A stretch of 64,000 bases of DNA, from contig NC_088647.1 of the NCBI RefSeq assembly GCF_964019385.1, positions 3,286,184-3,350,183 of the forward strand, read 5' to 3'. Origin of the DNA: Sycon ciliatum. Its lineage: Eukaryota; Porifera; Calcarea; Leucosolenida; Sycettidae. The notes under the pieces were generated by a model, which ran no database searches, had not been told where the DNA came from, and saw only the letters and a list, made by a program, of their open reading frames with translations. How positions within the stretch are numbered: the first letter of the stretch is position 1; each line of letters begins with the position of its first letter. Shown one piece after another: positions 1 to 64,000 of the stretch. The translations under genes and the position numbers were made by a program.

Positions 1-78
1 TGTTTTGCGCCACTGCCCCTCACCTTGCGCTCAGTTCTCTGAGTGGAGGGCGGCGTGACCCCACGGGGTAGCTGATTG

Positions 79-140
79 ATAGTAGTAGTAGTAGTGTGTG
101 CGTGCGCGCGCGCGCGTGTGTGTGTGTGTGTGTGTGTGTG
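79..140. repeat. Compound microsatellite (TAG)n-(TG/CG)n
   Basis: TAG trinucleotides run into a CG/TG alternating tract and then pure TG. It lies between unannotated sequence and a LINE tail. No gene is associated with it. Confidence 0.9.
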
Positions 141-439
141 AGTACCTGGGTGTGTGACACCATTCAATGTATAGCAACATGTCATCATGTCACAGAATGT
201 CCACATGCTACATGTTAATGTATAATAACTTTGGAATGACTGCGTGCTTCGGTCAACGTGGAACTTTCACCGTTGGAATTTTTAACATGTTGAAATCTGA
301 CAATAAGCTCACAATACATACTTCTAGCTTTCTGCACTCCCCCGGTGCCGTATTGATATTTTCCATTCGTCAACGTAGGCAGGAGCAAAGCCAGAAGAGC
401 CAAATTGATCTGTGGCAACAAGAAATGTGTGGTCACACA

Positions 440-640
440 ATGTAATTATTTTAATTTAATTTTTTTCTTATTTTACTAGGAAATTCCCAAAAGACGTCAT
501 CGCCTTCTTACAGGGAACCCTAAGAACATCTTGATGGATGATCGAAATTCAGCAGGTGAATTAGAAAGGCGGTAAGCAGGTGGCAGTGCATTCCACCGGT
601 CAGCGCCTACGTAAGAAATCGCACTGTAATATGGTCACAC
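440..640 (-). mobile_element. LINE 3' end fragment (copy 1)
   Basis: This stretch is about 90% identical to 41586-41770. Read on the minus strand, both give the C-terminal tail of a non-LTR retrotransposon reverse transcriptase (a W-N-A-L-P motif, then F-R-S-S-I-K-T-F-L in the better copy), followed by an A/T-rich tail. Only the last part of the protein survives here. The 5' side of the fragment runs directly into the 15-bp minisatellite. Assignment to a LINE is firm because of the matching copy; the clade is not resolved. Confidence 0.7.
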
Positions 641-1066
641 AATGTAATATGATCACACAATATATGGTCACATAATGTATGATCACACCATGTATGGTCA
701 CACAATGTATGATCACATAATGTATGATCACACCATGTATGGTCACACAATGTATGATCACATAATGTATGATCACACCATGTATGGTCACACAATGTAT
801 GATCAGTTGATCACATAATGTATGATCACACAATGTATGGTCACACAATGTATGATCAGTTGATCATATAATGTATGATCACACCATGTATGGTCACACA
901 ATGTATGATCACATAATGTATGATCACACCATGTATGGTCACACAATGTATGGTCACACAATGTATGATCACACAATGTATGATCACATAATGTATGATC
1001 ACATAATGTATGATCACATAATGTATGATCACACAATGTATGGTCACACAATGTATGATCACACAA
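633..1066. repeat. 15-bp minisatellite with a 45-bp higher-order unit
   Basis: About 29 tandem copies of a 15-mer of the form GRTCACAYMATGTAT. Three variants (gatcacataatgtat, gatcacaccatgtat, ggtcacacaatgtat) recur in that order several times, giving a 45-bp higher-order period in the left half. Two units near 800 and 855 carry an 8-bp insertion that creates GATCAGTTGATC. Because 15 is a multiple of three, several frames on both strands stay open and give spurious Cys/His/Asp-rich ORFs. Confidence 0.92.
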
Positions 1067-1657
1067 GGAAATCTAGGTACAGGTACATCCAGTTACAACC
1101 AAGACAACATTGTCTAGGAACCTCAGTCTCACAAGATAGAGAAAAATGTATGCAGTACATGTAGTTTCACCAGAGGATGCATCCAGCTTGCTCCGGAGCG
1201 GAGAGTGTTCGAATGTCGCGGATCTCCATAATTTTTTTTAAGTGCTGCTGCTGCAGCATTGTCATACTCAAGCTGAACTGATATGGGCTGATTGTCTCGA
1301 AACACTGCGTATTGAGCAGGGAGTGGTACAGTCTTGCAGGCTTTTTCTACAAAGAACACAAACCCGGCTCGAGACAAAAAAATTAGAACAAGAAAGATAA
1401 CAAAGTTGCATGCAGGGAGAACGAAGAAACGATTAGAACACAGAAGTTGAGGGTTGACAGAACAATATTAACTATTAGTCGGGGCTGACTAATAGTATCC
1501 ACTAGCGCAGCTGTGTAGGTGGGGCGTTGTGGACTCCTCCGACCAGAGGTCTCGGTATCCTTGCACACAACGCGCACCAGGGGGGGGGGGGGGGGGGGGG
1601 GGGTAAAAAAGAAAGAAAGAAGAAAGATCAACTCGGATCGTGAACCAATTAAATTAT
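1067..1657. other. Spacer with small hairpin and poly-G tract
   Basis: No gene is recognised. There is a perfect 10-bp hairpin at 1471-1496 (ACTATTAGTC, six-base loop, GACTAATAGT) and a run of 24 G at 1580-1603 followed by (GAAA)n-like sequence. A short minus-strand ORF at 1129-1377 has no recognisable domain. Confidence 0.6.
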
Positions 1658-1875
1658 GGTGAAAAAAGAAGGACAAATGTTACGAGTTATGACTAACTGT
1701 CCACCAACGTAACCAGATCTTATACAGTCAGCGAGTGCGACAAAATGGCACAAAACTGACAAGGAGTACTGAGACATTCGGCGACCTGACACCTAGCTCC
1801 AACACTTCTCCAAGGCGCAAACCAACAACGCTGTGGACTCAGTCCACGCGCCCAGGGCCGGCACGCCTATTGCTT

Positions 1876-4244
1876 TGGTCGGAGATTTCAATATCGACAC
1901 ATCGTCTTCCAGAGCCGCCCAGCTGACGCATCTTCAACACTTCTGCGGTAACTTTAATTTTGAACCACGTCACTGAATCGACGCGTGTTGGACGTGGTAG
2001 GTCCAGAACCACCATAGACCTCCTATTGGCTGAGGACGGTGCAGTGGGCTCTTGCCGCGTTCTCCCGCACAGCCTCAGTGACCACCTCCCCATCTTGGCT
2101 ACCCTTGCCTTCGAAATGCCAACCGTGCCAGTACTCAGATCTAGCCGAAACACAAGAGGAATAAATCTTCCGCAGCTCTGCCAGGACTTGGTCAACTCTC
2201 GTCTAGAAGACTTCAGCACGGCGAAATCCTTGGAAGATATGTGGCAGCTATGGTAGGACAAGGTCACCTCACTCCTTGACAGGCATGCTCCTGTCCAGGA
2301 GCACCGCTTATCCAGCTCTAGACATCAGATTCTTACAAGATCCCCATGGAAAACGGCCGTTTACCATGATGCAGTCCGCGAACGAAATCATGCCCACCAT
2401 GGTTGGCTCCAAAAACCTACGGACACGGAACTTTACGACACATTTTCAGATGCCCGCAAAGCAGCTTGCTCGTCAGCTGAAATCATCCTACTACACACAA
2501 CTACTGGACACGTGTCAATCCAACCCCCGGAAAGCTTGGAAGGTCCTCAACGACCTCTGCGGTCGGAAGAAATCGTCAACTCCTACTCGGCTCACTGCGT
2601 CTGCCCTCAATGCCCAATTCAGTTCAGTTGTCAGCGATCCGCAGCGACCTGATGTCCTATCCCAACCTGAGGGACCGGGCATTGCAGATGGCTTGAACCG
2701 CTTCGAACCAGCCACATGCGAAGAAGTGCTTGCTCTCCTACTGAAGGTAGACGAGAGGAAGGCCACGGGTAGCGACAGAATTCCCTGCTATGTGTTGCGA
2801 CACTGCGCTCGGGTCCTCGCCCCGTCACTGACTATCTTGATGAACGCGTCACTGGCCATCGGGAAAGGTTCCGATAATGCTGAAATTGGCCCATATTCGC
2901 CCCATTTTCAAGGCAGGAGACCCCGAAACTGCTAAGAACTACCGCCCTATATCTTCGCTCCCGGTTGTTTCAAAGATCCTGGCAAGGATTGTGCATAAAA
3001 GGCTCTGTGTGCTCCTAACCGAACATGACCTCCTTCCTGCCGAGCAATTCGCTTACCGAGCCCACCACTCCACGGAGGACGCAGTCTTGTTGGCTGTGGA
3101 TCAATTTTACGAAGCCGCAGACCAGCACCTGCATACCGGCGTGGTGCTCATTGATATGAGCAAAGCTTTCGACAAGGTCCAACACCAGACCTTGCTCCAG
3201 GATCTCTTCGAACTTGGTGTCTCCTCTACGGCACTGGACTGGTTTGCGGACTACCTCAGCGCACGACGCCAGTGTGTGGTCACTGCCAACGGTACATGCT
3301 CAGAGGAAACAGCTTGCACGTGCGGTGTCCCCCAGGGAAGCGTGCTTGGTCCGATATTATTCGCGATCTACACGAGATGTGTCGCATCAGTAGCTGACCC
3401 GGTGCGTACACTAAATTTCGCGGACGACATCATGCTGTACCTGAGCCACGCTAGCGCGCACGCCATCAACATCACCCTTTCCGCAGCAGTGTCGGCTGTC
3501 GCCAGGCTACTCGATGCCAAAGGGCTTATCCTCAACACCGGAAAGACGCAAGTGCTTGCAATCAAAGCTGGACGGCAGGCACACCTCAACCTCCACATTA
3601 CTTGCACTGGCACGCCTCTTGCCCAGATCAGTACGGCTCGCTACCTCGGAGTCACTCTGGACGAAAATCTTCGCTGGTCACCGCAAGTCACCTCTATCGT
3701 CCGACGCACGGCTATGAAGCTGCGGATCCTCCGCCAGATCTGGCACTGCCTAACAGTGCGGCAGGCGATGCTGTATTTCTCTGCCCTTGTCATACCGGAT
3801 ATTCTATATGCGTCGAATGCGTTTCTCCCAGGACTGTCCGCTGAGCAGCGGAACACAGTAGCCAAACTGGATAAACGTTGCATCCGTTGCGTGGCCGATG
3901 AGCACCCATTGGCCCACACTCTTCCCCTGTACACCAGGCTGGGTGTCTGCCCAGTGCTGGAACGAGGGGAATTCAAGCTCCGACTCCTGACATTTAGAAT
4001 CCGTTCTGGAATCGTCAGTGAGCTGTTGTCGTCCCGAATTGTATTGCAAGGCCCGCCGACAGGCATGACCACTCGAGGTCAATTGGGACGCAACCTTCCC
4101 CTCCCCCTGGCCCACAGTGCTTCTGGCGCATGCCGGCCGCTTCTAGCCAGCTGCCGACTCTGGAATGGCCTGCCCGACTGTATGAAGTCCATAGTATCTG
4201 TCCGTGAATTCAAACGCATGCTACGCGTATTTTACTTCGGTTAA
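1876..4244 (+). pseudogene. Endonuclease-reverse transcriptase pseudogene of the LINE
   Basis: Endonuclease remnants are the G-D-F-N-I-D motif near 1882 and the S-D-H-L-P-I-L motif near 2080, in different frames, so a frameshift and stops separate them. The RT begins near 2440. A one-base insertion in an A run near 2866 shifts frame, after which an open stretch continues to the stop at 4242-4244. RT landmarks in order: N-Y-R-P-I-S-S-L-P, M-S-K-A-F-D-K-V, G-V-P-Q-G-S-V-L-G-P, catalytic F-A-D-D (about 3417), Y-L-G-V-T-L-D, and the terminal L-W-N-G-L-P tail. CR1/L2-type architecture is an inference from the order of domains. It cannot make an intact protein. Confidence 0.85.
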
Positions 4245-4440
4245 ATGTAATGGCTTTCGTAACCTGCTGATGAGGCTCGATAGAATCATGCTACGATGAC
4301 CCGACTTGTAAATTTGAGATCCATTTTTTCTGCTCGTCTTGACCCTGCCTCCCCTCATTGCTACTTCCATTTTCGTATTTTTATTTTTATTTATTTTCTC
4401 TTCATTTCTGACTCTTCTTACTGGTTGTCATCGCTTTCAT

Positions 4441-4504
4441 AATATTGGGCAGAACTGCCCGTTTGCCATGCGATGTAAAATACATAAAAAACAACAACAA
4501 CAAC
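4441..4504 (+). other. LINE 3' UTR hairpin and (AAC)n tail
   Basis: GGGCA-GAAC-TGCCC (4447-4460) is a perfect five-base-pair stem 26 bp before the A-rich and (AAC)n tail. The related LINE at 36640-38958 has GGGCA-CCAT-TGCCC in the same place before its own (AAC)n tail. The stem is identical while the loop differs. This suggests a structure that the reverse transcriptase recognises to start target-primed reverse transcription, as known for 3' stem-loops of some other LINEs. Confidence 0.6.
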
Positions 4505-5035
4505 CTTCCAACTTGGAAGGATCAGGTTCGGAAAGGTCCAAGAGGGGAAGGAAAGCGCAATGAAGAAGAGCACGAGCTACACATCACGGCAACAAATAAT
4601 TCGTCTTCGCTTAGCTTCCCCTTTCTATGTTTATTACATAAACTTGAGCCTCCCAAGTTGGGTGGTCTGTTGCTTTGCGTTGTCGAGTTGTAGTACGGCC
4701 GGTATGTCCAATAGTCTTACTAGTTTCGTCATCATCCAGTAACTTTCGGCATTCTTTGTTGTCGTGATGCATAGCTCGTGCTCTTCTTCATTGCACTTTC
4801 CTTCCCCTCTTGGACCTCTCCGAACCTGAGCCTTCCAAGTTGGATGGTTGTTGGTTTGCGCCTTGGAGACGTGTTGGAGCTAGGTGTCCGGTCGCCGAAT
4901 GTCTCAGTACTCCTCGTCAGTTTTGTGCCATTTTGTCGCACTCACTGACTGTATAAGATCTGGTTACGTTGGTGGACAGTTTGTCATAACTCGTAACATG
5001 TTGTCCTTCTTCTTTTTTCACCAAAGAAGAAAGAG

Positions 5036-6640
5036 TTAGGCCATCAGGTAGTATGCTAGTCTGTGGTGTACACGTCGACAGCAGTCCCACAAGTTTGCTC
5101 GAGGAGGTACTTGTACACTGCCACTTTGAAGCGTTCCAACGCTGCCTTGGATGGGGGGGGGGGAGGGGGGGGGGGAGCGTTCAGGATGGCAGAGGGTAGA
5201 GCATACTATGTTGTTAGTAGGCCGAAAGGGGAAGGATCGGTGTAGGATGTCAGTACTTGTTGTGGGGAGGGGGTGCGACAACTGGAAGGCATGGGAGTGT
5301 TTCACTTGATGTTGGGGGCGGGTTTCGGGGGTGGGCTCAGGGGCAGCAGGTGGCAGCATGTCTGTCAGCTGGGCCGGACCGGAAATGTAGTGCAGCTTGA
5401 ACAGGTAGCACAGTCCCCAGACTTGCCGACGGGCTGATAAGCTTGGGAGCATGGTCCCAGCACCAATGCTGCGCATGCACCGTTGCTGGATGTGGTCAAG
5501 CTTCGCGAGGTTGGACCGGGCTGCGCCTTGCCAGACTAGGGGAGCACATTCCATGATTGGTTGGGCGGATGAAGCCTTTGTATACGCTGAGGTGGCCGTT
5601 GCGGTCGAGTACTGGGCACACCTTCCTGAAGAAGCCAAGGCGCTGCTGGCTCTGACTGTAACCTGGTGGAGATGGCTGCGGAACAGCAGTTTGCGGTCGA
5701 AGGTCACACCGAGAAGCTTAACATCGGTTTCCTCTCTGATCACGGTACCATCGAAGCTGAGAGAAGAGGGTGGGAGGGGTGTTGATCGTCTGCTCATCGA
5801 CATTCCCTGGCACTTTGTCGGCTCAAACTGGACCTTCCATCTCGATCCCCAAGCTTGGAGGTCATCGAGGGAGACTTGCAGTGAGTTAAAAGTGGCGGGG
5901 GACACGTCATCGGCACGGATCAGGCAGTACAGTGTTGTGTCGTCTGCATACGACGCTAGCTGGCAGTCAGGGGAGACACAATCAGAGATGTCGTTGACAT
6001 AGATAAGGAAGAGCGTTGGTCCTAACATACTGCCTTGCGGCACACCGGCTTGGATTGAGAAGTGCGAGGAGGTCTGACCACCAACAACAGCCCTCATCTT
6101 CCTTTCCTGAAGGTACGAGTGAAGCCAAGACAGAATTGACCCGCCAATACTGGACATTTCAGCTTTATGCAGTATGCCAGTGTGCGAAACTTTATCGAAA
6201 GCACCAGCTATGTCGACTGCAACAAGTCGAGCGATTCCATTGCGGCCCACTATGCCGGAACACTCATGATGGAGGGCAGTGAGGAGGTCGGCAGTTCCAA
6301 GTCCACGGCTGAAGCCAAACTGCCTAGGAGATAGGACTATGTGACGTTCTAGGTGATTGACAATTTGCCTGTTGATGATAGTCTCCATAATCTTTGACAC
6401 AATACTCAGAAGGGAAATAGGTCGGTAATTTCTCACTGCTGCTTTGGAAGCGCGCTTGTTGATAGGCACGACGTGTGCCGTCTTCCAGGGGTTGGGATGA
6501 TGCGAGCAGCGTAGGCAGAGGGCAAACAGCTTAGTCAGAGGGGGTGCGAGCTCTTTCGCACACTCTCGAAAAACCCGTGCTGGGAGACTATCTGGACCAG
6601 TTTGCCGAGTGGAAGTGTCATGGCCAGGATCAAGCGATAA
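5036..6640 (-). pseudogene. Second LINE reverse transcriptase (YADD family)
   Basis: On the minus strand an open stretch to the stop at 5036 covers an RT: P-D-S-L-P-A near 6600, N-Y-R-P-I-S-L-L-S-I-V-S-K, A-F-D-K-V-S-H, A-G-V-P-Q-G-S-M-L-G-P, catalytic Y-A-D-D (about 5945) and K-L-L-G-V-T-F-D. Two compensating frameshifts bracket about 5555-5625, where the plus-one frame gives the conserved L-G-F-F-R-K-V stretch. A poly-G slip near 5155 shifts the C-terminal tail. The endonuclease is missing. It abuts the foldback element's right end at 5022. Fragments of the same family lie at 22910-23530 and 35838-36300. Confidence 0.82.
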
Positions 6641-6744
6641 TGCTAAACAGTTTAATGTGTGTCCTCTTCTTGAGCAGAATGGCGGACAATTGACGTACCA
6701 CCTCGGCAAGATCACTGCCATGGCACGCCAGTCACCAGCAGGAC

Positions 6745-7077
6745 TTGTTGATGGCATTGCAGGCGGGTGCAGCCGCACTCGAAGCGCTCAACAGACCAGC
6801 GCAAGCACAGACACTCCGGGCTCTGTCGGGCGGGTTGATGTCTGTCCTGAATTCACTGAAGAAATTCGCTTCGGCGATTGAAGAAGGGCCTCCGCCAAAA
6901 AGACCACGGCCATCCGGTGCTGCACCACCGAGGCCGCCCACGGTAACTCCCGCAGTTGTCGCCGTCCGGGACGCCACCAAGGCCGAAAGGGAACGCCTGA
7001 CGGCCGCAACCAACGCAGCCGCCGTCGACGTCGCCAGTCTTGCCTTGTCCAAAGCAGAGATGCTGAGCCAGGAATAA
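6745..7077 (+). CDS. Unassigned 110-aa ORF
   Basis: The ORF is alanine-rich, with a proline-rich basic centre (P-P-P-K-R-P-R-P) that could be a nuclear localisation signal, and helical Ala/Leu-rich flanks. It stops at TAA 7075-7077. No family is recognised. It lies just beyond the 5' end of the antisense LINE and is GC-richer than the AT-rich sequence that follows, so it may be a surviving fragment of a mobile-element protein. Whether it is expressed cannot be told. Confidence 0.25.
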   Translation: MLMALQAGAAALEALNRPAQAQTLRALSGGLMSVLNSLKKFASAIEEGPPPKRPRPSGAAPPRPPTVTPAVVAVRDATKAERERLTAATNAAAVDVASLALSKAEMLSQE

Positions 7078-7853
7078 TCCTGTGTTGAATGATGGCCTTT
7101 GGGCGAACTTGAACCCGTCGCACCCGCAATGCCGAGTGCGGAAATGGCACTGACACGTCATCAGCCCAAGGATAAAAGGAGACCGACGGGGATAGGAAGC
7201 CATTCCACCTTCGGGTCAGAACTAAGAAGCTTCTCGGCCTCTCCTTCAAGACGTGCTTGCCTCTCGTGCTTATAGTATTTCTCTAACTTGCAAATAACTT
7301 GCAAATAAGATGGCTCAAAACCATTTGATGGACTTCTCATATGCTCTGGACGGCACTGAGTCGTGAGTCAGTCAAGACAAGTCGGCAGGAAAGGCACATG
7401 CTCCCTTAACACATAATTTCTCAAATCGCTACCTCTACAACATTGTACTTTGAATCATCGTTCAGAGCGATTCACTGAGGAGAAGATCAATGCTGTTGCT
7501 GACGGGGCTTTGCTACTATAGTTAACCGTTTCTCGAAGGAAATTCTCAGTGATAAAAGAGTTGGACTCGGGTGGAGAGCCAAGGATTAATATATAAGAAG
7601 AAAAGAGGACCAAAAGAGCTACAAGTTACGCTATCATTTGTGATTGTGTAGCGTTTCCTAGTCCAGGTACTGTGCATTGGCAATATTAATTTATGTATTG
7701 CTGTTTCTGTCTCCTCATTGACTTTTCATTTAGTACTTGTATCCGACTTTATCAATACGTTACTGCTCCAAGAAAATTCGAATAGGAAAGTATATTATTC
7801 ATTTGCTCGTTGGATTGGTATCAGACAATCGGCGTGGAAATCAAGATAAGCTA
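7078..7853. other. Non-coding spacer
   Basis: AT-rich sequence with no sustained coding signal, no clear repeats and no RNA gene that I can identify. Confidence 0.5.
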
Positions 7854-7956
7854 CAGTGGAGATTGGATATAACGACCTTGGATGTAATGACAAATCGAGT
7901 ATAGCGACAAATTTCTGTTGGCCAAGTCGTTTAGCAAGTCCTTTCTGTACAGTATA

Positions 7957-8275
7957 CAGGGTTCTAGCCAAAGGGGGTAGGGGGGCGCAGCGCCCCCCCC
8001 CCCCCCTACTCCGTTTGCACGCCCCCTGTGAAAAAGTGCTGCCCCCCTACTCATTTTCCGATTTTTGTGTTTTTTCACGCCATTCAACGAAAATACAGTC
8101 GATAGTCACTACTAGAGGGTTCATAAAGGCACATTGGTGAGGGGTGAAGTCGGGGGTTCACCCTGTATGTTACATTTTGCATGGCAAGACAATTTTGGAC
8201 AATGGAAAAAATGGGTCATGGGGTAACTTTTTCCCATGCCCGCCCCCCTACTATATTGACCTGGCTAGAACCCTG
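7957..8275. mobile_element. 319-bp MITE with 14-bp TIRs and 5-bp target duplication
   Basis: Perfect 14-bp TIRs CAGGGTTCTAGCCA (7957-7970 and inverse 8262-8275) are flanked by GTATA on both sides (7952-7956 and 8276-8280). Just inside the left end lies a G/C hairpin, GGGGGGCGC-A-GCGCCCCCC. The CAGGG start is hAT-like. A 5-bp duplication is unusual for classical hAT elements (8 bp) and would suit a hAT5-type group. No coding capacity. Confidence 0.8.
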
Positions 8276-9042
8276 GTATAGATCGGGCATAGCGACCTCG
8301 AAAATAACAACAGATCAAATTTACTGACACTTTTTTGGCACCCGAAGACCTGAAAATGCACCGAATATAACGAATTTCCTCTTGTATCAGGCCCTGTGGC
8401 ATGCATTGGACATGTCTGTGTCACATGCCCAGACCTCTGGGTCACTCCGCGCGTGCTGGTCATTGCACATTGTAGCCGCAGTGCAGTGGTGTAGTTGCTA
8501 TGCATGACCTTTGGCTTGAACTATGCAGGCAAGACACATGCACATACACATCTGAAAATACTGAAATCCATTACCGGTATCATGCGGCATTAGGCCATCA
8601 TTTTTTATATCTATGTTTCGCGTCGTCCGCACGCACACGTTTTGATTTTTTTCGGAAAAAAAATAAAAAAAATCGAACATGCACAGTGAGTGTACGATCG
8701 TGCGAGTCATCAATGTGGACTGGTTGCATACAGCGAAGCTGGGATTCAGAATTGGCCTCGAGGCCAGCGTTGATAGATCGTTTGTTCTGCATCTGCGAGC
8801 AGAATTCTTTGAGCTTACACCAGACCGCATCGATCGCCTCAAGCTGAGAGGATGCGTCGTTTCGGAGCTCTTTGCACCGCTGCTGAAGGCTGAGTACAAT
8901 AATCCAGCGAAGCATGGGCACCAACGGTTGCCTCCTCTGTCCAAAGCGAATATTTCCTCTTGCTGATAACCAAGATTTGTGCTTCGATGTACGATTTTTC
9001 TTTCGAATGTACACCATGCACGAACTATTGACAATAGTCAAT

Positions 9043-9720
9043 AGGCTATGTAGTATGTCCAGTGCTATACGCCTCTGCCCTCTGATGATCCTTTTTTATT
9101 ATTCTGCAACTTTTTATTTCTTTCCACCTCTCGCATATGATTCTGGAAGTTGAACTGACGTGAAACATAGATATAAAAAATGATAGCCTTATATTATGCA
9201 CATGCATATGTGCAATACATTTCTATCATGTTGATATACATAATTATTGCATACTACCTGTGAAGATTGGGTTTAGTGACAGATCGAATACTAAGTATCT
9301 CTTGAACTGTCAAATCCTATATATAGGATTTTTTTCAATAAAAAAATAATCATGATCATGCCACCACCCGGGATAAGTTGTGCGCCTAAATTGTATTGTA
9401 AGGTGTTAGGGCAGCATCCGTTGGCTCTCCTCAGAAGTTTTCAAGAGTGTTATCGCTTGACTTATAGAGACGTTTTAAGGAGGACATTTCAGTGTTTTTA
9501 CACATCCTACATTTAAATATATAGGATTTGAGTTTTCTACATTATCCAGAGTGTTGTAATCGATGCAAATGATGATAGAACTGGTAGGGAAAGCAATAAT
9601 AGTTGAAGTGCTCGGTACACTGAATAAGTACAAAGATACCATGAATAGAAGTCTGTGATTGACTGAGGAGTACTTCCACAGGTTGACACATCTAGTGCTC
9701 TTCACTGTACTACATGTACA
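9043..9720. other. AT-rich interior of the pogo-like element
   Basis: No gene. Short repeated motifs around TCCTATATATAGGATT (9315-9330) and ATATATAGGATTTG (about 9518-9531), with a related imperfect TCCTATAATATTATAATAGGG near 9931, are palindromic. Confidence 0.4.
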
Positions 9721-10257
9721 TGTATGACAGAAGTTTCACCCGGAAATTGGCCGATCGGCTTGAAATTCCCATCGGAGTGCATCGAAAGCTGTTCCAAACA
9801 CCTCATGAAACTCATTTCATCAATTTGTATATGTTTGCATAGGTTAGAAAGGGTTTGCTCCCCACACCGGAGCCCACGCTATAGGTTGTTGCATAGGTTG
9901 TTTATCAAAATCCTTTAGCCAGAAACCAAATCCTATAATATTATAATAGGGTTTGCTGGTGACCGTTTTTAGAAAAAGAGATAGCGACATTAATTTTCGT
10001 TTTCTCCCGAAGGAGTGCCATTATAATATCCAATCTCCACGGTACATGGCCAACCTATACACTCTTTCTCCTGTAAGTCTTTAGAACGAGGTCTGTCTCG
10101 TTGTCCAGGAAACAACCAATCAGCGACATTCCCGCCAAGGGCCTTATCAGAGTTTAAAGCCGGCTCAATCGTAATTTTACTACTCTCAAATCCCGCTGAA
10201 TATACTCTAAAAAGTGCGTACAACTTCCTAATTATGCATTATAGTACGGTGCAGATA

Positions 10258-10967
10258 AAGCCTAGTTCACATTCGACGCAACGCCGACGGTACGGGACGT
10301 AAGGGCTTGTCGGGAGGGCTGGGGTGAGCTGTAAATCCTGTACGATTCGTACGACACGACATGCAGCAGTCGTTGCGACGTTCACCGTCGAACGGCGCGA
10401 GTCATAAGGCACGGTCCGTGACGGGGTGACTTTTGGACCTAATTTCTCGTTTTTCGGGACTTCTTTTCAATTATTTCTCCTTGAAAGAAGCGGAATCAAG
10501 TTCACAATACCAGTTTTTCGTGAAGACCAAAAAATTAGCCCTGAAAGTTGTGGCATTCAAATAATAGCCCCAGGAAATGATAGAATAGTTCGTCTGTCAC
10601 GCTTCTGAACTATCCCTAAATACAATAAGTGACATGAGATCTTATGTTGCTAAAATTCAACTCAAGTCGTGCTAGCCATTCTGTGAGTTATCATGGGAAG
10701 CGCAGTGTTCGAAATGCTAAAAATTTCCAAGTCCGAATCGGGAGCAGTCGGCGCACGACGCCGTCTCCTGTTCACACTCGAATTGCAGCCGTTTTGTACG
10801 CTTGCGTCCCCGTCTACGCCCGTCTACGGTATGAAAAGTTGGATCGATCCAACTCTTCCCGTCGCTTCCCGATCTGTACGGTAGTACGGTTGCGTTCCCG
10901 TTCCTGGTGTTCACATTGGACGCCGTCAGACCGTCCCGTCGCTTCCCGTCGAATGTGAACTAGGCTT
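10258..10967. mobile_element. 710-bp non-autonomous element with 21-bp TIRs
   Basis: AAGCCTAGTTCACATTCGAC (10258-10277, plus one base) is repeated in perfect inverse at 10947-10967. Related GTTCACAyTsGA blocks recur just inside the right end near 10770 and 10908. The target duplication is not clear. No transposase is encoded. The TTCACA-type end is reminiscent of Harbinger-like elements, but this is only an inference. Confidence 0.7.
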
Positions 10968-11386
10968 AATGAATTCTGCATAAAATGTACGGTGTCGTAC
11001 TACTAAAAGCTACGCATTTCAGAAGTGTGTACGGTTTTTGCCTCCCGTACTCTTCCATCTGCACGATTTTCCTTTGTCAACAGCTAGCTGGCGGAACCCT
11101 ATAAAAACCGAAGATCAAAGTCATTATATGAAAAGAGGCTCTCGAAGCCCCTAAATAGCTCCAGAAGCTATGAGTAAGAATGAAGCTCGCAACAAGAGCC
11201 CAGCATTTCATTTGCTTCTATTCTACTTTTAGTAGTCCTCAGTGGTGCTGAGTTACCAGAAGAAAATATTCTATCATACCACACCAAGTCTCTCTGCACA
11301 CAAACCACAAAACTACCCAATATAAGAAGGGTACACAAGCATAATGCAAGTGGGATAAATTGTGCATGTAACCTCGTTCTAAAATA

Positions 11387-11501
11387 GTTAGTGCATGGCA
11401 GGGAGGGCCTTATGGCTTGTTTGCGCCCTTCAGGTTAGCCCTCGGGACTACGGCCCTCGGGCTAACCTGTCGCCATAAGGCCCTCCCTGCCATGCACTAA
11501 C
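11387..11501. repeat. 115-bp nested hairpin
   Basis: Two perfect 30-bp arms (11387-11416 and 11472-11501, beginning GTTAGTGCATGGCAGGGAGG) enclose a second perfect 11-bp stem, CAGGTTAGCCC (11431-11441) with GGGCTAACCTG (11459-11469). The loop is a short CTCGGG-rich sequence. It could be a minimal MITE or foldback. There is no protein. Confidence 0.85.
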
Positions 11502-11507
11502 CTGTAA

Positions 11508-11886
11508 TTAAAGGGGAAGTGCATCGATTTTTCGAGTATGGTCCAGAAGAAAGACAATTTGATATCGGTTCGAATGGAATATCTCTCGCTTCCATACGAT
11601 AAGCCAAACTTGCCAAATCGCCAATTGTATACCCACGTTGCCATAGCAACCAGCGCAGTGATGACGTACGAAAGGCTTAGCTCCACCACAGAGAAGGTCG
11701 ATCACTGCAGAATTTGGTCATTTTCAATTGGTTTATTGTATTCACGAAGTGAAAGAAGGGCTGTGTTCAATGCTGTTAGTGCAGTGAACTGTTTGTTAGT
11801 AGTCCTCTCGGTTGTGTACTGGGACGTGACACCGACAGGAGAAAGCTGGAGTGCGGAGACACCAGCAGACAAGCGAAAATAGTGAC
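11508..11886 (+). mobile_element. One end of a TTAA-target element
   Basis: TTAA (11508-11511) is followed by AGGGGAAGTGCATCG. The first nine bases after TTAA are identical to the ends at 23619, 35653 (inverse) and 46750. The other end is not found before the scaffold gap at 11887. Confidence 0.45.
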
Positions 11887-12086
11887 NNNNNNNNNNNNNN
11901 NNNNNNNNNNNNNNNNNNNNNNNNNNNNNNNNNNNNNNNNNNNNNNNNNNNNNNNNNNNNNNNNNNNNNNNNNNNNNNNNNNNNNNNNNNNNNNNNNNNN
12001 NNNNNNNNNNNNNNNNNNNNNNNNNNNNNNNNNNNNNNNNNNNNNNNNNNNNNNNNNNNNNNNNNNNNNNNNNNNNNNNNNNNNNN
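11887..12086. other. Assembly gap (200 N)
   Basis: Exactly 200 unknown bases, a fixed-size scaffold gap. True length is unknown. It cuts the zinc-finger LINE tail. Confidence 1.
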
Positions 12087-12945
12087 TCCGCTTGCCGCAT
12101 ATGCACACGTGCTGGAAGGCTGAGCGCTCCGCTGCTGTTGGTCTATGAGCCACCCTTGAACAGCGATGCCTTCCCCGTCCCCGGACACCGCGAAAGCAGC
12201 GACCACACCTGTCACAATGCGCGGCACAACATCCCTCCGCCGGTGCCGACGCTCCGGTAGTTCCAGGTGGCACTGCGGCATCCACCGTTGAGGCACACAC
12301 ATGCCGGACCAAGCCACCGCGGCTTCTCAGCCACCGCCCACACCGCCCGCACTGACTGGCGCCCCGCTGCTCAGACACAGGCCGCGCACGCTCCTCCAGA
12401 CACTTATGCCGAGCCATGTCTCCTTTCCGTGCAAAATCCCGTCCGCATACCGTACATACCACTCGGGGCGGAGGCTCAGGCACATTGTCAGGCTCTTGGT
12501 AGGTGCTGCGCCACTCCGCGCGAGACTCACATGCAACATCATACCATGATGCCTCCACGCCACGGGCACGTAGATCTCGGACAGCACAGTCCTTCCATCT
12601 GCGGCGTGGGCCATGTGCTGGGCGACGCTGCAAGAAGGAGCCAAACAGTACCTGTTTTGGGATGCGGTTGTCCGGCATCCGCGCCACATGCCCCAACCAC
12701 TCCAACCGCCGATGTGCAATTTTGTCTTTAATCGTCTCGGAGTCTCCCCAGCGCACCAGTAGCTCTTCATTGGTGATGTGTTCGTCCCACATCCGGCTTC
12801 GAGAGACCCCGAGGATGGATCGGATGCACCTCATGCTGAAGGTTGAGAGCTTCTGCAGGTCATGCTGAAGGGGCGTCCAGCACTCAGAGCCATACAACAG
12901 CAGGGACAGAACGCAAGCATTGAAGTTCTGTTCTGTCTGTATTAC
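12087..12945 (-). pseudogene. LINE C-terminal domain with C2H2 fingers
   Basis: The minus strand encodes the end of a non-LTR retrotransposon: L-L-Y-G-S-E-C-W, R-R-L-E-W-L-G-H-V-A-R-M-P and R-R-R-W-K-D, the connection region after an RT. Then come three Cys/His clusters: C-T-V-C-G-R-D-F-x-H-x4-C, C-G-R-C-G-R-W-L-x-H-x3-C and C-D-R-C-G-R-C-F-x-H-x3-C. The frame is open from the CA microsatellite near 12950 to the gap. The RT core lies upstream of the CA tract or is lost. C-terminal fingers in a LINE of this type suggest target DNA or RNA binding. The reading frame is well preserved, so the insertion may be fairly young. Confidence 0.75.
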
Positions 12946-12952
12946 ACACAGT

Positions 12953-12983
12953 GACACACACACACACACGCACACACACACAC
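12953..12983. repeat. (CA)n microsatellite
   Basis: Short CA tract at the 5' limit of the zinc-finger LINE fragment. It may mark the point where the element was truncated. Confidence 0.85.
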
Positions 12984-13485
12984 AGACCAAACATGCAAAC
13001 AAACAGGAGAGATGGGGTGACATCAGCGCTATACATGTACATCACACAACATTGCAGACACATTTACGGAAGGTAGACCTAACTAAACTACTTGATATTC
13101 TCTATTGTAAACGTTGGCATTGTGCCAGGCCTCGCGTGTATGTGCATTTACATGATTGTACAGTATATCTGAGAATAGTGTAGCGCCACTCGATCAGAGT
13201 AACGTTAGATTAAAAATCACGGTTGGCTTGACACACAGTCAGACTGAGTAGTTTTCAGCATCCGTATTAACGCCACCACACTGCAAATAAAAGATCTAAG
13301 GCGCAGATGCAGCTCCTACTAAAGCGATGGGAGGTGAGTAGATCAGCCCACCAGCAGACTAAGACCGAAAATCCCACTCACTGCATCCATGTTTCCCTCG
13401 TGCCAGGCCACGATTTCAGCATGGCTTCAAAAAATCCTTCCGCTTCCAAGCAGGAGATGAACCTCGTACTTGTGGTAGAGTCTTG

Positions 13486-13961
13486 TAGGCCTTGACAGAT
13501 TATGCTAATATTTTCGTGAAATTATGCTTTTCGCATTGCTGAAAAAATTGCAGACTTATGCTATTTTTATACTAAAAGTTATCATATTATGCCGCATTAT
13601 GCTCGCATATGCTGCTAATGTATATGATGGTTCTGTGCAAAATAACAGGCGAATTATTTTTGTAGAGGGCGTTGTACTGTAGTAGCAAAAGTTCCGCACC
13701 GTCCGACCTAGCTACATGTATGACCGTCACTGATTGTAGTGGATGGGACATGTAATCAAGGGAATCGTAAACCTACGACTTCCTGGTGCATCTACTTGTA
13801 CTTGTACTTGAAGAACATGTACAACTGTATGGAATTTGATGCGAACAGGCGGATTATTCCAATTTATGCGATTCGTATGCAATTTGCCTCGAATTATGCG
13901 ATTATTCGATTTTGGTAGGAATTATGCGAAAAATTATGCTAGCATAATCTGTCAAGGCCTA
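13486..13961. mobile_element. 476-bp hAT-like MITE
   Basis: Perfect 22-bp TIRs begin TAGGCCTTGACAGATTATGC (13486-13507 and inverse 13940-13961). The flanks GAGTCTTG and GAGTCTAC agree at the first six of eight bases, consistent with an aged 8-bp hAT duplication. The interior is AT-rich with many TTATGC repeats and encodes nothing. Confidence 0.78.
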
Positions 13962-16900
13962 GAGTCTACCACCCACTGTTTCTCAATCATGGTCTTGGAC
14001 CATCCCACTAAGCCTGCCTGCGTTAGATAAGCACTACTAAAAATATGCGTGACTTCAAACCACTATTCACAAAGGCAACGAGCATTTATCGTCGGGGTAA
14101 CCAAGGTCTGAGTAGTAAGCTCGTTGTCATTGCCTGCCATCACTCGGCATCAGTGTCAACTGTCATGCTAGCTACCAAGAGTACATCACACTCCTGCCTG
14201 CTGGGATTATGTACCGTCTAGTCTAGGACTTGGTTCTACATGTACGTTCAACTAACGTTACTTCAAGTACTACTACTAGTACTAGTCCTCTCTTTTCACA
14301 AGAAAAAAACGCGCCAGTGAATGTTACGTTTTAGTACGTGCACAGACACATAACGCTATCGGTGCACGCCACAGCATGCGCATGTATTATGTGCCCGCAC
14401 TACTACTAGTACTAGTATTATACGACTTGTACGAGTACTTGATAGTGCATGCTCTCCGCGTTTCATGTCGATAATCGTGATCTCACGCCATGATCATACT
14501 GTCATGTAGATCCTACGCCCATATACACACTGGAACCTGGGCAGCATGCTGGGTGATACTTCACCTTGCGGTTCACAACTGCTCTTAGCTTTGACATGGA
14601 GCTGAGTGCTGTTAGTGTCAGCATCCCACATGATGCAACCGTGCTACTTCCAGATCAGGCAGTGCTGATAATGCGCTCGCACTTAGGCACACCACGCGAC
14701 TACAGGAGTGTGTGTCACGGCACGCGAGCAAGTGCTGGATATAGCACTTCAGCAGTTACGCGGCGCTGCCACAAAACGCCGATATCGCCTCTCTGTTGGA
14801 TCACATGCAGCTCGTTGCTGTCGAGGTAGTATTGCTGTATTATTTTGTGCGTTCTCGCTCTCTGCCCGGGTCGAGTGCGGGCGACATTGGTTGAGCTAGA
14901 ACTAATAAGAAGTGTAGGCTCGTTACAGTGCAATCCGTGCAGCAAATGTTGGAGCGTTCGAGCAAAGCAAGTAATAGTTAGTTCTATCTTGTCGGCTCGT
15001 GAATAGAAGGGTTAGTGAACATTGAAAGTGCCAGCATATCAGGCTTGTACAGACGGTAGTTATTAGTGGTGGTACACGTGTACCAGGAATTCTTTACCCG
15101 CCTGCCGTGCTTGTGGAGCGGAAGTCATTCTTGATAGAAGCTGCTTCTTACAAGTAACATTAGTTACAGTGGCGTGGAAGTCTGTCAAAGTCTCTTTTTT
15201 CCATCCCCGACCCTCTTTGCGCAGAGGACTTGACCAGGTAGCTGGTTTTCGTCTGTTCCCAACTCTCACATCCCATTACTGCTTACATGCATAGTGCACA
15301 TCGTGCAGCACACTGATTTCGTCCAAGAGGTGTGCACAGAATTCTCCGACACAGCCAAGCAGACTGCAGATACGCGGTCGCAATGTCGTTCGGTTGTCTG
15401 TCGGCCTTCTCCAAGCGTCGCAGTAAGTACACACAAAAATGATAGTCGTTTCGCGGTACTGAACCTTTCCTCTTCCTCAACTAACTACTTGTGCTCACTA
15501 ACATGTGCATTTCCCATTGAGTAGCAATACTGATAATTGTTTTGTCGCTGCCCCTGTACTGTCTCGGTCTTCGTATTACTTCTACAGCTGACACGCATTC
15601 ATTCCTTTGACCTTGAACACAATAGTGGAATAAGGGCTGCACTAAGTCTTGTAGGTTATGGTTTTGTAGGGACTAAAAACAGAACGTCTCCGTCCAAAAA
15701 CCTGAAAATAATTCTGTTATCTGCTTCTATCCCGTTTTGGGGGTGGTGTTCTTTGAACTTCGCCGCTGTACTTGCTGTGAAACATGCGCTGGCGGGATGC
15801 GTCGAGTGATTCTTCGTAAGCGCGTCACTGAGTCCTAAACTAGGCTAAAGTCGTAAAGACGCTCCGTTCCCTGTAACTGGAAGTAATAATTATTATTAGT
15901 TGGAACCCCTACTGACTGTTGTAGCGTGCCATGTACGTGTGTTGTGTGTATGTGATCGGGAGTACTACCAGTACTACTACTAGACGTCTACATTATGTCC
16001 ATGTACATGTTCTGTTGCTGTTACGAATAACATTCTGCATGGAGTCGCGTGTTGGTGGTCCCCGGCTTGGGTAGATCATATAGAGCTTCTCCTACTTTTG
16101 TAGCGTGATCATGAGGCGAAGTGTGCTGCAGCTGCATGCACTCTGCTGACTGTGCATGTGTTGCAGCTCTGTTTCGCCTTGTGAGGACTTGACCCCGCTG
16201 CCTGGTGCGTGTGTAAAGTGGCTTGCTGATCATCATGGTCATTATCTTGCCCTGCGATCTCAGAGTACCTCTTCCACCTTGGCTCAAGCTGTCAAAAACA
16301 CCTTTGTCAAACCTTCTAGATAAGATTCAGGCCATAGCACCATGCTAGAACAGTCAGTAGAAGCCTTGTGGAAGATGGTTCCTCTACCATCATCTACTGT
16401 AGATCTAGGCCGTGGTGGGGGCCCACTTGTTAGTTGTGTATGTAAAGCTACTAAAGGTCTTTGGTAGTCAGAGACAATTATGGATATACCATGCAGAACC
16501 CTGGGAGTGCATGTCTCGTGTAGCTGAGTTACTTCTCTTTCCCGTTTCTCTATTGTTCTGTTCTTCGCTGTATACAAGTAGATCTACGAGCTACCCCGCA
16601 TTGTGTTCGTGTGTATTCTGATGCCCACCTAGTGTCCTGCCCTGAGCTGTGCACAATGCCCTCGTTGAAGTACAAACGAGATGCTGAGTCTGTTCGATGA
16701 GCCGTGTATGCGTGTGTGGCATGTGTTCGCACTTAAATTTGAGTTTGACCTCGTTTCGAGAAAGAACTAGTAGTAGTACCGGTAATACTTTTGGAAACCT
16801 TTTTTTGAAGAAAAAAACCAGCTGAGATACTACTACTGTGCAGCATACAGCTGTTCTGGTACATGGTGTGATATCAAGACAGTGGTAAGGATTTGTTTCC

Positions 16901-17547
16901 TTATTGTATTAGACGCTCTGGAGCTTTGTGGTTGTCGTCTCCATCGCATGCGGAAGCTAGCTCGTGTCGAGTAGAGCGTCTTTGCTGGTTACATGCTTGG
17001 ACAGCAGTATCGCGGATATCCTGGGTAGAAGAGCACTCGCAGTTCGTGTAGGTGTTCACGTTAACGTTCGCAGGTATCTGCAATGCTTCGCTTCACCTGG
17101 CGTCGAGCGTCGACCCCGGCGGAACAACCGGTCGTCAGGTGAAGGTTGATGGGTGAATGATTTGCACCACTCCATGACTGTTGCAGAACACTATACGACG
17201 GAAACGGGAGTTTATGCTCGCCGCCATGCCAAGCGATCGTCTCCTTACCGCGAACAAGACACACGACATTGTGGACAGGTCGGCGAGCTGGGCACAATGC
17301 GGCACTGCTCCGTGCTATAGTACGAATACTCACAATGCAGTCGTGTACTGTAGTAGCGTGAATAGGAAGTTCTGTTACATGACCGTGCTCGGCTAGCTAA
17401 CGGTGAAACTTCAACTCGTGAGTCAAGTGTTTTCCCCGGTCGACAGCAAACGCGAGAGCGCAATAAATTACTTGTGTTTATACTAAGTTGTAACTTGTAA
17501 GGTCAGGCGTGTATCCTGGTAGTCCTGGGAGGTAGTGCGCTAAAGCC
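13962..17547. other. Gene-poor spacer upstream of the SH3 gene
   Basis: No gene recognised on either strand. The short motif TACTACTAGTACTAGT recurs near 14268 and 14400, with a degenerate version near 15963. The part nearest 17548 may hold the promoter and 5' UTR of the SH3-domain gene, but no core promoter motif stands out. Confidence 0.4.
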
Positions 17548-21457
<3,910 letters not shown>

Positions 21458-22909
21458 ACCATGTCAACAACCCAGCGTTCTACAACTGCGTGGACTAGCG
21501 CCAAAGCCCACGGTCGAATGCAGTGCAGTTGTTTGCAGCGTTAATGCACTGCACTGTGCTCAGATTGGACCGCAGCTGCAGTGTTCTGTACTGAACTACC
21601 TCACTCGCGTTTAGTCTCCTGATTCTAAATTTATGATCTGGTCGCCTGTTCCGATCCTCGCCAACTTGTGCCCTGGTCAGCATGCACCCGTCGAGCCCAG
21701 GACCAAATGGTGGACCGCTGTCTGCACCTGGCATGAAATTGCATTCAATGATGTTGAACACTGTCTACAAGATCATCGCAAATAACTATCCTATGCTGGC
21801 GGTGGTCCAGTCCAGATTACCTACCTCCAGAGTACTTTTTTAAAGCTTGACAACTAATTCTAATGATCTATCACTGGACCGAAACCGGAATTGCCCGATT
21901 GCCACTCACTACATGCCCCTCTGCTAAGTCCTCCTGACACACTTGACACTTGTTTCACACTTGCTTCTTAGTACCCATCAAATAACGTGTGCTTTCATCA
22001 GCCAGTTGTGGAGCATTGCGATCAGTTCTGCGTGTGTCAACCTGGAAAACGTCATGACACGTACACACCACCGGGCGCTGCACTAGCGGTGCTCAATGTG
22101 CAACTTTAGATCTCTCTCTCTCTCCCCCCCCCCCAGCTGGCATTTTCGGCAATGCTCGTGTCTGCCTGTGTCTGGTCTCTGCCACGTGTACACACTGCTC
22201 AATTGCATGTTCACCTTTTCAAGTAAAACAAAAATTTACCGTCATGTTTGCGATCAGCTGCAGTCAGTCTCATGTATGGAGACTTTGCTGTGCGCTTCAA
22301 AAGCCTGCTGCTGCTGCTGCTGCTTAGTCCTCACACTGGTGATTCCAGTTAGCTGTGCCTGGACTTCCCATTGTGTGTCTGCATTAGTGGCACGGCTTTG
22401 GCTCAGGACTGCATGCACGCACTACGTACTTTGGAAATATCTTGCTGAATCAGTGCCGCTACCAAGCCTCTATAAAAGATTATTTCCCTTTTTGTTCAGT
22501 TTGATAACATGACTTATATATATATGCCGTCCATGATCATTCGGGCACGGTTCTTTGCTCTCCGCTTCTTGTTGTATTTCTCTCCCCGTTTCTTCCGCTT
22601 CCCTCAATTTTGTTGTTAGCTTTGTCTTTTTTTGGGTTTCAAAGTTGAAAACGGACTTCGTTGGAGGCCCGTGTGCTTTGTCAGAAATGTTGTATCCACT
22701 GTGACGTAGGGGATGATGATCCATGCGTGAGTGATCACGTGAGTGAGCGTGTGTCTGTGTGCGTGCGGTCAGGTATGTGTGTAAATTACTGGTAAAAGTA
22801 CCCAATCTCTGGACAGACACAATGAATCTATGTAGCGGTGCATTTGGAAAACAAGAGTGCAATCTCCTCAGTCCGCACTGCGAATACCTTTATATTCCAC
22901 CACCAAAAT
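21458..22909. other. 3' flank of the SH3 gene
   Basis: Probably the 3' UTR then spacer. It has a (TC)n-poly-C tract at 22113-22135 and a short (CTG)n at 22303-22324. No convincing poly(A) signal or second gene is seen. Confidence 0.4.
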
Positions 22910-23530
22910 TACATTAATTTGGTGGAATAGTGATTCGCCCTGCTGAGGTACGAAAATTATTGAGGGCTCTTGATCCTTCGAAAGCGTGAGCCAGAGGTCC
23001 TGATGCAATTCCGGGCAGAGTCCTCACAGCCAATGCTGAGCACTGGCCTTGCAGTGCCATTCTATTTGCACTTCCGCCAGTGAATGACGTCGGGGATACA
23101 ACCACAGTCTTGGAACTTAGCAAATATCGTCCCAGTCCACAACTTTAAAAGAAACGGTCCGGGTCAAAGTCAGAACTATCAAACTATCGGCCCATTCCCC
23201 TCCTATTCCTCATCTCCAAGACAATGGAAGCAATTCTAATCATGCGTTCACCAACGTTCCCGAAGGAAATAATCTACTATGTACAAACCGCCAGTTTGGT
23301 TTTCGCCAAGGTTTAGGGCCTGCTGACCTTCTGACAGGACTGCACCACCAGTGGAGCAAATAGCATCTGCCGGTGGTGCTGTACGCATTGCTGCCGTTGA
23401 ATTGTCGCCGTCGACATTGCGGGGGCCTTAGATAAAGTCTCCACTGCAGGTGTCCTTTACAAGGCAAAGGCTTAGGGAGTGTCCGGGAACCTCCTCAAGT
23501 GGCTCCGCACAGCTACCTGGCGGATAGACG
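22910..23530 (+). pseudogene. Degenerate LINE reverse transcriptase fragment (YADD family)
   Basis: Scattered over three frames are G-P-F-P-L-L-F-L-I-S-K-T-M-E-A-I and R-Q-F-G-F-R-Q-G-L-G-P-A-D-L-L-T, which parallel R-Q-F-G-F-S-R-G-L-G-T-A-D-L-L-T in the LINE at 5036-6640, and then a S-Y-L-A-D-R-R stretch. Several stops and indels. It ends about 90 bp before the TTAA of the transposon nest. Confidence 0.72.
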
Positions 23531-24112
23531 AATCCAATGCATCCAGTCTTCTTTTGAGCAGTACCTGTTCCTGCTCCGCGCATCCCCCTGGTTTCTGATG
23601 TCTCGAACGTGTACTTAAAGGGGAAGTTAAGGTGGCAGTCTGGGTTCAGAGGGTCAAAAAACAAAGTTTCGATTTTCTGTATTTTTTCACTGGCAGCGTC
23701 TTGTGTATGGTCCAAAGGGTTTATCCTGAAAATGTGAGCGTAATCGGGTGCTTCCTTCCGGAGATATAGCCGCGCAAAGTCTGCACAATTGTTTTTGAAA
23801 TACTGAAATATCAGCAAATTTCTACAAAATTTAGGTTTGCACACTATTCCGATTTTTACCGTCAATCTTTGAGCGATTTCATTAAAATTTTCTGGAGCGA
23901 CTCCTGGTACTCCTCTGCGCTGCAGACTGACAGCCGCGCACGATCTTTGTCACCATGGCAACCAAGATAACTTTTGCGCATGCGCAAATTCAAAAAATTC
24001 AAATTTCGACTCTCATGATCTCAGCTGATCGCTCTGCTGTTGAAACTAGTTACTTTTGGAGTAATTGTTTTGGAGTAATTGTTTCTTGGAGCTAACCCCT
24101 TCGTTGGCTACT

Positions 24113-25951
24113 ATGGGGAAGTCTAGAGCCAAGGGAAAGCCCGGACGATCTAAGAAAAGGAAAAGAACGTTCTATGGAGTGTCTCAGGCGCCGAAGGCTC
24201 CCTCTGGTGAAATTTCGCCTGCAAAACAAATTCCTGACTTGCCACTGTCTGATGACGACCTTGAAGTGTCAGCAGAAGCCACGTCTTCAAACAGCGATAG
24301 TGATGGAAGTGGCGGTGAAGTCGACAGCAGTTCCTCCGACAGTGACTTGGATGAAGAGTGTGAGGAAGGGGCGCATGGATTTCGCCTGATTGATCTCGAG
24401 TGCCTTCAGCAGCTTTTGTCAGCTGCAGTTTGTTGCAGTGGCTGTAATGGCGCAGTCACGATCAGCGAATCGCAACGGGGAGGCCTTGCATCATGCCTGG
24501 AGCTTTCCTGTGTTAACTGCGGCGACATAGCAAGCGAATTTATGTCCAAGAAGTTCAATCGGGTCTGGGAGGTGAACAGACGAGCAGTATTCGGAATGCG
24601 ACTGATTGGCCGTGGACGTCAATCAATGGTAAAGCTGGCGGGTGCACTGAATATGCCATCACCTATGAGTCGGTCGACATTTTACAGCCATGCTAAAGGC
24701 CTGCATTCCGCGTCCAAGAGCGTCGCTGAGCGTAGCATGACTGAGGCAGCTGAGAAAGCAGTGTCCGCAGCAGATGGGGGTAGCGATATCGCTGCTTCCT
24801 ATGACGGTACCTGGATGCGCCGAGGATTCGCATCGCTCTTCGGAGCCTTCACTATAATTGCATATGATGTCGGCAAAGTGGTGGACTGCGAAGTGCTTTC
24901 AAAGTTTTGCCACAAGTGCACGCACTTGGCGTCTAGAAAAGAGAAGGGAGAGCTAACCAAAGATGACTATGATCGACAGATTGCCGAACACGATTGCTCA
25001 GTCAACACCACTGTATCAGCTCCTGCCATGGAGAGTGCAGCCGCCAAGACTCTGTGGGCCAGGTCCTTTGAGAGCCGCAAGCTGAGGTACACCACCTACA
25101 TTGGTGATGGAGATACCAAGAGTTTTAAGGCTGTGCGTGACGCTTGTCCGTATGGGCCCGAGGTGCCTGTAGTCAAGGAGGAATGTGTCGGCCACGTTCA
25201 AAAACGCATCGGTACCAGCCTAAGAAAGCTGAAGAAAAACCTTGCGGGCAAGAAGCTTGCTGATGGGCGCACTATAGGCGGACGTGGTCGCCTCACGGAT
25301 GCCATGATCGACAAGCTGCAAGCCTACTATGGCATGGCTGTGCGGAACAACAGCGGAGACTTGCAAGCCATGGCCAGGGCCATATGGGCATCCCTCATGC
25401 ATCGTGCATCCAGCGACAGTAAACCTCAGCACCAGTATTGTCCGCCTGGAATTAACAGCTGGTGTAGATGGCAGCAGCAACAGGCAGGTGGTGATGTCTA
25501 CGCCCACCACAATATCCTGCCAGAGGCAGTATGGAAGGAACTGAAGCCGGTCTACATTCGGTTGTCCGACCGGAGTTTGCTCGAGCGCTGCCAGAAGGGT
25601 GCTACGCAGAATCGCAACGAAGCGTTCAATGGACTCGTGTGGCAGTTGTGTCCAAAGACAGGCTTTGCATCCGCTCCCACTGTCCAGATGTGCGTCTACC
25701 TGGCCGTGGCCTGGTTCAATGATGGAGGTGTGGCAGTGAAACGCGTTCTGGACGAGATGGGCCTCCCTACTGGACACCATACGACACGTCTCATCAAGCT
25801 GCTAGACCGTGAGAGACAGGCACATGCTGCCAGAAAGAAGTCAGAAGAAGGGAAGAGGTCACGAAAGAAGCGAAGGAGGATCAGGAAAGGCATCCAGGAT
25901 GAGCAGCAAGAGGAAGAAGGTTTGACATATGAAGCTGGTGGCTTCGACTAA
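24113..25951 (+). CDS. DDE transposase, Mutator-like family of invertebrates
   Basis: 612 aa from ATG 24113 in one exon. An upstream in-frame ATG at 24065 adds 16 residues, but the start at 24113 opens with a Lys/Arg-rich tail (K-K-R-K-R) typical of nuclear import. An acidic Ser/Asp-rich stretch follows at about 40-85. Next is a Cys cluster, C-C-S-G-C-x-G-A-V and C-V-N-C-G, likely a zinc knuckle. The catalytic RNase H-like core shows Y-D-G-T-W (D231), G-D-G-D-T-K (D332/D334) and N-E-A-F-N (E503), a plausible DDE set, with the conserved E-C-V-G-H-V-Q-K-R. The C terminus is again Lys/Arg-rich. This matches the Mutator-like transposase proteins abundant in cnidarians and other invertebrates. The frame is intact, so the protein could be functional, but its element is interrupted. 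Confidence 0.85.
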   Translation: MGKSRAKGKPGRSKKRKRTFYGVSQAPKAPSGEISPAKQIPDLPLSDDDLEVSAEATSSNSDSDGSGGEVDSSSSDSDLDEECEEGAHGFRLIDLECLQQLLSAAVCCSGCNGAVTISESQRGGLASCLELSCVNCGDIASEFMSKKFNRVWEVNRRAVFGMRLIGRGRQSMVKLAGALNMPSPMSRSTFYSHAKGLHSASKSVAERSMTEAAEKAVSAADGGSDIAASYDGTWMRRGFASLFGAFTIIAYDVGKVVDCEVLSKFCHKCTHLASRKEKGELTKDDYDRQIAEHDCSVNTTVSAPAMESAAAKTLWARSFESRKLRYTTYIGDGDTKSFKAVRDACPYGPEVPVVKEECVGHVQKRIGTSLRKLKKNLAGKKLADGRTIGGRGRLTDAMIDKLQAYYGMAVRNNSGDLQAMARAIWASLMHRASSDSKPQHQYCPPGINSWCRWQQQQAGGDVYAHHNILPEAVWKELKPVYIRLSDRSLLERCQKGATQNRNEAFNGLVWQLCPKTGFASAPTVQMCVYLAVAWFNDGGVAVKRVLDEMGLPTGHHTTRLIKLLDRERQAHAARKKSEEGKRSRKKRRRIRKGIQDEQQEEEGLTYEAGGFD

Positions 25952-26519
25952 GTTCTAGTAAGTTCTAGTTGGACAGACATACCTCCATCTGTACTTGCAC
26001 AGAGCACTTTTTTTCTCCATTTTCCACTGAGTCGCGTACCTCTTAGACAGCGTAGCGAAGAACCTGTAAGTCACAGACCCCATAAACCATACATTTTTGG
26101 AAACTGTGAGCATTTATCAAGGTGCTAAGTGTCATGGATTTTTATATTTGTCTAGTAGCTTTGAGTAAAGTGCTACTGATCGAGGACCTAAATTTTGCGC
26201 GATTGCATGATTTTTGTTTGACAGCTTGAGTACTTTGTTCTGAATATGATTTCAAAATTCCGCTCCACTTAGCACCTAGGTATATGTGAAGGAAATCCTG
26301 TGGAGCACTCAGTTTCTACCAGGGAGTAGTAAAATACAGGGAGGTGACACGCCACTAATCGTGATTTTTGATGGTTGCCTCGCGATTGTTTTTTATTTTT
26401 TAGCAAAAAAACCATTCGTAGAATCCATCTCGAGTATTTGTAAAAGGCCTAATTCCATAAAGAAACCCACACATCTAGAAGAACAGTATTCTTTTGGACG
26501 TTCGCATGTACGCACGTCC

Positions 26520-27374
26520 ATGGTCATTGTGGGGAGAACCAACATCACAGAAAAAATTGCCCCTATCGACGATATGGACAAGGAGAACGGCGGTCACTTC
26601 CTTGAGTAAGTAATGTGTGTTAGCTTCGATGAGCAAGAGTATAAATTTGGGAGCCGAAAATATCACTAGGACACCACATGATCTACTCTTTTCTTGCCTC
26701 AGTTGTGATCAGGTAGTACTTTTCTACCTACCCAACAACGATGAGCATTTCATATTATGGTATGCTGGTAATTTGGACTGAAATGTGATCCTGATTTGGC
26801 ATTGTTTTGACCTAATGTTGTTCTACAGTACTGGCACTCTTGTTGACAGAGGCTTGCCATATAAGAGGAAAAGAATTGACCAGGATGGTGACCTTCCTCC
26901 ACAGCGTGTACTGTCGGACATCAGCGCACTCACCAGTAAGCAACGCTTATTTCTTTATGTTTCTGACTCAGCTGATTACACATGCGGAAACACGGCCGAA
27001 GTCCCCCCCCCCCCCCCCCGCCCCCCCCCCCTCCCACCACACGCACACACTCGCACATGCGCACACACGGTGGCACAGCACACGAGGAACACAACAAGGG
27101 GCGGAGAATGATCATTCCTGAGCTCTTCCGGACTCAAATGACTGTCCAAACCTCGCCCACCCACGCGTGCACACGCGCGCGCACATACAAACACACACAG
27201 TCACCCCCCCCCTCCTACATGCATACACACATGCACACTCCCCCCCCCCCCCCCAAACACACACACACACACACATAGAACATGAGGAACACATTCTTCA
27301 GGTTAGTTGAGTTGATTCACCAATCCTCGCCGCATTACCTAGGCGAATGACAACAACAACACACGCACACACAT

Positions 27375-27413
<39 letters not shown>

Positions 27414-30400
27414 CACACATCATGTACCACACACACATACACACATGCACACACATGCACACACATGCACACACAGTGACACAGTGACACACACACACGG
27501 CAAATGTCACTGAATACGTTCATATAAGACCATGTTTCAATTACTTGTATTTTGTATGATTGTTTGGTTCTGCCCCTTTCTTCATTTTTCTGCCACTTGG
27601 TTTAGATTCATCTGCAACATCCATGGATATGACGACCAATCCTGGTCACACCCAGCCAGTTGCTGGACAGGGCAGCAACACCGACACATCCAAGCCTATT
27701 CTTTGGAGTGGCTCTGAAGCACCGAGTGTGCGTGAAATTACTGTTTACTCCATCCTCATGGAGAAGTTCGGGAATGATAAGCCCTTCCGTGTGCGAAATC
27801 CGCAACAGCCACAATTGCAAGAGGCGGTACGAGCCATCAATCTTGTCCTACCTAACGAAGACCGTGTGTCAAGCGAAAGGCTCAGCAAATACTTTCAGCG
27901 TGCAACAGCAAGAACACCTGGTGCAGGGTTTGGCAAATACCGTGGTAAGCTGCGCTGGGTGCGATTCAGCTCAGTTTTCAGTACAGTACGTGTCACTCAT
28001 TCAGCTTGCCTACAGAAAGCACTGCAAGGGTCAATTGCAGACGAGGAGCGGAAATCCTTGCTCATTTGTATTGGTGAATGCGTAGGAGAATGGGACCCTG
28101 CATCATCTCCTCCATCACTAAAACAAGCTAATGTTCCCCTCGACTTTGATGGCATTAAAAGGGCAGTGCCGACCAACTTCCGGTGGAGAGTAACACTGGA
28201 GAACGGATGCTGTATTATCTGGCACTACAGAACAACAGGTGGTGCTACGGAGCGATCAATAAAGGTTCAACCCAACATGGCATACACAACACACTTTTAT
28301 GACCACAGCCTTCCACTTCTCAACTCTAATCTTCCTGTCACGCTCACAACAACCGAGCAGCTTACAACTTTGCTAACAGCAGTGCAACACGCAACCATAT
28401 GTAAAGGGTTGAATTATGAAAAATATGAGCCACTTTTCAAAGCCAGACTTGATGGAAGCACTTTCAGGTCAAAGGATGGGACGGTCAATGCGTATGCTGA
28501 AGAGTCATACACAACACAGAGGTGCATTCGAACATCGGGCTGTGCAATTCTAGTTAGTGCCACAGGGATATGCAGCACATGTCGACAGTTTGACGGCAGC
28601 CTTCGGAAAGACTTGTCAAGACTTAAGAATCGCACACCTGAATCACGAGCAAGCACTGCGATTACTCACTTAACGAGGGAAGAACTGGTTGACCGCGTGA
28701 GGACCAAGCCCGCTCCAAAGTCTGTGCAACGACAGGCCAAACAATTGGAAGAACTCAATAAAAAAAGGGTGACCACAAAGCACAACGGAGAGTATGCCAC
28801 ATTGTTTACGAAACTAGAGCATGGGCTAGACAAGATACAGGCTCAAGCTAACAATCCTCAGTGCAACTGGAAGAACTGCTCGGAATCATTTAGCACAATC
28901 GAGGAGTTGCAGAACCACATTTATTTCAATCATACGAAAATAATGGAAACTTCCTGTCAGCTTTTCCCAGCGTACGAGTGTCTGTGGTCAGGCTGCAGCA
29001 CTAAACCGTATAAAAGCAAAGCGGCTTTTCATGCGCATGTGCGGAAGCACACGGGAGATTCAGGAGACATCTTGTTTAAATATCTACTTGAGGACCAAGC
29101 CAGGGCACTCACAGTGCCTGATCATCAGATGCGTTGGCATCCCTGCGTTCTACGATGGTGCCTACATCAGCATGCCCGCTCAGCCGCTGCATACGAAGAT
29201 ATGCGCAGTAGCAGACTCCTTCGACTTCCGTCTGGCCGAACTCTCCTCAGGTACCGTAATTTCAATCACCCGCAGTCGGGATGGAACGATGGCACCTTGG
29301 ATGAAATGCGGTCTGTTTATGATAAATTTACTGACGCAGGAAAGGGGCAAGTAGACCGGGCCAACACAGGCGGGATCTACTTCGATGAAGTTAAAATAAA
29401 AGAAGGCCTAATATGGGACCCGCGAAGCGATGAACTGATTGGGTTCGTCGACTTTGCGGGTGAGCCAAGTGATGTATTGCAAAATTCAATAGCGACCCAT
29501 GCATTCCAATTTCACTTCCGTTCACTGTTTTCTTCTTTTTATTATCCATGTGCGTATTTTTTAACAAGATCTGTCAAAGCTAGCCACATAGACAGAATGT
29601 TTTGGCAAGGAGTTTCCGCGTTATATTCCAGAGGGTTTCATGTTGTGCTGGCTTGTTGCGACGGTGCAGCAACCAACCGTTTGTTTATGAAGATGAACTC
29701 AGATGTTGATGATGAAGTACCTTACCGAACAGTCAACCCATACACTGGAGAGCCCATATTTTTTGTGTCAGACCCCACTCACCTGATCAAAAAGTTTCGT
29801 AACAACTTATCCAGCAGTGGAACACATCCAAGTTCAACACGACTTTTGACCTACAGAGGAGAACCAATAGTTTGGGCACAGGTACGAGCAGTGTATGTTA
29901 GAGACAGCCAACGCCCATTGCGAGCAACACCACTACGTCATGAGCATGTGCACTTAACGGCATTTTCGAAGATGAGGTCCAAGTTGGCATTCAACGTTTT
30001 TAGTAGCCATGTCATCAAGGAAATGGTCACATCAGAACCAAACGCCACTGTGGCAGTCAGACAATTTCTCGCCAGAGTACAAGATCTCATTCAAGTGTTC
30101 ACGTCCCGTGACCGCATACAGTCCAATGACTGTGCTAGTATGCAACTCTTTTCATCTGCATACCAGTGGTTTCGTGAGTGGAAAATTGATTGTATGGCCA
30201 GAAACAACCAAAGTATGACCCAAGCCAACAAAGAGTTCATCTCCTCGCAGCTTTTCAAGGATATATCAATTACGTACTATGGCATACATGGCTTAGTAGA
30301 GTGGGTAGCTGCAAGTAACATGAATGCAACAGTTAAGCGTTATATACTACTGTACCGTATCAACCAGGATTTCTTAGAGCAATACTTTGGCATGCAGCGC

Positions 30401-30529
30401 TCTGGAAGTGGATGTAATAACAACATGACTGCGTATGGTTACGGCTACAAGGCGAATTCGCTTGCACAATCCCGTGTGCTTTCCCAGAACCTTGGCACAG
30501 CAGCAGTTAACATGCCTCTACCTCAGTAG
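26520..30529 (+). CDS. P-element-type transposase without a THAP domain
   Basis: Exons 26520-26605, 26829-26935 and 27606-30529 join in phase to 1,038 aa, stop TAG at 30527. Donors GTAAGT/GTAAGC, acceptors CTACAG/TTTAG. The RNase H-like core has G-I-Y-F-D-E (D658), C-C-D-G-A-A-T-N-R (D750) and D-P-T-H-L-I-K-K (787 on), the last belonging to the GTP-binding insertion in P transposase. Two C2H2 fingers stand at about 484-509 (C-x4-C-x12-H-x4-H) and 523-545. Residues about 95-170 form an unrecognised, possibly DNA-binding region. No THAP C2CH signature is seen, although canonical P transposase and THAP9 start with one. The frame is intact. The start is uncertain: an in-frame ATG at 26286 lies outside the element, so 26520 is preferred. 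Confidence 0.85.
26999..27500. repeat. Poly-C and (CA)n tracts in intron 2 of the P transposase gene
   Basis: Poly-C at 27003-27032 and 27240-27254, with (CA)n blocks at 27257-27277 and 27379-27409 among other CA-rich sequence. They fill most of the 670-bp intron 26936-27605. Confidence 0.9.
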
Positions 30530-31302
30530 GTGAGAGAACCTGTCCAATAGTCAGCACAATGACAGCTAACTCGTGTATGATGACCGCATCATACTGCATA
30601 TTTGCCGCATATTGGCCTGTTTTCGCCCCCGGTAAGTATGCGCATAAGTTTAGAATTTTTTGTCAGCGCTAATCCGTGGGGACAGACTTATACTTATCAC
30701 TCTTCTGTATCGCCGTCCACTAATTCTTGTGATCCTTGACTGGTCCTATAATGCCCATATCGCAGTAATATCGACTGTTTATATCGACTGTTTATATTGA
30801 CTCTTCAAGAGAACACTGCTAGTTATGTTGTACATTGTCGTTGTATGCAATCTGATATAGCACAGTATTCCATAGCGTGGTTGGCTGAGTGGTTATCTTC
30901 AGTTTTTGAGTGGCTATCTTCAGTTTTTCTTTCTTGCCTGTTAAGCCGTGCAGCGGAATTATTTTACTGTGTTGTTTATTCCAATCGTTTCCTTTCATCT
31001 GTGTGTGCCTTCTGATGTGCTGTGTGCTGTCAACCTCGGATAAGAATGGCTGCGCTCTCATTATTCCATCAGAAGCATTCTGGTATTTACTGCTCGAGTC
31101 GGGTTTACGTTGTTTCCCTGTGTTTGCGTGAAAAGGTCGAAGAAGAACAACACCTATCGAAAGGTGTGTGTTGTATGAGTGTCTACAGTGACATTATTAG
31201 CACGTCGGTGCCGCACTCACACGGGCACAGACGGACACACACACACACACACACACACCTGCAGACACAAATGTACGTAGATGTGGTGAATGGCAATCTT
31301 AC
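30530..31302. other. Spacer between the two convergent P-element genes
   Basis: Holds the 3' UTR of the transposase gene and probably a short last exon of the SAP gene. Tandem TTTATATCGACTG repeats lie at 30766-30803, a direct repeat of GAGTGGTTATCTTCAGTTTT near 30890-30930, and a (CA)n tract at 31232-31257. Minus-strand acceptors near 31190 and 31048 each allow only a handful of codons before a stop. Confidence 0.45.
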
Positions 31303-34042
31303 CTATCTGTTCAGCAAAGAGGGATTTGACTCGCTCTTGAAGAGCGCCTTTGTTGCCTGCACGAGACAGGGGGCTGAGACTAAGTATACTCTGCAGTTCC
31401 TTCACACTCAGATCACCAATGACCTTTGCTTTATCGAGCTCTGGCACGCTGTTAATAGCTGATCGAACCGCATTAAGGTCTTTTCTGCCAATCGCTGCCC
31501 GCACGGCTACAACATTCCGGCTGACTGCTTCTTTCTGGCGCGAGGATGACGTTGGTGGGCGTAAACCAGCACGCAGAGCAATTGACGTAGTTGATGGTGC
31601 GAGGTGATTTTCACGGATTATTTGTTTTTGCTTGCTCTTCACAAACATCGTCACGATGCGCTGTAGGAGATCTTTGCCGCTGTCATCTCCAACAATAGCA
31701 GAATACTGTTGAAGAACAGTGGCATCGGCCAGAAGTAGCTGCTTGACTTCTTGTGGAGCTGACTTTCCAGCAGTAAGAAGCGCAGTTTGGAGGTGTTCCT
31801 CGCACAGCTTGTGCAGGCGAATAAACAGAGGCAAGCAATGCTCGCTCAGGGAAAACAGATGCCTGCTGAACGCTGCGGTGCTCGCTAGGTCCTCATCACT
31901 ACTAGCACTGGACGAGTCTGATGTCGAATCACCACCATAGACATGTTTGGATGCAAGGATATCACATCCAAAATTTGGGATAAGACTCAGAAGAGCATGC
32001 TTTGGCTCTTTCTCCCGTAGAAGCTGTTTCCGAACAGCAACAATACACCAGCCGGAATGATATCGTACCGATGCGTTGGCTGCACGATCCATTACGTCGG
32101 AAGCTAGTCGGGCTGACCTCGTATCTGCCAGACGTGGTGTTGTTGCTACACTTGTGCTACCATCAATCACACTGTCAACGAGTTGAGCAAGCAGTGATGA
32201 TTGCACTTGTCTCTCTATGGCACAACACAAAAAAAGAATGAAGCACAGTGAAAAGTATAGGCAGTTAGCGTAACAGAGTAGTGCAGTCCAGGCGTGCATC
32301 ATAGTGGAGTGGGTGAAGGGAATATAAAGTTAAGCAATTTTGCTCATTCAACCCAGCAGTTTCGCTTAGCTTTCTTCGAGTTATCATTTATCCTGAAGTT
32401 CCCCTCTGACAAGAAGTCAGTCAAGGCTTTCCCCACACAAAGCAAAGTAACTTACTTCTGTCCTGATCCAGTTCCACAAAATGAGGCGACACAGTCTGGA
32501 GGAAGTGTGCCCATGCAATGCCTAGGGAAGGAGGCACACCTCTCCGCAAACGGGACAGCTCTACACGCTGTGCGTGAGTAGACTGTTGTTGTTGTACACG
32601 ATGCCGTCCTTCCTCGAGCAGAATGCGGACGGGCGCAGTGCTCCTGCCAGCGTCGACAGCAATATCTGCTGCCACGGATGCATCAGCCTTCTGGTGCAGC
32701 AGCAAACTCTTGTTTTTACTTGTAGCTGAACACAGTAGATAGATACATACACACTGCGATTACCTTCAGTGAATGAATGCTACTTTCCTCTCTTCTGTGA
32801 GAAAATAATAATTATTCCCATAGCTATGCAGAAGACGTTGCTTCAGTAAAAATAATAATTATTCCCATAGCTATGCAGAAGACGTTGCTTCAGTAACGTC
32901 TGGCGCTAGCCAGGGTCCACACAGCTTTAATTTGGTGTTTGTGTGTTTGTGTCACGCCTGGCGCTATCCCGTATCTGTCCCGTACCGTACCGTACCATCA
33001 AACACAGCTGGCCAAATACAGCTGGCCGCACTATTCAAATAGGGCTTTCAAACGCAAGATCATAACGTGAAGCAACTTGGAAGAATGAGTATCAATGCGA
33101 AGTGTATGGGGGAATGCATGTAGGGCGATAGTGCGGGTTCGAATCCCAGGTAATGCGTGAAAAAATAGAAGAATTGAAAAAATTATAACATCCCTATTCT
33201 TTTTTTGCAGTCATCAAGACTCGAAACGGGGACCCTCGCTTGTAGCCAGCGATGCTCTAACCACTGAGCTATGTTGTAGCCGTCATCCCAACAGAGACCG
33301 TTCAACATTCTCTTCAGACTTCGTAACTCACACTTCCTGTGAATCCACACAGGCGGGTGGGACGCATGCGCAGCCCTCACTGTAAACCAGGGAGTAGTAA
33401 CTAGTCCCTGCTGTAAACCAAACTATAAACCACAATACATGTATTGACACAAGAGAGAGAGATTGGAAGCAGTGTCGCAAATAATATTAGCAACACCTCT
33501 CGCGTACAAGTAGTAGAAAGTAATTCAGCGTTCTTTCCCCTTCCGTCTTGTGGACACCTTCAGCACGATGTACTAGCTGCTTATACCGATTTCTCCTCGT
33601 GTGTCGAGGACACACAGTTTCACAGTTTCTTCCAGTTTGTCTTGACCGCTGCTTGTCGGCATCTGGAAAGTTCTTCCAGGGTCTTCATGGACACACTGAG
33701 CTTATTCAGCGGAGCAACCAGACGTCACCTGTGGCCATTGTCAACTTTGGCCGCCCACGAGGCGCTTTGTTGCCCTTGTCAAAATAGCCGCTCATGGCTT
33801 CTTGCGGTGGCGTGTCCGTGTCCATCCGTAGCACATGAGAAAATAATTAAAAAAACAATAAGGAAGTTGTCGATGCCATAGAGATATTTCTTACCTTCCG
33901 CCCACGTCAGGATATCTTCACAACGGATCGACTGCAACCCAAGCGGAGGAGTTGTATCCTCCTGCTCTGCAGGACTTTCCTCCATATCACAGTCAGAGCA
34001 CTCGTCTGGAGGCTCAATATCCATCGCTATCGAAGAAGCCAT
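31303..34042 (-). CDS. SAP-like accessory protein of the P element
   Basis: Minus-strand exons 34042-33895, 32725-32456 and 32214-31303 join in phase (1 to 1 at each junction) into at least 443 codons. A donor GTAAGA follows, so a short last exon is expected. The N terminus is acidic (M-A-S-S-I-A-M-D-I-E-P-P-D-E), and the middle has a Ser/Asp patch. The last about 35 residues read L-S-V-K-E-L-Q-S-I-L, S-R-A-G-N-K-G-A-L-Q-E-R-V, the helix-extended-helix pattern of a SAP DNA-binding motif. It lies wholly inside the P element, opposite to the transposase, with its 5' end about 0.5 kb from the right TIR. Function is unknown. A role in binding transposon DNA or modifying transposition, as second proteins do in other elements, is an inference. 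Confidence 0.7.
32802..32896. repeat. 47-bp tandem duplication
   Basis: Two essentially identical copies of AAATAATAATTATTCCCATA... through GTTGCTTCAGTAA, in intron 1 of the SAP gene. They look recent. Confidence 0.88.
33205..33285 (-). other. tRNA-like SINE head
   Basis: The minus strand has an A box (TAGCTCAGTGGTTAGAGC, 33254-33271) and a B box (GTTTCGAGTCT, 33217-33227) at tRNA spacing. The putative anticodon loop lacks U33 and the acceptor stem does not pair, so it is a tRNA-derived repeat, not a tRNA gene. A separate plus-strand B-box motif, GGTTCGAATCCC, lies at 33138-33149. Both are in intron 1 of the SAP gene. Confidence 0.6.
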
Positions 34043-34797
34043 ACTAGTATAACTACAACAAGTACAAGCGTGAAACGCGAGAGGAGAAAGATGACAGTAA
34101 ACTCTCCAACTTGCAAGGGAGACAACATAAAAATAGCAGTGACAACCAGTAACAACCAGGTCAGAAAAGTAATCAAAGAACTACTTACTGAAAAATCTAC
34201 ATGATCCGGAAAGATCGAAAGTCCAAAGTCCAACCATGCTAGCTCACGATCACAGGCTTTTTGGAGCAGCTGGATCGCGCGACTCGCACTCGTCCAGTGT
34301 CCTAAAAAGTATAATAATCAGGCAGTCAGTAGTAAAAATACTACAACCAACTCCCTCGTATCAACAAGTACTCGAGCGCATACTTTTGGAGGTCGATCCG
34401 CGCGCCGAACCGCGGATACATGATTCTGTAACCATGGGCACCAGCTGCCGTTGCGTCATCTTACCCCAATCTCGCCCGCCGGGTGAAAACGGGTGTGAGG
34501 CAATCGTCGAACTGGCCGCGGATGCTCGTGTCACCTCCCTGTATTTTACTACTCCCTGGTTTCTACCCAGCTTCTTTCTGCGTTTGCATATTGCGTCTAA
34601 GGTATTGGTGGTACGGCATAATCGCAGATTTGACTATTGTGTCTGCGGATTCCCATGTGTGAGCTTGATTTATACTTCATTGGACTTAGTGAAATACACT
34701 GGGTATGTGGTCAAGATTTGAGCAAAATTCATCAATTATTATGGAAGTTACGGCTGTGTTCATGCGGTCGGGCCGCGAACCCAGACTGCCACCTTAA

Positions 34798-35641
34798 GGC
34801 AAAAATTAAAATTTCACCAGTTGTAGTCTTCGGGGTGCTGAGTCGAATGGTCTTGGTCCGAGGAAGCTGAGACGCTCCCTTCCTACTTGAATCCCAATCG
34901 AACTCGCGCACTTCCACCGAAACTGGGTGACTGCGCCCTACTAGATGGGGATTTGTATGCAAAATGTCACTAAAAGCGCCATTTCGTTCTTATAAAAGCA
35001 CGGATGACCGCGATTGGCCCATATGTTGTAGTCTTTGGGACGCTGAGTCGACTGGCTTTGGTTCGAAAAGGCTGCGATGCAGCGTTCCTCCTTTATTCCC
35101 AATCGAACATGGTTGAACAAGCGGTCACGTGGTCCTGGGTGCCCACTGCCCAAATCACCTGGTCACCACGCCAGCAGGTGACAACTTTCACACCAAGGTT
35201 CAACTCGGGTTCAACTCGAGTGACAGGACTGCACCCAAAAAAGGTCAAACAGGCTAGTAAGTTGTACCCTGCAGGCACGGTGACCAGGTGACTGGTGTAC
35301 GCAGGAGCACGTGACCGCTTCTTCAACCATGTTCGATTGGGAATAAAGGAGGAACGCCGCATCGCAGCCTTTTCGGACCAAAACCAGTCGACTCAGCGTC
35401 CAAAAGACTACAACATATGGGCCAATCGCGGTCATCCGTGCTTTTATAAGAACGAAATGGCGCTTTTAGTGACATTTTGCATACAAATCCCCATCTAGTA
35501 GGGCGCAGTCACCCAGTTTCGGTGGAAGTGCGCGAGTTCGATTGGGATTCAAGTAGGAAGGGAGCGTCTCAGCTTCCTCGGACCACGACCATTCGACTCA
35601 GCACCCCAAAGACTACAACTGGTGAAATTCTAATTTTTGCC
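34798..35641. mobile_element. 844-bp foldback element at the outer transposon's right end
   Basis: Arms 34798-35130 and 35309-35641 (333 bp each) are inverted copies differing at only a few positions. The unique centre is 178 bp. Each arm contains a diverged direct repeat of a GTAGTCTTyGGGrCGCTGAG block. TTAA flanks it on both sides (34794-34797 and 35642-35645). It is either inserted at the TTAA inside the outer TIR, or it is itself an AGGGGAAGTTAAGG-ended element whose junction with the outer end collapsed to CCTTAAGG. No protein. Confidence 0.85.
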
Positions 35642-35657
35642 TTAACTTCCCCTTTAA

Positions 35658-35837
35658 CTATCTCGATCACCCCTGCTAACGTTATTGCCCCCGCTTGTTT
35701 TTCATGATCCATTGCTTCTTGCCTCCCCGGTTAATTATTTCCAACTAGCTGTTTCTGGCTAGTATCAGTTCTATCACTCTATCAATCGTCTTTATTGGCG
35801 TCACGCCATCGTGGAATACAAGAATAATAATAATAAT
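35658..35837 (+). mobile_element. Retroelement 3' end with hairpin and (AAT)n tail
   Basis: GGCG-TCA-CGCC (35797-35807) is a hairpin followed by GTGGAATACAAG and (AAT)n. The layout copies the hairpin-plus-microsatellite tail of the LINE 3' ends at 4441-4504 and 38900-38958. No coding sequence is recognisable in this short piece. Confidence 0.5.
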
Positions 35838-36300
35838 CCAGGCCGTTGTAGGTTGCCAAATCTCACCTGGATTCAGAATCAGCTCAGGTGTGCCGCTGGG
35901 GAGCATATTAGGTCCCACTCTGTTGATCCTTTATGTCAATGACACGGAGGATCACCTCCCAGCAATGTACATCCCAGCCCGCCATACAACGTTACGTTAC
36001 ATGCATGCAGATGACACTACGCTGTATGAGTGCCTCCCGTCCCTGAACGCTCTCAGGTCCAGCGCAGCCCCAGACTGCTGTGGATCATTATCCCCCTCGC
36101 AGGCCAGAGCTAGAAGATCACATTCGAGCCGACAAAGGCTTGACGATTTCCCATCAGTGTCAACCCTGACCGATTCCTCCAGCCACTTTCAATGGGGTAG
36201 CCATAGGGGAAGTGGAGACTGGAGGAGCTGAAGCTGCTCGGAGTGCTCTTCGATCGGAGCCTTTCCTTCCGCTCCCACATCCAACAAGTTGCAGTCCGTA
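35838..36300 (+). pseudogene. LINE reverse transcriptase fragment (YADD family)
   Basis: S-G-V-P-L-G-S-I-L-G-P-T-L-L-I-L-Y-V-N-D then M-H-A-D-D-T-T-L-Y parallels the Y-A-D-D LINE at 5036-6640. The catalytic Y is replaced by H. Frameshifts follow, with L-L-G-V-L-F-D-R-S-L near 36235. It is cut by the gap at 36301. Confidence 0.78.
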
Positions 36301-36500
36301 NNNNNNNNNNNNNNNNNNNNNNNNNNNNNNNNNNNNNNNNNNNNNNNNNNNNNNNNNNNNNNNNNNNNNNNNNNNNNNNNNNNNNNNNNNNNNNNNNNNN
36401 NNNNNNNNNNNNNNNNNNNNNNNNNNNNNNNNNNNNNNNNNNNNNNNNNNNNNNNNNNNNNNNNNNNNNNNNNNNNNNNNNNNNNNNNNNNNNNNNNNNN
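36301..36500. other. Assembly gap (200 N)
   Basis: Exactly 200 N, a fixed-size scaffold gap between two different LINE fragments. Confidence 1.
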
Positions 36501-38292
36501 GTTACCAGCGTCTTGGCCTCATGAGAAATGCTCTGCCAACAAAGCCAAGGGTGCCGTGTAGCGAAGCTTCGCCCGCCTTGGGAGCTAACTACTTGGAGCT
36601 CCTACTCTCCCTGCTGTTTTGTTATTGTACGTATGTCACAACATCTCCGAGCCACCTTTAGGGACCTTCTTGCTGCTAGTCAGGCCAACGCACGAAAACC
36701 TGGCAGACCATCAACTACCTCATCGGGCGTAACAAGTCCTCAGTTCCACCAGCCGTCAGTGTCTCACAGCTCAGTGACCAATTCAGCGGTGTGGTGTCAG
36801 ATCCAACTAGACCACTACGTCTCTCAGCCCCATTGGGTCCCACGAAGAAGGAATGCCTCGAAGAATTTGCTCCAGCAAGTGTGCAAGAGATCGCTAAGCT
36901 GCTCTCCAACATTGACGTGCGCAAAGCTGCAGGCAGCGACCAGGTTCCAGCTGCAATCCTCAAACACCGTTCTCCTGTCCTTGCACCGTCCCTCACCATA
37001 CTAATCAATGCATCTCTGGCTTCTGGTGTTGTTCCTGCATCTCTGAAGATTGCGGATGTTCGTCCCCTCTTCAAGTCAGGCGACAAAGCTGTCACTAGGA
37101 ACTATAGACCAATATCGTTATTACCAATAGTTTCCAAAGTCCTAGAACGGGTAGTCCACACGAGACTCTGTAAGTTCCTCTCCGAAAATTCCTTGTTCCC
37201 CGCAAACCAGTTCGCATATTGCCCACTTCACTCCACAGAAGATGCCCTGACATTGGCTGTAGACAGATATTTTGGAGGCAGCGGATAAGCAGCACCATAC
37301 AGGTCTTGTACTTGTCGATATGAGCAAGGCCTTCGATAAGGTCAAACACCAAATTTTGGTTACCTCAACGGCGCTCAGTTGGTTCATGAGCTACCTAACT
37401 GACCGCCGTCAGCGAGTCGTCCTGAGCAATGGCCAGTCGTCCGCCCTCTCTCCCTGTGAGTGTGGTGTTCCTCAGGGAAGTGTGCTGGGTCCTCTTTTGT
37501 TCTCCATCTACACAATGGAAATAGAACAGATCACAGCTCCAGCCCACACACAACTGTTTGCTGATGATATCCTGCTAGACGCCATCAGTCAATCTGTCGA
37601 ATTCTTGAATTTAACCCTCTCCCGTTCGGTCTCCAACCTGGCCAACTTTCTGGAAGAAAGAGGCTTAATACTAAATCCCTCCAAACCCCACGTTCTGGCC
37701 CTTCATGCGTCTCGCAGGCAGCCCTTGTTACTTAACATAGAATGCAATGGAAATCCCCTAGCTCAGACCACAAATGCTCGATATCTGGGTCTACATCTCG
37801 ACTCCCAGCTTCGGTTGGAGACTCAAGTTGCAACTATTACACGGAAGACCTCCCAGAAACTGACGGCGCTGAGAGCCATTCGCTCCTCAACAAGCCCTGC
37901 TATTTTACAGATCGTTAATACTACCGGACATGTGATATGGATCTAATGCCTTCTTCTCGGTTCTCTCTGCGCACCAACGGCATCAGCTTTCGGTTCTCGA
38001 CAAGCGATGTATCCGCTGCGTTGCCAACCAGCCATTCCCCTCCCACACAGATCCCATCTACACCCATCTAGGCCTCATCCCCATCATCCAAAACGCCCAC
38101 TGTAAACTCCGCCTCCTCATGCTTCGTATCCACACCGCCAGAATTAGTAATCTCCTGTCCAAGCACCTACGTCGCCAGACTGAAGGCGTCACTCGGATCA
38201 ACGATCCAAATGCGTATATCAAAAAGTATTCTTTCTAGACCAAAGAGTGGTATATTTGATAACATTTAATAACGATAGAAATTTTTACGATA

Positions 38293-38339
38293 CTTCTCCA
38301 GACGTTTCGTTGTTCTGAACAACATCGTCAGTGGATAAA
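38293..38339 (-). ncRNA. Hammerhead ribozyme-like motif (minus strand)
   Basis: Mirror copy in the left arm of the palindrome. The core reads CTGACGA at 38331-38325, with the same helix II, GAAAC and GTC. Helix I begins TTTATCCA, so one C-G pair becomes a U-G wobble. Both strands of the insertion could therefore give the motif. Confidence 0.55.
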
Positions 38340-38368
38340 GAGTGGATAAAGAGTGGATAAAGAATCCA

Positions 38369-38415
38369 CTTATCCACTGACGATGTTGTTCAGAACAACG
38401 AAACGTCTGGAGAAG
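38369..38415 (+). ncRNA. Hammerhead ribozyme-like motif (plus strand)
   Basis: Core CTGACGA (38377-38383), helix II GTTGTT/AACAAC with a CAG loop (38385-38399), GAAA (38400-38403), a one-base helix III step, and cleavage triplet GTC (38405-38407). Helix I pairs CTTATCCA (38369-38376) with TGGAGAAG (38408-38415), with one A-G mismatch. The minimal helix III is usual for Penelope-type hammerheads. One extra U between the core and helix II departs from the consensus, so activity is uncertain. Confidence 0.6.
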
Positions 38416-38958
38416 TATCGTAAAAATTTCTATCGTTATTAAATGTTATCAAATATACCACTCTTTGGTCTAGAAAGAATACTTTTTGATATTACAATGA
38501 GAGTGAATAATCAACGGCTTGTCCACCAACTCTTTGACATCCAAATGCGTATGTTGTCCCTGCCACCAGGCGAGTCTCTGGTGACTGTCGGCCGCTCGCT
38601 TCCGCCCTTAGATTATGGAACGCCCTGCCCCAAGAGTTCAAGTCCCTCGCCTGCCACAGATCATTCAAGATTAAAGGTTTATTTTTATGGCTAGCCAGCA
38701 TCTAGGCTTGGACTTGGAGTCGTGACTCAACTGTGACTCAACTGTGCTTTCTTCTTCTTCTTCTTTTTTTCTCTTTTTCCCTTTCTCTTTTTCTTTTTGA
38801 GTATTTGCAGTCTGTGTTGTCTGTGTTTTTCTCTCTTTCGTGGAGGCTTGCTTGTTGTATCCTTGGCTCTCGGCCGTTACTTTATCGCCATCATAATATT
38901 GGGCACCATTGCCCGTTTGGTCTGCGATACAAAATAAAATTTCAACAACAACAACAAC

Positions 38959-40510
38959 GATGTACAATGTACATGACTGTATATTCTGTTGTCTTCCCCT
39001 CTTCTGACGAGTACAATCACATGTAGGTTGTGTACTTAGGAAAAAAAATGTACTCTCCCCTTCCCAGAGTCCTATCCCGGACCCCTTGTATCTACTCTGA
39101 TCCTCCCCACTTTTTCAGTCCATGAGTCATGACTCCTGCCAGTGACTCCATGGATCCAGTCCCTTGGCAGTCTTGCTTTTAGTCAGTTTCAAAAAGATTA
39201 GCAATCCTGGTGATCGCCCGGGGAGTTTGCCGTCTTACCGTGGCGTATGAGCGCTAGAGCGCTGCCTGGAAAAACTCACTGTGAACTCGAAGAAATATTC
39301 CGCGCGAAAGCATGAAAAATGACAACTCACTGACGATCTTCCTCGCATCGATGTGGATGGAGTCAGAGAGGACATGTCGAAAGTGTGGTAAATTTTGACG
39401 AGCGGGATGCGTCCGTTTTGTGACCAAATAGATTCTTTGAGCTGCCGCGGATGCAATTTACTCTCACGATGAGACGAAAACGGCATCGACACAGACTCAT
39501 TCCCAAGGCCTTGAAGTGGCAAAGTTATCCGTGTGACTTCGACGACATTTTGAGAAAGCAGACGCCTGTGAAAGCTGATAGAAGACGGCGTTGACTCCTA
39601 AATTCAAATAAATTGGCGATCTTCAAATACTAAAATAATTCTCAAACAGAAATCGATCGATCGCGATGTGCCGGTTTATTCAACAACACGTAGCTACAGC
39701 GCAATGACTTCCGTGTTCACTCACACGGTTTCAGTGTTGTGTGTGTTCACAACTTCACATGGCGTGAGCCAGTCATTCAAGTGTCAGTCAGTTCGGCAGG
39801 AAATGCGAGCTCCAACAACAAGTCGCTTGGCGCAGCCACCTTCTTTGTCTTGTACCAAAACAATGAAAAAAATTGAAGAAAAAATGTTTGACTTGAAGAT
39901 TTGTTGGGATTTGAACTCACAACTTCATGGTCAGCAGACAGCATTCATAACCACTAGGCCAAAAAGGAAGGGATAAATCGTGGGTTTTGATAACAAATCG
40001 ATACTGGCTTCCAGGGCAAATTATAAACCATGGGAAAAGGCCAGAAACCTGGCCGAAATACTAACTCCTTAACGGTTGGTCCGATTGTTCCGAAACCTTC
40101 ACAGAACAATTTGCCGTGCCCTAACAAGCCGTTTTATGTACTTTGTTGTCCAGATTTCCCTTATCTTCATACTTTTTAAGACCTAAACTTGATTGCTAAT
40201 CTTTTTGAAACAGACTGTAGTTTTAGTTTTACAGTTTTAGCGTATGCATCAGGCTACTGTAGCTACGACAACATCTACACAGTAACCTGGACAACGACGC
40301 TACGTGCCACGTGACCACATGTAGTGGTTTTCACAAGTGTTCATGATGAAAGGACAAGAAAATTTAATAAAAATATTCAAAAAGCGTCTTTTTTTTGTAG
40401 AAGATGTTGGATTGTTGCTCTCTTCTTTGTCGATCGAACATTGAAATTATAATTATTGCTCTGACCTTCAGCCATAATACGACTGTTTTACGCCTGCTAT
40501 TGCTTTGAAA
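38959..40510. other. Spacer with a tRNA-like repeat, upstream of CMSS1
   Basis: No protein gene is recognised. A minus-strand tRNA-like block lies at 39900-39962. The last 300 bp before 40511 probably hold the CMSS1 promoter and 5' UTR; no TATA box stands out. Confidence 0.4.
39900..39962 (-). other. tRNA-like SINE head
   Basis: A-box-like TAGTGGTTATGA (39945-39956) and B box GAGTTCAAATCCC (39906-39918) on the minus strand at tRNA-like spacing. The ends do not form a tRNA acceptor stem, so this is a tRNA-derived repeat. Confidence 0.5.
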
Positions 40511-47929
<7,419 letters not shown>

Positions 47930-48617
47930 TGCGCTACCGGCCAATCCCGTGCACGTCCTCTGTGCTGCTGCAGTTGCACAGTGCCTGTACCCTGGCAGTT
48001 GATGGTGGTCACCTACTGCTGCTGCAGCTCTACGTTTGGTGGAATCCTGTGCTGGCGACATGACTGGCTTGTTTGTCAATGCCGGAGGTAGTGGTGTGTT
48101 GCTCTTGGGTGTCGCCGCTACCGTACCGTGTTCTCGGTCGGGATGATTGCATGTCCATGGTGATCATCGCGGTACTTTGTAGTGGACAGGTACTGGAATG
48201 ACAGGCCAGCCGGTATATAGCCAACTAGAAGAGCTGATGGCACACGGTATAAGTACTACAAGTAGTAGTAGCAACAGTGATGACCCAGTCTCCAACTCGA
48301 AAAGAACTGTGTGCCGGCCAGTACAGTACACTATTCTGGTGACCTGTGACTTCTGAATGAAGGTCACAACTCATGCCGTCTATTCCTACTGCTGTTGCCG
48401 GTGTCCTGACCGTTCAGGTAGCGAGCAGGTGGTGATCCTAGGCTGGTGGTGCACCTGCTGGCATTATTCCAGTACAGTGCTCAACGGCAGGTCAGCTTGA
48501 GCAGTGCCGGCGATACCACCACACTGGACCCCCTCACCCAGGATGTAATGGGTTGAACATTGGGATTATGCTGTCGCTGCAACCGTTCCCGGAATTTAGG
48601 AATGACAATTTATGACT
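47930..48617. other. 3' flank of CMSS1
   Basis: 3' UTR and spacer. No second gene seen. A short (TAG)n run lies near 48262. Confidence 0.4.
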
Positions 48618-49247
48618 ATTTCGTGTTGTATTTTTTATATAATCCCTCCACGAGGAAACACAGCCGCTGCGGTCTTCATTGCCATGGATCAAACATGTTA
48701 CTGAGTTTATCTGGTCTATATGCTATTATGAACCAGTTTTTGAAGTATTCCCACGTACACACCATGACGGGAAGCAGGACCAAAAGTGAAGAAAGGAAAC
48801 TGATCAAAAGGAGAAAATATTCCTGCTCTAAGAATAGCGGTCCTGCAAATTTTGATAGCTAAAGGAAAGTAACTCATCGAAAGCAGAAAAGTAAGAATGC
48901 TCTAAAAAATGATGATCGGGAGCGAACAGTGAATTTCGTGTTGTATTTTTTATATAATCCCTCCACGAGGAAACACAGCCGCTGCGGTCTTCATTGCCAT
49001 GGATCAAACATGTTCCTGAGTTTATCTGGTCTATATGCTATTATGAACCAGTTTTTGAAGTATTCCCACGTACACACCATGACGGGAAGCAGGACCAAAA
49101 GTGAAGAAAGGAAACTGATCAAAAGGAGAAAATATTCCTGCTCTAAGAATAGCGGTCCTGCAAATTTTGATAGCTAAAGGAAAGTAACTCATCGAAAGCA
49201 GAAAAGTAAGAATGCTCTAAAAAATGATGATCGGGAGCGAACAGTGA
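48618..49247. repeat. Tandem duplication of a 315-bp unit
   Basis: 48618-48932 and 48933-49247 are adjacent copies with one visible difference (TTACTGAG against TTCCTGAG). Each contains the same open frame (about 80 codons on the plus strand, no known domain). Near-identity suggests a recent event or an assembly duplication. Confidence 0.93.
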
Positions 49248-49379
49248 CTCTGCGAGTTGACAGAATGAACAAGATGTTATAAACACCCACGGAGGTAGAG
49301 AAATTCTCTGGGTTGATTCAAGAAGTAGTAAAAACCATTCATTAAAAATATCGTAAAGTGTGCATGACTAGTGTAGCGT

Positions 49380-49521
49380 TAAAACGTATCTCGAGAATGG
49401 TAACAAACAGGTTGAAACGTTAATTTGAGAATGGTAACAAACACATCGGTTAAAACTTTATCTTGAGAATGGTAACAAACACATCGGTTAAAACTTTATC
49501 TTGAAAAAAACAAACAAACAC
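49380..49521. repeat. Imperfect ~38-bp tandem repeat
   Basis: Three to four copies of a unit containing GAGAATGGTAACAAACACAT and GGTTAAAACTTTATCTT. The last copy degenerates into an AAAC-rich tract. Confidence 0.8.
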
Positions 49522-49679
49522 ATCGTTCTGAATCTAGCACACATTCCGTTGTAAAAAAAAAATGAAAATACCCGTCGTGCAGTTTTGGCTGATAAACAAA
49601 AGAAGAACACGAGCAACCCATGATGGTGTTCTGTTTCATGCATTGCTTCCAACCGTTTTGGTTGGAATTCGGTAATATC

Positions 49680-49712
49680 AAGAGTTCATAACCCTGGGGT
49701 TATGAACTCTTG
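49680..49712. repeat. Perfect short palindrome
   Basis: CAAGAGTTCATAACCC around a single T and its inverse GGGTTATGAACTCTTG (overlapping G run). It lies about 80 bp beyond the stop codon of the minus-strand ATPase gene. It may be a hairpin in the 3' UTR. Confidence 0.75.
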
Positions 49713-49791
49713 GTATTATGCATTGCTTAAAAAAATTATGGCCTCTATATCTAGCAATGTAAACGGATATGTACAATTGCAGTAAAGGAAA

Positions 49792-51974
49792 TCAACAGCT
49801 AGCTTCCACTGTCCTCAAGCTGGCTGAGCGGCTGCCGTTAGTCGAAGCAGTGCTGCCTGCCCTGGCACTCCTGGATGGTTGCTGTAGATGTTGTGTGTTG
49901 GACAAAGTGCTGCGAGGATCGTTGATTGCTACATTGCCAGTGCTACCCGTGTCCAGTTGTGGCCAGTGTGGGTCAGCCTGGATCTCTCGCTCCACCAGCT
50001 TATACGCGTTCTTGGGCTGCTTCTTGCGACGCATGTGTCGAAGCAAATTCACTACCGGCGTGCTTGGCAGAACAAAGAACTGCAGAATAGACAGACACAG
50101 AGAGAGACACACACACACAGTTGCAGAAGGAGCGATTCTGACGTATGACCAAGTGTGCGTGTCTTAGGAAGCTCTCCAAATCTGACGTTTCAACGCTTCT
50201 AACAACAAAGTGTGCATGCAAATCAACAGCCGCCTTCACATGGATGGCATGAAGGCTAAGTTTTGTAGGTCCGTGGTGAATGGTGAACAATTACGGATAA
50301 GCCCTTGATCCTGTATGTCATGAAGCAAAGTAGTGTACCTCTGTGATAACGGAGATAGCCAGGTTGAGCAGAGTCAACTCAAGCAAAGCGACATTGAACA
50401 ACCAGAACTTCTGCATCCTCGGGTCCAGCTGCATACACACAACACAAGAATGCACACGCGCGTGCGCACACCACGTAAGACCATGTGCTTACTTTCGAAC
50501 AACAAGATCTCATATGGGCATATGGACATGTTCTTACAGAGACACAAAAGACAACCATTGACCACACCTCAGCCACTTAGAAGTGGAAGTGCCCTCAGGA
50601 TAATGGTAGAGAAGCTGTCCGTTGATAAAGTCAGATTGGCAGGAAAAGCACGTGAATTTTTTAGTGATGTAACGAATGGTGTTTTCTTCGATTGAAAAAT
50701 CTCTCGGATATTGCTTTGACGAACGAACGAATATTCTATTATTCTTGTGATGTGCATCGATCACTTTACTCCATCAGACTCAACATCCATGTTGCATACA
50801 GATCACATTCCCACTGCTTACAGAGCAGACTTTACTCAAGAACAAGCTTCACAGTTCTCAGAAAATATTTTGAATTTTTTCTACTGTCATCCTCAATACT
50901 GTTCAGGAGATCAAGGTTGGAGCTAAATAACACAACCAAAAAGTGCCAATTTTTTGAATTTTCGAATATCGAATAATGCTGCCTGCACTCGAATATTCTT
51001 TCTGGTGTTGGTATTCTAGAATATTCGAATAATTCGAATATTCCTTACATCACTAGAATTTTTGAATGTGAAAATTTTCATGAAGTTACCTCTAGACATT
51101 TTGACAACGCAGAGCTCAAAATCTCACTTTCTCAAATTCGGCGCTTGTCGCGTTTTGCATTTTAACTCTTCGGGGACAACCTAACTTTCTACCAGTTGAG
51201 CAGTTAAGCACCGTGCTTCATTCGCACTGCACTAGTACATGAACAGGCAGAGAACTAGACCACCCACTGTAAAAGACATATATATAACGAAGTGCTAACT
51301 CTAACGAGTTAACGAGGAGAAATCTGTCGTTAAAATAGAAATCGTTCTACAGAAATCGATACATATACTGTCCTATTGAGCGTTGAGAATAAGTGAGAAT
51401 CGTTATCTTTGATACACGTAAACCAGTCGATTTCGGGAAATCGTTACATATGCGCCTCGTTAGAATAATGGCTTTTACAGTAAGTAGTACCCGACCCATT
51501 CTCACCTGTATGAAGGTGACTAGCTTGTCGGGCGGGTAGAATAGCAGCCAGGTTGTCAGGCCAAACAGGACCATCAGAGAGACCAGGAACAAATCTACAG
51601 CGTGGACGGACATAACACCATCAACTTAACACATGTACAGAGAGACAGCCATGGGTATATACTATATACATGTATGCAGTACATGAACCATAGTCTGGGC
51701 ACATCCAAACATGCCAACAAGATCGTAAGAGTCAAGTAGAAATCATCATACCAATTTCTACCAACATACACACACACACACACGACACGCAACAATGCGG
51801 AATAGAACATCTTTTCCAATCTCATTTCCTTCTCTTTCTCCAGGGGACGGCCGACAACAGGGAAAGGCACCATGCTTGTTGGCCAGTGCGCGTGCAGGAG
51901 CGTGCGTGCGAAAGTGCCACTGCCAGAGTTTTAAAAACATGTGTAGCAGAACATGATCATTGCATTGTAACAGC

Positions 51975-52019
<45 letters not shown>

Positions 52020-55000
52020 CACTCTCAACTCTCCACTCTCAACTTTCTCAACTTTCTCAACTCTCAACTCTGAACTCTCTCAACTCTCAACTCTCAACTC
52101 TCCTCATACAAGGTATCTTCTACAAATGACTACTAGATTGAAAAGAGAATAAAACATTAACCGGGGTACAACTTTGCGAATGCCAACATCAAACCTGCAC
52201 GGAGAAGGAGTTGGCGATACGGAGCTGCGACTTAAGGAGGAACTGCTAGAATTGGCAAGTCTGCAGCACAAACTGTGCAATTAAATATTTAGGCGAGACC
52301 AAAATAAAATCGAGATTCCCGGGCAGGACCCATGTGAAATTGGTGCGGGTGGGCGAATTTTATTTTTTATTTTTTTCCCATGTATGTACATGACTTTATG
52401 TGTGCATGCCATGTTGAACTTTTTTTACAGCATTTTCCGGTAATTTTATTCATTTTTTTTTACAGACAACAGGTACGCGGTTTACCCGTTCTATTTTTCT
52501 GTATTTCGGCCAACGACACATGGCCCTGATCTGCTGTCTGTACATCAGGGAGTTGTACAAGCTCGGGTTTGTGTGACTCCACGTCACAGATCTACTCACA
52601 CGATCAGTACTGTGCATGTATGAACTGTTCAAAAAAAAAAAATTGGCTTTGGCTCGATTTTGGTGCGGGAGGGCCCGGGAATCTCTATTTTTTTTTGGTC
52701 TCGCCTTACCCGGTTTCATTGCATTCGGAGTCCAGTCTAAAATGTGCATGATTTCGTCCCAGTAGGGGGTTTCCCTTTCACAGTGCTACAGCTGCAGTGG
52801 CAAGTAAAAGCTAACACCAGGAAAGTAGAAGAGTACCCAGCGCACGGCCTAATGTCGGCAGTGCTGGGACTGCGCAGCAACGCTTCAGTCTTGCCATATT
52901 CATGCCATCACCACTTTCGACTTGCCGTAACTGTACGGGTGCAGATAAACTGCCCAGGGACCGAATGGTGCCCAAATCTCTAAATAGCCTGGGGGCACAT
53001 GGCCGTAAACACGTAACTACACAGTTCATACGTAACCTACAGTTAGTGTAGAATGCTAGTCGATAAGGACGTCCAGCCGAGAACGCCAGCGCCACCCAAA
53101 TGTACTGATAGGAAGACATGAAGAAGACGACATAATTCTCCATGCACACTATGTTGTCGCTGTCGTCCTTTGGCTGCAGTGCAACAAACCTAACAGGGAA
53201 TGAAACAGCAACAGCAACAACAACAGCAGCAACAACAACAACAGCAACAACAGCAGCAGCAACAGCGGCGGCAGCAGCAGTAAACATATTAACACACATA
53301 GATAGCCAGTAAGGCAATCGCGAGGATCAAGCCCCTTTGCAGCCAGGCCCTAACCCGCCACCCTGCTTTCCTGACCATCTACCAACAGATGAATGGATCA
53401 CTACTAGTATGCATAGGCCACGGGCATTGACAGAGAAATTAACAGCACTGATACTTGTACACAGCTGTGCAGTCTGTTTCACAGAAGTAAATCATCACAA
53501 ATCCATGTCCCGCTTCACATTTGTGTGTGTGTGTTTTTTTTGTAGTCCCCTATGTTCTCTTGCTGTTGTTGTTGCTGTTCTGTTCCATTCTATGTAGGCA
53601 TGTGCACTTTCATTAAAAAAAACCCTGCCAGGCAGCAACATAGTGGCCTGGCTGCTAGGGTAGCACAGGCAGCTGCTGCTGCTGCTGTTTTCCAAAACAC
53701 ATGGCTTACAGGCTTACAGCATCCACACGTAGGCCACATGGTACGCCGCCTGTAGATCACACGATACCCCAAGGCCATCACGGCATCTGCATGCAGCATG
53801 TTATGAAATGATGTGTTGTTTTCCTGTGTGACGGCATTCCCCAAACTGTCTCGTCTAGTCGCGTGCATGTGTGATATGAGCATGCGCGATTTTGTAGTCG
53901 AGAGTCCTTTTGTCAGTCTTCTTGTTCGTCTCTGTCAGAGCAGTTTGCTTTTCCGTCTTGTCAATAATATAATGTAAAACACAAACCAGTCTTGTCATTT
54001 GTGTCCTGCGTCCTGGGGAACGGAATGGCTGAGATTCCGTAACAACATGGTGCCGAAACCCGAGACGGAGAGGATGAGTTAGTTTGTCATGAGTCTGTTC
54101 GTCGTCGTCATCAACAACAAAATAACCTTGAAGTAAGAAGTAAGCGTGGGAGCGGAGGAGATGAGGAGCTGGTGGGAGCCCAAGGCGAGTGAAAGGAGGC
54201 AGAGAAGGTGGTGGATTAAAACTGTGGACTGGAGCCTGGGACGGCAACAAGCACCTGTTGGTCCGGGAGTGGCAGTGCTACCAGTGTACCACGCACAAGA
54301 ACCTTACCACCAAAGTTGACCGCTACTGGCATGCAATTGGGAGGCTAACCGGTATCAACGGCGATGCAATGTTCCCAACGTTGTCGTCATTGGCTCGTGC
54401 TGTTCTTGCTCTGCCACATTCGAATGCCGACATTGAGCGCCAGTTCTCAGCAGTGACTGCGGATAAGACGAAGACAAGGAATCGAATGCAGGAGGACCTT
54501 TTGCAGTCGCTGATGACCATCACACAGAATAAGTCCTCCCAGGAGTTCAGCCCGACAGAGAAAATGAGTGAGCGCCTGCCTCACCATGTTGCCGTCGCGG
54601 CAGGCCGTGCCTTCGGAAAACAGCAGCCCGTGGACTCAGAGGCCATCGCTTTACCTGCAGTACACGCAGTGCCAGAGCCGGAATTGTCGAGCAGCGATTC
54701 TGCGTCTCAGGCCCATCCACCCAGCACTGCACCTGCTAATGTGTCGCTGCCGGTCAATGCCGCACCTGCTCAGGAGTCCATACCAGCCAATGCTACGCCA
54801 TCTATGCATATGCCTGCTGTTACTATCTCCAGGCGGAATTGACGTGTTGGGCAGCTCTGTGAGTACTATTTGCCGATGGAATGCTCACAAGAGTTCTATC
54901 GATGACAAGAGTGGTACATGTGCAGTCATTGCTACGTCTGTTGTGTAGAGAGCGTTACGTGGCCAGCTTGAGTTGCCTGCCCCAGGTGCACCACCCTCGT

Positions 55001-57175
55001 GTGCATGTACCGGCGCCTTCATTGGCTGCATCCGTGATGGGAACCGCCTATACGGCGTGGCTGGATGGGGTAGTGCCTTCACGTCGAAGCGACCGGAAGG
55101 GGCCGTGACTGGGCCTCTACCCCTCAGCAGCAAGCAGACAGATCATGCAAGACTGCTGTGTATACGCCATTGACAGCAGCGACACTACCCTGAGGTTGTC
55201 GACTGCTTGGCAGCAGATACGCCTAATCTGCTGATTGGCGAGCACAAGCAGTCCCCTGATGAAGACGGTATCATCCAGTGTTGTAAAAACTTGGACAAGG
55301 CGTGTGAAACGCATGCAAGTGCAGACGGCAAGATTCGATCAGCCTCTGTCACTACCGCCGATCACCGCACACTAAAGCGTCCTCTCAGCTTGCTCTATCC
55401 TCTAGAACTGAGCATGGCCGCGACCCCACACCGGCCGGCGTTACCGCAGATGTCACCTCAGAGCCTGATGCTGTCACGAAATCTACTACACCATCTCGTC
55501 CTCAGCGCGCTGCCGCAGCCAAGCAGAAAATTGCGCTAAAGAATCTCATTGACAATGGTGTAGTCTAACTACACCCAGCTAGCGCTACCAGTAAGCTTTC
55601 CTTTCCTGATTTTTCTCACGTAGTTCTTTAGTTCACACAGTCTCTCCTTTCTTCTTGGTGGGGAGTGTCACGAACATCAGTCGTGATCCTTCTGTGCCCC
55701 TTGTGGCACCCTGGCTCCCCTTTGTATGCACACATCCATTTCTGGCTGCTACAGCTCACTGTGTGCTTCCCTTGCACCCCCTACATGTACACACATCCGT
55801 TTCTGGCTGTACACATGTCTCATTTTGGCTCCGCGCTGACACCAGAGGAATCACGCGAGCCTAGTATGGGTCTAGTAATCCGAATGTAGCTTCGTTCCCA
55901 GCGAGAACTTGCCGACTTCATATTTTGTTGCTCTACAAGCAACTTTTCTCAAGTTTTCTTTTTGTCTCTTCTAAGAGTAGAGACCAGTTTTGCCTGCTCT
56001 TATCAGTAGCTCAGAGCTACACCATTAGTAATAATAAAAGACAAAAAACATCTTGTTGAAGCGATGACAACGACGGCACCATCTGCATAATTGTGATGCC
56101 GCCAAGGACCTCGTGCCAGCTTCCCACGTATCCGCAATGACGCAAACTGTGTAAGCGTGATGGAGAAAGCTGGCAATATGGCCATGAAGTGTGACTGCAT
56201 CGTTGCTGGAATGCTCGTGCACAACCCGATGTGCATTACTACTGTCTGCACAGCGCATGGCTTTGCTATTGTGTTCGACAACCATCGCGGGTAAAGCCCC
56301 CCCCCCCCCCCCCCCGAGCGATGCATTTTATATTCTACTAAAAGCAGGCACAAGTGATGTGGCACCACTGATTGGCGTCCAGTACATGATTGTACTGCTC
56401 AGCACTACTGGGTGTACCCAAGTTTCTTTTGTTTGATTTCCAACCATGCATGCTAAAGGGTTAACCATAGCATCACTACCGTCACTACCGTCTTAGACAC
56501 TACAAATGCAGCAAAATATATCTCCAACAGAGTACATGTACATGAAGTGATATTCCTACTCACCACGGCTGCGACTTGAGGTACTCAAACGCACCGGCCT
56601 GGAATGCCGTCTGTATGACAATCTGCGTGAGCAGCGACGTCAGCACCTGGATACCAGACAGGCTGCCGGGTGGTCGACGACGGGCTAGATGCGGGTAGGC
56701 GTGTGTACGAACCACTGGTGATCAGCATACACATGCAAACAGAAGCACACCAAATCGAATACTAGTCCGTGAATGGCCAACAGTGTCGCAAGCATAAGAC
56801 CTACGCAGGTTCCAGCCATATCGCATCTAGTGAAGTGAAAAATATTTTAACATTTTTTTAAGAGACTTCTTGCCCTCAGGCTTTAGGAGCTGCTTCTGCG
56901 CCTTGAACCTAGAGGGTGGTGGTGTTCCTGCGCTGTGGGTGCGGAAAGCTCGGTCTAACTGAGTCTCACGGGAATCAGGAATTAGTTTGCCCTCAGCGTT
57001 TAATATCTACTGGTATGCCCAATGTGTTTAGATGCACCATCACGGCAAAACTTACTGACAAAGGCGAACGTCAGGATGAGAATGAGATCAATGTAGAGGT
57101 ACTGGCGATCACCGAGATTGCTATCAAACTGCACAGCATATCCAGGTACATAGGCATGCACAAACGTGCAGAACA

Positions 57176-57242
<67 letters not shown>

Positions 57243-60200
57243 GGTATGTGGAAAAATTGAAGGCAAACTTGAAAACGAAGTTGAAGACACCACTGCAGCT
57301 GTACATATGGTTGACAAATATGGTGGTAAAAACACACCTGGAATTTTACCGCCATATTGCCAAACTTGAAAAGGTACAAGTATTAGAAAAGAAAGGAAGT
57401 TCTCCTATTCCCACAGAAAAGCAAGGACAATAAAGTCTGCAGAAGCCGTTCTAATATACACCTGTCTATACACCCGTCTGACTACTGGAAGAGTTGAATG
57501 TCTAATGGGGCACAAAGTCTAGAGTTTTAATGAGAAAGAACACATTGGTAGCTCAAGAAACGTTACACGTATGTTATTCCTTCTCTCCTCTGTACTGGAG
57601 AAATAGAAGACAGGTGTGTGATGGCGGGGTCATTAAACATCGTGCCCGCTAAGTGGGAAGTTTTCGCAAATCTTTAAACTTTAGACTCGTCACACTTTCA
57701 ACTCCTATAGTACTTAGAGAGATGGGGGATGTACACGTACATGTAGCAGGAATGTGCACATTGGTAATTTGGTGACTGCCGTGACAGGGTACCAACTACA
57801 CCTTCGCTATGGACAGTGTCCCTCTCAATACATCTGTATGCCTGCCCGCACGCAAGTGCGCAGATTTCTCAAACTGGACAAGGATCTTGGGTATACATAT
57901 ACAGTAGGTATCGGTTATAGCGTGGGTGTTTGAAAAACGACATTTGATTCTTATTGCCGATATTTCTTACACACGATAAATCACGTGTGACATATCATAT
58001 GCACGTGTGACATACAGGTATCATAATTACAATTATGCGCGCACGTTTGGCATGTGGACACGTACAAGCATGTAGGTCTACACATGATACACACGGATCA
58101 GACTCGCGGTCGTGCTAGGCGACTGCGGAGCAGCAGATACGAGAGAAGTCGGAAGAAAGAGTCCGACTGGACAGAAAAAGTGATTCTCCTATGCTCAGTT
58201 TGACATAACTCTCTTTTTGTGTTGAATATTAATTATATTATTGTATTGAGTATGCACAGAGCACAGATGTTATTACTACAGGCGATACACTTTGCACTAA
58301 TCTGGCATATTTTGCTACACAAAATCCATTCTTAGGGCCGATATATTCTAGTATGCGATAATACTGCTTGTAAGAATAAATATACACATAAAATATGTGT
58401 TATGATTATGAAAAAATGGGTGTTCATTCTTGTAGGCAGTATATTCTTGTATACGACCACACTATAACCGATACGCACTGTACATGATGTATTAAAGAAA
58501 GCATGACTCGAGAGGTTGAAACAAATGAAAGTGAGTGGTTGACTGTCAACATGAAACTTTCACGCCAGTGTGAATACCAGCATGAATAAGCCTCTGGGTC
58601 ATCCTAATAAAGATATTATTATTATTATTAAGCGAGGGTCCCTGGTTCGAGTCCTGGTGGTGACAGTCAATTTTTTCTTCAGACTTTTCCCGTTTGTCTC
58701 TTTCCCTCAAACCAGTTAATTATTATTATTATTGTGGAAGAGAAAAGGACATATGGATACGAGTTAAGAGTAACTCTCCATCACTGTAACATGATACTAT
58801 ATACAGTCAGAAAGTGCAATAACTAGGCACAAAACTGACAGAGTACTGAAACATTCGACGTCCTGACACCTAGCTTCAACACATCTCCGTAGCGCTAACC
58901 GACAGCCTTCCAACTTGGAAGGTTCAAGGTTATGGAAAAGACCAAAGAGGGGAAGGCAAGCGCAACGAAAACGAGCAAAAGCTACAGTCCCAACGGAACA
59001 AAGAATGTCGATTGTTACTGGACGATGACGAGACCAGTACGATATTTGACAAAGCGGTCTAACTACAATTCGAAGCAGCAAAGCAGCACACCACCCAACT
59101 TGGGTGTCATGCATGACAACAATGTCATGCATGAGGAGTACTGTAGGAGTTTGGCTTTCGGCTTGTACAATTCGTTTTCGCAAAGCTTCCCTTTCTTTAC
59201 TTATCTTTGATATTTATGACCCACCCAAGTTGGGTGGTGTGCTGCTTTGCTGCTTCGAATTGTAGTTAGACCGCTTTGTCAAATATCGTACTGGTCTCGT
59301 CATCGTCCAGTAACAATCGACATTCTTTGTTCCGTTGGGACTGTAGCTTTTGCTCGTTTTCGTTGCGCTTGCCTTCCCCTCTTTGGTCTTTTCCATAACC
59401 TTGAACCTTCCAAGTTGGAAGGCTGTCGGTTAGCGCTACGGAGATGTGTTGAAGCTAGGTGTCAGGACGTCGAATGTTTCAGTACTCTGTCAGTTTTGTG
59501 CCTAGTTATTGCACTTTCTGACTGTATATAGTATCATGTTACAGTGATGGAGAGTTACTCTTAACTCGTATCCATATGTCCTTTTCTCTTCCACATTTAT
59601 TTATGGCTCAACATCCGAGTTTCAAATTATTATTATTATTATTAATACCAGGCATGGCTTAAGCCTTACCGAATACAGGATGAGGATGGAGACAAACTGA
59701 ATGATGCTGTAAAGCGCCATGAACTTGAAGACACTGAACGAAGTGACCAGAGCTGCACGCCCCTCCCTGGAACAAATGAAAAGAAACAAGGCAAAAGGCA
59801 AATGAAGGATTCACATACGGACAAAGTTTTCCAAAAGATATTTTCTAGAAATCTCTCCCCCTCTCTCCCTCCCTCTCTCCTTGTCTGTCTGTCTGTCTGT
59901 CTCCCTCCCCCCCCCCCCCCCTAATATTACAAGATCTCAACTGGTTTCAACAGCATCAACCACGGGCAAAGACAGTGAAGCCAACAGATATATCAATAGA
60001 ATGAAAGATAATTCCGACCTGAATACATCTGCCGTGCACACAGTCACACACACACACAGTCACACACGCATGTGACACAAAATAGCAAAATCCACTATTC
60101 GAATGTTCTGCTGTTTGTCATCGAACCAACGGATATTTTATACAGTGCAGCATTCGGCTGACAACGGGCACTGAGTCAGCAGATTGAAATTCACACAGTG

Positions 60201-63094
60201 TAGCGGCAGCAGAATTAGTTACATGTACTTGAACTGTACTCTTTCAACAGAGCGGAACTCTCAAGACTACCACGGACACACAGTGGAACTCAAGCCGTAT
60301 AAGGCCTGCAGCCAATGGACGGCTAACATCACATTAGCCTAGGCGCATGCATCAAAGTAGGCAGACATTCAGCGCATACCTAATCAAAGTTGGCACGCAT
60401 TCAATGTTGGGCACTTTGGACGTGAAGGGACTGGCTATGGATGCTTCCGCCTCTGACAGTGAAATTCCAGCATGAGCTGCCTTCAATGCCTGCGAAGGGC
60501 GACAAACAATGCACAGAGCGTTAGTTATTAAAAAATGGCAGCTTTGCAAGCCAGTCAAGAGAAAGATGGCAGCAATCTCACTCCAGTGTGCAGATCGATG
60601 CACGTACAAGTCAAAGCCTCACTCCAGTGTGCAGTTGATGGTTAATGGTTGATGTACGTACAAGTCAAAGCCTCACAGCCCTGGCACTTCCATAATCTCA
60701 TCAAGCAGGACACATAGTATCAATAATGAGATGATTGCACATGCACTGTACATGCTGCATGCAGCATGCAGCACGGAATGTGGTGAACCACTTACTCCAC
60801 AGTCGTTAGCCCCATCGCCACACATACCAACGCCATAGCTGTGGCCATAGAACAACACACAGTGAGCACACAGTGAGCACACAAAAAGCACACACAAAGC
60901 ACACACAGAGCACACAATGAGCATGCCCACAGTACACGGAGCGCACACAGTGAGCATGCAGAGAGTACACCAACAGCACACAATGAGCACACAGTGAGCA
61001 CACAATAAGCACAACATGAGCACACACCGAGCACACACAGAGCATGCCGAGAGTACACCAAGACTGCAAGAGCACACAGTCAGAATAGTATTGGACAGGG
61101 CAGAAAGCTAGAGCAGCAGATACAATCATCCAGCAAGACAGGCACAATCTTCAGTGTACACGAGTGTTTGGTGCATTTCTTTGGGAGAGAAACCCGATGT
61201 GCAGCCAGACTGTGGACATGCAGGATTTTTGAACAGTTCATCAGAAATAATTCACAGGTGTCAAAGCTGGCCCGGATCTCTCTGCTGCGTGCAGCCTAGT
61301 GAGAGCTATGCATTGTATTTTCATTGGGACCAACACAACTGGTATACTTGCTAGTGATTCAAAGTAGACATTGTTGATTGCCACGAGTACTCAGACATGG
61401 CACAGAGACTGTCAGCTTTCTAGCAGTATTGCCACTCACCCGAGGGATTGGAATTCTTGCACTAGCTGCGTCTTCTGTTCCGGCGCCATGCGTGCAAACA
61501 CGGAGCCACGCAGCATGAGTCTCTTGAGCAGGTCGGGATAGTACTGGCGCACCAAGGCAAACGACTTACCAGATATGGCCAGCCGCACGGTGCTCAACAC
61601 ACCGCTGGGCGACACAAGACTGGCTACATCGGTCGCTGGAGAGCCGTTGCTGCTGCCGTTCTGATACGATGGGATACCAGGCTAAATACAGGCATACAGC
61701 AGCAAGAGCAACAGCAACAACAACAGCAGACGTAGCGGTGGTGGAAAAAGCAGCATCAGCAGTGGAAGCAGCATCGGCAGTGGAAGCAGCATCGGCAGTG
61801 GAAGCAGCATCGGCAGCAACGTAGACATGAATGAGCTATGACCGGAAATGGTTTGGAACGCAACCTGTCAAGTAATGGCAAGTGGCCATTTTGTTTGGTA
61901 CTTCGTCTAGACATACCCTACGGAATACACAGACTCCTTGGGATGAAGACATTTTTCGGGCCGTAATTTTTCTTCTTCGATTTCTCACTTCCTCAAGGTG
62001 TATGTACATGCCAAGAGCTGCTTTCCAAGAAGCCCAAGATTCTGAAATTCCATTCAGGGAAACCAACATTATGAACAAAAGGATATGGTGCCTGCCCGCG
62101 AATTGAAATTGGCCAAATCCTGCCGTGAGAATGAACCATAAAGGGTTAACTTTTAAAACGTGGCAAGACTTTTCTTACATGTCCGTGAGTGGGTAGGCCA
62201 AGTGACTGTGACATTGCGTCTGTGGGTTCACCAACGGCTGAGAACTGGATTACAGGTAGTGAAGTGGCTACTGCTGCGGCTGTGGAAGGCGTTTCTTCTG
62301 CCGGCTGTGGGCCCACACCTCCGCCGTTCTTGCCGGGGGTGGCATCTCCGTTAACTGTAGCAGTGTCATCACTCTGCGCTTTGTGAGCCGTTAACATAAC
62401 CACCTAAACATAACAGCAGACATAACAGCACACACACACACACATACACACACACACACAGACAGACAGACAGACAGACACACACACACACACAACATAG
62501 AGTATGTTGGCTTTGACAATGGTGCAGCTGCAATAGCAAACCTTAGAGGCACCATACAAAAGCAGGATTGGTAAGCGCAAACCAATATCGCTCCTGCTTA
62601 CCTTCTGATGGGAGCGGATCATTCCACATTCCCGAGCAACGCTGACCGCAGTTTGGATGTTGTCACCTGCAAAGTGCAGAAAGTAGGGCAAGCAATGCAG
62701 CATCAACACCATACGACTCGTCACTTGTTACTTGTCACATGAGAGGAGAGCAGCTGCCTCACCAGTGCACCCACCGTGCTTGACGGGGATACAGCTATCA
62801 CAGTTACACAGTGACACACCACATCCCTGCCATACAGCACACATGGCAAGCGGGACAACACAACACATCATGCCTGCGCAATTGGTGAAGTAAAATAAAA
62901 GTCAACAACAACAACATCCTAGACGGCCAGCACAGCACACATGGCAAGCAGGCGGTGACGACGACGTACCTGTGACCATGACAGTGCGAATGTCGGCGTC
63001 ATGCAGCTCGCGAATGATGGGCGCCGTCTCCGGTTTGAGCGTGTTGCACATGACAAGAAGGCCAAGGAAGCTCAGGTCCTTCTCAGCATCCACT
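49792..63094 (-). CDS. P5B-type ATPase, C-terminal half (ATP13A2/3 family)
   Basis: Thirteen minus-strand exons with matching phases: 63094-62970, 62666-62602, 62403-62179, 61681-61440, 60838-60796, 60489-60380, 59766-59670, 57128-57056, 56684-56564, 53189-53041, 51594-51506, 50428-50339 and 50079-49792 (stop). About 571 aa. Landmarks: [36 protein letters not shown], the hinge [28 protein letters not shown], then six hydrophobic segments. [12 protein letters not shown] and the terminal F-x-F-S-x-G-x-P-Y-R pattern favour P5B over P5A. Members pump polyamines out of late endosomes and lysosomes. The phosphorylation site D-K-T-G-T and N-terminal half lie beyond the window. Exon 62403-62179 holds a long Thr/Ala-rich insert. 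Confidence 0.93.
51972..52106. repeat. (CTCAACT)n 7-bp minisatellite
   Basis: About 18 units of CTCAACT with CCACT, TTTCT and TGAACT variants, in intron 10 of the ATPase gene. Confidence 0.92.
52291..52706. mobile_element. 416-bp MITE in an ATPase intron
   Basis: AGGCGAGACCAAAATAAAAT through ATTCCCGGGC (52291 on) is the near-perfect inverse of GCCCGGGAATCTC...GGTCTCGCCT (to 52706), about 34 bp with a few differences. No protein. The superfamily is not clear. Confidence 0.78.
53205..53280. repeat. (CAA/CAG)n array
   Basis: Imperfect CAA and CAG trinucleotides just upstream (on the minus strand) of the ATPase exon at 53189-53041. Confidence 0.85.
54020..56040 (+). mobile_element. BEL/Pao-like LTR retrotransposon remnant
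   Basis: The LTR-like end ...CCGTAACA is followed by a primer-binding-site motif TGGTGCCGAAACCCGAGA (54048-54065). Near the other end, codons 55255-55415 give D-G-K-I-R-S-A-S-V and [11 protein letters not shown], the pattern at the end of BEL/Pao pol. A polypurine GGTGGGGAG (55657-55665) then leads into TGTCACGAAC (55666), a likely LTR start. Gag and most of pol are missing. The two LTR pieces are different parts and cannot be aligned. A hAT fragment lies between them. Confidence 0.55.
54189..54842 (+). pseudogene. hAT transposase C-terminal fragment
   Basis: Within this open frame, codons from about 54310 to 54545 read [26 protein letters not shown] and [18 protein letters not shown], the hAT dimerisation domain. 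A Pro/Ala/Ser-rich tail follows to the stop at 54840. The DDE core is missing. It lies in the 3.4-kb intron 9 of the ATPase gene, on the opposite strand. Confidence 0.8.
56297..56316. repeat. Poly-C tract
   Basis: Run of about 19 C in intron 9 of the ATPase gene. Confidence 0.9.
57176..57240. repeat. (CA)n microsatellite
   Basis: About 62 bp of CA, 48 bp from the acceptor side of ATPase exon 57128-57056. Confidence 0.95.
57902..58480. mobile_element. 579-bp pogo/mariner-like non-autonomous element
   Basis: CAGTAGGTATCGGTTATAGC (57902 on) matches the inverse of the right end (to 58480), CAGTGCGTATCGGTTATAGT, over 24 bp with a few mismatches; TA flanks both ends. The interior is AT-rich and non-coding. 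It sits in intron 7 of the ATPase gene. Confidence 0.8.
58560..58732 (+). mobile_element. tRNA-like SINE pieces with (ATT)n tails
   Basis: GGGTCATCCTAATAAAGA followed by (TTA)n (to about 58630) is a retroelement 3' tail. Then AAGCGAGGGTCCCTGGTTCGAGTCCTGG (58630-58657, in two overlapping blocks) is a tRNA B-box region whose AAGCGAGGGTCCC and TTCGAGTC parts match the SINE head at 33205-33285. It ends in a second (ATT)n. Confidence 0.5.
58733..59595. mobile_element. Foldback element with ~375-bp near-identical arms
   Basis: Left arm 58733-59107 and right arm about 59221-59595 are inverted copies, identical over at least 280 bp by comparison of the translated frames. The centre (about 113 bp) includes TGTCATGCATGACA and ATGTCATGCATGA. 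The arms hold no known protein. It belongs to the same family as 1658-5022. It lies in intron 7 of the ATPase gene, 75 bp from exon 59766-59670. Confidence 0.93.
60841..61075. repeat. GAGCACACA-type minisatellite
   Basis: Degenerate tandem of 10-12-bp units (GAGCACACAGT, AAGCACACACA, GAGCATGC) in the intron between ATPase exons 61681-61440 and 60838-60796, starting 3 bp from the acceptor side of the latter. Confidence 0.88.
61708..61820. repeat. 18-bp minisatellite GTGGAAGCAGCATCGGCA
   Basis: Four near-identical units at 61758-61815 preceded by CAA/CAG-rich sequence, in the intron just upstream of ATPase exon 61681-61440. Confidence 0.88.
62430..62495. repeat. (CA)n-(GACA)n microsatellite
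   Basis: CA dinucleotides surrounding a GACA block, in the intron between ATPase exons 62666-62602 and 62403-62179. Confidence 0.9.
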
Positions 63095-63151
63095 CTGCAT
63101 GAAAGCATCAATAGCATCACCACACTACCCCATTACCCCATTACCACGTCA

Positions 63152-63182
<31 letters not shown>

Positions 63183-63319
63183 GCTGATACACCAATACAT
63201 TAGTACGATCAGTGCCAAGTTACCACTGGCAGTCGACACCAGTGCAGTGACGATGATAATGGCCGCAGGATTCAACACAACATTACAACTAGGCAGACGT
63301 AGCGGTGGGATTGCACGAG

Positions 63320-63696
63320 AGAGTCCATTCATAAAAGGATGGACTTCTAGCTTTTGGCCATAAATGGTTCAAACGGACTTTTTTGGAATTTCTTTCGGCA
63401 ATCCCCTATGGAATGCTCTTTCAATAAAGGCAATACTGTTTCTAAAGTCTATTTCTCCAAAAAGCAAACGGCAAGAATAGGATTTCGGCCAGGTTTTGAT
63501 CCAAAAGCACTGAATTGGGAAAATCCAGGCCGCTTCACTCTACTTGCAACAGTACATTGTGCGGTTCGAACCCCAGCTGAGGTACCATTTTGGACTTTCA
63601 AGTTTCAAATTTCGCGGCACTGCACCACGTACGATAAAATCGCCAAAAACGGGAACTCGCTGGAGCAGGGGCCCATCTTTTTTATGAATGGACTGT
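63320..63696. mobile_element. 377-bp MITE
   Basis: AGTCCATTCATAAAAGGATGG (from 63322, 20 bases shown in part) is the near-perfect inverse of CCATCTTTTTTATGAATGGACT (to 63694); TA follows the right end. A B-box-like GGTTCGAACCCC lies inside at 63563-63574. A 114-codon open frame covers it (63354-63698) but shows no known domain. A second copy starts at 63840. Confidence 0.68.
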
Positions 63697-63839
63697 AGAA
63701 TCATTTCTTAGCAACGGCAGGCTTGGTATTATTTCCAACATGCAGCATCTGCAACATCACTACCATCCACATGCACACCATGACTACAGAGTACCAGGAC
63801 TAGCACAATGCACTGGCTTGCCTCACCTCACCCTACTAC

Positions 63840-64000
63840 AGTCCATTCATCGGAAACTGGCCCGCTGGCTTTTGAAAGTTGGATTTGGGCCGAATTGAGG
63901 ATCAAAAACCCACTTTAAATCTCAAAAATCTGGGTTTTGGATCTGCTTCTCCATACGTTTTGCCATGGCATACCTGTCCTAATTTTGTAAAACCTGGCTG
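63840..64000. mobile_element. Start of a second copy of the same MITE family
   Basis: TA then CAGTCCATTCATCGGAAACTGG shares its first 14 bases with the ends of the element at 63320-63696. The rest is cut by the window edge. Confidence 0.5.

Follow-up and report, generated by a model that had tools for sequence, protein, structure and literature searches.

A P-superfamily element of 8,239 bp occupies positions 26320-34558 of the 64-kb window (the whole stretch of Sycon ciliatum DNA analyzed here), and it carries two genes with predicted exons that converge on each other (Table 1). Its terminal inverted repeats (TIRs) are identical at 32 of 32 positions, and the octamer GTTTCTAC stands directly outside both arms as a perfect target site duplication (TSD). 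When the entire window was scanned for end pairs with an exact 13-base seed and arms 1-12 kb apart, these ends were the sole pair combining a perfect 8-bp duplication with matches at 20 or more of 40 end bases. The element also contains what is probably the footprint left by excision of a sibling element; it reads, in order, CTGTAAAC, 13 bp of the left TIR, 10 bp resembling the right TIR (1 mismatch), and CTGTAAAC again. That 13 nt of one end and about 10 nt of the other remain is compatible with, but not proof of, the 17-nt staggered cleavage that is described for the P superfamily along with a requirement for GTP (PMC7776569).

Table 1. Features of the two-gene element, in window coordinates.
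Feature	Position	Strand	Basis
Left TSD GTTTCTAC	26312..26319	.	Sequence
Left TIR, 32 bp	26320..26351	+	100% complementary to right arm
Transposase exon 1 (predicted)	26574..26605	+	GTAAGT donor
Transposase exon 2 (predicted)	26829..26935	+	CTACAG acceptor, GTAAGC donor
Transposase exon 3 (predicted), stop included: N-terminal domain, two C2H2 fingers, RNase H core	27606..30529	+	Frame, profiles
Two C2H2 zinc fingers	28862..29050	+	Cys/His invariant in 5/5 aligned families
First catalytic Asp codon (FDEVKI)	29384..29386	+	Family alignment
Second catalytic Asp codon (CCDGA)	29660..29662	+	Family alignment, PDB profile match
DPTH, the [C/D](2)H motif of P transposases	29771..29782	+	Family alignment, PDB profile match
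Catalytic Glu codon (NQDFLEQYFG)	30377..30379	+	Family alignment, PDB profile match
Gene 2 exon 3 (predicted), to stop	31217..32214	-	Relatives in families A, B, C, D, E, F
SAP domain of gene 2	31319..31414	-	Profile matches
Conserved gene-2 motif FVKSKQKQ	31622..31645	-	Family comparison
Conserved gene-2 motif around YHSGWCIVAVR	32024..32062	-	Family comparison
Gene 2 exon 2 (predicted)	32456..32725	-	tblastn relatives
High-copy ~360-bp repeat in gene-2 intron 1	32859..33218	.	Repeat copies
Probable excision footprint of sibling element	33380..33418	.	Sequence
Gene 2 exon 1 (predicted), acidic N terminus	33895..34042	-	Similar first exons in families A and D (D by eye)
Right TIR, 32 bp	34527..34558	-	TIR comparison
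Right TSD GTTTCTAC	34559..34566	.	Sequence

The transposase is 1,020 aa long, read from one open frame over three predicted exons with GT-AG introns. Its catalytic residues are D593, D685, DPTH at 722-725, and E924 (numbering from 27608), and the signature of P transposases consists of catalytic D, D, and E with a [C/D](2)H motif after the second D (PMC8230255). Both aspartates and DxxH are present in all five aligned families and the glutamate in four, the frame of family F being unaligned there. The window transposase matches the Pfam TNP-like RNase H N-terminal domain (E 1.3e-19), and a profile built from five relatives matches the solved Drosophila P transposase (E 2.2e-16) over a span that includes the second Asp, DxxH, and Glu. 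Four of the five transposase members also match Pfam TNP-like_GBD (best E 5.8e-6), the window protein being unmatched at E 0.1. In a Pfam profile search, no THAP domain was found in any of the five transposase exons. Such domains are plentiful in the host genome (all 150 that were scored, of 590 candidates, matched) and are animal-restricted according to a review (PMC7776569), in keeping with an animal host. Upstream in one of the seven families (A), a THAP-like C2CH spacing occurs inside a repeat-rich stretch.

Gene 2 is predicted to encode 471 aa, likewise with GT-AG introns; its terminal codons extend into an AC microsatellite. The protein is predicted to be mostly helical; its N terminus is acidic and its SAP domain C-terminal. 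Pfam SAP is matched by four of the six gene-2 family members (best E 1.9e-10), while the window copy alone scores 14.5 bits, below the cut-off of 23.9, and among PDB profile matches the strongest is to the SAP region of thyroid autoantigen, which we take to be Ku70 (E 4.2e-4). A Foldseek search of the PDB with the AlphaFold model (pLDDT 71.6, pTM 0.49) returned nothing at E 0.001; its high-probability matches, over only 41-54 columns, were the 3'hExo exonuclease, presumably in its SAP domain, and the SAP domain of MKL1. No enzymatic domain was found in a Pfam search, and gene 2 probably encodes a DNA-binding protein. Relatives were recovered by tblastn in families A, B, C, D, and F (E 5e-18 to 3e-32 among the matches listed) and in family E (E 3e-10), and codon position 2 is conserved at 0.53 versus 0.30 for position 3, in a comparison without an unrelated-protein control. 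A five-exon model of gene 2 was dropped because the protein in families A and D seems to begin at the equivalent of window exon 1, and because for the two extra window exons there were, at best, 19 weakly matching residues in family D and a decayed match in the C1 sibling. The original prediction, which described perfect 32-bp TIRs and an 8-bp duplication around an intact P-type transposase in three exons and a convergent three-exon gene with a SAP-like C terminus, is borne out by these structures.

In the 538-Mb host genome, 12 loci have a transposase match of 700 aa or more, and at all 12 of them gene 2 lies beside the transposase in convergent orientation; when all fragments and distant P loci are counted, it adjoins at 17 of 34. 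The elements measure 6.9-9.2 kb. The lineage comprises seven families, among which pairwise identity is 36-49% for the transposase and 22-36% for gene 2, so that gene 2 diverges faster. Both genes lie inside one TIR/TSD pair in 7 copies of 5 families (the transposase being truncated in one of the seven), and the TIRs of these five families are family-specific. The transposase and gene-2 trees agree on three of four internal splits; the fourth, with 91% in the transposase tree, is missing from the gene-2 tree, which favors another at 47%. No gene-2 match was found within 10 kb of nine distant P loci and 16 further P loci, and five partial loci of the two-gene lineage are without gene 2, including C5:9642633 with an open frame of 433 aa. 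Because gene 2 is present at all of the large-match loci, in seven families and with mostly congruent trees, it is a maintained component of the lineage rather than a one-off capture. The suggestion in the original prediction that a two-gene P element would represent a distinct lineage is supported by this survey, and the contrary case that it named, a full-length copy with the same TIRs and no gene 2, was not seen: the two window-family copies inspected that are without gene 2, L075 (5.25 kb) and L076 (about 0.9 kb), are also without the transposase catalytic exon. Queries with both proteins against IMG/VR and GTDB contigs, and with the transposase against phage records, yielded no confirmed relatives, and no two-gene P element was found in the literature searched, Repbase and other animal genomes lying outside that search.

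A second window-family copy differs by 2 substitutions in 7.1 kb; the 3' part of its transposase is gone and gene 2 is retained, altered solely by 4 bp of AC inserted into its last codons (open frame 378 versus 370 aa). The genome holds 554 TIR ends (control 0), many of which belong to MITEs of about 885 bp. With such a copy and so many ends, the element appears to have been mobile recently, as had been anticipated.

Perfect 8-bp TSDs flank the 7 copies of 5 families as well as the non-autonomous L075 and L076, and the preferred site is GT[TG]nn[AC]AC. Over both strands of 19 insertion flanks, comprising nine two-sided duplications and ten single-end flanks (the damaged right-end flank of family D excluded), G occupies position 1 in 27/38 and T position 2 in 32/38. 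An 8-bp TSD and a CAGGG start, which this element has, are also shown by hAT elements, and its ends could therefore be read as those of a hAT transposon instead of a P element. The target preference is palindromic and like GTCCGGAC, the P-element motif in D. melanogaster, and the similar hobo motif, GTNCGNAC, fits it as well (PMC3276498). However, the similarity of the transposase is to P-type RNase H models and, across the second Asp, DxxH, and Glu, to the solved P transposase, and zero hAT families are among its Pfam matches; on this transposase evidence hAT membership was rejected, and we regard it as extremely improbable.

These sequence features support a cut-and-paste P-superfamily transposon that is part of a two-gene lineage. 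With the Drosophila P element and THAP9 it shares the RNase H core with D, D, DxxH, and E, an 8-bp TSD, TIRs of nearly the same length (31 bp in Drosophila; PMC7776569), a target motif that starts with GT and ends with AC, and internally deleted copies. The one gene of the canonical P element yields transposase and repressor as splice forms, the second product of the Drosophila element thus arising by splicing (PMC7776569), whereas here a separate, independent convergent gene is present. Further, no THAP domain was found here, in contrast to Drosophila P and THAP9, with two conserved C2H2 fingers instead, and the Drosophila element is considerably smaller (2.9 kb).

Kolobok transposons, a separate superfamily with the target TTAA, are similar in that they are DNA transposons, of animals and others, in which single lineages gained accessory genes. 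Their accessory proteins include KolX, nucleases, and helicases, and no SAP protein is described there, the word 'SAP' being absent from the text (PMC9587614). PIF/Harbinger elements resemble the present lineage in having two independent genes, of which one is catalytic and the other probably binds DNA, and MITEs moved in trans, but their TSD is 3 bp and their catalytic family is other than P-type; the 8-bp TSD and P-type transposase thus rule out membership, and Harbinger ORF1 carries a Myb-like domain rather than SAP (PMC2836001).

Since the pair has remained linked across several related families, it is suggested that the second protein helps or controls jumping. For its function we infer an accessory DNA-binding partner first and a regulator second. 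We consider it reasonably probable that this is a two-gene P lineage whose gene-2 protein works in trans, binding DNA as an accessory partner to the transposase. The transposase would find the element ends through its C2H2 fingers and/or its unassigned N-terminal domain rather than through THAP, while the gene-2 protein might assist in end binding, synapsis, targeting, or repair, by analogy with ORF1 of Harbinger elements, and short copies such as MITEs would be mobilized by proteins from the few complete copies. In favor of this reading are the P core, the ends and TSDs around the pair, its presence at every large-match locus, the gene-2 relatives with their codon-position pattern, the shared tree splits, the SAP domain, the lack of a THAP match in the five exons, the many TIR ends, and the near-identical second copy; the discordant fourth split, the lack of a PDB match for the gene-2 model at E 0.001, the faster divergence of gene 2, and the five partial loci without it count against. 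So do four derivatives in which deletion has removed the transposase or its 3' part but spared gene 2 (three belong to family B, one to the window family); these fit a regulator at least equally well. In a stronger version, which we regard as less likely than not, transposition would be divided between two proteins that are both obligatory: a P transposase with C2H2 fingers and no THAP domain, and a separately encoded SAP protein that has taken over end recognition or synapsis.

Gene capture by DNA transposons is possible, and in L075 the element's TIRs enclose DNA unlike the element itself; gene 2 might accordingly be a host gene captured once, or a neighbor enclosed by chance. It is, however, on the same side and in the same orientation in seven families, family-specific TIRs enclose both genes in five, and the trees largely match, so that the family survey rejects both versions, which we consider hardly credible. 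A regulator of transposition, i.e., a repressor or titrator that has a gene of its own and would correspond to the 66-kDa and KP repressors of Drosophila P elements, has more in its favor and is still rather unlikely. Besides the second window-family copy, three family-B copies of about 4.1 kb each keep an open 395-aa gene-2 frame, and in the one inspected, L077, the interval with the entire transposase frame is deleted; small non-autonomous P elements of Drosophila are often able to encode repressors (PMC7776569). However, the three equal-sized copies could descend from a single deletion, and L073, a family-A deletion derivative, has only a truncated gene 2, which about 80 short gene-2 matches, confined to residues 4-93, seem to resemble, judging from their scores and frame lengths (L073 being the sole one inspected). 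Nor is it obvious why a repressor should be retained in every complete copy over such divergence. A helper apart from catalysis, serving in anti-silencing or in repair of the donor break, would agree with the match to the thyroid autoantigen SAP region and with the varied nuclease and helicase helpers of Kolobok lineages (PMC9587614), but gene 2 shows no enzymatic domain, and we think this role quite improbable.

Among eukaryotic transposons, the P element is the classic case with a single gene, and it serves as a major genetic tool. In the P lineage described here a second gene has been retained across long divergence, and the more distant P loci in this genome are without a match to that gene. 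If the obligatory division between two proteins is true, it would be the P-superfamily counterpart of the ORF1/transposase system of Harbinger. Near-identical recent copies, MITEs, and natural gene-2-only derivatives all occur in one genome, which opens to direct testing what role an accessory protein plays in the transposition of P elements.

The P-superfamily element spans 8,239 bp (window 26320-34558), and both the perfect 32-bp inverted ends and the perfect 8-bp duplication claimed for it in the original prediction are present, with GTTTCTAC at each side. When the whole 64-kb window was scanned (exact 13-base seed, arm spacing 1-12 kb), this was the only pair to combine a perfect 8-bp duplication with 20 or more matches among 40 end bases. 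The predicted transposase (1,020 aa, three exons) lies tail to tail with gene 2, a predicted three-exon gene of 471 aa on the opposite strand whose final codons are overlapped by an AC microsatellite; both models are open and all four introns are GT-AG, in agreement with the three-exon P transposase and convergent three-exon gene originally proposed. Intron 1 of gene 2 holds a ~360-bp repeat (window 32859-33218), which occurs in at least 36 other places at 90-97% identity, carries a GGTTCGAATCCC box that we take to be tRNA-like, and adjoins an exact 47-bp tandem duplication (window 32802-32895). Directly upstream of the element is a 628-aa open Mutator-like transposase (window 24065-25951; Pfam Mutator, E 2.2e-67); scanning around it with a 10-base seed detected no TIR accompanied by a TSD of 8-10 bp. 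Elsewhere in the window, long inverted repeat arms ~3.2 kb apart (window 1719-4957), with 39 of 40 end bases matching, are possibly another transposon.

Pfam identifies two domains in the transposase exon, TNP-like RNase H N (E 1.3e-19) and TNP-like RNase H C (E 2.5e-5). In an alignment that adds four relatives found in this genome, each 38-40% identical to the window protein, RNase H N was matched in all five proteins, RNase H C in three, the GTP-binding insertion in four, the window's own being the exception, and a THAP domain in none of the five (Pfam). The profile of this alignment retrieved the Drosophila P transposase structure from the PDB (E 2.2e-16). Both catalytic Asp residues and DxxH are visible in five of five aligned families and the Glu in four of five, and these residues form the P signature as set out in PMC8230255. 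Two C2H2 fingers with Cys and His invariant across the aligned families match GLI/ZIC fingers in the PDB.

Searches of the window's own 538-Mb assembly (G000) returned at least 48 transposase matches (46 of 220 candidates scored), which were grouped into 34 loci, and at least 121 gene-2 matches (129 of 163 candidates scored), with 56 in a second search. Gene 2 is convergent within 10 kb of the transposase at 17 of the 34 loci, and at all 12 loci with a transposase match of at least 700 aa (one locus being two adjoining matches), which bears out the claim of a two-gene lineage; these 12 loci belong to the window family W (one), A (three), B (four), and C, D, E and F (one each). The other 17 loci include two that carry gene 2 close by but in a rearranged order, and a third (C1:48.33 Mb) that shows only gene-2 exon-1 sequence, at the DNA and exon level. 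Five are partial lineage matches without gene 2, including a truncated family-A copy (C8:22904868) and a 433-aa open frame (C5:9642633), and nine are distant P loci of at most 33% identity, likewise without gene 2. The linkage count took in 38 gene-2 matches; those left over, for the most part small fragments of family A, were checked by eye, and none falls near any of the 34 loci. A Pfam P RNase H domain search gave 44 matches, with 16 of its loci outside the 34, and by eye no gene-2 match lies within 10 kb of these 16, although a strongly diverged gene 2 would escape these searches. On contig C1, two tandem arrays of gene-2 fragments from different families (C1:54075340-54080086 and C1:76508326-76511134) have ~0.5-kb spacing, with open frames of at most 232 aa in the first, and could be either satellites derived from gene 2 or sequences under selection.

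The exon-3 proteins of gene 2 from families W, A, B, C, E and F share the motifs F[LMV][KQ]SK[QH]KQ and [AS]LR, and a motif around YH[AGS]GWC is present in the five rows covering that region. The SAP-like C terminus suggested earlier was recovered as a Pfam SAP domain in four of six members (best E 1.9e-10), with the window copy itself at 14.5 bits, below the 23.9 cut-off. Against the PDB, the matches of the gene-2 profile are SAP regions, the best being the thyroid autoantigen, presumably Ku70 (E 4.2e-4), while others such as Tho1 reach only 0.007 to 0.2. The AlphaFold model is mostly helical (mean pLDDT 71.6, pTM 0.49); Foldseek found no PDB match for it at E 0.001, and its high-probability matches are short ones, involving 3'hExo and the SAP domain of MKL1. 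Mean between-family identities at codon positions 1, 2 and 3 are 0.39, 0.53 and 0.30 for gene 2 and 0.53, 0.62 and 0.33 for the transposase, a pattern that is favoured by protein-guided alignment and would fit selection acting on the protein that each gene encodes.

Separate seven-family trees for the two genes agree on the splits W+D, A+E and A+E+C and differ in one, the transposase tree joining F to A+E+C (91% support) and the gene-2 tree joining B to F (47%). We calculate that 9 of the 945 seven-taxon topologies come this near to any one tree.

A script search for TIRs with 8-bp TSDs around related copies identified seven copies in five families, the window element included.

Copies other than the window element with TIRs and 8-bp TSDs
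Copy	Location	Length	Ends
Second window-family copy	C5:26666528-26673647	7,120 bp	TIR + 8-bp TSD
Family A copy	C11	6,939 bp	TIR + 8-bp TSD
Family B copy	C14	7,392 bp	TIR + 8-bp TSD
Family B copy	C3	7,474 bp	TIR + 8-bp TSD
Family C copy	C8:24.81 Mb	7,541 bp	TIR + 8-bp TSD
Family F copy	C5:34.34 Mb	9,200 bp	TIR + 8-bp TSD

The C3, family C and family F copies have a small insertion in one TIR arm. Family D has a left end, a damaged right end and no TSD, and the script search found no ends for family E. The TIRs are related among families yet family-specific, with CAGGGAG followed by variable sequence. Nineteen insertion flanks (nine two-sided duplications and ten single-end flanks) share GT[TG]nn[AC]AC, which the Drosophila P element target motif GTCCGGAC, as given in PMC3276498, resembles; this motif alone does not discriminate, because that of hobo is similar. 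At C5:34340285-34349526, a second TIR in direct orientation starts at 34349493, past the family-F right end and TSD, and is also preceded by the octamer GTGGTACC; this repeated end may reflect either a tandem or a repeated insertion.

Recent activity, as had been proposed, is evident from the second window-family copy, which differs from the element by two substitutions, one in a C-rich tract, and by small indels in repeat tracts, among them a 4-bp one that shifts the final gene-2 codons; a 1,117-bp deletion has removed the 3' part of its transposase. The window TIR (30-mer, at most three mismatches) occurs 274 + 280 times in the genome, compared with 0 + 0 for the reversed control. By eye, 38 facing pairs account for 76 of the 100 TIR places listed; 31 of these pairs are 816-927 bp long, five 1.1-1.4 kb and two 5.3-5.6 kb. 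Two such copies were read: L076, a MITE, and L075 (C1:50000210-50005463), which is 5,254 bp long, has perfect window-family TIRs and is flanked by the TSD GTTACAAC. In BLASTN comparison with the element, both lacked any match to the catalytic exon or to gene 2. Stop-to-stop frames in L075 are at most 250 aa and partly microsatellite; another window-family end pair, 5.6 kb apart, lies at C1:94003757. Within gene-2 intron 1, CTGTAAAC stands on both sides of 13 bp of left end plus ~10 bp of right-end-like sequence (window 33380-33418), likely the excision footprint of a sibling element, a reading compatible with the 17-nt staggered cut described for Drosophila P transposase in PMC7776569. A diverged sibling end at C1:48330182 is flanked by the same octamer, through either target-preference coincidence or shared history.

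The element combines a P-type catalytic protein having its own ends with a conserved partner gene and recent mobility. The transposase would act in trans, serving complete copies as well as short ones, and gene 2 may provide a DNA-binding function, possibly replacing THAP. Harbinger offers a working model, in which gene 2 would take the place of ORF1: according to PMC2836001, ORF1 and TPase are both required, and in zebrafish Harbinger ORF1 binds the TIRs and nuclear localisation of the TPase depends on ORF1.

The main rival to such a DNA-binding partner is that gene 2 is a regulator, and this is suggested by derivatives that retain gene 2 alone, like the KP-type P elements encoding repressors (PMC7776569). 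Family B has four copies with both genes (7.4-7.8 kb) and three of ~4.1 kb, as measured from end positions, with an open 395-aa gene-2 frame; the one of the latter that was read is missing B positions 979-4266, the interval containing the transposase frame, and a further family-B end pair on C13 is 4.6 kb apart. The representative of the high-copy gene-2 fragments, L073, derives from family A; its gene 2 is truncated, and no transposase was seen in it.

In the openly available literature searched, PMC10027918 included, no description of a two-gene P element came up. Accessory genes are already known in Harbinger and in Kolobok (PMC9587614).
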